In this document: piece after piece, positions 1 to 64,000 of the stretch
How the letters are laid out: each line of letters begins with the position of its first letter
Numbering within the stretch: position 1 is the first letter of the stretch
NCBI GenBank assembly: GCA_947476645.1
Contig: CANJRM010000009.1
Span: forward strand, 1 to 64,000
Direction of reading: 5' to 3'
Origin: Bacteroidota bacterium
GTDB taxonomy: Bacteria > Bacteroidota > Bacteroidia > Chitinophagales > LD1
DNA: 64,000 nt
Notes under the pieces: model-generated
What the model saw: the letters and a program-made list of their open reading frames with translations, nothing else
The model's database searches: none
What the model was told of the DNA's origin: nothing
Position numbers and translations under genes: made by a program

Positions 1-726
1 AAAGTAGATTTAAACGAAGAAAAAAGTTTACTGTTTACACAGAAGAAATTTATTGAACAGAAAAAAGCAGAACTCAATCGCCTGCTGGTGCGCAATGCCG
101 AAACAGAATTTGCCGTTGTTGATTCTATTCCCTTCAACTACGAACCCAAAATTGAATTGAACGATTTGGAGAAAAATAATTTTCAGTTGCAGGCAGCGAT
201 GAAGAATGTAGAGATTTCAAAACTCACCAGGAAGGAAACCTTCTCGCAGTTTCTACCAAACCTAACCGCTAACGGAAGTTATGGTTTCAATCGCACACAA
301 AGCACTGCTGGTTTTTCATTATATAATCAAACTTATGGATTGAATGGCGGCTTTACACTTTCTATTCCGTTATTCAATGGTTTGGTTTCGCTTCGTCAAT
401 ATAAAGTTGCGGGCATTCAGATTTTGAACTCGCAGTTTGCTTTGGAGAAAGCCAGACTTCAAACCAAAATCAATTTCTACAAAGCCATAAAAGATTTTGA
501 AACTGCTAAACAGATTCTGAAATTAGAGGAAGAAAATATTTTGCTGGCTGATGAGAACCAAAAAATTGCTTTAGAAAGATTTCGCCTATTACAGTCCACC
601 ACTACAGAACTTCGCGCAGCACAAAAAAGTTTTGAAGAAGCGGAGGTTCGTTTAGTGAGCGCCCGCTACACTGCAAAAGTTGCCGAAACGGAGTTGATGC
701 GCTTGCAGGGAGTTTTGGTGAAATAA
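1..726 (+). CDS. TolC-type outer-membrane efflux protein, 3' part
   Basis: Partial gene: the frame is open from the first base of the window, so the start lies upstream; the last 241 codons remain, ending in TAA. The product is the C-terminal portion of an outer membrane factor (OEP/TolC family), the trimeric exit duct that works with a periplasmic adaptor and an inner-membrane pump. Long amphipathic K/E/Q-rich helices flank a strand-forming stretch with the pattern FLPNLTANGSYGF, typical of the second OEP repeat. The pump and adaptor genes would be expected upstream, outside the window. The family call is firm; the substrate is unknown. Confidence 0.88.
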   Translation, partial: KVDLNEEKSLLFTQKKFIEQKKAELNRLLVRNAETEFAVVDSIPFNYEPKIELNDLEKNNFQLQAAMKNVEISKLTRKETFSQFLPNLTANGSYGFNRTQSTAGFSLYNQTYGLNGGFTLSIPLFNGLVSLRQYKVAGIQILNSQFALEKARLQTKINFYKAIKDFETAKQILKLEEENILLADENQKIALERFRLLQSTTTELRAAQKSFEEAEVRLVSARYTAKVAETELMRLQGVLVK

Positions 727-804
727 AATGCAATGCACATTGCTTTCTAAAATCATTTTGAAGAAATAGAAATTCATATAGGTTTGCGCCTTCAAAATTT
801 TAAA

Positions 805-1587
805 ATGAAGGAATACTCCACGCTACTCACCGAACTCTCCGAAGGAATTTTACTCATCACCATCAATCGCGAAGACAAACTGAACGCCCTAAACAAAACT
901 GTTATTGGCGAGTTGGATGATGTGATTGATGAAGTTTACAACAACCCCGAAATAAAAGGAGTAATCATTACAGGCAAGGGCGCAAAAAGTTTTGTGGCCG
1001 GAGCCGACATTACCGAGTTCAGTGGTATGAGTGAGAAACAAGGCAAAGCACTTGCACGCAGGGGACATGAGGTTTTTGACAAAATTGAAATGAGCCCGAA
1101 GCCAATTATTGCTGCGGTAAATGGTTTTGCTTTAGGCGGTGGCTGCGAATTAGCAATGGCTTGCCACCTGCGTATTGCCAGTGAAAACGCCAAGTTTGGT
1201 CAGCCCGAAGTGAAGCTCGGAATTATTCCTGGTTATGGAGGAACACAACGGTTAACGCAGTTGATTGGTAAAGGAAAAGCACTCGAACTTTTAATGACAG
1301 CCGATACTATTGATGCTACCTGTGCCGAAAAATTAGGATTGGTAAATGATGTGGTTCAAACGGTGGAACTGCTTGAAATATGCAGAGCATTAGTTGCAAA
1401 GATTACTTCGATGGCACCTTATGCTGTTGCTCAGGTAATTCAAAGTGTTTACGCGCACTTTAAATCGGGTATTGACGGATTCGATACGGAAATTGATTTG
1501 TTTGGCAAGTGCGTTGCCACCAATGATTTTGCCGAAGGCACTACGGCTTTTTTACAAAAGCGAAAAGCAATATTTGCAGGAGAATAA
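805..1587 (+). CDS. Enoyl-CoA hydratase/isomerase (crotonase family)
   Basis: A 260-residue crotonase, normal length for the family. It should hydrate 2-enoyl-CoA thioesters to 3-hydroxyacyl-CoA in fatty-acid or related degradation in the cytoplasm. The oxyanion-hole motif AGADI is at residues 65-69, and the two catalytic glutamates are in GGGCE (E115) and GQPE (E135), 20 residues apart as in true hydratases; GIIPGYGGTQRL follows. I chose ATG 805 rather than TTG 784, because the protein then begins MKEYSTLL, as usual in the family. It stands alone, followed by a strong terminator. Exact substrate chain length cannot be read from sequence. Confidence 0.92.
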   Translation: MKEYSTLLTELSEGILLITINREDKLNALNKTVIGELDDVIDEVYNNPEIKGVIITGKGAKSFVAGADITEFSGMSEKQGKALARRGHEVFDKIEMSPKPIIAAVNGFALGGGCELAMACHLRIASENAKFGQPEVKLGIIPGYGGTQRLTQLIGKGKALELLMTADTIDATCAEKLGLVNDVVQTVELLEICRALVAKITSMAPYAVAQVIQSVYAHFKSGIDGFDTEIDLFGKCVATNDFAEGTTAFLQKRKAIFAGE

Positions 1588-1600
1588 ATGCAGAAAATAA

Positions 1601-1632
1601 AAAAGCCGCTCTGAGTTTCAGAGCGGCTTTTT
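1601..1632. terminator. Bidirectional intrinsic terminator
   Basis: A perfect 13-bp hairpin (AAAAGCCGCTCTG, short AT-rich loop, CAGAGCGGCTTTT) flanked by A on the left and T on the right. It sits between the convergent enoyl-CoA hydratase gene (+) and the OmpA-family gene (-) and can end both transcripts. Confidence 0.9.
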
Positions 1633-1652
1633 ATTTGTATGGCGTACCGGCA

Positions 1653-4508
1653 TTATTTTTTCTCTGTGGGTTTTGCAGAAGTTGTTTTCGATTCTACTTT
1701 TGATGCTGCAGGTGCAGCAATTTTTTTAGGTTTTGACTTTGCTTCCTTTTCAGCTTTTACTGCATCGTCAATTTGTTGCTGTGTAAGTTCCTGTGTTACC
1801 ACAAACTCTGTTCTTCTGTTCTTGGTTCTGCCTTCTGGGTTATCAGTGCCCGGAGGATTTTCATTCAATTCAACTGGCTTTGATTCACCATATGCTTTGC
1901 TTTCTAAACGGAACTTTGCAATTTTTTTACTCGCCAAATATTTCAACACCGCGTCACTTCTTCTTTGCGAAAGTTTCAGGTTGTATTCGTCTGTGCCTTT
2001 GCTATCGGTATGTGAGCCTACTTCTAAAACATACTGCGGATTTTCAGTCATAAAACCAACTACTCTGTTTAACGTGTCAGGGGCACCATCGGTCAAATAA
2101 TCTTTGTTGAATTCCCAGTAAACCGTCCCTATTTTTGTTCCAACAACTGACAAAACCTGCGGAACCATCTTCATTGGAAAATCAAAAGTCATTGTATCGT
2201 TCTGACGTTTGTCTTTTGTAGAAATGCCCTTCATGTAATCTTCAAAACCTTTTTTGCGGGCTACAAGTTGATAGTCATTTTCTTTTTCTAAGTCGAAAAA
2301 ATATTTTCCGTTGGTAGTGTAAGAACTCTTCAATTCTTTTCCTTCAGAAACACTGTAGAGTGTTACCAGTGCATTGTCAATCGTATTTAAGTTGCTATCC
2401 GTGTTTTGCACCACACCTTCGATGGCTAAATTCAAATGCGATTTCTCTACTTTGTAAATATCATCGCAACAGGTCTCGCTTTTAGTTCCAAAACCACCAC
2501 CGCGATTTGAAACCAAATAACCTTCGCCATCAAAATCGCTCCAACTGAAATACATATCATCTACGCTTGAGTTGATAGGTATACCCAAATGTTGCGGTTG
2601 ACCCCATTCGCCACCGCTTGCATTTATTTTGTAAACATCGGCTCCGCCAATATTTATTTGTCCGTTTGAACTGAAGTAAAGTGTGTTTGTTTTAAAATCG
2701 TAGCCGGGAGTAATTTCATCTCCTTTGGTGTTGATGGCAGGTCCTACGCTTTTTGCTTTACTTATAGAACCATCGGCATTTATTTTTGCGCAAAACAAAT
2801 CCATTCCCTTGCCCGGATTTCTGTCGCTCGAAAAATAGAGCACATCTTCACCTGCTTCATTTCTTCCTAATGCGGGATGCGTAGAAGTAAATCCTTCGGC
2901 ATTTACCTTGCTGTCTAATTTTGTTCCTGCACCCCATGTGTTGTTTTCAAGTTTGCTTTTGTAAATATCGCAACGCATGCGCTGATAATCATCTTGCAAA
3001 CATTGCGTGTAATACATGGTTTCACCATCGGCAAAAATAGCAGCATTGCCCACATGCGAACTGCTTTCGTTTGCTCCACCCGCCACCAAAGCTCCTTTAG
3101 TCCAGGTGTTTCCATTACGTTGCGAAACATAAATGCGCGAAAAATCAGCATAGTGTTCATGCTTGTTCACCATTACCACTCTATCCGAAGTCCATGCCCC
3201 GTAGTAAAGCGTATTGCCATCGCGAAGAGTTGGAGCAAATTCAGTGAGGGGTTGATTTACATTTTCATCAAGATGCGTTACTTTAAATTCAAGCACATCT
3301 TTATTGTCGCGAAGAGAAATTCCTAAATCGCAACCCTGCGATTCGCGACCTGCGCTTCTGCGCAGGTCGTCAAACTTTTCATTGTCCTTCGCCAGTTTGA
3401 TGAACTTCTGAAAATTGGCTCTTGAGTTTTCGTAGTTGCCCAAATACTTTTCGGTTAAAGCATATTGATAAAGAGCATTCAGGTTTTTGTGTTTTACTGA
3501 ATCGAGGTCTACTATTTTTTTGTAGTAGCTATCAGAGCTTACATAATTGCGAAGCATAAAATTTCCGTCAGCCAGATTTTGATTGAGTTTAGTTTTTTTC
3601 GGTTTCTTGTTCAGGGCTTCACCATAATACCGCATTGAATTCTCAATGCTTCCGCGCTTGAATAATTTTTTACCTATTCGTTTATCTCTTCCAAAACCAA
3701 TTTTATCAGGCTCAGGAAAGTCTTTTAGTTTATCGCCTTGTAATTGTTGATTTGAAGAAGCAGCGGTGGTTTCTACTTTTTTCGGTTCAGGCTTTGGCTC
3801 TTCTTTTTTTGCCGCAGGTTGTTCAGCCGGTTTGGGTTCTTCTTTCTTTTGCTCAACCACAGGAGCTGGTTTCGGCTCCTCCTTCTTTGGCTCTTCTTTC
3901 ACTACTTCCTTTTTCGGCTCTGCTTTCGGTTCCTCTTTTTTAGCTGCCGGTTGCTGAACAGGTTTTGCTTCCTCTTTCTTTGGTTGTGCTTTTGCTTCTT
4001 CTTTTTTTGCTGCTGAAGGTTGTGTCGGCTTAGGCTCTTCCTTTTTCACTTCCTTCTTAGGTTCAGCTTTTGGTTCTTCCTTTTTAGCAGCAGCGGGTTG
4101 CGAAGGCTTAGGTTCTTCTTTCTTTACTTCCTTTTTCGGTTCAGGCTTCGGCTCTTCCTTCTCAGGTTCCACTTTTGGTTGTGCCTTCGGTTCTTCCTTC
4201 ACTACTTCGGCAGCGGGTACAGTCTTTGGTTCCTCTCTTTTTTCTGTCGCCTGCTCTACAGGTTTAGCTTCTTCCTTCTTGGGCTCGGCTTTTTTCTCCT
4301 CTTTTTTAGGCTCTTCTTTTGTCTGCTCTGGTTGCTTTTCGGTTTTTTTCTTTTTCTGCTTATCCCATTTGCTCGATTTGGTTTGGGTGCGTGTTTCAGA
4401 GTTGAGCAGTTCTTGTAATTCTTCTTTCGATTGCGCGTGCAGTTTTTCTATGTTGCCAAACGACATAAAAAAAATGAAAGATAGTACGAGTAAAAACTTA
4501 CAATTCAT
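1653..4508 (-). CDS. PorE-like OmpA-family protein (TPR, beta-propeller, CRD, OmpA)
   Basis: A 951-residue secreted envelope protein. In order: signal peptide 1-25 ending at HAQ, a K/E/P-rich linker about 50-248, a TPR-like helical part about 275-370, WD40/PD40 beta-propeller blades about 400-680 (repeated LYFSSxx phrases), a carboxypeptidase-regulatory-like beta domain about 690-785, and an OmpA C-terminal peptidoglycan-binding domain about 800-905 with HTDSKG, LSQRRSD and the NRRTEF end motif. This order is that of PorE, which anchors the T9SS to peptidoglycan, but related OmpA proteins of unknown role share it. The K/E/P linker could span the periplasm. T9SS cargo encoded at 13443 and 47253 fits the context. 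Divergent from another OmpA gene. Confidence 0.8.
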   Translation of the reverse strand: MNCKFLLVLSFIFFMSFGNIEKLHAQSKEELQELLNSETRTQTKSSKWDKQKKKKTEKQPEQTKEEPKKEEKKAEPKKEEAKPVEQATEKREEPKTVPAAEVVKEEPKAQPKVEPEKEEPKPEPKKEVKKEEPKPSQPAAAKKEEPKAEPKKEVKKEEPKPTQPSAAKKEEAKAQPKKEEAKPVQQPAAKKEEPKAEPKKEVVKEEPKKEEPKPAPVVEQKKEEPKPAEQPAAKKEEPKPEPKKVETTAASSNQQLQGDKLKDFPEPDKIGFGRDKRIGKKLFKRGSIENSMRYYGEALNKKPKKTKLNQNLADGNFMLRNYVSSDSYYKKIVDLDSVKHKNLNALYQYALTEKYLGNYENSRANFQKFIKLAKDNEKFDDLRRSAGRESQGCDLGISLRDNKDVLEFKVTHLDENVNQPLTEFAPTLRDGNTLYYGAWTSDRVVMVNKHEHYADFSRIYVSQRNGNTWTKGALVAGGANESSSHVGNAAIFADGETMYYTQCLQDDYQRMRCDIYKSKLENNTWGAGTKLDSKVNAEGFTSTHPALGRNEAGEDVLYFSSDRNPGKGMDLFCAKINADGSISKAKSVGPAINTKGDEITPGYDFKTNTLYFSSNGQINIGGADVYKINASGGEWGQPQHLGIPINSSVDDMYFSWSDFDGEGYLVSNRGGGFGTKSETCCDDIYKVEKSHLNLAIEGVVQNTDSNLNTIDNALVTLYSVSEGKELKSSYTTNGKYFFDLEKENDYQLVARKKGFEDYMKGISTKDKRQNDTMTFDFPMKMVPQVLSVVGTKIGTVYWEFNKDYLTDGAPDTLNRVVGFMTENPQYVLEVGSHTDSKGTDEYNLKLSQRRSDAVLKYLASKKIAKFRLESKAYGESKPVELNENPPGTDNPEGRTKNRRTEFVVTQELTQQQIDDAVKAEKEAKSKPKKIAAPAASKVESKTTSAKPTEKK
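3764..4360 (-). repeat. Coding repeat: K/E/P-rich periplasmic linker
   Basis: Imperfect repeats of units such as AAKKEEPKAEPKKEV and KEEPKP, about 200 residues of almost pure K, E, P and A inside the PorE-like protein. The opposite strand reads as long F/L/S-rich open frames that are only shadows of this composition. Length may vary between strains through repeat recombination. Confidence 0.85.
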
Positions 4509-4698
4509 GAGTCAGGGGTTAAGGTGAAATATTGGTAGCTCTGTGCTTACACGGTCGAAAATAAATAAATAAGGGTTTGTTAAAAATTTTTTTGCAGCGC
4601 GTTTCTTTCCCATCGAATGGAATAAACAAGAAAGAAAATATGTGGCGATTGTTTACAATACTGTATTTCCCACAAAAGGAGAGTGAAGTAACTGCGTG

Positions 4699-4725
4699 TT
4701 GCAATGGCTTGCTTATCTACTTTCG
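4699..4725 (+). promoter_or_regulatory. Candidate Bacteroidota promoter of the OmpA lipoprotein gene
   Basis: TTG at 4699-4701, a 16-bp spacer, then TACTTTCG at 4718-4725, one mismatch from the TAnnTTTG minus-7 box. The ATG at 4744 is 18 bp further on. Inferred by eye only. Confidence 0.4.
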
Positions 4726-4743
4726 GTTTCAAATAATAATAGC

Positions 4744-5721
4744 ATGAAGAAGAATTTGATTTTAATGTGCGCGGCTGTGGCTGTGCTTTCGCTTTCGAGT
4801 TGTTTGGTTTCGAAAAAGAAATTTGATGAACAGGTAGCACTTGCCGATAAATACAAAACCGAAAAGAATGATTGTAACGACAAACTGAACGCAGCCAATG
4901 CTACCATTGATGATTTGAATCGCCAGATAGTTGCGCTCAATGATGGTTTGCAAAAAATGAAAGACAACAATACTTCGCTCGAAGAAAAGTTGCGCAAGGT
5001 GAATCAACTGAAAAACGAGAGCGATGCCATTTGCGAAAAGGTAAAACAGCAATTGGATGCATTGGCTAATTCTTCGGCTGCCGAAAAGGATAAGTTGATG
5101 AAACAGCTAGCCGATAAAGAAAGAGAGTTGATGGCAAAAGAGCAGGAGTTGAACAAACTTGCTACTGAATTAAACGCGCGCGATATGAAGGTGCGCGATT
5201 TAGAATCGCTGATTGCACGAAAAGATTCGGCAGTGCAAGCACTTAAAAACAAAATGCTCGAAGCACTCAAAGGATTTAACGCAGGCGATTTAAGTGTGTA
5301 TGAAAAAGACGGGAAAATTTATGTGGCACTTAGCGATAAACTTCTTTTCACTAGCGGTAGTTATGCTGTAGAGCCACGCGGAAAAGATGCGCTTAAGAAA
5401 ATTGCTGAGGTGTTGAACAAGCAAAACGATATTTCAATTATGGTGGAAGGACATACTGATAACAAACCATACATTTCCAGCACCACCGGTCCTGTAAACA
5501 GTAACTGGGATTTGAGTGTGATGCGAGCATCGAGCGTTACGAAACTTTTGGTGGATGAAAATAAACTGGATGCAAAACGAGTTACGCCAGCTGGTCGTGG
5601 TCAGTACTTTCCGGTGGAGAGCAACGATACACCTGAAGGCAGAAGCAAGAACCGCAGAATTGACATAGTGCTTACGCCCGACTTGAAAGGCATTATGGAT
5701 ATTTTGAACGGAGCGAACTAA
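4744..5721 (+). CDS. OmpA-family lipoprotein with coiled-coil stalk
   Basis: A 325-residue lipoprotein. Start ATG 4744 gives a clean lipoprotein signal, LSLSSC, with the lipidated Cys at residue 20; upstream in-frame codons would spoil it. Residues about 25-185 form a charged heptad coiled coil with many K/E/D/N/L residues. Residues about 200-320 are an OmpA C-terminal domain that binds peptidoglycan: EGHTDNKPY, then SNWDLSVMRASSV and NRRIDIVL. The protein probably tethers outer membrane to cell wall. It is divergent from the larger PorE-like OmpA gene, so the pair may share a control region, and 27 bp before the permease gene. Confidence 0.88.
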   Translation: MKKNLILMCAAVAVLSLSSCLVSKKKFDEQVALADKYKTEKNDCNDKLNAANATIDDLNRQIVALNDGLQKMKDNNTSLEEKLRKVNQLKNESDAICEKVKQQLDALANSSAAEKDKLMKQLADKERELMAKEQELNKLATELNARDMKVRDLESLIARKDSAVQALKNKMLEALKGFNAGDLSVYEKDGKIYVALSDKLLFTSGSYAVEPRGKDALKKIAEVLNKQNDISIMVEGHTDNKPYISSTTGPVNSNWDLSVMRASSVTKLLVDENKLDAKRVTPAGRGQYFPVESNDTPEGRSKNRRIDIVLTPDLKGIMDILNGAN

Positions 5722-5748
5722 AAACATCAAATCATTAAACCATCCCAC

Positions 5749-7179
5749 ATGAATGCACCCAAAACATCACAACTACTCACGCTTATTTCTGTTTTCTTTT
5801 TCTGGGGATTTGTTGCCGCGTCAAACGATATTCTCATTCCGGTTTTTAAAGAGAAGTTGAATCTCGAGCAATGGCAAAGCCAAATGATTTCGTTTGCGTT
5901 TTATGTGGCGTATACAGTTGGCTCATTGATTTATTTTGGTTTGTCGCGATTAACTGGTGGAGATATTCTCAATCGCATTGGTTACAAAAATGGTATAGCA
6001 CTTGGCTTAGTTATTTCTGCGCTCGGCACTATTTTATTTTATCCCGCAGCTGAAACATCTTCATTCCCGATTTTTATTTCGGGTTTGTTTATTGTAGGTC
6101 TTGGTTTTTCATTACAACAAACAGCAGCTAATCCGCTTGCCATTAATCTCGGTGACCCAAGCAAAGGCGCACAACGTTTGAGTTTAGCGGGAGGCATCAA
6201 CAACATCGGCACCACTATAGGCCCGGTGATTGTGAGTTTGGCAATTTTCGGTTCGCTTGCAGCGGGAGCAAAATTGGAAAACCTCAGTTCGGTAAAAGCT
6301 CCGTACTTAATTCTTGGAGTTGCATTTTTAATTGTAGCGGTCATCTTCAAATTTTCTTCTCTGCCTAATCAGATTGTGCATGAAGAAGTTGCCGGGGATA
6401 AAAGCGACAGCGATTCAAAAAGTATTTTTAGCTATCCGCAATTGTGGATGGGCATGATTGCTATTTTTCTTTACGTAGGTGTTGAGGTTTCAACCGCATC
6501 TAACCTTCCTGAATTTATGCGACAACATTTAGGAATTGGCACGGCTGATGTGGCTCCTTATGTTTCCCTCTTTTGGGCGAGTTTAATGATAGGCAGATGG
6601 ACGGGTGCCGTGGGCGCTTTCGATTTTAGCAAGGGCACAAAACAAATACTCAACTTCTTTTTGCCTTATGCCGCGTTCTCAGTTTTTTTGCTCGTAAATT
6701 ATTTAGCCAATCACGACCTTACGCCTTTCTATTTGTATGCGGGCATTATCGTCATCATCATTATTGCCGACATGCTGAGCAAAGGAAACCCTGCCCGTCA
6801 ACTCGTCATTTTTTCATCGCTTGGTATTACCGCTTTACTCATTGGAATGCTGGCCGATGGTATGGTAAGTGTGTATGCTTTCATTAGCGTGGGTTTGTTT
6901 TGCTCTACGTTGTGGCCTTGCATTTTCACGCTTGCCATTGCGGGCTTAGGCAAAAAAACAAACGATGGCTCCAGCTTTTTAATTATGATGATTATGGGCG
7001 GTGGCTTTGTGAGTTTGCTGCAAGGTTATTTAGCCAAAGAAAATTTACTCGGCATTCAGTGGAGTTATTTGGTAGGCGTGTTGTGTTTTGCTTATCTCGC
7101 TTTCTATGGATGGAAAGTGAAATCAATTCTCAAGGGCCAGGGAATTGAATACGATAACAAAGCTGCGGGAGGTCACTGA
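5749..7179 (+). CDS. Sugar MFS permease of the FHS (FucP-like) family
   Basis: A 476-residue inner-membrane transporter with about 12 hydrophobic segments, the normal count for the major facilitator superfamily. The N-terminal pattern FFFWGFVAASNDILIPVFK is characteristic of the fucose-galactose-H+ symporter (FHS) group including FucP and glucose/galactose permeases, and LQQTAANPLAINLG is the matching second signature. It should import a sugar with protons. A soluble loop rich in D, S and K at about 210-225 separates the two six-helix halves. No catabolic genes flank it, so the sugar is undetermined. Confidence 0.85.
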   Translation: MNAPKTSQLLTLISVFFFWGFVAASNDILIPVFKEKLNLEQWQSQMISFAFYVAYTVGSLIYFGLSRLTGGDILNRIGYKNGIALGLVISALGTILFYPAAETSSFPIFISGLFIVGLGFSLQQTAANPLAINLGDPSKGAQRLSLAGGINNIGTTIGPVIVSLAIFGSLAAGAKLENLSSVKAPYLILGVAFLIVAVIFKFSSLPNQIVHEEVAGDKSDSDSKSIFSYPQLWMGMIAIFLYVGVEVSTASNLPEFMRQHLGIGTADVAPYVSLFWASLMIGRWTGAVGAFDFSKGTKQILNFFLPYAAFSVFLLVNYLANHDLTPFYLYAGIIVIIIIADMLSKGNPARQLVIFSSLGITALLIGMLADGMVSVYAFISVGLFCSTLWPCIFTLAIAGLGKKTNDGSSFLIMMIMGGGFVSLLQGYLAKENLLGIQWSYLVGVLCFAYLAFYGWKVKSILKGQGIEYDNKAAGGH

Positions 7180-7394
7180 TAAAAATTTCGCCTCTCTTTA
7201 AAATTGCTTCTTATACTTGCCGAAATTTTCTGGGGGCGTATTACCTCGGACATCCGACTTCGGACATCCGACTTAATTCTGAGAAGAACCCTTCGAACCT
7301 GAACACGGTAATGCGTGCGATAGGGAAGAAATAAGCCAACCGCTTTTTCTATTCGATTCATTTCTTCTTTCCTTCAGAGTAAAACTTATTCAAC
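7180..7394. other. Intergenic region with a 14-bp tandem duplication
   Basis: 215 bp between the permease and TonB receptor genes. A 14-bp unit, CGGACATCCGACTT, occurs twice in direct tandem at 7247-7260 and 7261-7274; each copy holds the small palindrome TCGGACATCCGA. No confident gene or promoter was seen. Confidence 0.7.
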
Positions 7395-9620
7395 ATGAAA
7401 AAGATTTTATTCTTTCTGCTGCTGGCGCAAACGGTTTTTGCGCAAACAGATTCAACATCTGCAAAAATTGATTCTGTAAAAACGGTTTTTAAAGATGATG
7501 TAGTTATTTCTTCCACGCGCGCGGGAGACAATACTCCAACTACTTTTCAAACTATTAGTAAAGAAGAACTCAATAAAAATAATCTGGGGCAGGATTTGCC
7601 TTTTCTGTTAGATAACACTCCGGGAGTGGTTACTACTTCAGACGCAGGAGCTGGAGTAGGTTATACCGGAATAAGAATAAGAGGAAGTGATGCTACGCGG
7701 GTCAACGTAACACTCAATGGCATACCGGTGAACGATGCGGAAAGCCAGGGAACGTATTGGGTTGATTTGCCCGATGTGGTTTCTTCGGCACAAAGCATTC
7801 AGATACAACGAGGAATCGGTTCTTCTACAAATGGCGGAAGTGCTTTTGGCGGAACGCTGAGTATGCAAACTCAAACTCCTTCGCAAAAACATTTTGTGGA
7901 AGCCAATGTTTCCATGGGTTCGTTCAACACGTTTAAAATAAATGGCAAAATTGGAACGGGCATTCATAAGGGATTTTTTGCAGAGGGCTCTGCCAGTTGG
8001 ATTACAAGTGACGGATACATTCAGCGCGCTTCTTCTAATCTGCTTTCGTATTTCTGTCAGTTGGGTTATATGAAAAGCAACACGCTGATTAAGCTGGTGT
8101 ATTTTGCTGGGCAGGAAAAAACTTATCAGGCATGGAATGGCGTGCCGCAAGATTCGATAAAAACAAATCGCAGGTTCAATGATTTAGGAACCGATTACGG
8201 ACAACATTTTCCGCCTTACAAAAACCAAACAGACAATTACAGTCAGGATTATTTTCAGTTGCTATTTGCGCAATATCTTCCTCACCACATGAATTTGAAT
8301 GCCGGTTTGTTTGCCACGCTGGGTCATGGTTATTATGAAGAATATAAAGCCGGGCAGACCTTCAATAATTATTTTGAGAATCACGACACGCTCGGTTTAT
8401 CTACAGATTTAGTTCGCCAGAAATGGCTGAAGAATATTTTTTACGGAGGAACTTTTGCATTGAACTATGAGCACAAAAATGTTTCAGCAACGTTTGGCGG
8501 ATTGCTCGGACAATACCGCGGAGAGAATTTCGGTAAAGTTATTTGGGCACAGGACATTTCGGACTTTGATAAAAATCAAAAATATTACGATGGGCATTCG
8601 GTAAAAAACGATTTCAATGTGTATGCAAAATTCAATTACGAAATCTTGCAGAAACTGAATTTCTACATTGACCTGCAATATCGTTACGTGGATCATTCTG
8701 CCAGTGGAATTGACGGCAGCAAAATGAATTACACCTTCGCTAATAAATGGCACTTCTTCAATCCTAAAGCGGGAATATTTTACAAAATAAAACCAAAGCA
8801 TCATTTGTATGCTTCGTATGCGTTGGGCAATCGCGAACCGAATCGTGATGATGTTATGGCGGCTTTGGCTTCGGGTAAAACAGTGAAACCCGAAACCATG
8901 CACAATGTAGAAGTGGGTTACAAGTTTGTTCATCGCAAATATCCTTTTGCTATCAACTACTATTTGATGCAGTATAAAGACCAGTTGGTATTGACAGGGA
9001 AATTGAACGATGTAGGAAACCCAGTTAAAGAAAATGTGCCGGTGAGTTCGCGAATGGGAATAGAGCTAAGCGCGAGTACAAATTTTTATTCAAAGAAGAG
9101 CGGAAGAAAAGTTTTTGCCATCAACGATAACTTCTCTTACTCGTTTAACAAAATTAAATCGTTCGATGAATACATCTACACTTATGATGATTACTACTCA
9201 CCGGTAGATTCACTCACACAAATCATTACGCACAAAAACTCGAACATTTCTTTTTCGCCAAGTATTGTTGCATCGTTAGAGTTTGTTGGATATCCTGTAA
9301 AAGGGTTAGAAATTAGTTTGACAAACAAAGCCGTAAGCAAACAATATCTCGACAATACATCGAATGAAAGCAGAAAACTAAAACCTTTCTTCTATTCCAA
9401 TTTGCGCATTAGTTATCGGTTGCCATTGAAGCGCGATGACAAGGAGATTAAATTCACGCTTCTCTTCAACAATATTTTCAACCGCTTGTATGAAAGCAAT
9501 GGCTACACCTATAGTGAGCGTTACTTTTCGGGCGGTGAAAAAACCGATACCTATACTTACAACTACTACTATCCGCAGGCAGGATTTAATATGCTGGGCG
9601 GAATGAGTGTGCGGTTTTAA
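7395..9620 (+). CDS. TonB-dependent outer-membrane receptor
   Basis: A 741-residue TonB-dependent receptor. Signal peptide 1-16 ends FAQ. The plug domain runs about 35-150 (DDVVISSTRA, then NTPGVVT, GIRIRGS, NGIPVND and the box IQIQRGIGSSTNGGSAFGG). The rest is the 22-strand barrel, ending in the Phe that the BAM machine recognises (GGMSVRF). It lacks the carboxypeptidase-regulatory-like N-terminal domain of SusC proteins and no SusD partner follows, so it resembles siderophore, vitamin or metal-chelate receptors more than glycan importers. The ligand cannot be told from sequence. Stands alone between two intergenic gaps. Confidence 0.9.
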   Translation: MKKILFFLLLAQTVFAQTDSTSAKIDSVKTVFKDDVVISSTRAGDNTPTTFQTISKEELNKNNLGQDLPFLLDNTPGVVTTSDAGAGVGYTGIRIRGSDATRVNVTLNGIPVNDAESQGTYWVDLPDVVSSAQSIQIQRGIGSSTNGGSAFGGTLSMQTQTPSQKHFVEANVSMGSFNTFKINGKIGTGIHKGFFAEGSASWITSDGYIQRASSNLLSYFCQLGYMKSNTLIKLVYFAGQEKTYQAWNGVPQDSIKTNRRFNDLGTDYGQHFPPYKNQTDNYSQDYFQLLFAQYLPHHMNLNAGLFATLGHGYYEEYKAGQTFNNYFENHDTLGLSTDLVRQKWLKNIFYGGTFALNYEHKNVSATFGGLLGQYRGENFGKVIWAQDISDFDKNQKYYDGHSVKNDFNVYAKFNYEILQKLNFYIDLQYRYVDHSASGIDGSKMNYTFANKWHFFNPKAGIFYKIKPKHHLYASYALGNREPNRDDVMAALASGKTVKPETMHNVEVGYKFVHRKYPFAINYYLMQYKDQLVLTGKLNDVGNPVKENVPVSSRMGIELSASTNFYSKKSGRKVFAINDNFSYSFNKIKSFDEYIYTYDDYYSPVDSLTQIITHKNSNISFSPSIVASLEFVGYPVKGLEISLTNKAVSKQYLDNTSNESRKLKPFFYSNLRISYRLPLKRDDKEIKFTLLFNNIFNRLYESNGYTYSERYFSGGEKTDTYTYNYYYPQAGFNMLGGMSVRF

Positions 9621-9677
9621 CCCCTAAATCCCTTAAGGTGGGTGATTTTAGGTTCATGCTTTTTTTATTTTTAGCAC

Positions 9678-10727
9678 GTGAGCCAAAACGAACAGAAAAT
9701 AAATTTATGGAAAATCCTGCTTCCGGTTTCTATAGGTGTTAGTGTTTCGATTTATCTCATTGTCACCAACCTTAATTTTGAAGCGCTTCATTCCATTCAT
9801 GTTTCACAAAAGCTAATCATTGGTTTGGTGTTGGCAGCACTTACGGTAGTTAGCCGCGATGCAGCGTTTATGTATAAAATACGTTTGAGCAGCGGCAATT
9901 TTTTAAGCTGGCGCAAAACTTTTCAAACCATTACCATGTGGGAGTTTGGCACTTGCATTACACCCAAAATAAGTGTAACGCCTTTTGTGCTTTATCTGTT
10001 TTTTAAAAGCGGAATGAGTTCGGGCAAAAGTGTGGCGGTGTTAATGCTCAATGGTTTTTTTGACAACCTCGCTTTTGTAGTAGTGTTTGGCATACTTTAT
10101 CTTCTTCTTGGAAATCAAATTCTCACGCTCTCTCCGCATTGTGCCGATTTAGACGGGCACGTAATTATGCAGGGCATCAGAAGTTTTGCGGACTATGCCT
10201 GGATTGGTTACCTGCTTATTCTTTCGGCTTGTATTTTTCTAGGCACAGCGCTTTTCATACTTCCTCATGCAACAAAAAAACTGTTTCATCAATTAGCTGA
10301 AATGAAATTTCTTGCACGGTTTAAAAACAAAATCATTTTTATAGGCGATGAAATTGAACTCACCGCCAAGGAGTTTAAAAACAAACCGTTTTCATTTTGG
10401 GTAAAGATGTCAATAGCCACGCTTATTAACTGGGTGAGCCGCTATCTTTTAGCCGTGTCATTGTTCTATGCTTTTGCTGTGACCGATTTTAGTTTTCTCA
10501 CTGCGCTTTCGCGCCAGTATGTGCTTTGGATTTTCACGAGCATTCCTTCCACACCGGGAGCCAGCGGAGTGGCGGAGCTTTCTTTCATTGCGCTCAATTG
10601 TGAGTTTATGCCCGTGGGTTTATCTGCCGCTATTGCTTTGGTGTGGCGGTTGTATTCTTACTACCTCTATTTAATTCTTGGAATGATTGTATTGCCGCGC
10701 TGGGCAAAACAGATTTCGGCAAAATAA
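9678..10727 (+). CDS. LPG synthase TM-region / AglD-like flippase-domain membrane protein
   Basis: A 349-residue integral membrane protein with about eight hydrophobic segments. It matches the UPF0104 / lysylphosphatidylglycerol-synthase transmembrane family (YbhN, AglD): the C-terminal signature SIPSTPGASGVAELSF is distinctive. Members move or modify lipids or lipid-linked sugars, but no soluble aminoacyl-transferase domain is fused here, so it is not an MprF synthase. The start is GTG 9678; no ATG lies nearby in frame before the first helix. It ends 3 bp before the convergent pseudouridine synthase gene. Specific function unknown. Confidence 0.78.
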   Translation: MSQNEQKINLWKILLPVSIGVSVSIYLIVTNLNFEALHSIHVSQKLIIGLVLAALTVVSRDAAFMYKIRLSSGNFLSWRKTFQTITMWEFGTCITPKISVTPFVLYLFFKSGMSSGKSVAVLMLNGFFDNLAFVVVFGILYLLLGNQILTLSPHCADLDGHVIMQGIRSFADYAWIGYLLILSACIFLGTALFILPHATKKLFHQLAEMKFLARFKNKIIFIGDEIELTAKEFKNKPFSFWVKMSIATLINWVSRYLLAVSLFYAFAVTDFSFLTALSRQYVLWIFTSIPSTPGASGVAELSFIALNCEFMPVGLSAAIALVWRLYSYYLYLILGMIVLPRWAKQISAK

Positions 10728-10730
10728 TTT

Positions 10731-11414
10731 CTACATCGCAAATGCCTTCCACACCACCTCATCAGGAACAGGCGCGGTGATTTCTATTTTTTCTTTTTTA
10801 ACCGGATGGATGAACTCTACTTTACGCGCATGCAAATGAATAAAGCCATCGCCATTGCCTCTGCGCGCTCCGTATTTTACATCGCCTTTAATAGGGCATT
10901 CCATTTTTGAAAGCTGTAAACGAATTTGATGATGCCTGCCCGTGAGCGGATTGATTTCGAGCAAATGATAGTTGTCAATACTCTTCAGCCATTTGTAATC
11001 CAATTCGCATTTTAGAGTTCCTTTCACTTCGGTATCATAAGCGTGCGACATGTTCTTCTTTTCGTTCTTCTTCAGCCAATGAACTAAATGTCCTTCCATC
11101 TTTTCGGGGCGGTTACCTACTACTGCCCAATACGTTTTCTTCACTTCCTTGCTCTTGAACATTTCATTTAAGCGAACCAACGCTTTACTCGTGCGCGCAA
11201 ATAAAACCACACCGCTCACGGGTCTGTCAATGCGATGACACACCCCCAGAAAAACTTCGCCTGGCTTTTCAAATTTGTGTGCGATGTATTCTTTCAAAAT
11301 TTGTTCGAGCGCAGCATCACCTTTTTTATCGGGCTGCACTAAAACACCAGCAGGTTTGTTCACCGCTATAATGTGGTTGTCTTCATACAAAATTTCGAGG
11401 TCGGTATATTCCAT
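10731..11414 (-). CDS. RluA-family pseudouridine synthase
   Basis: A 227-residue single-domain RluA-type pseudouridine synthase, which isomerises uridine in rRNA or tRNA. The catalytic aspartate is D63 in HRIDRPVSG; the PLTGRHHQIRLQLS block and the GARRGNGDGFIHLHA block follow as usual. It lacks the N-terminal S4 domain of RluC and RluD, so it belongs to the short group and its target base cannot be assigned. Start ATG 11412-11414 lies 4 bp below a good promoter box, so the mRNA may be leaderless or nearly so. Confidence 0.88.
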   Translation of the reverse strand: MEYTDLEILYEDNHIIAVNKPAGVLVQPDKKGDAALEQILKEYIAHKFEKPGEVFLGVCHRIDRPVSGVVLFARTSKALVRLNEMFKSKEVKKTYWAVVGNRPEKMEGHLVHWLKKNEKKNMSHAYDTEVKGTLKCELDYKWLKSIDNYHLLEINPLTGRHHQIRLQLSKMECPIKGDVKYGARRGNGDGFIHLHARKVEFIHPVKKEKIEITAPVPDEVVWKAFAM

Positions 11415-11418
11415 TAGG

Positions 11419-11448
11419 CGAAAGTAGATTTCCTGAAATAGAATTCAA
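11419..11448 (-). promoter_or_regulatory. Promoter of the pseudouridine synthase gene
   Basis: On the minus strand, TTG (11446-11448), a 19-bp spacer, and TACTTTCG (11419-11426) match the Bacteroidota TTG / TAnnTTTG promoter with one mismatch. The box is only 4 bp from the ATG, predicting a leaderless or very short leader transcript. Confidence 0.5.
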
Positions 11449-11498
11449 CGTCCTCGCAAATCTTCACTTCACAACATTTCTGTGCATTTGTCTTTGTC

Positions 11499-11526
11499 TA
11501 ACTACTAACTACTAACTACTAACTAC
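11499..11526 (+). repeat. Heptanucleotide microsatellite (TAACTAC)4
   Basis: Four perfect tandem copies of TAACTAC end 14 bp before the ATG of the arginase-fold gene. A perfect 7-bp repeat in the presumed 5' leader can change length by slippage and so alter spacing or translation. Confidence 0.95.
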
Positions 11527-11540
11527 TCTATCTTCATTTC

Positions 11541-12710
11541 ATGCTATACGAATTCCTTACTCCCATTGACAAGGATAATCTGCTCGAAGGCGCAGAACTG
11601 AATCCTGCACAACTCGGCAACTACATTTTTATTTGCGAAGGAAAGGAGCTTGACCTCAGTCAGTTTAACATTGCCTTGATTGGCGTGGCTGACGACCGCG
11701 GCAATGTTGCGAACGCAGGTTCTGCCAAAGCACCCGATTTAATTCGTAAAGAGTTTTACAAGCTCTACATGCCGCCTATCGAAAGAGAGTTTCGGTTTCT
11801 CGATTTGGGCAACATAACTCCCGGTGAAACTTCGCGCGATACTTATTTCGCGTTGGCATCGGTCATGCTCGAATTGATTACGCATAAAGTAATTCCCATC
11901 ATCATTGGTGGAAGCCACGATTTGAGTTTCGGGCAATACCTTGGTTACAAAAATCTGCAAACGCTTATCAATGTAGTGAACGTAGATGAGCGCATTGATA
12001 TGATTGAAGGCGAAAGCAAAAACATTGACAGCTCTAATTTTGTGATGAACATTTTTACGCATACACCTAATTACCTTTTCAATTATTCGCACCTCGGTTT
12101 TCAAACTTACCTCAACGATTCAAAAGCCATTGAAACTTTAGAGAGTTTAAATTTTGATTGTCACCGTCTGGGTTTGCTCCGCGCTAACATGGAAGAAGCT
12201 GAACCTATTTTGCGCGATGCCGATATGCTCACGATTGATATTTCTTCTGTTCGTCAGGCAGATGCGCCTGCTCATGCACACGCTTCACCAAACGGCTTTA
12301 CGGGCGAAGAGCTTTGCCAGATTACGCGCTATGCGGGCTTGAGCGATAAACTCACATCGCTCGGACTTTATGAAGTAAACCCCGGCTACGACAACAACCG
12401 ACAGACCACTCAATTAGTCGCGCAAATGATTTGGTATTTTATTGAAGGGTACTACAGCCGTGTGGGCGATTATCCGCTTACGCTTGATGAGCATTTGAAA
12501 TTTACGGTGCACCTGAACGATACCAATCATGAACTTATTTTCTGGAAGAGTAAAAAGACAGAGCGCTGGTGGATGGAACTTCCGTTTGGCGATGTGCAGC
12601 GTTTTGGCCGCCAGCAAATAGTGCCGTGCTCTATGCGCGATTACGATTTGGCTTCTACCGAAAATGAACTGCCCGACAGATGGATGAGGGCATATACAAA
12701 ACTTGTTTAG
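11541..12710 (+). CDS. Formimidoylglutamase/arginase-fold (ureohydrolase) protein with altered metal site
   Basis: A 389-residue ureohydrolase-fold protein, the type usually named formimidoylglutamase in Bacteroidota. Family Mn ligands retained are H126 (GGSHD), D149, D153 and D233. Two ligand positions are changed: the central His of the DAHxD motif is Arg (D149-E-R151-I-D153), and the second Asp of the SxDxDxxDP motif is Ser (D233-I-S235). The protein also has an N-terminal extension and a C-terminal part (about 290-389) that standard arginases lack. It may be a single-metal enzyme, have another activity, or be a non-catalytic relative. No histidine-degradation (hut) genes are next to it. 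Confidence 0.75.
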   Translation: MLYEFLTPIDKDNLLEGAELNPAQLGNYIFICEGKELDLSQFNIALIGVADDRGNVANAGSAKAPDLIRKEFYKLYMPPIEREFRFLDLGNITPGETSRDTYFALASVMLELITHKVIPIIIGGSHDLSFGQYLGYKNLQTLINVVNVDERIDMIEGESKNIDSSNFVMNIFTHTPNYLFNYSHLGFQTYLNDSKAIETLESLNFDCHRLGLLRANMEEAEPILRDADMLTIDISSVRQADAPAHAHASPNGFTGEELCQITRYAGLSDKLTSLGLYEVNPGYDNNRQTTQLVAQMIWYFIEGYYSRVGDYPLTLDEHLKFTVHLNDTNHELIFWKSKKTERWWMELPFGDVQRFGRQQIVPCSMRDYDLASTENELPDRWMRAYTKLV

Positions 12711-12757
12711 AATAGAATTTGGTGGCTGTTGTTGTATTCACTTCTGCATTCTGCAAT

Positions 12758-12825
12758 CGTTAATCTGCAATCGCAAATAATAAAAAACTGATTAGCGAAC
12801 AACGATTAACGATTGCAGATTAACG
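12758..12825. repeat. 16-bp inverted repeat between convergent genes
   Basis: CGTTAATCTGCAATCG at 12758-12773 is exactly complementary to 12810-12825, with an AT-rich 36-base loop. CTGCAATCG and its complement recur inside and next to the arms. It lies between the converging arginase-fold and lipoprotein genes and could end both transcripts or be a mobile repeat relic; it lacks a T tract right after the stem. Confidence 0.6.
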
Positions 12826-12839
12826 AAGTAAAAAATTCG

Positions 12840-13370
12840 TTACTCCACCTTCCTTCCCTTCGCTACGTGTTGCTTCACTTCCATTTGGTCAATTTTGCGA
12901 AGGTCAACTAAGAGCACTGCGTATTTACTGTCGGGGTCGGTGTAGTATTCGTTGCCGGAGTAATGAACCTTACCCATTTCGTTTTTCCAGTCCGAAGCAA
13001 GAAGCACATATTTATCGCCCACATTCGGGTTGACTCCAAAGCTCAGGTATTTATCATCACCTATTTCGAAACTCACGAGCATTTTGTTCTCCTTGGGAAT
13101 ATCGGTCACCACACCTTTCGTTCCTGCCTGAATTAAAATCTCATCCACTTTTTTGCCGCGAATGGTTTTTATTTTTCCTCCTACAATTTCGGTTGAGCCC
13201 TCGGTGAGTTCGCGGTGCAGCACAATATCGCGCGAAACATAAAACTGAATGCGCTTCACCTGTTCGTTGCTCCAGTTGTGCTGCTTCTTCATAGCATCGG
13301 TATAAGGCACTAAATTTTTACACGAACCGAGAAGGGTAATAAGCGAGATGAAAAGAATAAGCTTTCGCAT
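12840..13370 (-). CDS. Hypothetical lipoprotein
   Basis: A 176-residue predicted lipoprotein of unknown function. Start ATG 13368-13370 gives the signal MRKLILFISLITLLGSC with the lipidated Cys at 17; an in-frame upstream ATG at 13397 would add nine residues ahead of the signal and is less likely. The mature part begins KNLVPYTDAM and is a mixed alpha/beta domain with no motif I recognise; the phrase FYVSRDIVLHREL followed by a basic beta-rich segment is notable. It follows the M43 protease gene on the same strand across a 72-bp gap, so the two may be co-transcribed. Confidence 0.8.
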   Translation of the reverse strand: MRKLILFISLITLLGSCKNLVPYTDAMKKQHNWSNEQVKRIQFYVSRDIVLHRELTEGSTEIVGGKIKTIRGKKVDEILIQAGTKGVVTDIPKENKMLVSFEIGDDKYLSFGVNPNVGDKYVLLASDWKNEMGKVHYSGNEYYTDPDSKYAVLLVDLRKIDQMEVKQHVAKGRKVE

Positions 13371-13442
13371 AGTTGAGTTTTTTATCGTCAGTTCCAATTA
13401 CAGTGCCAACTGAGAACTACGATAGGCGAACTACGCTAAAGT

Positions 13443-15530
13443 TTATTTCGCTAAAGAGAATTTTAGAGTTTTTTCTGAATGTGCAGTTTGCAGGCGAACA
13501 AAGTAAATGCCCTGTGCCTGTGCCGATAAATCAATTTGCGAAACGCCTTGTGGTGAATGATTGAACTCCTTCGAATAAATTTCTTCACCCAAAACGTTCA
13601 TCACTTTCAGCAAAGTTTTTTCGTTGCTGCCCGTAGCATAATTCACAAACAGAATTCCTGAAGTAGGATTCGGGTAAACCGAGAAATGAAAGATGTCGTT
13701 GGTTTTATCTTCTACTGCTAATTCTGTTTGTTCCAAAACTTCGAAACGGTCTATGCCGCCTTCTACCACATTCGAAGTACTCGAAGCCAGTTCATTTACA
13801 TCAATCAAAACGCGCATGCTTGAACCAAGCGCAATGAAATCTAAAATGCGGAAAGTCTTTTGTGTCCATGAATTAGTTGGTGCATCAAGCGATGTAATAT
13901 TTTCTACCGTTACGGTTGTTGGCCCAACAGTGCTGTTAATCTTCACCGTCATATTATCATCGGGTGCCGTACCGCCATCATAGAACCAACGCGTGTAACG
14001 CAGGTAAGGGTTAGTGTAACCCGTTAAATCCATAGCCGGAGAAATTAAGGTTACTGTTCCGGCATCTACATCATCGTTAATAGCCAGACCACCTGTGTTG
14101 CCCGTTACAAAACATTTCAAACCGTAATCATCGGTTAAATCAATGGCAGGATTCGATTGGTCGCCCTGATAACTGGTGCCTAACGGTATTGCACGCGTGA
14201 ACGCACCGCCTGTGGCAGTGGCGCTTGTGGTCCAGTTATAGTTCATTAAAAAATCATCATAGTAATGATGGTTCTGAATAGGAATAACCAATTGCGGTGA
14301 AGCGGAAGTGTAAAAAGTATTGAGCTTAAACTGATTGGTCATGTATCCCCACTTGCCGGCATACACATCGTAGCTGCCTTCGTTAAAACCGTTGATGGTG
14401 TAAAAACCATTGGCATCAGCTATTACTTCAAAATCATTTTGCCCGTCAAAAAAAACTTTGGCGTTTGGCACACCTAAAGTAGTGGTGGCATCCACCACCT
14501 GTCCGCTGTAATTCCAAATGTGGGTGGCAGCTGTGCATCCTAAACTCGACTGAATTGACAAGCGCGAAGTGCTGAGCACTGCGCGCATTTCGTTACACTG
14601 GTCGTGGGTGAACAAATGCATTTGGTCATCATCGGCATAGTCCATGTAGTTCATCCACATATCGTATTCATCAACCGGTGTTTCGTGGCAACTGTTCTGC
14701 ACCAGGTTCGGCACACCAAAAGTTGCTTCTGCAGTTGGAGGCGTGTCGCACATCTGGTCGCCTTCGAGCGCGCAGGTTTGCGGAGTCATACCCACACAGC
14801 TATCCTGAAACGTGTGATACAAACCGAGCCAATGCCCCACTTCATGCACGCAAGTGCGGCCAAGAGTATCAGGTGAATTGTAAGGATTGCCATGGATTTT
14901 TCCTACGTGGCGAAAATCTAAAACCACCCCGTCCTGATTATCGGGAAACATACCCGGTGGCGTAGCATAACCGAGCAAAACACTTCCGAGGTTAGAAGTC
15001 CAGATGTTTAAGTATTTGTTTTTATCCCACTGGGTAGCGGGTTTAATATTGGTATCGAAGTTGGAAGTAACGGCATATAGATGGCGCGTGATTCCGCTCG
15101 AAGGGTTTCCCGCGGCATCAAATTTTGCGAGGCAAAACTCCACCTGAATATCTGCCTGACGACCATGAAACCAATTCGGAATTAAAACAGTATCGGCATT
15201 GCGCAAACGGTAACACTCATTGAGAACCGCTATCTGCGAAATAATTTGTGTGCTGTCTATATTATATGCGGTGCCTATTGCCTGCCCGCTATGAATAACG
15301 TGAAACACCACGGGTATAGTGACAATCTCATTGCGGCTATCGCGGCTCGAATTGTTACTTATATAATTGAACACATCTTCGCGGCTTTGCTGATAACGCG
15401 CCAATGCTTCGGGATGCTGCAAAAGATACTCCTGCATTTTGGTTTGGGTAGCGCAACGCTCATCGGTTTGCGCAAACAACATTATTTGAGAAAGAATAAA
15501 ACAGGTAGCAAAAGCAAGTTTCAATTTCAT
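13443..15530 (-). CDS. Secreted M43 (pappalysin-type) metalloprotease with T9SS sorting domain
   Basis: A 695-residue secreted zinc protease. Signal peptide 1-20 ends LFAQ. The catalytic domain spans about 55-325: zinc motif HEVGHWLGLYHTF near 229-241 and a Met-turn in MNYMDY, both typical of M43 (cytophagalysin/ulilysin relatives). A carboxypeptidase-regulatory-like beta domain (about 340-400) and a jelly-roll-like region follow. The last 75 residues are a type A T9SS C-terminal sorting domain: VYPNPTSGIL, then LKVMNVLGEEIY and AQGIYFVRL. It should be exported through the T9SS and released or anchored at the cell surface. Degrades proteins; substrate unknown. Confidence 0.93.
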   Translation of the reverse strand: MKLKLAFATCFILSQIMLFAQTDERCATQTKMQEYLLQHPEALARYQQSREDVFNYISNNSSRDSRNEIVTIPVVFHVIHSGQAIGTAYNIDSTQIISQIAVLNECYRLRNADTVLIPNWFHGRQADIQVEFCLAKFDAAGNPSSGITRHLYAVTSNFDTNIKPATQWDKNKYLNIWTSNLGSVLLGYATPPGMFPDNQDGVVLDFRHVGKIHGNPYNSPDTLGRTCVHEVGHWLGLYHTFQDSCVGMTPQTCALEGDQMCDTPPTAEATFGVPNLVQNSCHETPVDEYDMWMNYMDYADDDQMHLFTHDQCNEMRAVLSTSRLSIQSSLGCTAATHIWNYSGQVVDATTTLGVPNAKVFFDGQNDFEVIADANGFYTINGFNEGSYDVYAGKWGYMTNQFKLNTFYTSASPQLVIPIQNHHYYDDFLMNYNWTTSATATGGAFTRAIPLGTSYQGDQSNPAIDLTDDYGLKCFVTGNTGGLAINDDVDAGTVTLISPAMDLTGYTNPYLRYTRWFYDGGTAPDDNMTVKINSTVGPTTVTVENITSLDAPTNSWTQKTFRILDFIALGSSMRVLIDVNELASSTSNVVEGGIDRFEVLEQTELAVEDKTNDIFHFSVYPNPTSGILFVNYATGSNEKTLLKVMNVLGEEIYSKEFNHSPQGVSQIDLSAQAQGIYFVRLQTAHSEKTLKFSLAK

Positions 15531-15613
15531 AGGTATCGCGTTCTTATAAAAGAAAGACGAATGTAGAAGAATTTGGTTGCCGCTAAAGGCGGGTGTTGCA
15601 GATGAAAAAAGAT

Positions 15614-15661
15614 GTCAGGCTGAGCTTGTCGAAGCACACCCTTCGACAAGCTCAGGGTGAC
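15614..15661. repeat. REP-like palindrome, copy 1
   Basis: CTGAGCTTGTCGAAG (15620-15634) pairs with CTTCGACAAGCTCAG (15641-15655) around a 6-base loop; outer bases extend the stem with two mismatches. The same 15-base arm recurs in a perfect form at 61175-61223, so it is a dispersed repeat. It lies between two minus-strand genes. Confidence 0.9.
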
Positions 15662-15708
15662 ATTTGTCTTTTGTATTCCATTCCGAATTCTGCATTCCGC
15701 ATTCCAAA

Positions 15709-16107
15709 TTACACAATGCGGTTTCCGTCTTTATCAAACACCTGCATTTTGTCTTCGCGGTGTTCGTGTTTAATGGTGAGGCGTTCAAAAATGCCGTTGA
15801 TGATAGAAAGCAGAATGCTGAAAAAAAGCGCCTGCCAAAAACTTGCTACGGCAAAATCGGGTGCAAGAATCCAGGCAGCTACTTCAATGATTAAAGCATT
15901 GATGACAAGCAGAAACAAACCCAGCGAAAAAATAGTGGCGGGAATGGTGAGCAATACCAACAGCGGTTTAAGCGATACGTTCAATACCGAAAGCAAAGCG
16001 GCAAGAATAAGCGCGTAAAGAAAATTTTCAATGTGCACGCCCGGCAAAATATAAGCGGTAAGCACCACCGCAATGGCATTGAGAAAAAGTTTGATGAAGT
16101 AGTTCAT
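15709..16107 (-). CDS. Phage-holin-4-superfamily (DUF360) membrane protein
   Basis: A 132-residue membrane protein with four hydrophobic helices and a charged tail (KHEHREDKMQVFDKDGNRIV). It matches the small family named phage holin 4 superfamily/DUF360, which is common in bacterial chromosomes and is usually not a phage gene. Start ATG 16105-16107 places the first helix at the N-terminus (MNYFIKLFLNAIAVV); an upstream in-frame ATG adds eight unlikely residues. A perfect minus-7 box, TATTTTTG, is on the minus strand at 16129-16136. Function unknown; no phage genes are nearby. Confidence 0.8.
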   Translation of the reverse strand: MNYFIKLFLNAIAVVLTAYILPGVHIENFLYALILAALLSVLNVSLKPLLVLLTIPATIFSLGLFLLVINALIIEVAAWILAPDFAVASFWQALFFSILLSIINGIFERLTIKHEHREDKMQVFDKDGNRIV

Positions 16108-16141
16108 ATTGGTATGACGATGAAGAGGCAAAAATAATTTA

Positions 16142-16170
16142 TTGCAGAATAAAAAAGCCGCCTATCTTTG
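16142..16170 (+). promoter_or_regulatory. Promoter of the Cys-repeat lipoprotein gene
   Basis: TTG (16142-16144), an 18-bp spacer and a perfect TATCTTTG box (16163-16170), a complete match to the Bacteroidota consensus. The TTG start codon follows 19 bp later. The overlapping minus-strand box at 16129-16136 makes this a divergent control region. Confidence 0.65.
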
Positions 16171-16189
16171 GAAGCATTAAACACAAGGC

Positions 16190-16966
16190 TTGAAAAACCC
16201 TATTCTCCTTTTACTGTGCCTTTATATAATGACAGGTTTAAGTTGCTGTAAAAAAGCAAATGAAACAGTTGACACCTGCCATGACGGAGTGCGTAATCAA
16301 ATTGAAACAGGAATAGATTGTGGAGGGCCTTGCGCTCCTTGCGTTAGTTGTACTGACGGTATAAAAAACGGAGATGAAACAGGGATTGATTGTGGTGGGC
16401 ATTGCTCTGCTTGTCCTACCTGTTTTGATGGGTTAAAAAATCAGGGAGAAACCGGAATTGATTGCGGTGGTCCTTGTGCCGAATGCGCTGGTTGTTCCGA
16501 TGGTATAAAAAACGGAAACGAAACAAATATTGATTGCGGAGGTTCGTGCCAACCTTGTGCAACCTGTGCAGACGGCATTAGAAATAATGGTGAAACTGGA
16601 ATTGATTGTGGTGGGCCTTGTAGTCCTTGTCCTCCTCCTTTTAACCCTTATTTTTTTACAGACTCAGTAGTTGGAAATTATTTGGTTTCGGGAACGCACA
16701 ATGTTTGGCAAATGGGATACGGTGGAACTATAGATACTCTTACAAACGTTATCATCTCTATACAAAAATATGATTCAGTATCTGTTGTATATGATAGCAA
16801 AGTCTTTATTTACTCTCCTTCACTGAGTGTTTCGACATATTGTTTCACATGGTGGGGTAGAATGGATTTCACTAAAACCGATATAGATGCTATCAGTATC
16901 TCAACGCACTACGGTGGCATGGGCGGTGGAGATGACTATTATCTCCACGGCAGAAAAATCCACTAA
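16190..16966 (+). CDS. Lipoprotein with five Cys-rich DGxxNxxETxIDCGG repeats
   Basis: A 258-residue predicted lipoprotein. The signal MKNPILLLLCLYIMTGLSC ends in a Cys at 19; the start is TTG 16190, 19 bp below a perfect promoter. Residues about 28-152 hold five tandem units of 24-25 residues with the pattern C-x-D-G-x-x-N-x-x-E-T-x-I-D-C-G-G-x-C-x-x-C, four Cys per unit, probably disulphide-bonded or Ca-binding. After a Pro-rich joint (PCPPPFNP) comes a unique C-terminal beta domain of about 100 residues that I do not recognise. Such repeats occur in Bacteroidota and myxobacterial surface proteins; function unknown. The next gene starts 3 bp after its stop. Confidence 0.82.
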   Translation: MKNPILLLLCLYIMTGLSCCKKANETVDTCHDGVRNQIETGIDCGGPCAPCVSCTDGIKNGDETGIDCGGHCSACPTCFDGLKNQGETGIDCGGPCAECAGCSDGIKNGNETNIDCGGSCQPCATCADGIRNNGETGIDCGGPCSPCPPPFNPYFFTDSVVGNYLVSGTHNVWQMGYGGTIDTLTNVIISIQKYDSVSVVYDSKVFIYSPSLSVSTYCFTWWGRMDFTKTDIDAISISTHYGGMGGGDDYYLHGRKIH

Positions 16967-16969
16967 GTT

Positions 16970-17332
16970 CTGAAGCCCACCTCTTCCCTTCTCCTTTTAC
17001 TCCTCACCGCTTTTTTGTGCAGTTGCGAAACGCGTAACACGCCCGCGCCACAAACTCAAACACCTGCACACGAATTAATTTATACCAAACACGCGCGCTG
17101 CCGCATGCAGTGCCGCCATATTGATGCGCAGGAAATTGAGGAAATAATTTCGGCTGATAACATCAACGAAAGAAAAAGCAAACCCAACGATACTCCCTGC
17201 CCCAGTTATGCTTACGAAGGTTACAGTCACAACCACCAGCACCTGCGCATAGTAATTGCCAAATGCGATAATGCCTGGAAAGTGGTTACCTGCACAGATT
17301 TGGAAAATGAGTTTGAATGCGATTGTAAGTAA
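16970..17332 (+). CDS. Small lipoprotein with DUF4258-like domain, probable CTG start
   Basis: The clear mature domain (about residues 32-115; TKHARCRMQCRHI, then HLRIVIAKC and WKVVTC) resembles DUF4258, a small RNase-toxin-like fold of unknown function, with extra cysteines. The first canonical start in frame is TTG 17015, which would begin at the lipobox itself. Reading back to CTG 16970 gives K-P-T-S-S, then LLLLLLTAFLCSC, a complete lipoprotein signal; no ATG, GTG or TTG lies between. The upstream stop is in the same frame with only 3 bases between, so translation may be coupled, or one base may have been misread. Length 120 codons if CTG is used. Confidence 0.65.
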   Translation: MKPTSSLLLLLLTAFLCSCETRNTPAPQTQTPAHELIYTKHARCRMQCRHIDAQEIEEIISADNINERKSKPNDTPCPSYAYEGYSHNHQHLRIVIAKCDNAWKVVTCTDLENEFECDCK

Positions 17333-17393
17333 GGAGCTTTAATCCTATAAGTGAGCTTCTCCTGTCTGCTTATCTTAAATAGTCTGTATCCTA

Positions 17394-17624
17394 TAAGCAT
17401 AACTAACTATTATGTAATCCAAAGTAATTATTATATAATCAGAAGTAATTATTATCTATTCAAAACTAAGTATTAACTAAGCATTTACAATAATTAATTT
17501 ATAACAAGTGTATATTAAGTAATCAAAACAATATATTATTGCTTCTAAAGTTTGTATTATTTCTTCTAAAGTAATTATTTTTTAAGCATCTATTTCTATT
17601 ATGCAACCACAAATAGACATTTGC
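17394..17624. repeat. 21-bp periodic array A (AT-rich, TAAT...ATTA units)
   Basis: Eleven consecutive units begin at 17394, 17415, 17436 and so on to 17604, always 21 bp apart. ATTA stands at unit positions 16-19 in nine of eleven and ATTT in the other two; TAAT or TAAG opens many units, so a unit is roughly TAAT-N11-ATTA, a dyad. The units at 17415 and 17436 are nearly identical; outer ones are more diverged. The array starts 62 bp after the stop of the small lipoprotein gene. It fills most of a 436-bp gap without coding signal. Confidence 0.82.
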
Positions 17625-17703
17625 AGTCGTATAATGGGTGTAGGACTTTATTTAATTGAGTTTAGGATTGAGATAATGATTGGTTTTGCTTGAATTATTG
17701 GCT

Positions 17704-17734
17704 TTGTTGCTTACTTAATACAGATTTACATTCG
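17704..17734 (+). promoter_or_regulatory. Promoter of the XRE regulator gene
   Basis: TTG at 17704-17706 (or 17707-17709), a 17-20 bp spacer and TACATTCG at 17727-17734, one mismatch from TAnnTTTG. The ATG follows 34 bp later. Confidence 0.45.
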
Positions 17735-17768
17735 CATAATTATATTCTAAACCAAAATAATCAATACT

Positions 17769-18155
17769 ATGCCCTTCGGATATACCAAAAAGAACGCCAC
17801 GCTCGGTAAAGACTATCCCGATATTAATGTAATTGTCCGCGCCATTATGAAAGAGCAGCGAATGACCCAGCGCAAGCTGGGCAAACTGGTGGGCTGGCAC
17901 AATACCACTATTAACCAAATGCTTAAAAAGCGAACCTGGAACATTGCCGAACTACTTGAAATAGGAAAGGCACTGAACACCGATTTGCTCAAATATTTTT
18001 ATCCCGTTCCCGCTGAACCTATGGTGGAAGAAGCTAAGCTCAACGAAGCACTGGCTAAGATTACATTATTAGAGGAGGAGCTTCGCCAAACCAAAGAAGC
18101 ATTAAAAATTTGCCAGGCGCAGTTGGAGATTGCGGTGAAAATGGGAGGAAGGTAA
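17769..18155 (+). CDS. XRE-family DNA-binding protein with C-terminal coiled coil
   Basis: A 128-residue protein. Residues about 20-75 form a Cro/C1-type helix-turn-helix (VRAIMKEQRMTQRKLGKLV, then HNTTINQML as recognition helix), followed by a short Pro-rich hinge (YPVPAEP) and a leucine/glutamate heptad coiled coil (about 85-125) for oligomerisation. It probably is a transcription regulator. It stands alone after the 21-bp array A and 48 bp before the ABC-F gene; whether it binds the array is untested but positionally suggestive. Bacteroidota genomes hold many such short regulators of unknown target. Confidence 0.82.
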   Translation: MPFGYTKKNATLGKDYPDINVIVRAIMKEQRMTQRKLGKLVGWHNTTINQMLKKRTWNIAELLEIGKALNTDLLKYFYPVPAEPMVEEAKLNEALAKITLLEEELRQTKEALKICQAQLEIAVKMGGR

Positions 18156-18203
18156 ACCCCTCTAAATTCCCGATTCGCTCAATAAGTTACATTCGCGCCC
18201 CTT

Positions 18204-20132
18204 ATGCATTATGTAAACGTTGAAAATCTCACCAAGAGTTTTGTAGAAAAACCGCTTTTTACCAATATCACTTTTAATATCGAACAGGGCGATAAGATTG
18301 CGCTCGTAGCAAAAAACGGAGCAGGCAAAACCACTTTGCTGCGCATTCTTGCCGGCAAAGATACGGCCGACAGCGGAAAAATCTGGATTAATAAAGACGT
18401 AAGCGTTTCGTTTCTGGACCAGAACCCAACCTTTGAAGAAGATAAAAACGTGCTCGAAAATATTTTGAGTTACGACCACCCCGTTATTAATACCGTTCGC
18501 GAATATGAGCTGGCTATGGAACATCATGACGATGACCGCCTCACCGAACTGATGGGCAAAATGGACGAGCTCAACGCCTGGACTTTTGAAAGCACGGTAA
18601 AGGAAATTCTTAGCTCGCTCAACATTACCGACCTCGACCAGTTAGCGGGCTCTATGTCGGGCGGTCAGCGCAAACGTTTGTCGCTGGCAAAGGTGCTCAT
18701 TGATATAAGTTTTGGCGACCGCAACAGTTTTTTGATTCTCGATGAGCCTACCAATCACCTCGATTTTCAAATGATTGAATGGCTGGCCGAATTTTTATCG
18801 GACAACAAAACAACTCTCCTGCTTGTAACCCACGATAGATTTTTCTTAGACCTCGTTTGCAACGAAATTATAGAGATAGACAATCAGCAGCTCTACATTC
18901 ACCGTGGCGATTTCACCAATTACCTTACGCGCAAAATTGAGCGCGAAGAATCAGACGCTGCTTCGGTGGACAAAGCCAAAAATCTTTACCGCAAAGAATT
19001 GGCGTGGATGCGCAAGCAGCCCAAGGCGCGCACTACCAAATCGAAATCGCGTCAGGATGCTTTTTATGATGTAGAAGAAAAAGCTAACTCGGGCAGAAAC
19101 GAAGACAAGTTGCAGTTGCAGGTGAAGATGACGCGCATAGGCGGCAAAATTCTGGAGTTGAAGAAGGTTCATAAATCGTTTGGCGAAAAGAAAATTCTGA
19201 AGGGGTTTGATTACACCTTCAAGCACCGCGAACGCATTGGTGTTATCGGAAAAAACGGAGTGGGCAAATCTACTTTCCTCAATATTATCATGGGCCTGGA
19301 GAAAGCCGATTCAGGAAAAATAAATACGGGAGAGACTGTTGTGTATGGTTATTTCCATCAGCAGGGTTTGCAGGTAAAAGACGATAAACGCGTTATTGAA
19401 TTTGTAAAAGATATTGCCGAAAACTTTCCGCTGGCAGACGGCACTAAAGTATCTGCAGGAAAGTTTCTGGAGTTGTTTCAGTTTACTCCCGAGCAGCAGT
19501 TCACTTACATTTCTAAACTAAGCGGGGGCGAAAAGAAGCGTCTGCAATTACTTTCTATTCTTTTCGGCAATCCGAATTTTTTAATTCTCGATGAGCCCAC
19601 CAACGATTTGGATTTGGTAACGCTCACTGTGCTCGAAGATTTCTTAGAGCAATATCAGGGCTGCGTAATCATTGTTTCGCACGACCGTTACTTTATGGAT
19701 AAACTCGTTGACCACCTTTTTGTTTTTGAAGGCGATGGTGTGGTAAACGATTTCCCCGGCAACTATACCGAGTGGCGTATTGATGAAGTGCGGAAGAAGA
19801 AAGCTACGCAAGGCGGTGGCAGCAAACAACAGGAATCGAAGGGAACCGTGTTAACCGCAATTCCAACTACAGTTAATATTCCTCAAGTTACCGAAAAGAA
19901 AAACACACTCGAAAAAAAGAAACTCACGTTTAAAGAAAAGTTCGAGTTCGAAGCTTTACAAAAAGAAGTTCCTGCACTTGAACAGGAAAAAGCTGACCTC
20001 AACGAAAAACTACTTGCCGGCAACGCTCCTTACGAAGAACTCAATAAAATGATTGAGCGCATAGGCACAGTCACCAAAGAACTGGAAGAGAAAGAAATGC
20101 GCTGGCTGGAGTTGAGCGAGCGTGTGGACTGA
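18204..20132 (+). CDS. uup: ABC-F family ATPase (Uup-like)
   Basis: A 642-residue soluble protein with two ABC ATPase domains and no membrane segment. Walker A motifs are AKNGAGKTT (about 34-42) and GKNGVGKST (about 349-357); signature motifs are SGGQRKRLSLAK and SGGEKKRLQLL; Walker B is FLILDEPTNHLD and FLILDEPTNDLD. The charged linker between domains (about 240-310) and the coiled-coil C-terminus (about 560-642) match the Uup class of ABC-F proteins, which act on ribosomes or nucleic acids. Assignment to Uup rests on that C-terminal domain. It appears to be a single-gene unit; a TACATTCG box ends 8 bp before the ATG. Confidence 0.88.
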   Translation: MHYVNVENLTKSFVEKPLFTNITFNIEQGDKIALVAKNGAGKTTLLRILAGKDTADSGKIWINKDVSVSFLDQNPTFEEDKNVLENILSYDHPVINTVREYELAMEHHDDDRLTELMGKMDELNAWTFESTVKEILSSLNITDLDQLAGSMSGGQRKRLSLAKVLIDISFGDRNSFLILDEPTNHLDFQMIEWLAEFLSDNKTTLLLVTHDRFFLDLVCNEIIEIDNQQLYIHRGDFTNYLTRKIEREESDAASVDKAKNLYRKELAWMRKQPKARTTKSKSRQDAFYDVEEKANSGRNEDKLQLQVKMTRIGGKILELKKVHKSFGEKKILKGFDYTFKHRERIGVIGKNGVGKSTFLNIIMGLEKADSGKINTGETVVYGYFHQQGLQVKDDKRVIEFVKDIAENFPLADGTKVSAGKFLELFQFTPEQQFTYISKLSGGEKKRLQLLSILFGNPNFLILDEPTNDLDLVTLTVLEDFLEQYQGCVIIVSHDRYFMDKLVDHLFVFEGDGVVNDFPGNYTEWRIDEVRKKKATQGGGSKQQESKGTVLTAIPTTVNIPQVTEKKNTLEKKKLTFKEKFEFEALQKEVPALEQEKADLNEKLLAGNAPYEELNKMIERIGTVTKELEEKEMRWLELSERVD

Positions 20133-20280
20133 AATAATTTCCGCTTCAAACGCCACCTTTCAGAAATTTCGTCCGTTAATACTACTGTTGTATAGACAAA
20201 TATTCCGATAAATAGTATTGGTACTTGGTTTGAAAGAATGTTCCCGTCAAACATTTTTCAAAAAACAAAAACCAAATACT

Positions 20281-20733
20281 ATGACACTTGTATCAGTAAA
20301 ACCAGAAACCGGACGCATTCACGCTCCGAGATTTTCGAACCTCATTGAAAACATTTTCGAAAACGACTTTCCTAACTTTTTAGCTAATGAATGGGTGAAG
20401 ACTTCATCTCCTTCAACCAACATTAAAGAAACCAAGGACGCTTACACCATTGATGTAGCGGCTCCGGGTTTCAACAAAGACAGCTTCAGTATTAAAGTAG
20501 AAGACAGCATTCTTACCATCGGTGCCGAAGCTTCTGAAAACAAATTGGAAGAGGGCGAAAAGTTTACGCGTAAAGAGTTCGTTCACAGTTCGTTCAAGCG
20601 CAGTTTCACTTTGCCTAAAACAATAGTGGCAGATAAAATAGCTGCGGCTTACGAAAACGGAATTCTTAAAGTAACACTTCCTAAAATGGAAGAGGCAAAA
20701 ACCAAAGGAACTATCGAAGTAAAGATTTCATAA
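20281..20733 (+). CDS. Hsp20/alpha-crystallin small heat-shock protein
   Basis: A 150-residue small heat-shock protein, normal length, which holds unfolding proteins in oligomers. The alpha-crystallin domain spans about 45-150, with the phrases APGFNKDSFSIKVEDSILTIGAE and AAYENGILKVTLPK (the A-x-x-x-n-G-v-L motif). Start ATG 20281 gives MTLVSVKPETG; an upstream in-frame start is unnecessary. A 148-bp upstream gap may hold a heat-shock promoter, but no clear CIRCE element is visible. A good terminator follows, so it is monocistronic. Confidence 0.93.
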   Translation: MTLVSVKPETGRIHAPRFSNLIENIFENDFPNFLANEWVKTSSPSTNIKETKDAYTIDVAAPGFNKDSFSIKVEDSILTIGAEASENKLEEGEKFTRKEFVHSSFKRSFTLPKTIVADKIAAAYENGILKVTLPKMEEAKTKGTIEVKIS

Positions 20734-20756
20734 AGGTGGGTTGTGGTTTAAAAAAG

Positions 20757-20783
20757 AAGCCTTTCCGGAAACGGGAGGGCTTT
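20757..20783 (+). terminator. Intrinsic terminator after hsp20
   Basis: AAGCCTTTCCG and CGGGAGGGCTT form a GC-rich stem with two G-U pairs around a GAAA tetraloop-like turn, followed by TTTCTT. It lies 24 bp after the hsp20 stop. Confidence 0.75.
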
Positions 20784-20825
20784 CTTATGTACTTCTATGC
20801 CCCGTTTTCCGGCTCAAACATTTTT

Positions 20826-20855
20826 TTGGTGAAGGAGGATATGTTTTTACTTTCG
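20826..20855 (+). promoter_or_regulatory. Promoter of acpP
   Basis: TTG at 20826-20828, a 19-bp spacer and TACTTTCG at 20848-20855, one mismatch from TAnnTTTG. The ATG is 23 bp downstream. Good spacing, so this is a likely promoter of the fatty-acid genes. Confidence 0.55.
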
Positions 20856-20877
20856 CACCCTAAATAAACCATTAGAC

Positions 20878-21117
20878 ATGTCAAACATCGCAGAAAGAGT
20901 AAAGAAAATTATCGTTGACAAGTTGGGTGTAGAAGAAAGCCAGGTAACCCCTGAAGCAAGCTTCACCAACGACCTTGGAGCTGACTCCTTAGACACGGTT
21001 GAGTTGATTATGGAATTCGAAAAAGAATTCAATATCTCCATACCGGACGAGCAGGCAGAAACGATTGGCACCGTAGGGCAAGCCATCGAATACCTCGAAA
21101 AAACTGTCAGCAAGTAA
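20878..21117 (+). CDS. acpP: Acyl carrier protein
   Basis: A 79-residue acidic acyl carrier protein, which carries growing fatty acyl chains on a phosphopantetheine arm. The arm attaches to S37 in [15 protein letters not shown], the invariant DSL motif; length and helix pattern are typical. acpP, fabF and rnc follow in the order common in bacteria. A hairpin terminator between acpP and fabF suggests that much of the transcript stops after acpP, fitting the high ACP demand. Confidence 0.97.
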
Positions 21118-21138
21118 ATAGAACTGAAAGAAAAGAAG

Positions 21139-21167
21139 ACGGCTCCGCTCAAAACGGAGCCGTTTTT
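21139..21167 (+). terminator. Terminator or attenuator between acpP and fabF
   Basis: ACGGCTCCG (21139-21147) and CGGAGCCGT (21155-21163) form a perfect 9-bp GC-rich stem with a 7-base loop and a following run of T. It lies 21 bp after acpP within an otherwise classic operon, so partial read-through into fabF is likely. Confidence 0.85.
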
Positions 21168-21224
21168 ATTTGTGCTTAGGGCAAAAAGTTTTTCAACTAA
21201 AGGAAATTAAATTTTATTCGTGGC

Positions 21225-22478
21225 ATGAATTTGAAAAGAGTGGTGGTTACGGGCATTGGCGCCTTAACTCCTATAGGAAATACAGCCGGTGATTTTTGGC
21301 AAAACTTATTGAATGGTGTTAGCGGTGCGGCTCCTATTACCCGTTTCGATGTTTCAAAATTCAGAACGCGCTTTGCCTGCGAGGTAAAAAACTTCGACCC
21401 TTTAAATTTTATTGAACGCAAAGAAGTAAAGCGCATTGATCGCTTTACCCAATATGCTTTAGTGGCCAGCGATGAAGCCATTCGCGATGCGGGTTTGGAT
21501 AAAGCCGTGTTGAACAAAGACCGTGTGGGTGTTATCTGGGGTTCGGGAGTAGGTGGCTTAGATGTTTTTCACGAAGAAATTATTGCCTTTGCAAAAGGCG
21601 ATGGCACACCGCGTTTCAATCCTTTCTATGTACCTAAAATGATTATTGATATAGCAGCCGGGCTTATCTCCATGCGGTGGGGTTATCGCGGACCAAACTT
21701 TGCTACAGTGGCTGCTTGCGCTACTTCAAACATTGCGATGATTGAAGCATTCAATTTGATTCGTCTCAACAAAGCATCTGTTTTTATTACCGGTGGTTCC
21801 GAAGCTCCTTTGAGTCCGGGTGGTGTTGGCGGCTTTAATGCGATGCGGGCTTTGAGCGAAAGGAACGATTCTCCGCAAACAGCTTCTCGCCCGTTTGATA
21901 AAGACCGAGATGGTTTTGTAATTGGTGAAGGGGCAGGTGCAATCGTACTCGAAGAAATGGAACATGCTTTAGCACGTGGTGCAAAAATTTATTGTGAGCT
22001 TGCTGGCGGTGGATTGAGTGCAGATGCACATCACTTAACTGCTCCGCATCCTGAAGGTTTAGGTGCCGTGCTTGTTATGGAAAATACTTTAGAAGATGCT
22101 GAAATGAAAGCTACTGATATTGATTATATCAATGTTCACGGAACTTCTACACCGCTTGGTGATATTGCTGAACTCACTGCCATAAAGAAAATATTTGGCG
22201 AGCATGCTTATACGATGAACATCTCGAGTACCAAATCAATGACGGGGCATTTACTTGGTGCTGCCGGTGCGGTGGAAGCTATCGCATGTATTAAAGCGGT
22301 GGAAGAAAATATAGTTCCGCCTACTATCAATCACTTTACTGACGACCCTGCTATTGACCCGAAACTCAACCTCACTTTTAATAAAGCTCAGCAGCGCACG
22401 GTGAATGTTGCCATGAGCAACGGCTTTGGTTTTGGCGGGCATAATGCTACGGTGGTGTTTAAGAAGTTTGTGAAGTAG
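21225..22478 (+). CDS. fabF: Beta-ketoacyl-ACP synthase II
   Basis: A 417-residue KAS II that condenses malonyl-ACP with acyl-ACP in fatty-acid elongation. The catalytic Cys is C165 in VAACATSN; the two histidines are H305 (NVHGTSTPLGD) and H342 (TKSMTGHLLGAAG), with K337 also present. Length and motif spacing are those of E. coli FabF. It follows acpP by 107 bp with a terminator-like hairpin between them and precedes rnc. Start ATG 21225 matches the usual MNLKRVVVTGIG beginning. Confidence 0.96.
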   Translation: MNLKRVVVTGIGALTPIGNTAGDFWQNLLNGVSGAAPITRFDVSKFRTRFACEVKNFDPLNFIERKEVKRIDRFTQYALVASDEAIRDAGLDKAVLNKDRVGVIWGSGVGGLDVFHEEIIAFAKGDGTPRFNPFYVPKMIIDIAAGLISMRWGYRGPNFATVAACATSNIAMIEAFNLIRLNKASVFITGGSEAPLSPGGVGGFNAMRALSERNDSPQTASRPFDKDRDGFVIGEGAGAIVLEEMEHALARGAKIYCELAGGGLSADAHHLTAPHPEGLGAVLVMENTLEDAEMKATDIDYINVHGTSTPLGDIAELTAIKKIFGEHAYTMNISSTKSMTGHLLGAAGAVEAIACIKAVEENIVPPTINHFTDDPAIDPKLNLTFNKAQQRTVNVAMSNGFGFGGHNATVVFKKFVK

Positions 22479-22485
22479 TTTCACG

Positions 22486-22519
22486 GTTGAAAAAATGATT
22501 TCCTTTTTTGTTTTTCAAC
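22486..22519 (+). terminator. Weak hairpin after fabF
   Basis: GTTGAAAAA and TTTTTCAAC form an AT-rich 9-bp stem around a 16-base loop. It lacks a clear T tract, so termination is doubtful and read-through to rnc is likely. Confidence 0.3.
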
Positions 22520-22550
22520 TGTAACTTGCAGTCAGCAATTTTCCCCTGTC

Positions 22551-23279
22551 TTGATAAAAAAACTCTACAACACCTTTCTTTCGGGCGATAAGCAGTTGGC
22601 ATCTTATATCAGAAGCATTACGGGAATTACTCCGAGTAATCTGAAATTATACAAGCAGGTATTTCAACACCGTTCAAAATTTATTGAAGCAAAAGAAAAT
22701 AACGAACGACTGGAGTTGTTGGGCGATGCCATTTTAGACGCTATCATCTGCGAGTACCTTTTCAAAAAGTATCCTTACAAAGAAGAAGGGTTTATGACGG
22801 AGCTTCGTTCGAAGATTGTGAACCGGAAATCGCTGAATGAAGTGGGAACTAAACTGGGCTTGCTCGAGAAACTGAATTTCAACCGCAGAAGTATGACCGA
22901 TGTTTCGAAAGATTTAGGCGGCAATACTTTTGAAGCCTTAGTAGGTGCTGTTTATCTCGATGCGGGTTTTGAAGCTACGAGAAAATTTATTCTCAAACGG
23001 GTGCTTAAGAATCTGATAGATGTAGATACGCTCGAACAAACCAATACCGATTACAAGAGCCAGATTTTCCATTACATACAGCGCGAGGGCAAGAGCATTG
23101 ATTTTAAAGTGGCCGATGAAAAGACCAAAAACCGCAGAGCCTATTTTGTGATTGATTTGGAGATAAGCGGCAAAGTGATTGCGCGCGGAGAAGGATTCAG
23201 CAAAAAAGTAGCAGAACAAAATGCCGCGATGAATGCGTTGAAAGTTCTGAATATCGAATCTCTGGTAGCAGAAACTTGA
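22551..23279 (+). CDS. rnc: Ribonuclease III
   Basis: A 242-residue double-strand-specific RNase acting in rRNA processing and RNA decay. The signature NERLELLGDA (51-60) supplies E55 and D59. The second metal pair is N125 and E128 in GNTFEALVGAVYLDAG: an Asn replaces the Asp found in E. coli (D114). I believe Asn is common here in Bacteroidota, but this needs an alignment. The double-stranded RNA-binding domain covers about 165-235 (YKSQIFHYIQ, then KKVAEQNAAMNAL). Start is TTG 22551; no ATG fits better. Gene order acpP-fabF-rnc supports the call. Confidence 0.95.
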   Translation: MIKKLYNTFLSGDKQLASYIRSITGITPSNLKLYKQVFQHRSKFIEAKENNERLELLGDAILDAIICEYLFKKYPYKEEGFMTELRSKIVNRKSLNEVGTKLGLLEKLNFNRRSMTDVSKDLGGNTFEALVGAVYLDAGFEATRKFILKRVLKNLIDVDTLEQTNTDYKSQIFHYIQREGKSIDFKVADEKTKNRRAYFVIDLEISGKVIARGEGFSKKVAEQNAAMNALKVLNIESLVAET

Positions 23280-23425
23280 GTGTAGAAAAACTGGTTTTAT
23301 ATCCCGTCCTTTATTTTGGAAAACAATCGTTAACAGAGGACATTAAACTTCCCAAATATTATAGTGTCGTAGGGCAATTCAATATTGTTGTGCTATGAAT
23401 TTTCGTTCTGAGTTTGTTTGAAAAA

Positions 23426-24640
23426 ATGCTTTACCCTAAAATTATTTTTTGCTTTTGCTTTCTTGCCATCGGTTGTTTGCATGCAGAAATGCCTACGCCA
23501 ATTCCAATAGCTAAAGATTCTATCAACGCCCAAATGGATGTGCTTGATGTAGTGAAGATGGTTTTCAAGAAAAAAAGTGGCGGTCTGTTTTCGCGTAAAA
23601 AAAATGTAAACGGTCCTTTTATCACTGCAATTCCGTATCCCGGATATTCTATCGCGACTGGTGTAGCAGGTGTGTTACCTATCAATATTTCTTTTTACAC
23701 GGGCAAAAAGGACAGAATCGCACTTTCATTCTTCAACAGCAATTTTCAATACACTCAATACAACCAGGTAATAGCAACTTCGCTTTCGGGTTTGTATTTC
23801 TATAAAGACAAATTTCGTTTGGTGGGCGATTGGCGTTACTATAATTTCCCAACGGTGACATACGGTTTGGGCAGCCGAACCTTACTCACCAATGCCGACA
23901 AAATCAACTACTCACAAATTCGCGTTTATGAAACGTTGCTCTATCAGGTAAGCGAAAACATAAATATTGGTTTGGGCTATCACTTCGATTATCACTGGCG
24001 CATTATTGATGAAAGTGCTGCCGAAGGCAAAGCAACCGATTTTCAAAAGTATGGCTATTCTAAAAACACCACATCTTCGGGTTTGTCGCTTAATTTTTTG
24101 TATGATACCAGAGACAATTCCAACAATCCGAAAAGCGGAATGCTTTTCAATTTTCAGTTCAGAAGCAATCAGAAGTTTTTAGGCAGCAATAACAGTTACA
24201 ATTCTCTTTTAGTCGATTACCGAAAATATTTTCCGTTGCCAATTCATTGGGATGCTGGCTTTGCGCTTTGGGGTTATTTGTGGCTTACACTTTCTGGTCA
24301 TCCCCCATATCTTGATTTGCCAAGCACAGGTTGGGATACATACAACAACACCGGCCGTGGTTACGCGATGGGAAGATTCAGGGGTAAAAACATGATTTAC
24401 TTAGAAACAGAATTCCGCTTCAATATTTTGCGCAGCGGTTTGTTGGGCGGTGTGGTGTTCGGAAATCTTCAAACACTTTCTGAATGGCCCAGCAATAATT
24501 TTGTAAAAGCACAGCCCGGAGTTGGTTTCGGTCTTCGTATTAAAATGAACAAGCGCACCAATACAAACTCTGCCGTTGATTATGGATTTGGTTCAGGTGG
24601 TTCTCGCGGCTTTGCGTTTAACCTCAACGAGGTTTTTTAA
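23426..24640 (+). CDS. Omp85/D15-type outer-membrane barrel protein without POTRA
   Basis: A 404-residue outer-membrane protein. Start ATG 23426 gives MLYPKIIFCFCFLAIGCLHA as signal peptide (a TTG 12 bp upstream is possible). The body consists of alternating strands rich in aromatic and glycine residues and resembles the bacterial surface antigen (D15/BamA-barrel) domain: LYDTRDNSNNPKSGMLFNF, YRGYAMGRFRGKNM-like turns and the end GFGLRIKMNKRTNTN...DYGFG. No POTRA domain precedes it. Such stand-alone barrels are common in Bacteroidota; role unknown (assembly, lipid or phospholipase-associated). It converges with the first asnB gene, 4 bp apart. Confidence 0.75.
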   Translation: MLYPKIIFCFCFLAIGCLHAEMPTPIPIAKDSINAQMDVLDVVKMVFKKKSGGLFSRKKNVNGPFITAIPYPGYSIATGVAGVLPINISFYTGKKDRIALSFFNSNFQYTQYNQVIATSLSGLYFYKDKFRLVGDWRYYNFPTVTYGLGSRTLLTNADKINYSQIRVYETLLYQVSENINIGLGYHFDYHWRIIDESAAEGKATDFQKYGYSKNTTSSGLSLNFLYDTRDNSNNPKSGMLFNFQFRSNQKFLGSNNSYNSLLVDYRKYFPLPIHWDAGFALWGYLWLTLSGHPPYLDLPSTGWDTYNNTGRGYAMGRFRGKNMIYLETEFRFNILRSGLLGGVVFGNLQTLSEWPSNNFVKAQPGVGFGLRIKMNKRTNTNSAVDYGFGSGGSRGFAFNLNEVF

Positions 24641-24644
24641 ACTT

Positions 24645-26546
24645 CTACAAAAAATATTTTTTGTACCAATACTGAAACACGAGCAAGCCCCAAACCGTGG
24701 CATGTGCATCTTCGGGGTTATTGCTGAAAAGTTTTTGTTTCAGATTCTCAATAGCAGAAGCATCAAAAATATTTTGCTCCTCAATAAATTTTCTCGAAAG
24801 CAATTCTTCTTCAATCAACGAACGCAATCCTGTTTTCATCCATTTCAAAAGCGGCACTTCAAAGCCGTGTTTCTGACGATGAAACAATTCCTCTGGCAAA
24901 TCATTTCTGAAAGCATCTTTCAAAATTTTCTTTCCCGAATTTTTATCCAACTTGAACGAAACAGGAAGAGAGAATGCAAAATCAACAACTGTATAATCAA
25001 GGAGTGGCACTCGCACTTCTAAACTATTTGCCATGCTCATGAGGTCAACTTTCGTAAGCATGTCATTTGGCAAAACCATTTGTGTGTCAGCAAAAAGAAT
25101 ATCGTTTAGTTCTCCATCTTCTTTCACCGCATCGCGCACAAATTGCTTTCGCTTTTCCAATTCATATTTGTCAACGGCATTTTTGTTTTGAAGAAGTGAG
25201 CGCGCGGATTCTTCAGAATTAAAAACGCACCATCGCCAGTAACGTTCAGAAGCAGTGAGTTGCAAACCCTCGCTGTAGCGTTGCAACTGCCTAAACAGAT
25301 TTCCGAATTTTGAATGACGTGACTTGGGAAGCATTTTGAAAAATGGAAGCCCTGTACTCAAAACAGCATTTAAAAAATTATTTTGCCGCGCACGAAGTTC
25401 CGCCTGATGTTTATTGTAACCACCAAAGAGTTCATCGCCACCATCACCCGAAAGTGCTACAGTAACTTTCTCTCTTGTCTTTTTGCTCAGAATGTAAACC
25501 GCAATAGCCGATGAATCGGCAAACGGCTCATCTATGTAATCGAGAATATCGAAGATGTGCGAAAACATTTCATCGTTCGAAATAGAGAATACCGTGTGAT
25601 TGGTTTCAAATTTCTTTGCAACAAGATTGGCATATTTTGTTTCGTCAAAATAAGGCTCATCGCTAAAACCAATTGAAAAAGTGTTGAGCTGTTTTACATT
25701 TTTTGCCGCGCAATACGAAACGATAGAAGAATCAATCCCGCCACTCAAAAACGAACCCAAAGGAACATCACTCACCAATCTTCGCTGAACTGATTCCTCA
25801 ATTAATTTTCGAAGTGTCACTTTCGAAGATTCGTAATTGAAATTTTTATTCGAAATTCTTTGTCCGCCTTCGTAAGGAACTGAGTAATATTTTTCTGTTT
25901 TTAAATTTCCGTTTGCATGAATCACTGCAAAGTGTGAAGGCATCAATCGCTGAATGTTTTTCAAAATAGAATTTGAGCCAGGCACATAATTCAATTGAAG
26001 ATAGAGCGCGAGTGTGTTATAATCAATTTCTTTTTTGATTGGAAACTTCAGAATGGCTTTCAATTCTGAAGCAAACACAGTCATTCTTCCATCTGAATAA
26101 ATATGCAGCGGTTTTATTCCTGAACGGTCGCGGGCAAGAAAAATTTCTTGTTTCTGATTGTCATAAATGGAAAACGCAAAAAATCCGTTCAGATGCTGTA
26201 AACATTTTTCTCGTTGTTGAATAAAGAGATGAAGCAGAACCTCGGTATCTGAAGCAGAATCGAATTTTACATCGCGCAAAAATTTTTCTTTGAGTTCGCG
26301 ATAGTTGAAAATTTCCCCATTGAAAATTATTGTGAATCTGCCACTGGCATCGCTCATTGGTTGGCTTGCGACAGTAGAAGTATCTATGATAGACAAGCGC
26401 GCATGAGCAAAACCAATTTGCGGAGAAAGAATTTTTGTTTGCTGTAAATCGGGTCCGCGTTTCGAAAGTGATTTAACCGCATCGTTCAAAAACGATTCGC
26501 AGTTATGATTAGTTTCCTTCGAAAAATATCCGGCAATTCCGCACAT
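24645..26546 (-). CDS. asnB: AsnB-type glutamine amidotransferase (asparagine synthase family), paralog 1
   Basis: A 633-residue enzyme. The N-terminal Cys2 of MCGIAGYFS is the glutaminase nucleophile, which fixes the start at ATG 26544-26546. The glutaminase domain (about 1-200) includes RGPDLQQ and FNGEIFNYREL. The synthetase domain (about 220-620) includes the pyrophosphatase loop SGGIDSSIVSYCAA, ALSGDGGDELFGGYNKH and the phrase LEVRVPLLDY. It makes asparagine from aspartate, or, as in several polysaccharide loci, amidates a uronic acid or sugar carboxyl. Its position at the border of the polysaccharide locus favours the second role, but this is inference. It is divergent from the next membrane protein. 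Confidence 0.88.
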   Translation of the reverse strand: MCGIAGYFSKETNHNCESFLNDAVKSLSKRGPDLQQTKILSPQIGFAHARLSIIDTSTVASQPMSDASGRFTIIFNGEIFNYRELKEKFLRDVKFDSASDTEVLLHLFIQQREKCLQHLNGFFAFSIYDNQKQEIFLARDRSGIKPLHIYSDGRMTVFASELKAILKFPIKKEIDYNTLALYLQLNYVPGSNSILKNIQRLMPSHFAVIHANGNLKTEKYYSVPYEGGQRISNKNFNYESSKVTLRKLIEESVQRRLVSDVPLGSFLSGGIDSSIVSYCAAKNVKQLNTFSIGFSDEPYFDETKYANLVAKKFETNHTVFSISNDEMFSHIFDILDYIDEPFADSSAIAVYILSKKTREKVTVALSGDGGDELFGGYNKHQAELRARQNNFLNAVLSTGLPFFKMLPKSRHSKFGNLFRQLQRYSEGLQLTASERYWRWCVFNSEESARSLLQNKNAVDKYELEKRKQFVRDAVKEDGELNDILFADTQMVLPNDMLTKVDLMSMANSLEVRVPLLDYTVVDFAFSLPVSFKLDKNSGKKILKDAFRNDLPEELFHRQKHGFEVPLLKWMKTGLRSLIEEELLSRKFIEEQNIFDASAIENLKQKLFSNNPEDAHATVWGLLVFQYWYKKYFL

Positions 26547-26610
26547 GTGCTTTGTAATTCTAATTTCGGCAAAGATGAAAGGTAGCACGGGTTTTCAAAA
26601 ACCAAACCCA

Positions 26611-26636
26611 TTGACTGAAATAATCGCTTACTTTTG
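26611..26636 (+). promoter_or_regulatory. Promoter at the head of the polysaccharide locus
   Basis: A perfect TACTTTTG minus-7 box (26629-26636) with a TTG at 26611-26613; the spacer is 15 bp, slightly short. The ATG of the membrane protein is 10 bp on. On the other strand, TACCTTTC (26577-26584) may serve asnB. Confidence 0.45.
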
Positions 26637-26646
26637 AAATTGAACT

Positions 26647-27978
26647 ATGGATGTTATTGACATAATCTTACTGCCTGTTTACCTCGGATTGATATATCTC
26701 TTTGCCAATTTCATTAAAGGAAAAAATTCGGGCAACGCAATTTACCAACGATATTATATGCGGGGACTTAACTACAAAATGTTGGGTTCAATAGGGTTTG
26801 CTTTCATCTACCTTTTTTATTACAGAGGGGGTGATACCATCAACTTCTATATCACCATGAAACCCCTTTACAAATTATTTTTTCGCGACCCCGGCACCTG
26901 TTTATATTTTGTATTAACTCCATTTCCCGGTTATCCTCTGGAGTGCTTTTATGATGCTTACAGTCATGGTGCTTCGTATTTGTTGCGTGGAACCGCTTCG
27001 CTTACTACAATTCGCATTGGCGGACTCGTCAACCTTTTCTGCTTCAACTCATATATCGTCTGTACTGTTGTCTTTGGCTTCATCTCCTACATTTTTATTT
27101 TCAGAGCTTTTGCTTTGTTCTCCTCCCTCTACCCAAGATTAGAAAAGCAATTTGCCATTGCCTTTTTAATGATTCCCTCTGTTGTATTTTGGGGTTCTGG
27201 AGTTTCAAAGGATACGATTATGCTGGGAGCAATTTTTTTGTTCATTACCTCTTTTTATCAATTGGTAATCAGTAAAAAAAATATTACTGTCAATGTTATT
27301 TGGCTTATCATTTCGGGTTTCACCATTTCTTCCATTCGCGGATTTATCTTGTTTTCCATTATTCCCGGTCTTTTGTTGATGACAGCTATTTATTATCGAA
27401 GCGCTTTTAAAAGTGGTTTGTTGCGAATTATTGCCGGTCCGGTTTTTTTAGGAGCCGGAGCCCTGCTGTCGTTTCTTTTCATTCAGGGACTTGGAAACTC
27501 AGTTCAGTCATATAATGTAGATGCACTTACACAAAAAGCCGAAGGGTTTCATAGCTGGCACACGTACTTGGGCGAAACACAAGGAGGTTCAGCTTATTCT
27601 TTAGGAGATGATGTGGATTACAGTCTTGCAGGAATTTTGCGCAAAGCGCCCTTAGCGCTTGTTATCTGTCTATTTGGTCCTTTCCCATGGCAAATAAGAA
27701 ATGCCGTCATGCTTTTGTCAGGTATTGAAAGTTTGGTGTTTTTGTTTTTTGTGTTTCGCGTATTCTTTACAGGAAGAGCTTATCGAGCGGTGAATGTTTT
27801 GTTTCTCGACCACATCGTTATGCTTTGCATTCCCATTATTATTATTATAGGAATTGCTATTGGTATGACGAGTTTTAATTATGGTGCGTTAGTGCGCTAC
27901 CGAATTCCAATTCAACCGTTGTTGGCAGTATTACTTATTGTTACTAATTACAGAATCAATAATCCAAACGCAAACTGA
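26647..27978 (+). CDS. Polytopic membrane protein, possible polysaccharide polymerase
   Basis: A 443-residue inner-membrane protein with about ten hydrophobic segments and a large external loop around 275-325 (QSYNVDALTQKAEGFHSWHTYLG). I do not recognise a family. It resembles Wzy or EpsG-like polymerases in length, number of helices and the long polar loop near the C-terminal third, and such genes are expected in this locus. The phrase WGSGVSKDTIMLGA in the middle and FNYGALVRYRIPIQPLLA near the end are distinctive. It begins a co-directional run with gaps of 28 and 24 bp to the next genes, so it is probably the first gene of the operon. Confidence 0.6.
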   Translation: MDVIDIILLPVYLGLIYLFANFIKGKNSGNAIYQRYYMRGLNYKMLGSIGFAFIYLFYYRGGDTINFYITMKPLYKLFFRDPGTCLYFVLTPFPGYPLECFYDAYSHGASYLLRGTASLTTIRIGGLVNLFCFNSYIVCTVVFGFISYIFIFRAFALFSSLYPRLEKQFAIAFLMIPSVVFWGSGVSKDTIMLGAIFLFITSFYQLVISKKNITVNVIWLIISGFTISSIRGFILFSIIPGLLLMTAIYYRSAFKSGLLRIIAGPVFLGAGALLSFLFIQGLGNSVQSYNVDALTQKAEGFHSWHTYLGETQGGSAYSLGDDVDYSLAGILRKAPLALVICLFGPFPWQIRNAVMLLSGIESLVFLFFVFRVFFTGRAYRAVNVLFLDHIVMLCIPIIIIIGIAIGMTSFNYGALVRYRIPIQPLLAVLLIVTNYRINNPNAN

Positions 27979-28006
27979 TTTTTTATTTTCACTATAAAAC
28001 AAAAAC

Positions 28007-29098
28007 ATGATAAACGTTACGCGAGCATTTCTTCCGCCAGCCGAACAATATCAGAAATATCTTAAAGGAATTTGGGAGCGCGCTCACCTCACCAATAACG
28101 GACCCCTACTGCTTGAACTTGAAGAAAAGCTCAGAAACTATTTTGAGTCAAAGCATTTTGTGTTTCTGAACAACGGCACTTCTGCTATTCAAATTGCGAT
28201 AAAAGGATTAGAGCTTTCGGGCGAAATTATAACTACTCCTTTTTCGTATGTAGCCACTACATCTTCTATTGTTTGGGAAAACTGCAAACCTGTTTTTGCC
28301 GATATTGATGCGAAGACTTTAACTATTGATGCATCGAAAGTTGAGTCGCTTGTTACTGCGAAAACAACAGGCATTCTTGCGACACACGTCTATGGAATTC
28401 CATGTGATGTAGAAGCGTTGGATAAAATTGCGAAAAAATACAAGCTCAAAATTATTTACGATGCAGCTCATGCTTTCGGAGTAAAATATAAAGGTAAGCC
28501 ACTCGTAAATTATGGCGATGCTTCCACGTTGAGTTTTCACGCCACTAAACTTTTTCATACAACTGAAGGTGGTGGAATCGTAACCAACGATGAAACAGCT
28601 GCACATAAATTCAGTTACATGCGCAACTTCGGGCATAAAGGGCAGGAGGAGTTTTGGGGTGTAGGTATCAACGCCAAAAACTCAGAGTTTCATGCGGCAA
28701 TGGGCTTGTGTGTGTTTCCGTATGTGGAAGAAATTATCCGCAAACGAAAAGAGTTGACGGAACTTTACGATGAACTTTTGCTGAAAGATAATTTGCACAT
28801 CACACGCCCAACTATTCCTGTAGATACGGAATACAATTACGCGTACTATCCTGTACTGTTTGAAAGCGAAACCATTTTAAAAAGTGTGGTGCTATCGCTT
28901 CATGCAGATTTCATTCATCCGCGCAGATATTTTTATCCGCCACTTTCTACGCTTAACTACGTGAAGAAACAAAGTGTGCCGATTACAGCAGACATTTCGG
29001 GCAGAGTGCTCTGCCTTCCGCTTTATTATGAATTAGAAACGGAACAAGTGAAACGCATTTGTCAGATTATGCGGCATGTTTTGCGTTTTAAATCCTAA
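28007..29098 (+). CDS. DegT/DnrJ/EryC1/StrS-family sugar aminotransferase
   Basis: A 363-residue PLP-dependent aminotransferase that converts a nucleotide-bound keto-sugar to an amino sugar. The PLP lysine is K181 in SFHATKLFHTTEGGG, and D152 in YDAAHAFG contacts the PLP ring nitrogen. FLNNGTSAIQIAI (about 53-65) matches the phosphate-binding turn. It is 28 bp downstream of the membrane protein and 24 bp before the ABC permease gene. A keto-sugar substrate such as dTDP-4-keto-6-deoxyglucose would suit the sugar N-formyltransferase at 36662, but no rfbA/rfbB genes lie in the window, so they must be elsewhere. Confidence 0.9.
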   Translation: MINVTRAFLPPAEQYQKYLKGIWERAHLTNNGPLLLELEEKLRNYFESKHFVFLNNGTSAIQIAIKGLELSGEIITTPFSYVATTSSIVWENCKPVFADIDAKTLTIDASKVESLVTAKTTGILATHVYGIPCDVEALDKIAKKYKLKIIYDAAHAFGVKYKGKPLVNYGDASTLSFHATKLFHTTEGGGIVTNDETAAHKFSYMRNFGHKGQEEFWGVGINAKNSEFHAAMGLCVFPYVEEIIRKRKELTELYDELLLKDNLHITRPTIPVDTEYNYAYYPVLFESETILKSVVLSLHADFIHPRRYFYPPLSTLNYVKKQSVPITADISGRVLCLPLYYELETEQVKRICQIMRHVLRFKS

Positions 29099-29122
29099 TG
29101 GAAAAAGATATTTTCGTTCGCG

Positions 29123-29971
29123 ATGGTGCAGGCGGAAATAAATAAGAATGAATGGACACAGGTCATAGAACCCACCGAAGGAATTTTCAATTTTAATTTA
29201 CGGGAACTCTGGCGTTACCGCGATTTGATTCTGTTGTTTGTCCGCAGAGATTTTATTTCGGTTTACAAGCAAACCATTCTCGGTCCGCTCTGGCATTTTC
29301 TGCAACCGCTTTTCGCCACAGCTGTCTATACCATTTTTATCTCCATCGTCAAAGTTCCTACGGATGAAATTCCGCGGATACTTTTCATTCTTACCGGTGT
29401 AGTGCTTTGGAACTATTTTTCATCGTGCCTCACAAAAACCTCCAATACTTTCATTGGCAATGCGCACATTTTTGGCAAAGTTTATTTCCCCCGATTAGTT
29501 ATTCCCATCTCCGTAATAGTCTCTAACCTGATGAGTTTTTTTATTCAGTGTTTGCTACTCATTCCGTTTCTAATTTACTACCACAACAATATTCATCCTA
29601 CCATTTATTTGCTTGCCATTCCATTTGTAATTCTCCTATTGGCTATGATGGGTTTGGGGTTGGGCATTTTGGTTTCATCGCTTACTATCAAGTATCGCGA
29701 CTTAAGTTATCTCATCGCCTTTGGAGTGCAGTTGATGATGTATGCCACACCGGTTATTTATCCGCTCTCGCTTATTCCGGCACGCTTCAAATCAATTGCT
29801 ATGCTTAACCCGCTTTCGCCTGTGGTGGAGATGTTTCGCTATGCACTTTTAGGGCGGGGAACGTTTTCGTTAGAAGCCATCTTATATAGTAGTACATTTG
29901 CGATAGTTCTTTTGGTGATCGGAATACTTATGTTTAGAAGAGTGGAGAACAGTTTTATGGATACAATTTAA
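29123..29971 (+). CDS. ABC-2 polysaccharide export permease (Wzm-like)
   Basis: A 282-residue membrane subunit of the ABC exporter for lipid-linked glycan. The cytoplasmic N-terminus (WTQVIEPTEGIFNFNLRELWRYRDLI) and the phrase QTILGPLWHFLQPL are standard for the Wzm/TagG/KpsM group; about six transmembrane helices follow. FSSCLTKTSNTFIGN and SPVVEMFRYALLG are family blocks. It is encoded immediately ahead of the ATPase subunit (9-bp gap). Together they move an undecaprenyl-linked polysaccharide from the cytoplasm to the periplasm, the alternative to the Wzx/Wzy route. Confidence 0.9.
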   Translation: MVQAEINKNEWTQVIEPTEGIFNFNLRELWRYRDLILLFVRRDFISVYKQTILGPLWHFLQPLFATAVYTIFISIVKVPTDEIPRILFILTGVVLWNYFSSCLTKTSNTFIGNAHIFGKVYFPRLVIPISVIVSNLMSFFIQCLLLIPFLIYYHNNIHPTIYLLAIPFVILLLAMMGLGLGILVSSLTIKYRDLSYLIAFGVQLMMYATPVIYPLSLIPARFKSIAMLNPLSPVVEMFRYALLGRGTFSLEAILYSSTFAIVLLVIGILMFRRVENSFMDTI

Positions 29972-29980
29972 TTAGCAGCA

Positions 29981-31225
29981 TTGAGCACGGTAATAAAAGT
30001 TGAAAATGTTTCGAAAGTGTACCAACTGGGCAAAGTAGGTACTGGTACCCTCGCTAGTGATATACAGCGAACCTTTGCGCGTATCACCGGCAAAGAAGAT
30101 CCGTTGCTTCGCGTGAATGAAAGTTACGATGAAAAAGCAATTCACGTGGCGCTCCGCGATGTGAGTTTTGAAGTGAAACAAGGAGAAGTGCTTGGTGTAA
30201 TTGGTAAAAACGGAGCAGGCAAAAGCACACTGCTGAAAATTCTTTCACGCGTAACCGCACCAAGTACAGGAAGCGTGAAAATGAAAGGACGCATTGCCAG
30301 CTTGCTCGAAGTAGGCACTGGTTTTCATCCCGAACTTTCTGGTCGCGAAAATATTTTCCTGAATGGTGCCATCCTCGGCATGTCGCGCGATGAAGTGCGA
30401 AGAAAGTTTGACGAAATAGTCGATTTCAGTGGTGTGGCAAAATTTATTGACACCCCGGTGAAGCGGTACAGCAGCGGAATGTATGTGCGTTTAGCTTTTG
30501 CCGTAGCTGCACATTTGGAGCCCGAAATTTTAATTGTTGACGAAGTGCTTGCTGTTGGCGATTCTGATTTTCAGAAAAAGTGTATGGGCAAAATGCAGGA
30601 TGTGAGCGATAAAGATGGGAGAACAATTTTGTTTGTGAGCCACAACATGGCAGCATTGAGTTCGCTTTGCCACCGCGCAATTTTATTGGTGAATGGAAAT
30701 TTAGATGCGCAAGGACCTATTGGTGAAATGGTAAAAAAGTATGTGCATGTAAATGCTGACAATGTTTTGTATCGGGAAATTGAACCGGAAAAAACTCAGG
30801 ACCCGCAACGCGCACGATTGACAAAAGCGTGGATTGAATCGACCGACATTGAAGATAAAATCATCACCATCAACAATTCTTTCGAAGTAAAATTTGAAGC
30901 CGAATGTTTTGAAGATGATTTGCCGCTTAACTTTAGTATGACTGTTCGCTCGGTATTAGGTCAGGCAATTTTTAATTCTACCAGCGATTTGTATGTGGCG
31001 AAGAAAGGCAAGTTCAGCGGCTCGTGTAAGATTCCCGAGAACCTGCTCAACTATGGAAAGTTCACCATTAATATTCTTTTGGCAAAAGATAAATCAACTC
31101 CGTTGCATTTAGTGCGCGAAGTGCTCACCTTCGAAATTCAGGATGTGCGCGAAAACGAAACATGGTTTGGCGACACCTCGCATCAATTGATAAAGCCAAA
31201 ATTGGCTTGGGATATTTCAGCTTAA
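29981..31225 (+). CDS. ABC export ATPase with Wzt-type C-terminal domain
   Basis: A 414-residue ATPase, partner of the permease just upstream. The ABC domain (about 1-255) has Walker A GKNGAGKST, signature RYSSGMYVRLAFAV and Walker B ILIVDEVLAVGD, the forms used by polysaccharide exporters. Residues about 275-410 are an extra beta-sandwich domain like that of Wzt, which in studied systems reads the modified non-reducing end of the glycan before export. Hence a terminal modification, perhaps methyl or sulfate from enzymes in this locus, may be the export signal. TTG 29981 is the start, giving MSTVIKVENVSK. Confidence 0.88.
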   Translation: MSTVIKVENVSKVYQLGKVGTGTLASDIQRTFARITGKEDPLLRVNESYDEKAIHVALRDVSFEVKQGEVLGVIGKNGAGKSTLLKILSRVTAPSTGSVKMKGRIASLLEVGTGFHPELSGRENIFLNGAILGMSRDEVRRKFDEIVDFSGVAKFIDTPVKRYSSGMYVRLAFAVAAHLEPEILIVDEVLAVGDSDFQKKCMGKMQDVSDKDGRTILFVSHNMAALSSLCHRAILLVNGNLDAQGPIGEMVKKYVHVNADNVLYREIEPEKTQDPQRARLTKAWIESTDIEDKIITINNSFEVKFEAECFEDDLPLNFSMTVRSVLGQAIFNSTSDLYVAKKGKFSGSCKIPENLLNYGKFTINILLAKDKSTPLHLVREVLTFEIQDVRENETWFGDTSHQLIKPKLAWDISA

Positions 31226-31235
31226 TTTTTTCATC

Positions 31236-32129
31236 ATGAGCAGTCAAACTACCATCATAGTTGCGGGCTATCCGAAATCGGGCAACACCTGGTTGGCGAA
31301 AATGCTCTGTCAGATTTTTACAGCAAAGATGGTGGATGATGATGAAGACCATGCCGAAGTAAACGCGCGAATGCTTAATACAAATTTGAGTAACACGCGA
31401 GTTATCAAAAGCCATTTGCTCCCCGAAGATTTATTCAAAAAATATCCGTCTGAAGATTTCAAAGTGTTTTATGTCTATCGCGATGTTCGCGATGTTTCCA
31501 TTTCTGCATTCTTCTATTTCGTTCGACCCGGAGATAAATATTTAAGCAACGTAGATGGTTATAATGAGTCAGTCGTTCATCTGAGAAATCCTGACGATTA
31601 CACAGCAGGAAAGCAGAAAATCAAAAACTACATTCTTGAATTTGTAGCACACGGAATCAAAAGCATTCCGCATCTGCTTACGTGGGATAAGCATATTGAC
31701 CATTGGCAAAAATGGGCTTCAAATAGAAATGATATTGTGTTCGTGAGTTATGAGGATTTAAAAAGGCAAACTGCTTTCATTCTCGAAAAATCAATTGCTG
31801 GTTTTAATTTGAAAGAGATTCAAACAATTTCTGTAGCCGATGCAGTAGAAGCAGAAAATTTTGAAAAGCTGAAGACTAAATTCCAAAGCGAACAAAATAC
31901 CAAGCAGTTTCAGTTTCTCAGAAAAGGAACAAGTGGCGATTGGAAAAATTATTACACCAAGCAAATTGGGGAAGCCGTAAATAACTCGGCAGGAGAAAAA
32001 TTGCAACAACTCGGCTATGAAACAGACCGTAATTGGGTCAGTCAACTTCCTAACGAGAAAATGAAACCTGAAACTGTTTCTGAAATTGCGCTTTACTTAA
32101 AATTGAAACTTCGACAGTTTATAAAATGA
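31236..32129 (+). CDS. PAPS-dependent sulfotransferase, first of two
   Basis: A 297-residue cytosolic-type sulfotransferase that would move sulfate from PAPS to a hydroxyl of the glycan or lipid. The 5'-phosphosulfate-binding loop is YPKSGNTWLAKML near the N-terminus, and the 3'-phosphate motif is VYRDVRDVSISAFFY. A later motif, RKGTSGDWKNYY, is the R-K-G-x-x-G-D-W-K-x-x-F signature of the family. Its last bases overlap the fucosyltransferase ATG by 4 bp, showing tight coupling. PAPS synthesis genes (cysN/cysD/cysC) are not in the window. Confidence 0.88.
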   Translation: MSSQTTIIVAGYPKSGNTWLAKMLCQIFTAKMVDDDEDHAEVNARMLNTNLSNTRVIKSHLLPEDLFKKYPSEDFKVFYVYRDVRDVSISAFFYFVRPGDKYLSNVDGYNESVVHLRNPDDYTAGKQKIKNYILEFVAHGIKSIPHLLTWDKHIDHWQKWASNRNDIVFVSYEDLKRQTAFILEKSIAGFNLKEIQTISVADAVEAENFEKLKTKFQSEQNTKQFQFLRKGTSGDWKNYYTKQIGEAVNNSAGEKLQQLGYETDRNWVSQLPNEKMKPETVSEIALYLKLKLRQFIK

Positions 32130-33031
32130 TTATTGTAAAAATATTTCAGGGCATCGGCAATCAATTGTGTCAATACGCGTATGGTCGTGCGCGCGGGCTT
32201 GACCTTGGTGTGGAATTCAAAATTGACAATTCGTATTACATCAACTACGCAGAAGTAACGCAGTTTGGCTTTACCTACAAGCGCGATTACGGCTTAGACC
32301 ATTTCAACATTTTAGACAACGTTGCTACTGAGGAAGAAATTAAAAAAGTGAAAACCGTTGATGGCAGCAACCGTATCTCTTACTACATCAATAAAAAATT
32401 ACACGAGCGCGCTCCGTATTATCGCAAGCGTTGGGTGAAAGAAAAGGAAACAGTATTCGACCCGAATTTGCTTCGCATAAAAGACAACACCTATGTGGAA
32501 GGCTATTTTGTGAGTGAGCTTTATTTCAAGAAGCATCGCAACGTAATTCTGAAAGAGTTCACCTTGAAGAATCCGGTGAATGAAAAAAATGCAGAAGTAA
32601 TCAAGCGAATGCAGAATACCGATTCGGTTTGCATCAGTATTCGCAGAACAAATTTTTTGGCAAACCCGATTATGAATGTTTGCCGTGAACAGTATTACAC
32701 TGATGGATTGAAAGCGATGGCAGATATGCTTGGCAAAAATATGCGTGTCTTTATTTTTTCAGATGACAACGAATGGGTGCTGAACAATTATAAGATTCCT
32801 TACGAGCATGAATTTGTAACGCATAACTTTCCCAATTTTTATGAAGACCTTCGCCTGATGACTTATTGCAGAAACCATGTGATTCCTAATTCTACGTTTA
32901 GCTGGTGGGGTGCGTGGCTGACACAAAACGAGGACAAAAAAATTATTGCTCCGAAAACATGGTTGAATTCAGACGAAGATTATTCAACTGTAATTCCGGA
33001 GAGCTGGATTAAACTTGAAAACAAATTCTGA
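32126..33031 (+). CDS. Alpha-1,2-fucosyltransferase-like protein (GT11)
   Basis: A 301-residue GT11 family glycosyltransferase. GIGNQLCQYAYGRA (about 9-22) is the family start motif, CISIRRTNFL the H-x-R-R-x-D-like region, and IPNSTFSWWGAWLT the C-terminal motif IV. GT11 enzymes transfer L-fucose (or galactose) in alpha-1,2 linkage from GDP-fucose. The usual HxRR box reads SIRRTNF here, so the first His of the motif is replaced by Ser. It overlaps the sulfotransferase by 4 bp and shares one base with the epimerase gene. Confidence 0.85.
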   Translation: MIIVKIFQGIGNQLCQYAYGRARGLDLGVEFKIDNSYYINYAEVTQFGFTYKRDYGLDHFNILDNVATEEEIKKVKTVDGSNRISYYINKKLHERAPYYRKRWVKEKETVFDPNLLRIKDNTYVEGYFVSELYFKKHRNVILKEFTLKNPVNEKNAEVIKRMQNTDSVCISIRRTNFLANPIMNVCREQYYTDGLKAMADMLGKNMRVFIFSDDNEWVLNNYKIPYEHEFVTHNFPNFYEDLRLMTYCRNHVIPNSTFSWWGAWLTQNEDKKIIAPKTWLNSDEDYSTVIPESWIKLENKF

Positions 33032-34164
33032 TGGCGAAAAAAGTTCTGATAACAGGCGGTGCCGGCTTCATTGGCTCAAATCTTTCGCTACAACTTTTGC
33101 AGAAGGGGTATGAAGTAATTGTGCTGGATAATCTCTCTCCGCAAATTCACGGCAACAAAGAGCAATCGCCTTTATACAATTCGATTAAGGATAAAGTTCA
33201 GTTTATTGAAGCCGATGTGCGCGATAGAGAAAGTTTAGTTGATGTGGTGAAGCAGGCAAATGTTATTATTCATCTCGCGGCCGAAACAGGAACAGGTCAA
33301 TCAATGTATTCGGTTGAAAAATATATTGATGTCAATTGCACGGGCACGGGTGCGCTGCTCGATGTATTGCTGAACGAAAAACACAACGTTGAAAAAGTAA
33401 TACTCTCCTCTTCGCGCGCTGTGTATGGCGAAGGAAAATATCAGAACGCAAAAGGCGAAGCGGTTTATCCTACATCGCGAAGCGAGGAGCAAATGCAATT
33501 GAAAAAATTTGAGCCTTTAGATGAAAACGGAAACGATTTAAAAGTTTTGGCGACTGATGAAGATTCGCGAATCAATCCGCTTTCGTTATACGGCATTACT
33601 AAGTACAATCAGGAACAGTACGTGAGTATGATGTGTGGCGCGGCAAAAATCCCATTCGTTATTTTTCGTTATCAGAATGTTTATGGTCCCGGGCAATCGC
33701 TTAAAAATCCTTACACGGGAATTCTTTCCATTTTTTCTACGCAAATAAAAAACGGCAATAACATCAACGTGTTTGAAGACGGCTTGGAAAGCCGCGACTT
33801 TGTTTTTGTGGATGATGTGGTGAACGCTACTATTCTCGGTATCGAAAAACCGGAGGCAAACAACGAAGTATTTAATGTGGGTTCGGGTGTGGCTACTTCT
33901 GTTTTGACTGTTGCAGAAACATTAAAGCGCTTGTATCAATCAAGCATTGAAATAAAAACTACGGGTAATTATCGCCTGGGAGATATACGCCATAATTTTG
34001 CCGCACTCGAAAAAATAAAATCGAAATTGGGTTTTGTTCCCAAAACAAATTTCGAAACAGGAATAAAACTTTTTGCCGATTGGGTAAACACACAGCAAAT
34101 CGAAAAAGACAATTACGAAAAAAGCATGGCTGAATTAGCCGCCAAAGGTTTATTGAAAAAATAA
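33031..34164 (+). CDS. NAD-dependent sugar epimerase/dehydratase (extended SDR)
   Basis: A 377-residue extended SDR enzyme acting on a nucleotide sugar. The NAD motif GGAGFIGSN is at residues 8-16; the catalytic YxxxK pair is in PLSLYGITKYNQEQ, and SSSRAVYGEG supplies the Ser. It is longer than a typical 4-epimerase owing to an insertion of about 45 residues (about 143-188). It resembles UDP-glucose 4-epimerase and dTDP-L-rhamnose 4-epimerase types; the exact sugar is undetermined. It begins at the A of the previous TGA stop (TGATG), so it is translationally coupled. Confidence 0.85.
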   Translation: MAKKVLITGGAGFIGSNLSLQLLQKGYEVIVLDNLSPQIHGNKEQSPLYNSIKDKVQFIEADVRDRESLVDVVKQANVIIHLAAETGTGQSMYSVEKYIDVNCTGTGALLDVLLNEKHNVEKVILSSSRAVYGEGKYQNAKGEAVYPTSRSEEQMQLKKFEPLDENGNDLKVLATDEDSRINPLSLYGITKYNQEQYVSMMCGAAKIPFVIFRYQNVYGPGQSLKNPYTGILSIFSTQIKNGNNINVFEDGLESRDFVFVDDVVNATILGIEKPEANNEVFNVGSGVATSVLTVAETLKRLYQSSIEIKTTGNYRLGDIRHNFAALEKIKSKLGFVPKTNFETGIKLFADWVNTQQIEKDNYEKSMAELAAKGLLKK

Positions 34165-34173
34165 GAAGCGTTC

Positions 34174-35619
34174 ATGCTCTTTAACTCATTTACTTTTCTT
34201 CTCTTCTTTCCGATTGTAACAATCATTTATTTTTTGTTGCCGCAACGGGCGCGTTGGGCGTGGCTGTTAGCCGCCAGTTGTTACTTCTACATGTTCTTTA
34301 AAGCGGTTTACATTCTCATTCTCTTCTTCACCATTATCATTGACTACTTCGCGGGAATCTTATTAGAGAACGAACCGAATGCGCAACGAAAAAAATGGTG
34401 GCTGATTGCAAGTCTGGTCGCTAACATTGGTGTGCTTGCTGTGTTCAAGTATTTCAATTTCCTCAATGGAAATTTGTCGGGCTTGTGTACTTTGTTTGGC
34501 GCAACCAATCCGATTCCTTACCTGAATATCTTATTGCCTATCGGTCTTTCGTTTCACACGTTTCAGGCAATGAGTTATACAATTGAAGTTTATCGCGGCA
34601 ATCAAAAAGCTGAACGGCACTTCGGAATTTATGCGCTGTATGTAATGTTCTATCCGCAGTTGGTGGCGGGTCCTATTGAAAGGCCACAAAACATGCTGCA
34701 TCAGTTTTACGAAAAACATGTTTTCGATTATCAAAGAGTAGTGGAAGGTTTGCGCATGATGTTGTGGGGCATGTTTAAGAAGGTGGTGATTGCAGACCGG
34801 CTCACTTTGTTTGTTGACCCAGTGTATAATCATCCGAATGATTACCACGGCTTTCAAACTATTCTCGCTACCATCTTCTTTTCGTTTCAGATTTTCTGCG
34901 ACTTCTCGGGTTATTCAGACATTGCTCTGGGCTCTGCTAAAGTGATGGGCTTTGATTTAATGGTCAATTTCAATCGTCCGTATTTCTCCAAATCAATTTC
35001 AGAATTCTGGAAGCGTTGGCACATTTCGCTCTCCACCTGGTTTCGCGATTACCTCTACATTTCGCTGGGCGGCAATCGGGTTTCAAAGACGCGCACTTAT
35101 TTCAATCAGTTCATTACGTTTATGATTAGCGGTTTGTGGCACGGGGCAAACTGGACTTTTGTTATCTGGGGTTCATTGCATGGTGCGTATCTCATTTTCG
35201 GTGAGTTCACCAAAAAGTTTCGCGGGAAGGTTGGGGCCGGTATTGGTTTAGGTAAAGCACCTTTGCTCAATAAGTTTGTTCAGGTATTAACTACTTTTTC
35301 GCTGGCGGCTTTTGCATGGATATTTTTTCGCGCTGCAGATTTCTCAACGGCAGTTACCATTATCAAAAACAGTTTGCACATTTCGAAGGCGCAATTAGGG
35401 CTGCACATTTTGGGCGATGATACTTACAACTTTGTTTTGTGTTTTGTGTTCATCGGCATTATGGAAAGCATTCATTGGTTTATGCATAACAACGATGTAA
35501 ATCTGCTGCTGAACCGTCAACCGGTTTGGGTGCGATGGTTGATTTACATTTTGTTTGTGTGCACCATTGTCAACTTTGGAATGTTTGGCGACCATCAGTT
35601 TATTTATTTCCAATTTTAA
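34174..35619 (+). CDS. MBOAT-family membrane O-acyltransferase (AlgI-like)
   Basis: A 481-residue membrane-bound O-acyltransferase with about 11 helices. The family signature, QLVAGPIERPQN, GYSDIALGSAKVMGFDLM and the catalytic-His motif ISGLWHGANWTFVIWG, is intact. AlgI-type proteins move acetyl groups across the inner membrane for modification of exported polysaccharide. The next gene, 3 bp on, encodes an SGNH-type protein, reproducing the alginate AlgI plus AlgJ/AlgX logic in which a periplasmic partner transfers the acyl group to the glycan. Confidence 0.92.
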   Translation: MLFNSFTFLLFFPIVTIIYFLLPQRARWAWLLAASCYFYMFFKAVYILILFFTIIIDYFAGILLENEPNAQRKKWWLIASLVANIGVLAVFKYFNFLNGNLSGLCTLFGATNPIPYLNILLPIGLSFHTFQAMSYTIEVYRGNQKAERHFGIYALYVMFYPQLVAGPIERPQNMLHQFYEKHVFDYQRVVEGLRMMLWGMFKKVVIADRLTLFVDPVYNHPNDYHGFQTILATIFFSFQIFCDFSGYSDIALGSAKVMGFDLMVNFNRPYFSKSISEFWKRWHISLSTWFRDYLYISLGGNRVSKTRTYFNQFITFMISGLWHGANWTFVIWGSLHGAYLIFGEFTKKFRGKVGAGIGLGKAPLLNKFVQVLTTFSLAAFAWIFFRAADFSTAVTIIKNSLHISKAQLGLHILGDDTYNFVLCFVFIGIMESIHWFMHNNDVNLLLNRQPVWVRWLIYILFVCTIVNFGMFGDHQFIYFQF

Positions 35620-35622
35620 GTA

Positions 35623-36660
35623 ATGAAGAAACTCGGATTGAAAATCTTTTTGTTGGTAGCAATCGTTGCGGTTGGCAACGGGTTGCTCTTTCATCAGTTT
35701 CATTTGCCGTTTGGTTGGGGTAACGATAATGTGTATGCCAAAGAAGTTTATTGGGAGAAACACAAAGACGATTACAACACTATTTTCATTGGCACCAGCA
35801 GAGTTTATCGTCAGATGGATGCCACGCTTTTTGATTCGCTGACGAATCACGAAACTAAATCGTTCAACTTTGGTATTGCGGGTGCGGCTGCTACGGAAAT
35901 GTATTACTACCTGAATAAACTGTTGGCAGAGGACAAAGGGAAATTGAAGTTTGTGGTACTTGAGCTGTGTGATGTAGATTTAATAGCCAAAGAAAATCTG
36001 CACACACGCGACCAGAAATATTGGTACAACTTTTCTGCGTGGAGGTTTTCGGTTCGCGCTATTCTGCAATCGAATTATTCTTTCGAAGAAAAAGCAACCG
36101 GCATTCTTTACAACAGTATTTCGTTTGGCGAAAGCATTTTGAAATTCGATTTGCTGAAAGATGTTTGGAAGTTCCGCCACTCTAAACCAAATGAATTATT
36201 TCTTGGAGATAATAAAGACGGCTTTGTGCCGATGGATGATGTAAAGGTGAATAAGGATTTCGTATTGGGGCAACGGAAGGAGTTTTTGAGCGATACCAGT
36301 ATCAATGCCAATCGCAGAGAGGTGAGCATTGAAACGTTTAAGGCGAATGCACAACAGAAATTTATTTCGGCTCATTACAACAAACTCAATGGCATTGTTT
36401 CGAAATTGCAGGCAAAGGGCATTCAGGTTTTTGTGGTGCTGGCACCGCGCATGAAGGAGATGCAATACAAAAACACGGTGCCTGTTTTTGCGAAGCTCGA
36501 CAGCCGCATAAAAATCAATTTAGCCGATGCTTCGCTGCACCCTGAGTTTTATGAATGGAATCTGGATTTTGATGCGGGGCACGTGAACAAAGAGGGCTCG
36601 CGGATTTTGACACGGAAATTGGCAGAAGCATTCTTACATTTAAAGACCGATAAGCCATAG
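35623..36660 (+). CDS. SGNH-like acyltransferase partner of the MBOAT protein
   Basis: A 345-residue protein with one N-terminal membrane helix (about 5-25) and a periplasmic SGNH/GDSL-like domain. S59 in FIGTSRVYRQM suits the nucleophile and D317-A-G-H320 the Asp-x-x-His of the triad; FGIAGAAATEM gives the oxyanion-hole region. It lies 3 bp after the MBOAT gene. I infer that it transfers acetyl or another acyl group to the polysaccharide, as AlgJ/AlgX or PatB do. It is not closely similar to any named member that I recognise. Confidence 0.75.
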   Translation: MKKLGLKIFLLVAIVAVGNGLLFHQFHLPFGWGNDNVYAKEVYWEKHKDDYNTIFIGTSRVYRQMDATLFDSLTNHETKSFNFGIAGAAATEMYYYLNKLLAEDKGKLKFVVLELCDVDLIAKENLHTRDQKYWYNFSAWRFSVRAILQSNYSFEEKATGILYNSISFGESILKFDLLKDVWKFRHSKPNELFLGDNKDGFVPMDDVKVNKDFVLGQRKEFLSDTSINANRREVSIETFKANAQQKFISAHYNKLNGIVSKLQAKGIQVFVVLAPRMKEMQYKNTVPVFAKLDSRIKINLADASLHPEFYEWNLDFDAGHVNKEGSRILTRKLAEAFLHLKTDKP

Positions 36661-36661
36661 C

Positions 36662-37405
36662 ATGTATCACTACAAAAACATTCTGATTATCTCCGATAAT
36701 TTTTTTCTCATCAACGGGTTTTGTAAACTGGTGAAAAAGTTTGAGGGCATTGCGGTTGATTACCGTTGCTCTGCTGTGAACACGGCTTTGCTCAATAATA
36801 CTTCGCTGCCGGTAAAGATTAGTGCTATCCAATTGAAAGAAGAATGGCAGGAGGTAATTAAAAACTACGACCTTGTTATTTCGCTGCACTGCAAACAATT
36901 GTTTCCTGGTGAAATGGTGAAGGTAGTGAAGTGCATTAACGTTCACCCCGGGTATAATCCTTATAACCGCGGGTGGTTTCCACAGGTGTTTTCTATTTTG
37001 AACGGGCTGCCGTTTGGGGCTACGATTCATGAAATAGATGAGCAGCTTGACCACGGGGCGATTATAGCGCAGAAGAAAGTAAGCGGAGAGGCATGGGAAA
37101 CTTCGATTGACGTTTACAATAAAATTGTGCAGGCAGAAATTGAATTGCTCGAAGAGTTTTTGCCTGCCATCCTCAACAATAATTACCAAACAATTTTGCC
37201 CACAGAAGAAGGCAATGTGAATTTGAAGAAGGACTTTAATGCTTTGTGTGAGTTGGATTTAAAAGAAGAGCTGACGATGGGCGAAGCTATTGACCGCCTG
37301 CGCGCGCTTACACATGGTGAATACAAAAATGCCTGGTTCAGGCATCCTGAAACGGGAGAGAAGATTTATGTGAGTATTAATCTTGAACGCGGGAAGGAGC
37401 AATAA
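36662..37405 (+). CDS. N10-formyltetrahydrofolate-dependent sugar N-formyltransferase
   Basis: A 247-residue enzyme of the formyltransferase fold. The catalytic triad Asn-His-Asp is N93 and H95 in CINVHPGYNP and D130 in EQLDHG, as in the dTDP-amino-sugar formyltransferases (VioF, QdtF, WlaRD type) rather than in tRNA formyltransferase. FGATIHEIDEQLDHGAII is the typical block. It should formylate an amino sugar, most simply the product of the DegT aminotransferase at 28007. It starts 1 bp after the SGNH stop (TAGCATG). It is the last gene before array B. Confidence 0.88.
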   Translation: MYHYKNILIISDNFFLINGFCKLVKKFEGIAVDYRCSAVNTALLNNTSLPVKISAIQLKEEWQEVIKNYDLVISLHCKQLFPGEMVKVVKCINVHPGYNPYNRGWFPQVFSILNGLPFGATIHEIDEQLDHGAIIAQKKVSGEAWETSIDVYNKIVQAEIELLEEFLPAILNNNYQTILPTEEGNVNLKKDFNALCELDLKEELTMGEAIDRLRALTHGEYKNAWFRHPETGEKIYVSINLERGKEQ

Positions 37406-37545
37406 ATTTGCAACAGGGTCTCGGTTGGCTATAAAGTTGGGTGTCTAATTCGTTCTTTTTCCGGAATAGACTCCTTTTTGTAGTTTTTTTCTGTCTTTTA
37501 TGGTTTACGGGCAGTTTTGGCTCTTTTAGGCTCGTTATGCAGAGA

Positions 37546-37755
37546 TTTTCACACCCGTGAAAAATGTTTCCAGTCCTTCGGAAAACATTTTCGCACCCAT
37601 GAAAAACATTTTTAGTCGTTCGTGAAACATTTTCGCACCAGTGAAAAACATTTTCAGTCGTGCAAAAAACATTTTTACACCCGTGAAAAACATTTCCAGT
37701 CGTTCGGAAACTTTTTACGCACCCGTGAAAAAGTTTTTCATACCGCCTTACTGCT
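37546..37755. repeat. 21-bp periodic array B (TTTTC...GAAAA units, 42-bp superperiod)
   Basis: Ten units begin at 37546, 37567, 37588 and so on to 37735, exactly 21 bp apart. They alternate: odd units read TTTTC, then CACCCGTG, then AAAAACA; even units read TTTyCAGTCGTTC, then GGAAA. Each unit is an imperfect dyad TTTTC...GAAAA, so five 42-bp pairs result; only the last unit is degenerate. The array sits in a 425-bp gap after the formyltransferase gene and 75 bp before the next glycosyltransferase. Frames through it are open by composition only. No other feature was seen in the gap. Confidence 0.92.
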
Positions 37756-37830
37756 TCTAAAGCAATATTTGTCCGTCACCGGCCTTCAAAACTCATTTGA
37801 ACAACTCCCTTACTCTTCTACATTTGTCCC

Positions 37831-38769
37831 ATGCCCAAACTGAGTGTTTGTTTTATTACTTATAACCATGCAAACTTTGTTCGCCAGGCGCTCGACAGCG
37901 TGCTGATGCAGCAGTGCAGTTATGATATGGAGATTGTGGTGAGCGATGATTGCAGCACCGATGGCACGGCAGAAATTGTAAAAGAGTATGCCGCAAAACA
38001 TTCTGATAAAATACGCCTGAATGTGCTGGAGAAGAATGTGGGCATGACGCTGAACTGGGTAAGCAGCATGAACGCCTGCACAGGAGAATATATTGCGCTG
38101 CTCGAAGGCGATGATTACTGGACAGACGAAAACAAACTGCAAAGGCAGGTTGAGTTTTTGGATAAACACCCTGAGCTGTCGTTTGCGGCACATGATGTGG
38201 CGCCTGTTTTTGAACCCGGCATGGCGCAAAAAGACGGGTTGCTGCATTTGGCAGAAAGCGGAACGTTTACGCTGCACGATTATTTAGGGCGCGCGGGTTT
38301 TGTGCAAACGGGCACGGTGATGCTGCGCAGAAGTATGATGCCGCCTTTTCCGGAATGGACCGATGCGCGTGTAAAGTGTATAGACTTTTTGGTGTATCTG
38401 CTGCTGGCTTCGCGCGCCCCGTTTTATTATGAAGCCGTGGTGCGCAGCGTGTATCGCTTGCACACAGGCGGTATTTCGCATGTGAACTGGCGCACTAAGC
38501 AAAATGCGTTTGAGTTTGATATGGTGTATGTGCTCAACCAATTCAACGAACACACGCGCGGAAAATTTAAACGCGAAACCAGTGACCGGCTCGAAGTGCT
38601 TTACCTGCGATTGCTCAAAGGCAATGCGCCCGATACCGAAGCGTATCAGCGCGCACTTCGCGGAATAGTTTTTCTTCGCCCCGCAAAACATATTGATTTG
38701 GTGAAAGGTTACCTCATCAACCAATTTGTTCCCGCAAAAATTTACAACTTGTACCGAAAATTATTCTGA
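37831..38769 (+). CDS. GT2 family glycosyltransferase
   Basis: A 312-residue GT-A fold glycosyltransferase. SVCFITYNHANFVRQALDSVL (about 4-24) begins the nucleotide-binding half; SDDCSTDGT and the DxD-like motif ALLEGDDYWTDENKL bind the sugar nucleotide and metal. A C-terminal helical part completes it. It begins a second co-directional run after array B and precedes the methyltransferase by 3 bp. Donor and acceptor are undetermined. Confidence 0.9.
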   Translation: MPKLSVCFITYNHANFVRQALDSVLMQQCSYDMEIVVSDDCSTDGTAEIVKEYAAKHSDKIRLNVLEKNVGMTLNWVSSMNACTGEYIALLEGDDYWTDENKLQRQVEFLDKHPELSFAAHDVAPVFEPGMAQKDGLLHLAESGTFTLHDYLGRAGFVQTGTVMLRRSMMPPFPEWTDARVKCIDFLVYLLLASRAPFYYEAVVRSVYRLHTGGISHVNWRTKQNAFEFDMVYVLNQFNEHTRGKFKRETSDRLEVLYLRLLKGNAPDTEAYQRALRGIVFLRPAKHIDLVKGYLINQFVPAKIYNLYRKLF

Positions 38770-38772
38770 CCC

Positions 38773-39588
38773 ATGGAGCCGCAAAAATATATTCATCAGG
38801 AAGCCGTGCACAATACCGATGCACCGCAGGAGATTGTGCCAGCCGTGTATCGTCTCATTCAGCCGAAGAGTGTGGTGGATGTGGGCTGCGGCATAGGCAC
38901 TTTTTTGTATTGCTTCAAGCAGCAGGGTGTAAAAAAAGTGTTGGGTATTGATGGCGTGTGGGCTGATAGAAATTTGATGAAGAAGTATTTGGCAGATGAT
39001 GAATTCAAAGAAGCCGATTTAGAAAAGCCGTTTAATCTTTCGGAGAAATTTGATTTGGCTGTTTGCCTTGAAGTAGCCGAGCACTTAACCGAAGCAAGTG
39101 CCGATGCGTTTATAAAAAATCTTGCATCGCTCAGCGATGTGATTTTGTTTTCTGCGGCTTTGCCTAATCAGGGCGGGCAAAACCATTTGAATGAACAAAC
39201 ACCTGCTTACTGGGAAAAGAAATTCAATGCACAGGGTTTTGAATTTCACGATTTGCTGCGCGAACCGTTTTGGAACAACAACAAAATATTTTGGTGGTAC
39301 CGGCAGAATATTTTTCTGGTAACGCGTAAGGGATATGCTATTAATAATGCGGCTTTGCCCGCTGCGGCTTCAAATACTGCACGCACTGTTATTCATCCCG
39401 AGCTGTTCAACTACACCGCACAAATAGCCAACCTTTCAATCAATAAACTTTTGCTTCTTGAAAATGGGGGATACAGCATAAAGGTTTATGCGCAGTTGCT
39501 TCTTCGTGCGGTCAAACGCAAACTCGGTTTGCTTGGAAAATCGTTGCCAATGCTAATCTTCAATTCGAAATATCCGATGCAAAAATGA
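38773..39588 (+). CDS. Class I SAM-dependent methyltransferase, paralog 1
   Basis: A 271-residue methyltransferase. VVDVGCGIGTFL (about 36-47) is the SAM-binding motif I, and VLGIDGVW is motif II. The region around 85-110 (FDLAVCLEVAEHL) is motif post-II. It shares the N-terminal block HNTDxPxEIxP and the EVAEHL motif with the gene at 52158, so the two are paralogs. It probably methylates a sugar hydroxyl or glycan end. It overlaps the next GT2 gene by 4 bp (ATGA). Confidence 0.88.
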   Translation: MEPQKYIHQEAVHNTDAPQEIVPAVYRLIQPKSVVDVGCGIGTFLYCFKQQGVKKVLGIDGVWADRNLMKKYLADDEFKEADLEKPFNLSEKFDLAVCLEVAEHLTEASADAFIKNLASLSDVILFSAALPNQGGQNHLNEQTPAYWEKKFNAQGFEFHDLLREPFWNNNKIFWWYRQNIFLVTRKGYAINNAALPAAASNTARTVIHPELFNYTAQIANLSINKLLLLENGGYSIKVYAQLLLRAVKRKLGLLGKSLPMLIFNSKYPMQK

Positions 39589-40598
39589 GTGCGGGTGTTT
39601 CCATTATTGTTTGTTGCTATAACAGCGTTGCGCGCCTGCACGATACTATACGGCATATTGTTCAGCAAAAAACCGACAACACATTTCCATGGGAACTTAT
39701 CATAGTGGACAATGCTTCAACTGATAATACGTTTGAACTTGCCAATGAAATTCTTCAAACTTCTTCCATTCAGCTTCAGGTAGTAAAGGAAAATACAGCG
39801 GGTCTTTCAAGCGCAAGGCGAAAAGGTTTTTCTGTTTCGAAATTTGATTACCTGCTTTATTGCGATGATGATAATTGGCTCGCAGAAAATTATGTGCAGC
39901 GCGCTTTTGAAATAATGAATGCGAATACTCAAATCGCTATTCTCGGTGGAATGGGTGAAGCCGTTTTTGAAAGTGCAGAGCCAATTTGGTTTAAGAAATT
40001 AGAAAAGAATTTTGCTGTAGGCGACCAATCTTCTTCCAAAGAAAATTTATCGAAAGTAACTGAAGTGTATGGCGCAGGATTTACCGTGCGCAAATCTTTT
40101 CTGCATCAACTTTTCAATTCAGGAATTCAGAATGTGCTTTCGGACAGAAGTGGAGGGCAATTAATTTCGGGTGGCGATACGGAGTGGTGTTATCTCGCTC
40201 GCTACTTCGGAAAAGAAGTTTGGTACTGCCGCGATTTAAAATTCAAACACCTGATGACGAGCGGCAGAATGAGTTGGGACTATCTGAAGAAATTGTATTT
40301 CGGTTTTGGACGAACAAATATTTATACGCACGCTTACAAGTATGTAGAAGCGAATCATCGAGTGCCGAATCAAAATTTGAGATTGCCGTTTTGGTTAGAT
40401 ACTTTTATTCATAGAACAAAAGCGTTGGTAAAGTTCTATCCGAAAGTCTTCGGGAAGTTAAATGAAGAAGGCAATGAAGATGTGTTGCGTTACTGCGGAA
40501 TGCGCGGAGAGATTAGTGAGCTGTGGAAATTGAAAGCACAGTATCCGCAGGTGTTTGACACGATTTACAAAAATGTAAACGTGTTGAAGCCAGAGTAG
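39585..40598 (+). CDS. GT2 family glycosyltransferase
   Basis: A 337-residue glycosyltransferase. SIIVCCYNSVARLHDTIRHI starts the domain, IIVDNASTDNT follows, and LLYCDDDNWLAENYV is the DxD-like metal site. GGMGEAVFESAEP and GGDTEWCYLARYFGKEVWY are late blocks typical of this subgroup. It is longer than its neighbours by a C-terminal helical tail. It overlaps the methyltransferase by 4 bp and ends 3 bp before the convergent aldo/keto reductase. Confidence 0.9.
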   Translation: MSAGVSIIVCCYNSVARLHDTIRHIVQQKTDNTFPWELIIVDNASTDNTFELANEILQTSSIQLQVVKENTAGLSSARRKGFSVSKFDYLLYCDDDNWLAENYVQRAFEIMNANTQIAILGGMGEAVFESAEPIWFKKLEKNFAVGDQSSSKENLSKVTEVYGAGFTVRKSFLHQLFNSGIQNVLSDRSGGQLISGGDTEWCYLARYFGKEVWYCRDLKFKHLMTSGRMSWDYLKKLYFGFGRTNIYTHAYKYVEANHRVPNQNLRLPFWLDTFIHRTKALVKFYPKVFGKLNEEGNEDVLRYCGMRGEISELWKLKAQYPQVFDTIYKNVNVLKPE

Positions 40599-40601
40599 AG
40601 A

Positions 40602-41552
40602 CTACCTCCATCCCGGAGGCAAATCCGTCAGCGTTTGTTCAATTTTTAAAATTATTTCGTCAGAAAGTTTTCCGAGTTCAATGGCTTTTAGCGCGCTGTC
40701 CACATGTTTCACTTTATACATACCCGGTATGCAAACACTCACAAATGAATGCGATAAACAAAAGCGCAAAGCTGAAACTTCAATGCCTCCTTCTAAATCG
40801 TTAAGGAAATCAAGCTTGCGAATATTTTCTACCAACCAGTTTTTATCAGCATTGGGAATGTATTGGCGAATATCTGTGCTGCCGAAATTCGGAGTTTCAG
40901 AAAATGTTCGTTGTGTGAGAAATCCTGAACACAATGGAACACGCGCAATGAAATCGAAATTGTTGTCGGTAAAATTTTTCAATCGTCTGTCCACTACGTT
41001 GAAGATTGCTTCTATTACAGAACCCACTTTCTGTTTTTGGATTTGAGGGATGGCGGCTGTTGATTTTACACTTACTCCGTAGCGGTTAATAATTCCGCGC
41101 TCGATTAGCTTTTCGAAAAAAGACAAATCATAATTCTGCCAATCGAAATTTATATCGGGGCTATGAAGCAGAAGCGTATCTATATTTTCAAGCTGCAATC
41201 TTTTTAGAGAAGCAAGAACTGCCTGCTCAATCCAGAGAGGAGAAAAATCCTGATAGAAGCTTCCATCAATATCCCAACGAGAACCAACCTTTGTGCAAAC
41301 GATTGGATGATGGTTTGGCTTTTGCTTAAACGCATTGCCCAAAATAATTTCTGATTTTCCTTTGCCGTAAGCATCAGCTGTGTCGAAGAATTCGATTCCG
41401 TTTTCGAGCGCATGATGAATTGCACGTACCGCTTCCTGCTCATCAATTTTTCCCCAACCTGTTTGCCGATTACCGAATTGTGTTTCGCCACCTAACTGCC
41501 AAGTGCCAAAACCAATGGCGTGTTTCAAATTCAACTTAAACGGTTTTCCCAT
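40602..41552 (-). CDS. Aldo/keto reductase
   Basis: A 316-residue (alpha/beta)8 NADPH-dependent reductase. Catalytic-tetrad parts visible are D and Y in FFDTADAYGKGKSE, K in IVCTKVGSRW and H in TLLLHSPDINF. In biosynthetic loci such enzymes reduce or epimerise keto sugars or aldehydes. The start overlaps the dioxygenase gene upstream by 22 bp on the same strand, so the two are probably co-translated and may act in sequence. Exact substrate unknown. Confidence 0.9.
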   Translation of the reverse strand: MGKPFKLNLKHAIGFGTWQLGGETQFGNRQTGWGKIDEQEAVRAIHHALENGIEFFDTADAYGKGKSEIILGNAFKQKPNHHPIVCTKVGSRWDIDGSFYQDFSPLWIEQAVLASLKRLQLENIDTLLLHSPDINFDWQNYDLSFFEKLIERGIINRYGVSVKSTAAIPQIQKQKVGSVIEAIFNVVDRRLKNFTDNNFDFIARVPLCSGFLTQRTFSETPNFGSTDIRQYIPNADKNWLVENIRKLDFLNDLEGGIEVSALRFCLSHSFVSVCIPGMYKVKHVDSALKAIELGKLSDEIILKIEQTLTDLPPGWR

Positions 41553-42304
41553 TCTACAATGGTGCCTTTGATTAAGCTGCGTTCAGCAGGAGTGCGCGCA
41601 AAAAATGCATTGCGACCATGCAATACTTTTTCATCGTGAAAAAAAACGGCTTCGCGTTTTTGCAAATTTACGGGAGTGAACAACCCTGCGTTCTGAATTC
41701 TGGTTTCGAGAAATTCGAAAAACTCATCGGCTAATGCTTTTACTTCAGGTGAAATATTTTTATCGAGACAGTAGTAATTAAAATTCACGCGCCAGTCGTC
41801 ACCATCTTTCACCAAGATTGGTTTTGTTTTGTTGCGCACAAATTTTGAAAAGTGAACGGGCGTTTGCTGCAAACGATTCAACAAATCTTCGCGACCATCT
41901 ATCAACAATGATTCTACAATTAATTTTGTGTCAATAAAAGTTGTTGCCCCGCCCAAGTAAGCGTGTGATGCACAATAGAAATATTGGATGTTGTTGTCAA
42001 TAGGATAATACGAAGCATCGGTGTGCAAGGGCTGACGCGTGTTGCTGGAGCGATAACGGTTTGGCACCTTCGGGTCGTAAGTAATATCAATCCATCTTCC
42101 CTCCTGAATGCCGCCTGTTTCTAAATCTTCATTTACATCATAGTAATTGCCAATGCTGTCAGCCAGTCCTTCGAAAAATTGTTTCATGTCAATTTCAGGA
42201 GGAGCGGAGAGCAATTGAACAACTTTCGTTTTTGCTAAAGCAGATTTAATATTACGAACAGTTTCTTCGGCATTGGTAAAAGGCACGGCTGTGAAAAATT
42301 CCAT
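41531..42304 (-). CDS. TauD/TfdA-type Fe(II)/2-oxoglutarate dioxygenase
   Basis: A 257-residue protein. The Fe-binding HxD is H94-T-D96 in PLHTDASYYP, and the distal His is H229 in VLHGRNAFF; the R near the end (AERSLIKGTIVEW) would bind 2-oxoglutarate. This is a complete facial triad, so it should hydroxylate or desaturate a substrate. Such an enzyme in a polysaccharide locus is unusual and may oxidise a sugar, acyl or lipid group. It is 22 bp overlapped by the aldo/keto reductase gene, and 58 bp downstream of the epimerase gene on the same strand. Confidence 0.8.
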   Translation of the reverse strand: MEFFTAVPFTNAEETVRNIKSALAKTKVVQLLSAPPEIDMKQFFEGLADSIGNYYDVNEDLETGGIQEGRWIDITYDPKVPNRYRSSNTRQPLHTDASYYPIDNNIQYFYCASHAYLGGATTFIDTKLIVESLLIDGREDLLNRLQQTPVHFSKFVRNKTKPILVKDGDDWRVNFNYYCLDKNISPEVKALADEFFEFLETRIQNAGLFTPVNLQKREAVFFHDEKVLHGRNAFFARTPAERSLIKGTIVEWENRLS

Positions 42305-42362
42305 AAGTATGATTTTGCGGTAAAAGTAAGTTTTCGAGAAATTATTTTACAGATGATATTCC

Positions 42363-43325
42363 TCATTGAATTTGTTGTGTTCTATACCAAGCAATAAAAT
42401 TTTTGAGTCCATCGCGCAAACTTGTTTGCGGGTCGTAACCAAATAATTTTTTGGCTTTTGAAATATCGGCAAACGTAACATCCACATCGCCAGCTTGCTT
42501 TGGCTCGTAACGAATGTTTGGTTGCTCGCCCGTCAATTCATAAATCGTATCTACTAATTCTTTCAGCGAAACAGGACTACTGTTTCCCAAATTCGCCACT
42601 TCAAAAACATTTTTGTTTGCAGAAACATAATTCAACGCAGCAATAATTCCCGCCACGGTGTCCTGCACATACGTGTAATCGCGCGAAGTATCGCCTTCGC
42701 CATACATGGTTATCGGTTGCTTTTTAAAAATGGCATCTACAAATTTATGTATCGCCAAATCAGGTCGTTGACGCTCGCCATACACGGTGAAGAATCGCAG
42801 ATTCACAATGTCGAACTGATAGAGATAATGATAAGTATGGTTCAGTAACTCACACGCTTTTTTCGTAAATGCGTATGGAGAAATAGGATGGTCAACGTTG
42901 GCAGATTCTGAAAAAGGAACAGGCGTATCATTACCGTAAACAGAAGACGAAGAAGCGAAGACCAATTTCTTTACGTTGCGCTCATTCATCCAATCCAAAA
43001 TATTTTGTGTGCCAACGATGTTGGCTTGTATGTATGCCTGCGGATTGTGAATAGACGGGCGAACGCCCGCTTTCGCAGCAATGTGAATCACCGCATCTAC
43101 AGTTTCACTAATAGAATTCAGCTTTGCTTTGTCAGCAATATCTCCTTCGTAAAATTTAAAAGAGGAATGCGATAAAGAATTTTTCAAATTGCTTTCCTTC
43201 ACCGCGCGGGGATAGAACGGGTCGAAATTGTCAATGCCGACCACGCTGAAACCATATGCCAATAATTTTTCGCACAAGGTGCTGCCGATAAATCCGGCAC
43301 ACCCGGTTACTAAAACTGATTTCAT
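42363..43325 (-). CDS. UDP-glucuronate 4-epimerase-like SDR enzyme
   Basis: A 320-residue extended SDR. Start ATG 43323-43325 begins MKSVLVTGCAGFIGSTL; a longer frame reaches into the divergent gene and is unlikely. Signature blocks are IHIAAKAGVRPSIHNP, SSSSVYGN and SPYAFTKKACE (YxxxK), and DTSRDYTYVQDTVAG. The phrase AGVRPSIxNP is typical of UDP-GlcA 4-epimerases such as GAE/CapI, so UDP-galacturonate is the likely product. This would feed a uronic acid into the glycan, a possible acceptor for amidation by the nearby asparagine synthase-type enzyme at 44333. Confidence 0.85.
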   Translation of the reverse strand: MKSVLVTGCAGFIGSTLCEKLLAYGFSVVGIDNFDPFYPRAVKESNLKNSLSHSSFKFYEGDIADKAKLNSISETVDAVIHIAAKAGVRPSIHNPQAYIQANIVGTQNILDWMNERNVKKLVFASSSSVYGNDTPVPFSESANVDHPISPYAFTKKACELLNHTYHYLYQFDIVNLRFFTVYGERQRPDLAIHKFVDAIFKKQPITMYGEGDTSRDYTYVQDTVAGIIAALNYVSANKNVFEVANLGNSSPVSLKELVDTIYELTGEQPNIRYEPKQAGDVDVTFADISKAKKLFGYDPQTSLRDGLKNFIAWYRTQQIQ

Positions 43326-43390
43326 TTTTCTGGATTGAATAGCGAGAAGTGTTACAGGGCTAAAAAAACATTTATTTTCGAACATTGAAA

Positions 43391-44323
43391 ATGCCATTCT
43401 TCTCCGTCATCATTCCTTCCTACAATCGCGCGCACTTAATTGCAGCAACTATCCGTTCGGTGGTGTCGCAAACATTTACCGATTGGGAAATACTTTTGAT
43501 TGATGATGGTAGCACCGACAGCACAAAAGAAGTTGTTGAATCGTTTGCTGACAGCCGCATAAAATATTTCTATCAGCAAAATGCCGAGCGAAGTGCTGCA
43601 CGCAACAATGGAATTTCAAAAGCAACGGGACAGTTCATTTGCTTTTTAGATAGCGATGATATTTGGCTGCCGAATCATTTACAAACCATGTATGATGCCA
43701 TTCAGCAAAACAATTTGAAACCTGCGCTTTACTTTACGGTGGTGCGTTGGTGTTTTGATGATGGCAAAAAACAGGATGTGTTTTTTGATTCTCCCGAAAA
43801 CGAAAATCAAATTGAGTACGTAATTCAAAATCAAATTGGTCCTTCTACGCAATGTCTGCATCGCGAAATTTTGATGAAATACCAATTCAATACTGCACTT
43901 CGCGTAAATGAAGATGTGGAATTGAACACGCGCATTATGAATGAATATCCGCTCGTGCAAATTCGTGAGGTAACGGTAGAGATGCTTATTCATGAAGAAA
44001 ACACCAAAGCACTTTTCAAAGAATACATCACACCTCAGATGAAAGCAATGGAAGTAATTTTTTCAAATCCTGATTTGAAAGGAAAAATCTCCAACGCATT
44101 CAAAAAGAAAATTCAACACAGTTTTGATAGCCAGTATATTATGGTATGGGAAAAGTTGGGCGATAAATCAAAATTGAATCGCGCCATACTTACTTACCTG
44201 TGGCGGTATCCGCTTGACCGCAAGAACGATGCGCGCGTGGTTACGTTATTGTATAACCTGCCTGTCAGAAATTTAATTAGTCGGTCGGTTCAATTCATTA
44301 AATCGTTAGTTGGAAAGAAATAA
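43391..44323 (+). CDS. GT2 family glycosyltransferase, paralog 1
   Basis: A 310-residue GT2 enzyme. Start ATG 43391 gives MPFFSVIIPSYNRAHLI; TTG 6 bp upstream is less likely. Visible motifs are LLIDDGSTDSTKE and the DxD-like CFLDSDDIWLPNHL, and a late VRxNEDVELNTR block. Its first 110 residues closely match the gene at 50398 (both have KYxYQ, NAER and ARNNGI), so they are paralogs. It is divergent from the epimerase gene, 65 bp apart, with TATTTTCG at 43373-43380 as a candidate minus-7 box. Confidence 0.9.
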   Translation: MPFFSVIIPSYNRAHLIAATIRSVVSQTFTDWEILLIDDGSTDSTKEVVESFADSRIKYFYQQNAERSAARNNGISKATGQFICFLDSDDIWLPNHLQTMYDAIQQNNLKPALYFTVVRWCFDDGKKQDVFFDSPENENQIEYVIQNQIGPSTQCLHREILMKYQFNTALRVNEDVELNTRIMNEYPLVQIREVTVEMLIHEENTKALFKEYITPQMKAMEVIFSNPDLKGKISNAFKKKIQHSFDSQYIMVWEKLGDKSKLNRAILTYLWRYPLDRKNDARVVTLLYNLPVRNLISRSVQFIKSLVGKK

Positions 44324-44332
44324 TATTGCCTT

Positions 44333-46165
44333 ATGTGCGGAATTGCCGGAATTGTAAAACCGAATTTAGATGCGGAGAAATATTCTTCGCTGGTGCGCGG
44401 CATGATTCAAAAAATTGCGCACCGCGGTCCCGATGCACAAACTGCTTACACCGGAAATGATTTTTCGTTTGGTCACGCGCGACTTTCTATTGTTGATTTA
44501 GTGGATGGCAAACAGCCGATGAAAGAAGCCGATTCGCAAAATGTAATTGTGTTCAATGGAGAAATTTACGGTTACAAAAACATTAAAGCAAATTATGCCG
44601 GTTACAAATTTGTAACGCAATCGGATACGGAATTGTTGTTGGCGATGTATCAGCGCAACGGAGAGAAAATGTTAGAGGAACTGCCCGGCATGTTTGCGTT
44701 TTCCATTTGGGATGAAAAAAATAAAAAGCTTTTTGCTGCGCGCGACCGCTTTGGCGAAAAACCTTTTTACTACGCCATTGGCAAAAACGGAGAGTTTGTT
44801 TTTGCTTCTGAAATGAAAGCGATTCTTTCGACAGGTTTGGTGGAGCCTGTTCTTGACATAAGCAGTTTAGATTTCTATTTGCGCAGATTGTATGTGCATC
44901 CGCACAAAACAATTTTCAAAAACATTTTCACGCTTCCTGCCGCTCACGCTTTATGTTTTGAAAATGGAAAAATCAGAACTTGGCGTTATTGGAATTTGCC
45001 GGAGCTGAATCATCAAATTTCATTTGAAGAAGCAAAGGCAAAATTTATTCAACTGTTGGACACTGCCGTGCAGAATCAATTGGTGGCTGATGTTCCCGTA
45101 GCGGCTTTTCTAAGTGGCGGATTGGATTCAAGTACGATTGTAGCCATTGCTTCAAAATACAAAAGCAATCTCACTACGTTTTCGTTCGGTTTTGAAGGCG
45201 ATAAGAGCGAACTAAAATATGCCGAGCAGATTGCGAAGAAGTATAAAACCAACCATGTTATTCTCGAAGAAAAAGAATTTGACATTGCAGAGTTGCTGGC
45301 GAAAATGCATTCCATTTACGATGAGCCGTTTGCTGACTCATCAAACATCCCTACCTATTTAATTTCAAAACTGGCAAGCAAGCATGTGAAAGTTGTGTTG
45401 ACGGGTGATGCTTGCGATGAGCTAATGGCGGGCTATAATTTTTGGTATCGCAGAATTTATGAGTTTGAAAAGGCAAAGGATTCTTCGAGAGCAAATTTCT
45501 ATTTCGCGATGCTCATGCGCAGTATGTCGTATCGTTTGAAATTGAAAAGCCAAATGCGTTATCAAAATCAAGTAGCAGGTTTTGCTGATGCGGAAAAGTT
45601 TAACAGCGCATCAGAAATGCATCAGCTACAAAGAAATATTTTCAGTGCAGCGCAAGCGAATTCGCTTTTTATAAAACCAATTGACGAAGCAAATGGCGAA
45701 AGCAACCTCAACACGCTCAATGAAATTTTACGCGATGATGTAGGCAATTATATGCCGGGAGATATTTTAGTAAAAACCGACCGCGCCTCCATGGCGAACA
45801 GTTTAGAACTGCGCGCTCCGTTTTTAGATAAAGACTTTGCTTCGTTTTGTATTTCGCTACCAACTAATTTTAAAATCAACGACAACACAGAGAAATTGCT
45901 TTTGCGCGAAGCCTGCGGTGAGCTGTGGACACATGAAATTCGTCAGCGGAAAAAGCAGGGCTTTGCGGCTTCGGTAAATGAGTGGTTGAAGATTCCATCT
46001 ATAGTTGCACTGAAAGAAAAATATCTGCAAAACAAAAGCAACAAAATATTTTCTGTGTTGAAATACGATGCGGTTTCATCGTTCTACAAGCGTGATGACA
46101 TGCAAACTTGGGCTTTGTTGAATTTAAGTATGTGGATGGAGAATTACGAATTCACTGTGGAATAA
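44333..46165 (+). CDS. asnB: AsnB-type glutamine amidotransferase, paralog 2
   Basis: A 610-residue member of the asparagine synthase family. Cys2 of MCGIAGIVK is the glutaminase nucleophile; RGPDAQT and VFNGEIYGYK are in the glutaminase domain (about 1-200). The synthetase domain has FLSGGLDSSTIVAIA and VLTGDACDELMAGYNFW; the usual SGDGGDE reads TGDACDE, a deviation from paralog 1. It lies in the middle of the glycan locus, directly after a GT2 gene (9 bp) and next to a UDP-GlcA epimerase-like gene, so amidation of a uronic acid is a sound inference. Confidence 0.88.
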   Translation: MCGIAGIVKPNLDAEKYSSLVRGMIQKIAHRGPDAQTAYTGNDFSFGHARLSIVDLVDGKQPMKEADSQNVIVFNGEIYGYKNIKANYAGYKFVTQSDTELLLAMYQRNGEKMLEELPGMFAFSIWDEKNKKLFAARDRFGEKPFYYAIGKNGEFVFASEMKAILSTGLVEPVLDISSLDFYLRRLYVHPHKTIFKNIFTLPAAHALCFENGKIRTWRYWNLPELNHQISFEEAKAKFIQLLDTAVQNQLVADVPVAAFLSGGLDSSTIVAIASKYKSNLTTFSFGFEGDKSELKYAEQIAKKYKTNHVILEEKEFDIAELLAKMHSIYDEPFADSSNIPTYLISKLASKHVKVVLTGDACDELMAGYNFWYRRIYEFEKAKDSSRANFYFAMLMRSMSYRLKLKSQMRYQNQVAGFADAEKFNSASEMHQLQRNIFSAAQANSLFIKPIDEANGESNLNTLNEILRDDVGNYMPGDILVKTDRASMANSLELRAPFLDKDFASFCISLPTNFKINDNTEKLLLREACGELWTHEIRQRKKQGFAASVNEWLKIPSIVALKEKYLQNKSNKIFSVLKYDAVSSFYKRDDMQTWALLNLSMWMENYEFTVE

Positions 46166-46168
46166 CCG

Positions 46169-47173
46169 ATGAAAACCAATACCGCCATATCGGTTATCAT
46201 GCCTGTGTATAATGCGCAAACCTATTTACGCGAATGCATTGACAGTGTTTTGAATCAAACGTTTGCTGATTTCGAATTCATTATTATTGATGATTGTTGT
46301 ATCGATGGCACAATCGCAATTCTTGCTTCCTACAACGATGCGCGAATAAAAATTTTCAAGAACGAAACGAACCTCGGGCTTACAAAAAGTTTGAACCGCG
46401 CTATTGAATTAGCACAAGGCAAATACATAGCGCGCATGGATGCTGATGATATTTGTCTGCCCGCACGTTTTGAAAAACAATTTCTATTGCTGGAAGCAAA
46501 TCCTCAAATTGGTTTGTGCGGAACCTGGTACGAAAACTTTGGTGACAAAACCGGCACTGCGAAGTACAACACCACGCACAACGAAATCGTTTTGGGGCTT
46601 CTGTATCAATCGCAATTTTGCCACCCAACGGTGATGATGCGTAAAGAGATTTTGGATAGACATCATCTGCGTTACGATACAGCATTCACCACTGCACAGG
46701 ATTATGAATTGTGGTCGCGCATGGCGCATGTATGTGAAACGGCTAATGTTGATGAAGTTTTATTGCGTTATCGTTTTCATGCGGAAAGCGTTTCCTCAAA
46801 AAAGAAAGAGCAACAACTACAGAACCGAAATAAAATTATAGCCAATCAGTTTGCGAAAATGGGAGCACCAATAAGCGATGAGCAGATTGAATTGTTTACG
46901 CGCTTCTGCCATTCAAAATTTGATTTTGCTGTTGAAGAAATCAACCAATTGGAAATATTTTTAGTGAAAGCAATTGCGGCAAACAACACATCCGGCTTTT
47001 TGAAAAGAGAATTGTTTGCCGATTTTGTAGAGGAAAAATGGTTTCACTTGTGTTACAACTCAACCAGCTTAGGCACTCAACGTTACAGCAAATACTATGA
47101 ATCAAAATTGGTAAGCGTAAAAAAATCGGCTTGGTTGACGCGCGCAAAATTTAGAGTGCGTTCAATAATGTAA
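46169..47173 (+). CDS. GT2 family glycosyltransferase
   Basis: A 334-residue GT2 enzyme. ISVIMPVYNAQTYLRECIDSVL begins the domain; IIDDCCIDGT replaces the usual DDGSTDGT, and ARMDADDICLP is the DxD-like site. QDYELWSRMAHV is a typical acceptor-side block. The C-terminal third is helical. It starts 3 bp after asnB paralog 2 and is followed by a 79-bp gap before the T9SS cargo gene. Confidence 0.9.
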   Translation: MKTNTAISVIMPVYNAQTYLRECIDSVLNQTFADFEFIIIDDCCIDGTIAILASYNDARIKIFKNETNLGLTKSLNRAIELAQGKYIARMDADDICLPARFEKQFLLLEANPQIGLCGTWYENFGDKTGTAKYNTTHNEIVLGLLYQSQFCHPTVMMRKEILDRHHLRYDTAFTTAQDYELWSRMAHVCETANVDEVLLRYRFHAESVSSKKKEQQLQNRNKIIANQFAKMGAPISDEQIELFTRFCHSKFDFAVEEINQLEIFLVKAIAANNTSGFLKRELFADFVEEKWFHLCYNSTSLGTQRYSKYYESKLVSVKKSAWLTRAKFRVRSIM

Positions 47174-47252
47174 CGCACAGACAAGTGTGGTGCTGAAATG
47201 TTGTTTGTCTGTCCCTTTGGTTTGCTTACTTTCACTGCAAGTAATTTCCCAA

Positions 47253-49286
47253 ATGAAAAACTTCGCAACTTTAGTTCTGTTTTTGCTTTTATGCAGAGCT
47301 ATTTCCGCACAGAAAGAAACATCCAATTGGGTCTTTGGGAATAATGCAGGAGTGTCCTGGAATAGCGGTCTACCCGTTGCCTTCTCAGGAAGCCAAATGA
47401 CACAACTTGAAGGCGTATCTTCTATATCGGACCCGAATGGTCAGTTGCTTTTCTATACTAATGGAGTAAAAGTATGGAACAGAAACAATCAGGTTATGCC
47501 AAACGGCACAGGTCTGTTGGGTAGCAACTCAACTACACAGACCCTTATAGTTCAACAGCCAAACTCACCAAACATTTATTACATTTTTACTTCTCAAGGT
47601 CAAATAGTTGGTCTGATGCCAAGGTTACATTATTCGATAGTTGATATAAGCTTAAATAGTGGCTTAGGCGATGTAACGCTGAAGAATGTTCAGCTATATA
47701 GCCCTACGTGCGAAAAAATTGCGGCAATTCGTCACGCTAACGGTAAAGATGTTTGGGTGGTAACGCATGAGTTGCACTCAAGCTATTTTCATTCTTATCT
47801 GATAACTGCTACTGGGATTAGCACACCTGTGTTAACGAATATCGGTAGTGTGCTCACTGGTGAAATAGGGTATATGAAAATATCTCCGAACGGAAAAAAA
47901 TTGGCCTTAGCGCAATGCTGGGGTTTTGCTGGTTCGTATAGAGGTGGTGTTGAATATTATGACTTCAACACAACAACCGGAATGCCATCAAACCATATAA
48001 TTGACAGTGCGTTTTATGAGTATGCGGGAGCATACGGATTGGAATTTTCACCGAATAGTCGATATGTCTACATTGCTGGAGGAAATGTAGATACTGCCTA
48101 TTTACTTCAATATGATTTGCAATTATTTGATTCTACAGCGATAGTAAATTCAAAAGTAGTTCTAGCTACTGATGTATCTGAGGTTTTTGACGGGTTGCAG
48201 CTCGCTCCTGATAATAAAATTTATGCCACACATTATCATCAGTCTTTTTTGGATGTTATTCATAACCCTGACTTTGCAGGTCTTGCGTGTAATTTTCAGT
48301 TACATGCACTTAACCTCAGTCCTGGAACTTATGGAATGCTGGGCTTACCCAATTCTATACAATCATTTTACTACCACCCAAATTATTTCAATTTTCAAAA
48401 CACCTGCTTGAATAATCTAACTGCATTCACTATAGAGAACCAAAACATAGATTCGGTTTTGTGGAATTTCGGAGATACGGCTTCCGGAGTTTCTAATGCA
48501 TCCACTGCTATACAACCCTTTCATGCCTTCTCGTCTATTGACACTTTTAGCGTTACCCTATTTGCTTTTCATGATAGCTTATGTGATACCACAATTAAAC
48601 AGGTAATTATTTCCCCATCGCTGACCATAACTCTTCTGAATTTAGATACTATAGTTTGCTCGGGTCAAAATGTTAATCTATGTGCCCCATCGAACTTTTT
48701 AGTTTATCAATGGAATACAGGAGAAACAACGAAGTGTATAACCACCAACATTGCAGGCAACTACTATGTAACCGTTACTGATAATAATAGTTGCCGTGCA
48801 GAGTCTAATCATCTTGCCATTTCATTTTATCCAATGCCCTCCGTTTCGGTCAGTGTGAATGGAGATACTCTTAGCGTTTATAATGCAGTAACTCAACAAT
48901 GGTATTTAGATGGTAACGCCATTAGTAATGCGACTTCCAATGTTTATGTTGCTACTGAAAGTGGTAATTATACCGTAGCTGTAACAGATAGCAACGGATG
49001 CACCGGAACGTCAAATGCGATACTTATTTCGGGTATAGCTAATCTGGTAGAAGAAGTTGGTGTAAGTATTTATCCAAATCCCGTCTACGACAAATTATTT
49101 GTTGAAACCAGTGGAACTGAAATAGAGCAAATAAATATTTACAACACAACGGGCACATTGGTGAGCCAAACAAAACAACCGCAAACTAAGAGCATAGATA
49201 TAAGCGCGCTTGCACAAGGCGTTTATGTGGCGGAGATACGAATGAAAGATGCGCGTGTGAAGAGAAGGTTTGTGAAAATGCAATGA
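47253..49286 (+). CDS. Secreted propeller/PKD protein with T9SS sorting domain
   Basis: A 677-residue secreted protein of unknown function. Start ATG 47253 gives the signal MKNFATLVLFLLLCRAISAQ; a longer frame from GTG 47187 also has a hydrophobic stretch but is less likely. Residues about 25-390 form repeated strands resembling a beta-propeller; a PKD-like domain follows about 395-455 (VLWNFGDTASGVSNA), then two Ig-like modules about 465-600 (VCSGQNVNLCAP and SNATSNVYVATESGNY). The final 75 residues are a T9SS sorting domain: VSIYPNPVYDKLFVE and LAQGVYVAEIRMKDA. A T9SS cargo inside a polysaccharide locus is notable, since sorted cargo is bound to A-LPS in studied species. Confidence 0.85.
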   Translation: MKNFATLVLFLLLCRAISAQKETSNWVFGNNAGVSWNSGLPVAFSGSQMTQLEGVSSISDPNGQLLFYTNGVKVWNRNNQVMPNGTGLLGSNSTTQTLIVQQPNSPNIYYIFTSQGQIVGLMPRLHYSIVDISLNSGLGDVTLKNVQLYSPTCEKIAAIRHANGKDVWVVTHELHSSYFHSYLITATGISTPVLTNIGSVLTGEIGYMKISPNGKKLALAQCWGFAGSYRGGVEYYDFNTTTGMPSNHIIDSAFYEYAGAYGLEFSPNSRYVYIAGGNVDTAYLLQYDLQLFDSTAIVNSKVVLATDVSEVFDGLQLAPDNKIYATHYHQSFLDVIHNPDFAGLACNFQLHALNLSPGTYGMLGLPNSIQSFYYHPNYFNFQNTCLNNLTAFTIENQNIDSVLWNFGDTASGVSNASTAIQPFHAFSSIDTFSVTLFAFHDSLCDTTIKQVIISPSLTITLLNLDTIVCSGQNVNLCAPSNFLVYQWNTGETTKCITTNIAGNYYVTVTDNNSCRAESNHLAISFYPMPSVSVSVNGDTLSVYNAVTQQWYLDGNAISNATSNVYVATESGNYTVAVTDSNGCTGTSNAILISGIANLVEEVGVSIYPNPVYDKLFVETSGTEIEQINIYNTTGTLVSQTKQPQTKSIDISALAQGVYVAEIRMKDARVKRRFVKMQ

Positions 49287-49341
49287 ACTTGTTTTCGGTT
49301 TTTTGTCACGTAGCGCCTAACGGCACAAAATTCAATCAAGT

Positions 49342-50316
49342 CTACCAATTGCCATTCTGCTCATAACCTGCACGTATTAACGTTTCTCCGGCTACTCTTT
49401 TGAAAATGTTTTTTTGTTCGGCACTCCATTGCTGCCATTTGCCCACGGGCTTAAAATCTTTTTTGTTGTTGGTGATAGACCAATCCACTTCGCCTTTTTC
49501 ATTTACGCTATTGGTAGAAGAACCAAAAATCGGCAACTCGCCAATTTTGTCAAAGGCGTATTCGCTTTCACTTAAATTTAAAAACGCCAGCACCTTTTTT
49601 ATTTCATCGGCAGGATTCGCAAAAACTTTTTCGTAGCCAATCAGCAAATATCTTTTGCCCTTATCTTCATCAGGAAGATTCAACATTCTTTCAGTTCCAT
49701 CGCTCCAGAGTTTGCAAGCCAATTCAAAATTAAAACCTTTCCATGTTTTTATATACGACTGCACCACATCGCGCCCATCGCGCAAAAGGCAAACCAATTT
49801 TGCTTCAGGAAAAACGCTTGAAAAGTTTTCCAAGCCAACAGTAGCGGGGTCTTTCAATAAAAGATATTTCGACTCAACAGGAATAAATTTGGAATAGAAC
49901 TCAATCAACGAATAACCAATGGCTCGAAGTAAAATAGCCGACTGAAGTTTTACTAATTCATCGGTCTTGTTCTCCCAGCCTTTTTGCCCCGCAACAGTTT
50001 TTGAAGCATAAGAAATTAAATGCTCTGCGTGTTGCATAATGTTTTGCTCACCCGGCAAATTTGTTCCACCCGGAAATTTTATTTGTTCATGCTTAAGCAG
50101 AAGATGAGAAATATAGTTGTGTCCTGAACGCTGCAAAGGCGCTACGAGATAAACCAGATTTGGTTTTTTTTCGAGCGTGATCTTTTTGCCTTCCGAAAAT
50201 TCAAACTCTGTGATGTCCAGATATTTTTTCCCAATACGCGGAGTTGCAGCACTGGCAACAGGCGGCAGCAACTTATCGAAACCTCTGCGCAAAAATCGTT
50301 TGGCTCTTTCTTTCAT
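49342..50316 (-). CDS. Sulfotransferase-family protein, second of two
   Basis: A 324-residue protein (start ATG 50314-50316; an in-frame ATG 18 bp upstream is possible). The phosphosulfate-binding loop reads APLQRSGHNYISHLLL, and the 3'-phosphate motif is CLLRDGRDVVQSYI, characteristic of PAPS sulfotransferases. The loop has R-S-G-H where the first enzyme has K-S-G-N, so it is a separate lineage, not a recent duplicate. It converges with the T9SS cargo gene and is divergent from the next GT2 gene. It would sulfate a glycan or lipid. Confidence 0.8.
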   Translation of the reverse strand: MKERAKRFLRRGFDKLLPPVASAATPRIGKKYLDITEFEFSEGKKITLEKKPNLVYLVAPLQRSGHNYISHLLLKHEQIKFPGGTNLPGEQNIMQHAEHLISYASKTVAGQKGWENKTDELVKLQSAILLRAIGYSLIEFYSKFIPVESKYLLLKDPATVGLENFSSVFPEAKLVCLLRDGRDVVQSYIKTWKGFNFELACKLWSDGTERMLNLPDEDKGKRYLLIGYEKVFANPADEIKKVLAFLNLSESEYAFDKIGELPIFGSSTNSVNEKGEVDWSITNNKKDFKPVGKWQQWSAEQKNIFKRVAGETLIRAGYEQNGNW

Positions 50317-50397
50317 AGCTATAAAACAAAGCAAATAAAATTATCGGAACCGGTTCCGGCTTCCTTACATCTTATAATTCCTTTTATTCGCGGGTAT

Positions 50398-51321
50398 ATG
50401 GCTGTGCGCTTTTCCATTGTGGTTCCCACCTATAACCGGGCGCGGTTAATTACAAAAGCCATTGATACAGTGCTGTCACAAACTTTTACCAATTGGCAGT
50501 TGGTTATTGTAGATGATGGCTCAACCGACAACACGAAAGAAATTGTTCAGCAATATGCAGACAAAGACGAGCGCATAAAATATATCTACCAAAAAAATGC
50601 GGAGCGCTGTGTGGCGCGTAACAACGGCATTGAAAGTTCCGTTGGTGAATACATCTGCTTTTTAGATAGCGATGATTATTTCTTGCCAAACAGATTGGAG
50701 TTGTTGGATGCAACCATTCGCGAAAAGCAAAATCCGGTGGGCATGTTTTATACTGGCATTTTATACGACAATGGAAGCACCATTCGAGAGAAAAATGAAA
50801 TCAAAAACACCTTCAATAATGTTTTCGATTTTCTGATTCATGCCATTATCGGCACTCCGCAAACCTGCATTCATCGCGATATTTTATTGATTGAAAAATT
50901 CAATCCACAGTTTCATGTTTCAGAAGATTTAGAATTGTGGATTCGCATTGCACGAAATTATCCCGTTGAGTTTCTCGAAAATCAATTAACCGTGGTTGCC
51001 ACCGAACACGAAAACAGAACAGTAGGCGATTTCATTTTTACGGGTTACGAGAGCCACATTCTTACCTACAAATACATTTTTGAAAATTTCGGACACCTTT
51101 TTTCCTCGGACGCTATTTGTAAAAAATTTCTGCACGATAGTTATATGGGTTTGGCAAGAAGTTATATGCGCAATGGCAAGAACTGGATGATGTTGAAGGC
51201 AATTGTCATTGGCAGTACCTATTGTTTCACACGAACCAGAAAAGAAAAGATTTATTTAATTGTGTCGAACTTCAGCATTTTCAAACCGCTGCTTTGGTTG
51301 TCGAATTTTTTCAGGAATTAA
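50398..51321 (+). CDS. GT2 family glycosyltransferase, paralog 2
   Basis: A 307-residue GT2 enzyme closely related to the one at 43391: both share VxSQTFTxW, DDGSTDxTKEI, KYxYQxNAER, ARNNGI and CFLDSDD. The DxD-like site is CFLDSDDYFLPNRLELL, and QTCIHRDILLIEKFNPQFHVSEDLELW is the late block. The start is ATG 50398 after a divergent gap of about 80 bp. It is followed by the GT25 gene 5 bp on. It may add the same sugar type as its paralog at a different position. Confidence 0.9.
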   Translation: MAVRFSIVVPTYNRARLITKAIDTVLSQTFTNWQLVIVDDGSTDNTKEIVQQYADKDERIKYIYQKNAERCVARNNGIESSVGEYICFLDSDDYFLPNRLELLDATIREKQNPVGMFYTGILYDNGSTIREKNEIKNTFNNVFDFLIHAIIGTPQTCIHRDILLIEKFNPQFHVSEDLELWIRIARNYPVEFLENQLTVVATEHENRTVGDFIFTGYESHILTYKYIFENFGHLFSSDAICKKFLHDSYMGLARSYMRNGKNWMMLKAIVIGSTYCFTRTRKEKIYLIVSNFSIFKPLLWLSNFFRN

Positions 51322-51326
51322 AAATA

Positions 51327-52127
51327 ATGAGTCAGGACGCGCAGCATTCTTTGGGGCTTTTAAAAAACTACTACGACAAAATTTATGTGGTAAGTATTGA
51401 GCGTACGCGTCAGCATCGCTTAGAAAAGGTGAAAGAAAATTTGAAGGGTCTTGATTACGAATTTTTTGAAGGCACCGATGCAACTTTGCTATCAAAAGAA
51501 GAATTAAACAAGATTGCAGACTTGCCGCGCAGTGCCGAATTGTTAGATGAGTTTTTCATGATGCGCTATGGACACAACGCAAATCGCCCGTTGCATAAAA
51601 GTGAAATCGGTTGCAGCCATTCGCATGTTCGTATTTATCAGGAGATGCTCGAAAAAAATTATGAGCGTGTTTTAGTTTTTGAAGACGATGCAAGAATTGA
51701 TTTTAGATACACCGACTTGATTCCTGAAATTTTGAATGAAATGCCGGAAGATTGTGAACTCCTTTATTGGGGCTATCGCTGGTTTGATTCCGAATCAAAT
51801 CTCAGCCGATGGAAGCGGTTGTTGATTCAATCACCCATAAGATTTTTATTGTCGAAAATAACGGGCAAGAAAAATCTGAATGCGAACGAGCGCTATCCCT
51901 CGCCATATAAAAAGCATATTTGGAAAGCAGGGCTGCACGCGGGAACGCACGCGTATTCCATTACAAAGGAGGGCGCAAAAAAAATGTTGAACGCAAATTT
52001 TCCGGTAGTGATGAATGCAGACCAGGCAATTGCTTATTTGCATCAACGCGGAGAAATGAAATGCTATGTAACGGTGCCGCTTATTTTTAGAGATGACCAA
52101 AGCGTTCCCACTTCGCTAAATGTTTAA
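51327..52127 (+). CDS. GT25 (LPS biosynthesis) family glycosyltransferase
   Basis: A 266-residue protein of the GT25 type (LgtB/LgtE-like beta-galactosyl or glucosyltransferases). IYVVSIERTRQHRLEKVKENL is the start block, GCSHSHVRIYQEMLEKNYERVLVFEDDARI the core, and HAYSITKEGAKKMLNANFP the end block. Start ATG 51327 lies 5 bp after the GT2 stop; a longer frame reaching into that gene is rejected because it would overlap by 100 bp. It probably adds hexose to the glycan. Confidence 0.85.
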   Translation: MSQDAQHSLGLLKNYYDKIYVVSIERTRQHRLEKVKENLKGLDYEFFEGTDATLLSKEELNKIADLPRSAELLDEFFMMRYGHNANRPLHKSEIGCSHSHVRIYQEMLEKNYERVLVFEDDARIDFRYTDLIPEILNEMPEDCELLYWGYRWFDSESNLSRWKRLLIQSPIRFLLSKITGKKNLNANERYPSPYKKHIWKAGLHAGTHAYSITKEGAKKMLNANFPVVMNADQAIAYLHQRGEMKCYVTVPLIFRDDQSVPTSLNV

Positions 52128-52157
52128 ATTCATAATTGAAACGAAAACGAATCAAAG

Positions 52158-52898
52158 ATGTCGCAGATAAAAGGAAATAGATACGTGCATGATGCAGGAG
52201 TTCACAACACCGATTCTCCCAATGAAATCATTCCACATATTCTTGAGTTTTTCAAGGCTGAAAGCATATTGGATGTAGGTTGCGGTACAGGAACCTGGCT
52301 CAAAGTTTTTCAGGCGAAAGGAGTAAAGGACATAACCGGCATAGAAGGACATCACCTTGACAAAAAGAATTTGGTGATTGACGAACAGCATGTTTTGCTG
52401 AAAGATTTGGAGCAGTCTTTTCAACTCGACAAAAAGTTTGACCTTACAATTTCATTGGAAGTTGCCGAGCATTTAGCCGAATCATCAGCAGATAAATTTG
52501 TGGAATCGCTGTGTGCTACTGCCGATGTAATTATTTTTTCTGCGGCTGTTGTTTATCAGGGCGGACAAAACCACATCAACGAACAGTGGCAATCATATTG
52601 GATAAAAAAGTTCAACGATAAGGGATTTGCTGATGCTGATTTAATTCGCCCGAAAATTTGGAATAACGAACGTGTGTTTTATTGGTATAAGCAAAACATG
52701 ATTTGCTTCATTAAGAAAGGAAGTAAATATGATTCGTTGGTTACCGAAAACAATCGTTGTCTCGATTTAATTCATCCTGAATTGTTTTTCAAAAAGGCAG
52801 ATGAATTCGAAAATACGTTGCGCGGCAAAAGAGGAATACTTCGTTCGTTTCGAATTTTCATCAACTCGTTTTACGCTACTTTACTTGGCAAAAAATAA
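52158..52898 (+). CDS. Class I SAM-dependent methyltransferase, paralog 2
   Basis: A 246-residue methyltransferase with motif I ILDVGCGTGTWL and a late FDLTISLEVAEHLAE block. It is a paralog of the gene at 38773: both open with GVHNTDSPNEIIP / AVHNTDAPQEIVP, and both have a QGGQNHxNEQ block. The C-terminal extension of the first one is shorter here. It likely methylates the glycan or its reducing end; the paralog pair may set different positions. Confidence 0.87.
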   Translation: MSQIKGNRYVHDAGVHNTDSPNEIIPHILEFFKAESILDVGCGTGTWLKVFQAKGVKDITGIEGHHLDKKNLVIDEQHVLLKDLEQSFQLDKKFDLTISLEVAEHLAESSADKFVESLCATADVIIFSAAVVYQGGQNHINEQWQSYWIKKFNDKGFADADLIRPKIWNNERVFYWYKQNMICFIKKGSKYDSLVTENNRCLDLIHPELFFKKADEFENTLRGKRGILRSFRIFINSFYATLLGKK

Positions 52899-52924
52899 TT
52901 CTCCCTTCACCATATAATTTAAAA

Positions 52925-53980
52925 ATGGCTTTAGCCGACAGAGGAAAACATTTTGGGCAAGTTGATACACTCCGCGCAGTTGCTGTGTTGCTGGTTGTTC
53001 TAACGCACTGGTTGCCGAATACCAAGTTGGGGGATTTTGAATCGGGCATTTACGGAGTAGATATGTTTTTCACCATCTCCGGATTTCTGATTACGTACCT
53101 TTTTTTCATTGACAAGGAAAGACATTCCGATGCTAAGGGAAGCGTTCTTGGCAATTTTTACATGCGAAGATTGCTACGCATTTTCCCGATTTACTATTTG
53201 CTTCTTTTCGTTTTTATTCTACTGAACAAAACGCTCCACGTTTGGATTTGGAATGAAGGAAACGGAATCTATTATCTCACTTACGCTTCGAATGTCTTGT
53301 TTTTTCTCAAAGGTGACCAGTCAACTGAATTACAACATACCTGGTCGTTGTGTGTAGAAGAACAGTTCTATATTTTCTGGCCTTTGTGTTTGATTCTCCT
53401 TTCTAAACGGCAAACGCTTTATTTTTTGGTTGCCGTTTTCATTGCAGGTATTGCGTCTAATTTTTTGTGGGCGGGGCATAAAGTTCGTCTCTTTCCTCTC
53501 GGTAATTTTCACACGCTTGGCATTGGTGCGCTGTTGGCGTATTTGGTGCTCTATCATAAGCAGGATAATTTTTACAGCGCAGTTCTTAAGAGATATGCTT
53601 TGCCGGGCTTTGTAATTTCGTTCATCTTTCTTTGTGTTTTTCTCTCCTGCCATTTTTCAAATAATTTGATGATACCGTTCTTCTTGGCACTGTCGAGCGG
53701 CTTAATTCTTTTTATTGCCTATAATGGAGAAACATCTTTGCTGAATCCGATTCTTAATTCAAAACAGTTGCAGTATATAGGCAAATTGAGTTATGGTATC
53801 TATCTCTACCACAAACCAATTCCGAGTTTCTTAAAAATTTTATTTCTGAAATTGCACATGGAAACACCATCACCTGTGCTTTATTTTCTTTTGTGCACAG
53901 CCGTAATTATTCCAGTTGTATTGGCGTCTTATTACCTGATTGAAAAGCCGATTCTGAAACTGAAAACGAAATTTATTTAG
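52925..53980 (+). CDS. Acyltransferase-3 family membrane protein (OafA-type)
   Basis: A 351-residue membrane acyltransferase with about ten helices. FGQVDTLRAVAVLLVVLTHW (about 11-30) carries the catalytic His of the family (VLTHW), and GVDMFFTISGFLITYLF and YMRRLLRIFPIYYLL are the next signatures; QHTWSLCVEEQFYIFWP follows. Such proteins add O-acetyl groups to LPS or capsule sugars. The length is that of the plain domain; no SGNH domain is fused. It is the second O-acylation system in the locus besides the MBOAT pair. Confidence 0.92.
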   Translation: MALADRGKHFGQVDTLRAVAVLLVVLTHWLPNTKLGDFESGIYGVDMFFTISGFLITYLFFIDKERHSDAKGSVLGNFYMRRLLRIFPIYYLLLFVFILLNKTLHVWIWNEGNGIYYLTYASNVLFFLKGDQSTELQHTWSLCVEEQFYIFWPLCLILLSKRQTLYFLVAVFIAGIASNFLWAGHKVRLFPLGNFHTLGIGALLAYLVLYHKQDNFYSAVLKRYALPGFVISFIFLCVFLSCHFSNNLMIPFFLALSSGLILFIAYNGETSLLNPILNSKQLQYIGKLSYGIYLYHKPIPSFLKILFLKLHMETPSPVLYFLLCTAVIIPVVLASYYLIEKPILKLKTKFI

Positions 53981-53983
53981 ACC

Positions 53984-54937
53984 ATGAAGGATGAATTTGG
54001 AATCATCATTACTACTTACAACGGTGATTTTTACTTTACTAAAGCGCTGTTGGCGAGTATTAAAAATTTTATGCCCGATGTACCCATCTGCCTTATTCAG
54101 GATGGCGACTTTTCATTGGAAGAAGTAAGAAGTATATACAACATTACGCACGTTGTAAAACGCGAAACCGCAACCAATGAATTTGTAAAACAGAATTGTT
54201 TTCGTTCGCGTTGCTCAAGTTTAGTTGCCTTTACCGAATCTCCTTTTAAAAAATTTCTTTACCTCGATTCTGATTTAGTTTTATGGGGAAATATTCTGCA
54301 ACACATCAAAATTGACGAAGCAGATTTCATTCATAACATTCCGCATGAGCCCTACTCCGATAAGATTTATAAAGGACAATACTTTGATGCTGAAAAACTT
54401 TTCGAATATACGGAGGGTTTTGATTGGAAGGATTGTCACTTTTTTAATTCGGGAGTTTTTATTGCACGAAAAAATTTGTTTGAACAAAAAGAGTTTGAAG
54501 ACATTGTTCGCCTATGGAAGAAAGATAGAACATTGCTTCCTACTGACCCACAAAGTATTTTAAATGTGCTGGTGTTTCGCAATCAAAAGAAGGAGAAAAT
54601 AAAAGTGAGCGAAGCACCTTTGCAAACGGTCGTGCCTGTTATTGGTGCCGAAGAGCTGAAAAGAAGATTTGCGTTTTCAAATGAAGAACCTGTTGTAAGA
54701 GAAGACACGGTTATTCATTGGGCAGGGATGAAACCATTCATGACGAATAGAGGCAAAGTTTTTACGGCACCCGAAATTTATTTCCGAAAACTGCATTTGA
54801 AAAATGCGGGTTCGCTTTGGAGATTTGCACCTGAAATATATTTCTATTATGAAGAGTTTGTGGCGGTGTTGGAGCGATATCATAATGGCTCACTTTGGCT
54901 TTATTTGAAGCGAAAATTTCCCCGTCTCTTTAAATAA
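53984..54937 (+). CDS. GT8-like nucleotide-diphospho-sugar transferase
   Basis: A 317-residue protein with a GT-A-type fold; FGIIITTYNGDFYFTKALLASIKNF begins it, and KFLYLDSDLVLWGNI carries a DxD motif (D-S-D) as in GT8-like enzymes. Late blocks are FFNSGVFIARKNLF and VIHWAGMKPFM, typical of GT8-like retaining transferases. I assign the class by these motifs rather than by a firm family match. It starts 3 bp after the acyltransferase and ends 6 bp before the GT4 gene. Confidence 0.7.
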   Translation: MKDEFGIIITTYNGDFYFTKALLASIKNFMPDVPICLIQDGDFSLEEVRSIYNITHVVKRETATNEFVKQNCFRSRCSSLVAFTESPFKKFLYLDSDLVLWGNILQHIKIDEADFIHNIPHEPYSDKIYKGQYFDAEKLFEYTEGFDWKDCHFFNSGVFIARKNLFEQKEFEDIVRLWKKDRTLLPTDPQSILNVLVFRNQKKEKIKVSEAPLQTVVPVIGAEELKRRFAFSNEEPVVREDTVIHWAGMKPFMTNRGKVFTAPEIYFRKLHLKNAGSLWRFAPEIYFYYEEFVAVLERYHNGSLWLYLKRKFPRLFK

Positions 54938-54943
54938 TCTGTT

Positions 54944-56065
54944 TTGAAAATTCTCTACGTTATTCCAAGTCTCCAAAAGGGTGGTGCCGAGCGCCTCGCA
55001 ATAGATATTTGCAAAGAGGTGAACGCCAGACAAGAACATGAAGCTATGCTTCTTGTTCTGTCTGACAAAAATGAATACACCTATCAAACTAAAGACCTAC
55101 CGATTAGAAAAACATCTTCAAGTGTTTCGCTTTCATTGTTGAAGAAAAGCAAAATTGATTTAAGTGATTTTGAAAAGATTGTTCACAAGTTCAAACCCGA
55201 CATTATCCATTCGCATCTTTTTACCGCAGAAGTTTTTTCGCGCGAAAAAATTCATCCCGGCATCAAATATTTTACTCACTGCCACGACAACATGCCGCAG
55301 TTGCGAAATATTTCTGCTCGAACGTTTTTCAAAAAAAAGCTGCTGACAGATTTTTACGAGAAGCAACATCTGCTAAAAAACTATTTGGACTGCAACAACA
55401 AATTCATTGCTATCTCTGAACACACCAAAGAATATTTTGAGTCGGTGTTGCCTGCACAGTTGGCAAAAAATATTTTTTTATTGAACAACGCTATTGATTT
55501 CAAGCAATTCAATTCGGTCAATCAAAAGCGAAACTTTGACAAAATCAGAATAGTGAATGTGGGCAGTTTCGTGGGAAAGAAAAATCAACAGCTTTTCATT
55601 TCAATAGCCGAAGAGTTGCAAAGAAGAAAGTTGAATGCTGAAATTGTGCTGCTTGGGAATGGACCACTTTATACAGAAATCAAAAAACAGATTGAACAGA
55701 AAAACCTGCAACAAATTATTTCCATGCACGCCAATGTTATGCGCGTGGAAGATTATTACGCTCAAGCAAACATGTATGTGCACACTGCCACTTACGAACC
55801 ATTTGGTTTGGTTTTGTTAGAAGCAATGGCAACGGGCTTGCCCGTTATTTCTTTAGATGGAGGGGGCAATCGTGGTCTGGTGAATGATGAAAATGGGTTC
55901 ATGCTACACGAGCAAAGCGCAAGACTTTTTGCTGACAAAGCAGAGTTGCTGTTTAACGACAAAATTCTACACGATAAACTTTCAGAAGGTGCTGTTGCTT
56001 TTGCAAAGCGGTTTGACATTGTAAGTTACACCGATAAACTCTTGAAGCTTTACGAAGAGAATTAG
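54944..56065 (+). CDS. GT4 family glycosyltransferase
   Basis: A 373-residue GT-B glycosyltransferase. ILYVIPSLQKGGAERLAIDI (about 3-22) starts the N-terminal domain, and YEPFGLVLLEAMATGLPVISLDGGGN is the GT4 E-x7-E signature in the C-terminal domain. The start is TTG 54944. Its TAG stop shares bases with the TAA stop of the convergent gene (TTAG at 56062-56065), a 4-bp tail-to-tail overlap. Sugar unknown. Confidence 0.9.
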   Translation: MKILYVIPSLQKGGAERLAIDICKEVNARQEHEAMLLVLSDKNEYTYQTKDLPIRKTSSSVSLSLLKKSKIDLSDFEKIVHKFKPDIIHSHLFTAEVFSREKIHPGIKYFTHCHDNMPQLRNISARTFFKKKLLTDFYEKQHLLKNYLDCNNKFIAISEHTKEYFESVLPAQLAKNIFLLNNAIDFKQFNSVNQKRNFDKIRIVNVGSFVGKKNQQLFISIAEELQRRKLNAEIVLLGNGPLYTEIKKQIEQKNLQQIISMHANVMRVEDYYAQANMYVHTATYEPFGLVLLEAMATGLPVISLDGGGNRGLVNDENGFMLHEQSARLFADKAELLFNDKILHDKLSEGAVAFAKRFDIVSYTDKLLKLYEEN

Positions 56066-57309
56066 AGAGAAGAAATAGACTGAATAAATGCAGGATAATT
56101 GATTTCTGCATTAAAACTTTTGTTCCAAATTTCAAAAGCATTTTTTCTCATCGCGCTTTTTTCTTCTAGCGATAACGCATAAAACTTCTTTATCGCTTCG
56201 GCAATTTCAGAAGCAGCGCAATTTGCGCCAAGCAAAAATCCATTCTCATCGTTCCGAACAATTTCAGAAACACCACCAACGTTTGTTGCTATTGCAGGTA
56301 TGCCAAATGAATTTGCTTCCATAATTGAAACAGGCAATCCTTCGGTTTCGCTTACGTTAATGAAGGCGTCAATTGCATTTGATGAATAATAGTTGAGCAA
56401 GGCTTCGTTGCTTATCTGCCCGCCAAATTCAAAGAGAATGTTTTTTTTGCCAGCAAGTTTTTCGAGCGCCAATTTTTCTATTTCGCTTTTCTGGGCACCC
56501 ATTCCGAAATGAATCCAATCGATTTCAAAATTATTTATCAGAGAAAGAGCTTCAACAATTAAATGAATTTGTTTGAGCGGAATAATATTGGAACAACTCA
56601 GCAATTTGAGTTTTTGTGAATTGCTCTTCGACAAAACATTTTTTTTGTTGAAAGTTCCAAGACGAGCAAGTTTTATTTTCTGCGAGAACTGTTCCCGCGT
56701 TAATTCATCCAAATAGTTTTTCCCGTTTTGCGATATACAATACACCGCATCTAATTGACTTGTGATAAAGTTTCGCAGCGGCAAATACGCGGGTGTGTGA
56801 CGCTCGAAATAAACATCCCATCCATGTGCGCGGCAAAAAGCTTTCACTTGCTGGTTCTTGTGTTTGAACATAGCGATACCCGCTGCCAGATCGTTCATCC
56901 AATAAGAATACAAGCTGAGTTGTGAAAGTTGAATGTTGTTTTCGGCAACAACATTTTCTAAAAATGAATTGAGTTCATGTGCCTTTGCATAAGATGTAAG
57001 CAGCGTTGAAAGATTCGTTTTGCTTCGAGAAATGCCGCGCCTGCTCATAAATTTCAATTCGTTTTGCAGATGCAGGAAATTCAGAAGTGCAAGCATTTTA
57101 GATTGGGAAGAAGCGGTGTACGGATAGCGTACAACTTTCGCGTTGGGAGGAATTTGTCTTGTTTGCTCAGCTGACAAATTATTGCTTACTATAAATATTC
57201 TACCAAACGATTCAGCAAGAAAAGGGAGTTCACTTTCCAAAAACGTTTCGCCATTTCCGAATGGAAAGGAAGAGGTGAATAGAATCAATGTGCTGTCAGA
57301 ATTCATCAA
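56062..57309 (-). CDS. GT4 family glycosyltransferase (reverse orientation)
   Basis: A 415-residue GT4-type glycosyltransferase. N-terminal TLILFTSSFPFGNGETFLESELPFL is a common start for this subgroup (G-x-T-F-x-x-x-E). ISETEGLPVSIMEANSFGIPAIATNVGGVSEIV is read as the GT4 core E...E block. It is the only minus-strand gene in a run of seven or more plus-strand genes between 50398 and 59739 and overlaps its convergent partner by 4 bp. It is divergent from the next GT4-like gene by 34 bp. Note the N-terminal half is less conserved than the C-terminal half. Confidence 0.87.
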   Translation of the reverse strand: MMNSDSTLILFTSSFPFGNGETFLESELPFLAESFGRIFIVSNNLSAEQTRQIPPNAKVVRYPYTASSQSKMLALLNFLHLQNELKFMSRRGISRSKTNLSTLLTSYAKAHELNSFLENVVAENNIQLSQLSLYSYWMNDLAAGIAMFKHKNQQVKAFCRAHGWDVYFERHTPAYLPLRNFITSQLDAVYCISQNGKNYLDELTREQFSQKIKLARLGTFNKKNVLSKSNSQKLKLLSCSNIIPLKQIHLIVEALSLINNFEIDWIHFGMGAQKSEIEKLALEKLAGKKNILFEFGGQISNEALLNYYSSNAIDAFINVSETEGLPVSIMEANSFGIPAIATNVGGVSEIVRNDENGFLLGANCAASEIAEAIKKFYALSLEEKSAMRKNAFEIWNKSFNAEINYPAFIQSISSL

Positions 57310-57343
57310 ACGGTTATTTTAGCCCTAAAATATTCTTATTCTC

Positions 57344-58636
57344 TTGAAGAAAGTTTTGGTGATTGCTTATTTCTATCCGCCTTGTAATTTGACGGCATCG
57401 CAACGTCCGGCTTCGTGGACAAAATATTTACACGAGTTCGGTTACTATCCAATCGTACTTACCCGAAATTGGGAACAGCCTATCAATAAACCCGCAGATA
57501 TTTCGAAACCATCGGGTGAGAAGGAAGTGACGGAAGAGAATGAAAATTCAAAAGTGATTTATCTTCCTTATAAAGGAACACTCAAAGACAAGCTATATAC
57601 AAAGTATGGTGACTCAAAATTTCGTTTGGTTCGAAGGGCGCTTTCATTTTTTGAATTAGTGTTTCAGAATTTTTTTTTCAGTGTAATTCCGTTCAGCAAT
57701 ATTTATTGCAAGGCAGAAGAAATTATTGCAAGCAACAAGAGCATTGACAAAATTGTAATTACTGCCAATCCATTCGTTTCTTTTTTCATTGGCTATAAGT
57801 TGAAGAAAAAATTCCCGTACCTAAAATGGATAGCTGACTACCGCGATGATTGGAGCACAACAGAGCTTGGAGGCGAAAGAAATTTTCTCCAACAAATTAT
57901 TTTCAAGTTAGAATCTGCGAGTGAAAGAAAGTGGGTTAGCACGGCTTCCCTCGTAACTACTATCTCTGATTATTACCTCAGTAAAATTTCATCGTTCGTT
58001 AACCGCGATGGAAAGGTTTTGCTGAATGGATTTTCAGAAGAAGACTTCAATAAAGTTATTCCGCTTGAAAAACAGGATGAATTGGTGATTACCTACAATG
58101 GAACTCTTTATTCTACTCAGGCGATTGAGATTTTTTTGGAAGGTTTTAAAAAAGTAGTCGAACAATATGGAACTAAACTGAAGTTCAAACTCAACTTTCC
58201 GGGATTGGCTTTTGATAAGACACAGGCAGAAAGAGTTCGTTCTGCTATGAAAGGATACGAGTACCTGCTGAACATTACCGAAAGAATTCCTCGCGAAAAG
58301 GTTTTTGAATTACAGAATGAATCACATGCGTTTTTGATGGTTTCGCATACAGGTATCAAAGGAATTCCTTCGAGTAAACTGTATGAGTATTTGTGTTTCA
58401 GAAAACCAATTATTGTTTGCCCTAACGACAAAGACATTATTCGCGACACAGTGAATGATGCAGAACTTGGTATTGTTTGCGATAGCACACAAGAAGTTTT
58501 TGAGAAACTCTCTGCGCTCGTAGATAATTATATTGCAAACGGAAAAATTCCGGTGAGTGGCAATGCTGAAAAAATCATGAACTACTCCCGCAGAAATCAA
58601 ACAAAAGTATTGGCAGAAATCTTAGATAGCTTATGA
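57344..58636 (+). CDS. GT4-like glycosyltransferase
   Basis: A 430-residue GT-B-type glycosyltransferase. MKKVLVIAYFYPPCNLTASQRPASW (first 25, start TTG 57344) is typical for a subgroup of sugar-nucleotide transferases; WIADYRDDWSTTELGG and LVTTISDYYLSKI follow. The C-terminal domain has VITYNGTLYSTQAIEIFLEGF and the block GIPSSKLYEYLCFRKPIIVC, the GT4 E-region (K-x-Y-E-Y). It overlaps wecB by 4 bp. Which sugar it transfers is unknown. Confidence 0.83.
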   Translation: MKKVLVIAYFYPPCNLTASQRPASWTKYLHEFGYYPIVLTRNWEQPINKPADISKPSGEKEVTEENENSKVIYLPYKGTLKDKLYTKYGDSKFRLVRRALSFFELVFQNFFFSVIPFSNIYCKAEEIIASNKSIDKIVITANPFVSFFIGYKLKKKFPYLKWIADYRDDWSTTELGGERNFLQQIIFKLESASERKWVSTASLVTTISDYYLSKISSFVNRDGKVLLNGFSEEDFNKVIPLEKQDELVITYNGTLYSTQAIEIFLEGFKKVVEQYGTKLKFKLNFPGLAFDKTQAERVRSAMKGYEYLLNITERIPREKVFELQNESHAFLMVSHTGIKGIPSSKLYEYLCFRKPIIVCPNDKDIIRDTVNDAELGIVCDSTQEVFEKLSALVDNYIANGKIPVSGNAEKIMNYSRRNQTKVLAEILDSL

Positions 58637-59739
58637 AGAAGATACTTACCTGCGTGGGCACGCGCCCGAACTTTATTAAAGTAGTGAAGCTTCGAAAGCT
58701 GTTCGAAGAGGTAGGATTCCAATATAAAATTTTACATACCGGTCAGCATTTCGATTATAAAATGAGTGAAGTGTTTTTTCAGCAATTGGGGCTTGGTGAG
58801 CCCGATTATTATTTGGGTGTGGGTGGAGGAAGTAATAATGAAGTAGTAGGGAAAATTATCTCGGAAGCGGAGAAGGTGATGTTAGAATACAAACCCGATA
58901 TGGTGATTGTGCCGGGTGATGTGAACTCCACTTTTGCCTGCGCATTTGCGGCTGCTTCGCTGCGAATTCCTGTGGGGCATATTGAAGCGGGCTTGCGAAG
59001 TTTTGATATGGACATGCCTGAGGAGCGCAATCGCATTCTCACCGATAACATTTCTGATTTGCTTTTTATAACCGAGCAAACCGGAGTAGATAATTTATTG
59101 AAAGCCGGTTTTGAGTCGAACAAAATAAAATTGGTAGGCAACACGATTGTTGATGCCTTGGTGCAAATGCTTCCGTTGGTAGATGATTGCAAAGTGTTGG
59201 ACGATTTAAAAATTTCAAAATCTTATTGCGCGGTTACATTTCACCGGCCGGTGAATGTGGATGATGAAAAAAATCTGGTGGTGATTGTTGATGCTCTCGT
59301 TCGCATTTCGAAAATGCTGACGGTGGTTTTTCCTGTGCACCCGCGCACGCTGAAAAATCTGGAGAAGCTCGGCTTGAAAGAAAAACTGGAAAGCAGTGCT
59401 GTAAAAATGATTGAGCCGCTTGGCTATATTGAGTTTTTGAAACTGATGAAGGAGAGCGCCTGCCTTATCAGCGATTCGGGAGGTGTGCAGATTGAGACTT
59501 CTTATTTTAATATTCCTTGTTTTACCCTGCGCGATACAGCAGAATTAAAAATTACTTTAGAAGAAGGAACAAACCAATTACTGAAATTGGACGCGGATGT
59601 GATTGTGAAAAATGTAGAAGAAGTGGTGAAAGGAAATCGCAAACAGGCTAAGCCGCAAATGGTTTGGGATGGGAAGGCATCGGAAAGGATTGTGGAGGAG
59701 GTGAAGAGGTTTCTGCTCTCCGCGGAGATCAAAAAGTGA
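58633..59739 (+). CDS. wecB: UDP-N-acetylglucosamine 2-epimerase (non-hydrolysing)
   Basis: A 368-residue enzyme that interconverts UDP-GlcNAc and UDP-ManNAc. Signature pieces: GTRPNFIKV (near 9-17), LHTGQHFDYKMS, GHIEAGLRSFDMDMPEERNR, FHRPVN and SDSGGVQIETSYF; all match WecB. No WecC dehydrogenase is next to it. It overlaps the preceding gene by 4 bp, ends the polysaccharide locus, and its last codons already fall into array C. UDP-ManNAc would be used by one of the GT2/GT4 enzymes. Confidence 0.93.
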   Translation: MKKILTCVGTRPNFIKVVKLRKLFEEVGFQYKILHTGQHFDYKMSEVFFQQLGLGEPDYYLGVGGGSNNEVVGKIISEAEKVMLEYKPDMVIVPGDVNSTFACAFAAASLRIPVGHIEAGLRSFDMDMPEERNRILTDNISDLLFITEQTGVDNLLKAGFESNKIKLVGNTIVDALVQMLPLVDDCKVLDDLKISKSYCAVTFHRPVNVDDEKNLVVIVDALVRISKMLTVVFPVHPRTLKNLEKLGLKEKLESSAVKMIEPLGYIEFLKLMKESACLISDSGGVQIETSYFNIPCFTLRDTAELKITLEEGTNQLLKLDADVIVKNVEEVVKGNRKQAKPQMVWDGKASERIVEEVKRFLLSAEIKK

Positions 59740-59867
59740 GAGACGGAAGCTAATTATACGAAAGCGGAAGGTGTTTGGGTATTGACGGAAGCTAACTATC
59801 TTTTGGCGGAAGCCGATTATCTTTAAGTGGAAACCATATAATTGAAGGCGGGAAAGGGTTATGGGAG
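59721..59867. repeat. 21-bp periodic array C (CGGAAGC...TAT units)
   Basis: Units begin at 59721, 59742, 59763, 59784, 59805, 59826 and 59847, exactly 21 bp apart. The head of each unit is a C/TGGAA or CGGGAA core, followed in the best units by GCTAAyTAT or GCCGATTAT. The first unit lies in the final codons of wecB, whose stop is inside the array, so the repeat overlaps the 3' end of the gene. Copies are degenerate. Frames on either strand read as heptads only because 21 is a multiple of 3. Confidence 0.8.
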
Positions 59868-60709
59868 TGTAAAAGAGCATGTTCAACCGATTTAGTTTCT
59901 GCTCTGCCATTCTTTGCCGCCCCCACGATTGTATTATTTAAAAGAACGCCTTCTCTTTTGCAAAGGCAAAGGAAAGCAGAAGCAAGCAGCGCGGTGGGTA
60001 AACTGTATGAGAGAGAAAATTGCACGGTTGCTTTTGAACAGTGAGGTGTAGCCATCAATCCATATTGTGATATCTCGGCAAAAAATTAGTGCATCAGTAT
60101 TGGCCGCAATTGAGCAGCCGTGCGCAGCTGAGCAAATGGGACTGCCGCGGCCACCTTATTGCCACCATTGAACAGAAATGGAAACTTGGCTTCGAACGTT
60201 TAATCGGGGAAGAAACTCTTTACCATGCGCTACTTAGCAATCGATGTAGTAGTACATGCGCGAAAAATTTGCGCTGCTGTATTATGCCGCTGCGAATAAC
60301 GAAAACAGCCACGAGCTGATGTGCACGTATGCCGCGATTCCCAAGCGCCAGCGTCTACGCCTTACCGGAACCGTTTGCAGAGGAATACAAACGCCTGCCA
60401 AAACCGGAAAAGAGCAAGTCTATTTCCATAGGAATGTGGCGAAGTGGTTAGAGCAGTTAAACAAACCGCAACAGCGTAAATTGTATAAGGCGGTGAAGAA
60501 GGAGTTTGGAAGGAAGTGAGGAGGAGTTTTCTAATTTAGGGATGGGAGCTATAGGTAGCTTAATATTCATGTTCTGTTTGGCGTTTGCGTTTACTTCAAT
60601 TGGCGCAACGAATCTTTTAGTCCCCCCACAGGGTTTCGCCTCGACCCCCCGAAAGATTAAAACTACTCCCTGTCTTATCGTTGTAGCATTAGCGGAGACA
60701 GAGCAAAAT
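59868..60709. other. Gene-poor region with decayed ORF remnants
   Basis: About 840 bp without an intact recognisable gene. 59868-60080 has no gene signal. 60089-60519 contains pieces that look coding-like in different frames (see the separate entry). 60520-60709 contains short runs of C, T and A with no motif. No tRNA, transposase or CRISPR signal was seen. Confidence 0.6.
60089..60519 (+). pseudogene. Possible frameshifted gene remnant
   Basis: Coding-like fragments lie in more than one frame. One frame from 60089 reads HQYWPQLSSRAQLSKWD and GFERLIGEETLYHALL. A second, from about 60214 to 60519, begins MRYLAIDVVVHAREKFALL and ends AKWLEQLNKPQQRKLYKAV, followed by KKEFGRK before the stop. 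A third reads VYALPEPFAEEYKRLPKPEK at about 60350-60410. The order and composition suggest a gene broken by frameshifts, but I recognise no family and could be seeing chance frames. Confidence 0.3.
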
Positions 60710-61093
60710 CTACCTCACTTCCACTTCTCTCGAAGTAATGTAGTCCTTATACTGGTCGCGGGCTTTTATAACGTAGTGACCTCGTTTTGTAAAATGAATG
60801 CTGTAAGCAGTATATAAAGAAGCGGCTTGTGTTTTGGTTTCTTCGGTGCTTATGAGTTCTTCGGCATAAGTAGTGGTATCTAACAGCGAAATTTCAAAAT
60901 AAATTTTCTCGGTTTGTAAACCCGAAGCATTCGAGAGCAACACCGTCACATGCAGGTTTTCAGAAAAAGTAAAAGTCTCGCTCTTGTTTTTGCAGTTCCC
61001 CTTTTCATCTACCGAATCGCAAAGCATCATTTCCCATCCGGCAAATGAATGCAACGTAAACATGAGCAACGGGAGCAGGAGTAGCTTTCTCAT
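60710..61093 (-). CDS. Hypothetical secreted protein
   Basis: A 127-residue protein with a signal peptide MRKLLLLPLLMFTLHSFAG (cleavage near 18) and a mature beta-rich domain. Phrases: WEMMLCDSVDEKGNCKNKSETFTF, LHVTVLLSNASGLQTEKIYFEI and HYVIKARDQYKDYITSREVEV. Two cysteines are close together near the N-terminus and may form a disulphide. No family is recognised. It stands alone, its 5' side facing the REP-like palindrome copy 2 at 61175-61223. Confidence 0.75.
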   Translation of the reverse strand: MRKLLLLPLLMFTLHSFAGWEMMLCDSVDEKGNCKNKSETFTFSENLHVTVLLSNASGLQTEKIYFEISLLDTTTYAEELISTEETKTQAASLYTAYSIHFTKRGHYVIKARDQYKDYITSREVEVR

Positions 61094-61174
61094 GGGGTAT
61101 GGGTTTTAGTTGGCTAAAGCTACAAAGTCTTTTTTGAGTACGAAATTTATTTTTTGTTGTAAACCGAACCTCTA

Positions 61175-61223
61175 TGTCATGCTGAGCTTGTCGAAGCATA
61201 CCTTCGACAAGCTCAGCATGACA
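61175..61223. repeat. REP-like palindrome, copy 2 (perfect 22-bp arms)
   Basis: Left arm 61175-61196 and right arm 61202-61223 are exact reverse complements with a 5-base loop; the core is CTGAGCTTGTCGAAG, identical to the core of copy 1 at 15614-15661. It lies in the divergent gap between the secreted hypothetical gene and the sterol desaturase gene. Confidence 0.95.
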
Positions 61224-61301
61224 GCACCCACCACTCGTCTTCTGCATTTTGATTATTCCTCAAATTGAACTTGGTTTGTGGCTCAATTAATAATCGCAAA
61301 A

Positions 61302-62099
61302 ATGTGGTCAGAAATTTTCGAAAGATACTTACAGCATTTCAGTTGGGATTTAGTTCGCTATTTTCTGTTTGCAGGTATTCCTTACTTGATATTTTACGTA
61401 CTGCTCAAGTCGCAGTTGTTTCGTTTTAAGATTCAGCAAAAATTTCCAGAGTTCTACCACATGCGCAGAGAAATTCTTTTCTCACTTTCAAGCATGCTCA
61501 TTTTTACTTTCGTGGGCACTTGTGTTTTCATTCTTCAAAAAAACGGCTATACGCAAATCTATACCGATATACATCAGCATTCCATTGCCTATTTTATTTT
61601 TTCTGTTTTTGCTTTCATCTTTATTCACGATGCTTATTTCTATTGGAGCCACCGCTTCATGCACATCAAAAAGGTTTATCCTTATGTACATCTCATTCAT
61701 CACAAAAGTATAAACCCGACTCCGTGGGCAGCTTTTGCTTTTCACCCGCTTGAAGCAGTTGGTCAGGTGCTTATTTTACCCATCATGGTTTTTGCAATGC
61801 CGTTACATCCGCTCGCTATTTTCATTTGGGGCATTTATCAGTTAGCATTGAATATTGGCGGTCACCTCGGTTTCGAAATTTTCAGAAAAGGATTTACCAC
61901 ACGCTTTCATACAAAGTGGCACAATACTTCCACGCATCATAACATGCACCACAAGTATGTCAACTGCAATTATGGTTTGTACTTTAATATATGGGACCGC
62001 ATCATGGGAACCAATCATAAAAACTATCACCAGGAGTTTGACGCGATCTGCGACCGAAGAGCAAAAGTTTTAGAGACCGAAGAAGTGAAAGCTGTATAG
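61302..62099 (+). CDS. Sterol desaturase / fatty-acid hydroxylase family membrane protein
   Basis: A 265-residue di-iron membrane oxidase-like protein with about four helices. The histidine boxes are HDAYFYWSHRFMH, HLIHHKSINPTPW and the C-terminal HNTSTHHNMHHKYVNCNYG, which would hold the di-iron site. Start ATG 61302 is preferred to GTG 61278. Family members hydroxylate or desaturate lipids and sterol-like molecules; in bacteria the substrate is often unknown and could be a fatty acid, sphingolipid or carotenoid-like lipid. It is a monocistronic gene in this window. Confidence 0.88.
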   Translation: MWSEIFERYLQHFSWDLVRYFLFAGIPYLIFYVLLKSQLFRFKIQQKFPEFYHMRREILFSLSSMLIFTFVGTCVFILQKNGYTQIYTDIHQHSIAYFIFSVFAFIFIHDAYFYWSHRFMHIKKVYPYVHLIHHKSINPTPWAAFAFHPLEAVGQVLILPIMVFAMPLHPLAIFIWGIYQLALNIGGHLGFEIFRKGFTTRFHTKWHNTSTHHNMHHKYVNCNYGLYFNIWDRIMGTNHKNYHQEFDAICDRRAKVLETEEVKAV

Positions 62100-62172
62100 C
62101 CGCTTCACCAACCCGAATTTTCTTTTAGTTTCGTCCACTTGAAAATTCGTGAATCAATATAAATGAAGAAGA

Positions 62173-63351
62173 ATGGGATGTTCAACATGCACCACCGCTA
62201 AAGACGGAATTGTAGCGGGTTGCCAGACAAAAGGAGGATGTAGTAGTGGAGGATGCAATCGCGTAAATGTTTTCGACTGGTTTGCCGAAATGCCTATATC
62301 ATTCAACGAAAACTTCAACATCGTTGAAATAAGTTTTAAGAAGGGCGCGCGTAAAGGATTTTACCGCAACCCTTCCAATTTAGATTTTCATAAAGGTCAG
62401 TTAGTGGTAGTAGAAGCCGCACAGGGTTTCGATGTGGGCGAAGTGAGTTTGCGTGGAGAATTGGTAAAAGCGCAAATGAAAAAGCGCAAAATTACCGAGC
62501 GCGATGACACCATCCGCAATATTCTGCGCATTGCCAATGAGCATGATGTAAATAATTTCTTAGAGGCACGAAGCAAAGAACAGGAAACGCTGGTGCGCGC
62601 TCGTGCTATGGCTCGCCAACTCGGCATCGAAATGAAAATTGGCGATGTAGAGTATCAGGGCGATAATAAAAAGGTAACTATTTTCTATACTCATGATGGT
62701 CGCGTTGATTTTCGTGAATTAGTAAAAGTATATGCGCGCGATTTCAAAGTAAAAATTGAAATGCGCCAGATTGGTGCGCGTCAGGAAGCAGCGCGTGTAG
62801 GTGGAATTGGAACTTGTGGAAGAGAGTTGTGCTGTTCAACATGGCTTAACGATTTTAAGTCCGTTACCACTTCGGCAGTGCGTTATCAAAACCTTGCTTT
62901 AAATACTGATAAGTTGAGCGGACAATGCGGAAGATTGAAATGCTGTTTGAATTACGAATTGGATACTTACAACGATGCCCTGAAAGGTTTTCCAAAACAG
63001 ACCGATAAAATTGAAACAGAAGAAGGCATTGCATGGCTTCGCAAAACCGATATTCTGAAAAGACAGTTGGTGTATGAATATGCCGAACAAAAAGGAAATT
63101 TCATTCGTCTTGATGTGGTTGATGTAAAGGAGCTTTTGGCTATGAACAAGAGCGGAAAGAAACCAAAGAGCTTACTTGACTTTGCCATTATTGAAACCGA
63201 AAAGATAGACGAAAGCAAACACGAGGATTTGGTTGGTCAGGTTACACTTTCAACTTTAGAAGATAAAGAGCGCAAAAAACGCAGAAGCAATAACCAACGC
63301 AATCGCGGAGGAGGAAAAGGCAACTCTCAAAACCGCGACAAGAGAAAATAA
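62173..63351 (+). CDS. ricT: PSP1-domain protein (RicT/YaaT-like)
   Basis: A 392-residue protein. The N-terminus is Cys-rich (MGCSTCTTAKDGIVAGCQ, with further GGC and SGGC), and the core PSP1 domain covers about 60-260 with CGRELCCSTWLNDF and GQCGRLKCCLNYE, where several Cys may bind iron-sulphur or zinc. The tail is basic and glycine-rich (RNRGGGKGNSQNRDKRK). In Bacillus, RicT acts with RicA and RicF in RNA processing through Fe-S clusters; the role in Bacteroidota is not settled. It is immediately upstream of gldH, a linkage common in the phylum. Confidence 0.88.
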   Translation: MGCSTCTTAKDGIVAGCQTKGGCSSGGCNRVNVFDWFAEMPISFNENFNIVEISFKKGARKGFYRNPSNLDFHKGQLVVVEAAQGFDVGEVSLRGELVKAQMKKRKITERDDTIRNILRIANEHDVNNFLEARSKEQETLVRARAMARQLGIEMKIGDVEYQGDNKKVTIFYTHDGRVDFRELVKVYARDFKVKIEMRQIGARQEAARVGGIGTCGRELCCSTWLNDFKSVTTSAVRYQNLALNTDKLSGQCGRLKCCLNYELDTYNDALKGFPKQTDKIETEEGIAWLRKTDILKRQLVYEYAEQKGNFIRLDVVDVKELLAMNKSGKKPKSLLDFAIIETEKIDESKHEDLVGQVTLSTLEDKERKKRRSNNQRNRGGGKGNSQNRDKRK

Positions 63352-63376
63352 AGTGGCAACGCGACAATTACAACTC

Positions 63377-63874
63377 ATGAAATTCTCTCCTAAGTTTTTC
63401 ATTTACTCATTTGCTCATTTGCTCATTTGCTCATTGCTGGTTTCGTGCGATAAAAATGTTGTGCTTGAAAAAAATGAAGTATTCAAAAGCGACCAATGGA
63501 ATTATGCCGATGCAAAAATTTTCGGTGTTGAAATTAAGGACACCACTGTCAACTATAATATTCTGCTCAGCGTTCGTCACTCATTCAATTTTGAATGGCG
63601 AAACATGTGGGTGAAAATTGAAACCACTTTTCCTGATGGAAAACAGTTTGAAAAAAGAGTGAACCTTGTTCTTTCAGAACCCGATGGTCATTGGAATGGC
63701 GATTGCCTTGGCGATAACTGCGACATTCAGATTCCTATTCAGCAGAACGCTTTCTTTCCGGAAATAGGCAGATACAGTTTCAAAATTTCGCAGGATATGC
63801 GGGTGAATCCGCTGGGCTACATCAAAAGTTTCGGCATGCGTGTTGAGAAATCTGAAGTGGTTGCAAAGCAGTAA
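63377..63874 (+). CDS. gldH: Gliding-motility lipoprotein GldH
   Basis: A 165-residue lipoprotein. Start ATG 63377 gives MKFSPKFFIYSFAHLLICSLLVSC, with the lipidated Cys at 24. The mature part matches GldH by its order of blocks: WNYADAKIFGVEIKDTTVNYNILLSVRHS, WRNMWVKIETTFPDGKQFEKRVNL, DCLGDNCDIQIPIQQNAFFPEIGRYSF. GldH is required for gliding in Flavobacterium and works with the T9SS-linked motility machinery. The codons of the signal peptide hold an 8-bp tandem repeat (63399-63437), so slippage would change the frame. It follows ricT by 25 bp. Confidence 0.88.
   Translation: MKFSPKFFIYSFAHLLICSLLVSCDKNVVLEKNEVFKSDQWNYADAKIFGVEIKDTTVNYNILLSVRHSFNFEWRNMWVKIETTFPDGKQFEKRVNLVLSEPDGHWNGDCLGDNCDIQIPIQQNAFFPEIGRYSFKISQDMRVNPLGYIKSFGMRVEKSEVVAKQ
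63399..63437 (+). repeat. Octanucleotide repeat (TCATTTGC) in the gldH signal peptide
   Basis: TCATTTAC is followed by three perfect TCATTTGC units (63407-63430) and a partial unit TCATTGC. The unit is 8 bp, not a multiple of three, and lies inside the codons of the lipoprotein signal, so a gain or loss of one unit shifts the frame of gldH. Confidence 0.95.
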
Positions 63875-63956
63875 ACCCAAAAATAAATCATCTCAAATAT
63901 TCTTTCTTCGCAGCATCATTGAAATTTATTTGCGATTTGCCGTTTAATAAAACATC

Positions 63957-64000
63957 ATGTCTGATAAACTGAAACGTGCCCGTGAAATTCTTCTCGCAGA
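63957..64000 (+). CDS. Partial CDS, unidentified
   Basis: ATG 63957 opens a frame MSDKLKRAREILLA that runs out of the window. Only 14 codons are visible, too few to name a family. It lies 82 bp after gldH on the same strand. Confidence 0.45.
   Translation, partial: MSDKLKRAREILLA

Follow-up and report, generated by a model that had tools for sequence, protein, structure and literature searches.

Sequence is the usual feature by which tandem repeats are recognised in bacteria. The sopC centromere of plasmid F is built of 43-bp repeats with inverted repeats, phased sites that are bound by oligomeric DNA proteins, and the primary sigma promoter of Bacteroidota has the form TTTG / TAnnTTTG. Short palindromic units alternate in intergenic DNA in the BIME/REP elements (PMC2817692). 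The closest published relative of the arrays described here is BrickBuilt of Porphyromonas gingivalis, an intergenic tandem minisatellite/MITE with a 23-nt unit and promoter activity, in which one 23-nt sequence occupies 19 sites with a leader and a tail in common (PMC4596501).

The DNA analysed here is a window of 64,000 nt. Its genome is referred to as G000, other G numbers denote comparison genomes and L numbers the sampled stretches; the genomes are draft assemblies and the gene calls simple ORF calls. The promoter type and a match to a Chitinophagaceae MAG suggest that G000 belongs to the Bacteroidota, probably to the Chitinophagales. Like BrickBuilt, the array under study is intergenic. 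Its upstream neighbour is a dTDP-4-amino-4,6-dideoxyglucose formyltransferase gene (36662-37405, + strand; NF005755 over cut-off) and its downstream neighbour a family 2 glycosyltransferase (GT2) gene (37831-38769, + strand; PF00535). The initial annotation had described alternating 21-bp dyads with a 42-bp superperiod between these genes, and TRF, lag identities and a dyad permutation test all confirmed them. The proposed span of 37546-37755 does hold the array, but the left edge lies slightly further out. By direct reading, TRF and HMM the array comprises nine units and a partial one in A/B alternation, with no strand assigned; the HMM places its limits at 37543-37744, and the 21-bp rows begin at 37543. 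The TRF call covers 37545-37732 (period 42, 4.5 copies, 80% matches, 1% indels, score 241). A match to the core pattern gave the first odd unit, TTTTCACACCCGTGAAAA (37546-37563, + strand), and the remaining odd units begin at 37588, 37630, 37672 and 37714, with the consensus TTTTCGCACCCGTGAAAA. The first even unit, TTTCCAGTCCTTCGGAAA (37567-37584, + strand), was read from the 21-bp rows; the others begin at 37609, 37651 and 37693, the even consensus is TTTCCAGTCGTTCGGAAA, and the right arm is degraded in two of the four even units. Self-identity at lags of 21, 42, 63 and 84 was 0.56, 0.79, 0.56 and 0.79, and therefore the alternation over four pairs and the fifth odd unit are real. Dyad symmetry exceeded that of column-permuted arrays both for 21 bp (p=0.001) and for 42 bp (p=0.002). 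One dyad in a 42-bp period always implies another at a distance of 21 bp, so that "alternating dyads" is equivalent to "dyad-symmetric 42-bp unit".

The window array is real and is found at a single locus of its genome. With up to three mismatches the odd core matched five times in the window, where 0.22 matches were expected. Genome-wide only these five copies were close, and the search beyond the array gave nothing above a reversed-pattern control. No sequence similar to the array was found in the plasmid DNA searched, and the same spaced pattern was absent from the viral contigs searched; an exact-pattern scan of genome contigs returned a single Chitinophagaceae MAG. The array is crossed by no long reading frame. 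A CRISPR array was rejected, as both alternating units themselves repeat and no unique spacers lie between them.

The original interpretation of the array is partly supported, and the genome-wide class to which it belongs was not visible from the window alone. In a TRF survey of 464 kb of G000, period 21 and its multiples dominate. Autocorrelation of intergenic DNA peaked at 42, 21 and 63 bp both in G000 (z 9.5, 7.5 and 6.9) and in G009 (z 9.6, 8.8 and 7.2), with no peak at 20 or 22 bp in either genome. Ten arrays were listed with their context in G000 and seven in G009, densities that rest on genome samples, the G009 stretches having been picked as orthologues of G000 flanks. These arrays were found between co-directional, convergent and divergent genes alike. 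About two thirds of them have a 42-bp superperiod, which fits the earlier proposal of duplication in 42-bp steps or paired sites, and dyad symmetry is significant in about half of the arrays. The window itself holds a second array of the class, of unrelated AT-rich sequence (17385-17541, no strand assigned; TRF), which also takes in 17534-17583. Four arrays were found in G006, of the same genus. Other families of the order have similar ones as well (G040, G058, G102 and the Chitinophagaceae MAG named above); these were found with the 21-bp pattern and are therefore no test of the period. Intergenic 21-bp arrays were absent from 171 kb of G015 and 131 kb of G014, and no intergenic arrays were seen in 100 kb each of G008, G025 and G049, 80 kb of G031 and 200 kb of G018. 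Empty sites could be located in congeners for L087 (in G014) and L093 (in G014 and G015). At L093 (13720-14440, G000) an extra intergenic stretch of about 590 bp, which G015 and G014 lack, contains a 21-bp array, further 21-bp-like units and the perfect hairpins TTCCAAGTC/GACTTGGAA and GCAGGGTC/GACCCTGC. In the open-access literature, the sole text searched, no account of a class with a locked period and free sequence came to light.

Other tandem repeats were observed in these genomes. A 41-bp tandem family, whose units (GACATTCGTC...TCTATGGCTTCCATAGA) are clearly homologous, is present at L081 18722-19059 in G000 and L176 15987-16221 in G009. It is a sequence-conserved dispersed minisatellite common to both genomes, and therefore not every intergenic array has period 21. 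Short tandem repeats of 7 bp (e.g. GATTGAA, CTTCCGA) are common across the genus; in the other sampled genera they are scarce. An origin of the arrays from such 7-bp microsatellites is unsupported, since these are also found in array-free species and a 7-bp substructure is missing from most arrays.

Within the class, it is the spacing and not the sequence that seems to be kept. Units of different G000 and G009 loci resemble one another no more than expected by chance (119 pairs, KS p=0.78); common descent of the units within these two genomes was rejected, as similarity is at chance except for one duplicated family, L082/L084. Register analysis revealed one jump in 16 arrays (3,912 bp, about 186 units), and the HMM gave 0-2 register jumps in G000 and G009 together, near array edges. 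The same arrays have accumulated at least 654 substitutions, or 804 when G006 is included. Alignable intergenic DNA of the genus shows 65 indels to 657 substitutions (G015) and 34 to 270 (G014), that is 0.10-0.13 indels per substitution, vs. 0.014 in genic DNA. At the intergenic ratio, about 65 indels would be expected beside the 654 substitutions, vs. about 0-2 seen. Counting against strict spacing, the HMM detected three 1-bp shifts in one G006 array, and some TRF rows carry 2-7% indels. Moreover, periodicity-based detection favours indel-poor arrays. When arrays with 15% substitutions and indels at the ordinary rate were simulated, TRF recovered 87% of them, and no more than 15% of the recovered ones would look indel-free; as TRF power drops at higher divergence, the indel depletion is strong, yet not fully free of detection bias.

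The reading that we favour, at slightly under an even chance, is that the window array belongs to a class of non-coding intergenic minisatellites that conserve a 21.0-bp spacing (two helical turns) and not sequence, and that it serves as a phased DNA scaffold with constrained spacing. Its main rival is a period-locked selfish or neutral minisatellite, whose arrays would spread to new intergenic sites and drift, with slippage homogenising the units and the 21-bp period inherited from a common ancestor. We consider this a serious, if somewhat doubtful, possibility. It agrees with the dispersed same-sequence pairs (L082/L084 in G000, L045/L067 in G006), with presence that differs among sister species and the empty sites, with arrays adjoining genes in all orientations and with the lack of excess curvature. 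A GAAAnnCATTT skeleton is all that the window array has in common with its G009 counterpart, and therefore repeat sequences can diverge that far. However, drift should give indels at about one tenth of substitutions and almost none are seen, and between unrelated arrays the residual similarity does not exceed chance. The G006 pair, L067 17905-18641 and L045 4852-5284, is one and the same compound array, with GC-rich units followed by AAAAACATT units, which is evidence for dispersal.

The array lies within a 425-bp intergenic segment (37406-37830, no strand assigned) which, as comparison of the junction across congeners showed, is missing in most of them: the formyltransferase-GT2 spacing is about 5-20 bp in G015, G014, G017, G013, G011, G010 and G001, vs. 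425 bp in G000. The non-repetitive left flank of the array (37406-37542, no strand assigned) matches nothing else in the genus over its full length. The array had been proposed as a possible recombination junction, i.e. a gene-cassette boundary of the polysaccharide locus. Genes inside this locus do vary between species (31236-32129, 35623-36660 and 38773-39588), but none of them abuts the array. Three sister species, G015, G014 and G009, have collinear gene order to its left and to its right, and therefore gene content is unchanged at the array itself. Recombination at this point is thus rejected by synteny for the species compared, and we regard it as hardly credible. Two of the variable genes have features of their own. 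The gene at 35623-36660 is only 32-51% identical between sister species, against mostly 84-90% for its neighbours, and is fast-diverging or swapped. A methyltransferase gene at 38773-39588, between two GT2 genes, has no counterpart in the compared locus of G015, G014, G009 and G017.

In G015 and G014 the same flanking genes are found with the array absent, an outcome that the initial annotation had named as refuting its proposal, whereas the G009 junction has an array of the same spacing and different sequence. There, a transposase-like insertion (L141, about 9860-11340), located between the formyltransferase gene and the array, is followed by the 21-bp array and then by about 42 bp that are near-unchanged relative to G000 up to the GT2 start codon. 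The letters of the G009 array (GTTCGAAATTCATTTGTAAGTG and variants) are largely different, with the common skeleton only, and profile similarity of the two arrays gave p about 0.03. The near-unchanged stretch carries the promoter. In the window the consensus TTTG-N19-TACATTTG occupies 37796-37826 (+ strand), 4 bp before the GT2 start codon, with identical boxes in G009, and the exact TTTG-N19-TAnnTTTG lies between the array and GT2 in both genomes. Upstream regions of genes in these genomes carry this pattern at 10-20 times the density seen in coding DNA. The most economical reading is a single ancestral site that kept its promoter while the letters of its repeats turned over, the array having been lost in G015 and G014. 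Alternatively, the polysaccharide locus may have been transferred between species, since genome-wide G009 is more distant from G000 than G015 and G014 are. A regulatory boundary, which the initial annotation had also suggested, is plausible rather than proven at this junction, since the gap parts genes that are adjacent in most congeners and the exact Bacteroidota-type promoter is kept in G000 and G009. Promoter association as a general trait of the class was rejected: no exact matches were found near other G000 and G009 arrays, and it is confined among these to the G000 junction and its G009 counterpart.

Physical and coding properties of the arrays were also evaluated. In a simple wedge model, the intrinsic curvature of the window array was 25 degrees per 105 bp, below that of permuted arrays, and no excess was found over the array class; an intrinsically curved DNA element was rejected, as curvature is not above that of DNA of the same composition. 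No codon-phase (3-bp) conservation was detected in 25 arrays (p=0.98 for the window array). In this the arrays differ from coding repeats, and a protein-coding heptad repeat was rejected because the codon pattern is absent. The conservation of columns includes a weak 10.5-bp component (p=0.006 in the permutation test, 0.015-0.04 vs. block shuffles). Its weakness counts against a scaffold, as do its main origin in the G009 arrays and its absence from the window array. At the RNA level, a transcribed array could fold into successive hairpins and in this way attenuate, terminate or stabilise the transcript of the operon. The window array does sit between co-directional genes, and its sense strand folds better relative to shuffles (z -4.45) than its antisense strand (z -2.42), but repeats with dyads raise folding scores by construction. 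Given that the window array has no terminator-like site and no Rfam family, that other arrays of the class are flanked by divergent or convergent genes, and that about half of them lack dyads, such an RNA element appears improbable.

The lack of excess curvature and of a codon signal, the weak 10.5-bp component, the dyads and the superperiods lead us to prefer, with limited confidence, the phased scaffold over the selfish minisatellite. The scaffold would act through a putative symmetric, probably oligomeric, DNA-binding or architectural protein. The 21-bp spacing would be under selection because it sets the repeated contacts of this protein on one helix face, and units in alternating orientation would offer it two-fold axes that alternate as well. 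Between the formyltransferase and GT2 genes the array is probably an upstream scaffold or insulator before the GT2 promoter, which would start GT2 and later genes separately from the formyltransferase operon; an effect of the array on GT2 transcription, like protein binding to it, is inferred. Further observations count against the scaffold: the arrays are missing from the close congeners G015 and G014 and are therefore dispensable, about half of them have no dyad symmetry, and the conserved 41-bp family exists beside them. A bolder proposal, which we put forward only tentatively, is that helical spacing alone is selected: unrelated, fast-evolving sequences would be held at exactly 21 bp, often with 42-bp dyad alternation, as scaffolds for a putative symmetric architectural protein, kept in some species of the genus and lost in close relatives. 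A class recognised by period only, with letters free and indels nearly absent, would, if this holds, point to selection on helical geometry outside genes. The choice of 21 over 20 or 22 bp would then be a concrete handle for finding a nucleoid or regulatory protein, and similarity searches would miss such elements.

Among known systems, BrickBuilt shares with these arrays an intergenic, spacer-free tandem organisation in a Bacteroidota genome and a unit of about two helical turns. The window array differs in its 21-nt unit and superperiod of 42, vs. 23 nt. Unlike BrickBuilt, the arrays here have their own sequence at each locus and the period as shared feature, the window unit being at a single locus. 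The window array also lacks a shared leader and tail with terminal inverted repeats, as its left flank is unique and its right flank is shared only with the same junction in G009. The sequence before GT2 is an exact match to the Bacteroidota primary sigma promoter and is conserved in G009, but it adjoins an array at the formyltransferase/GT2 junction only. The alternating 21-bp palindromic units in intergenic DNA, with their dyads confirmed by the permutation test, look BIME-like (PMC2817692), and mobile palindromes of the REP/BIME type moved by a Y1 (RAYT) transposase could be envisaged. Yet the window unit is present at one locus, without genome-wide copies, and has a fixed 21-bp tandem spacing. 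Nor does the distribution of Y1 transposase genes (Y1_Tnp, RAYT subgroup not separated) track the arrays: they occur in all 18 of 18 congeners, arrays seen or not, with four in the array-free G014 and three in G015 vs. one in G000. Such an origin is very improbable. The arrays differ from sopC of F in lying at many chromosomal loci with unrelated sequences and with no partition gene implied; what they have in common with it is tandem dyads at about four-turn spacing.
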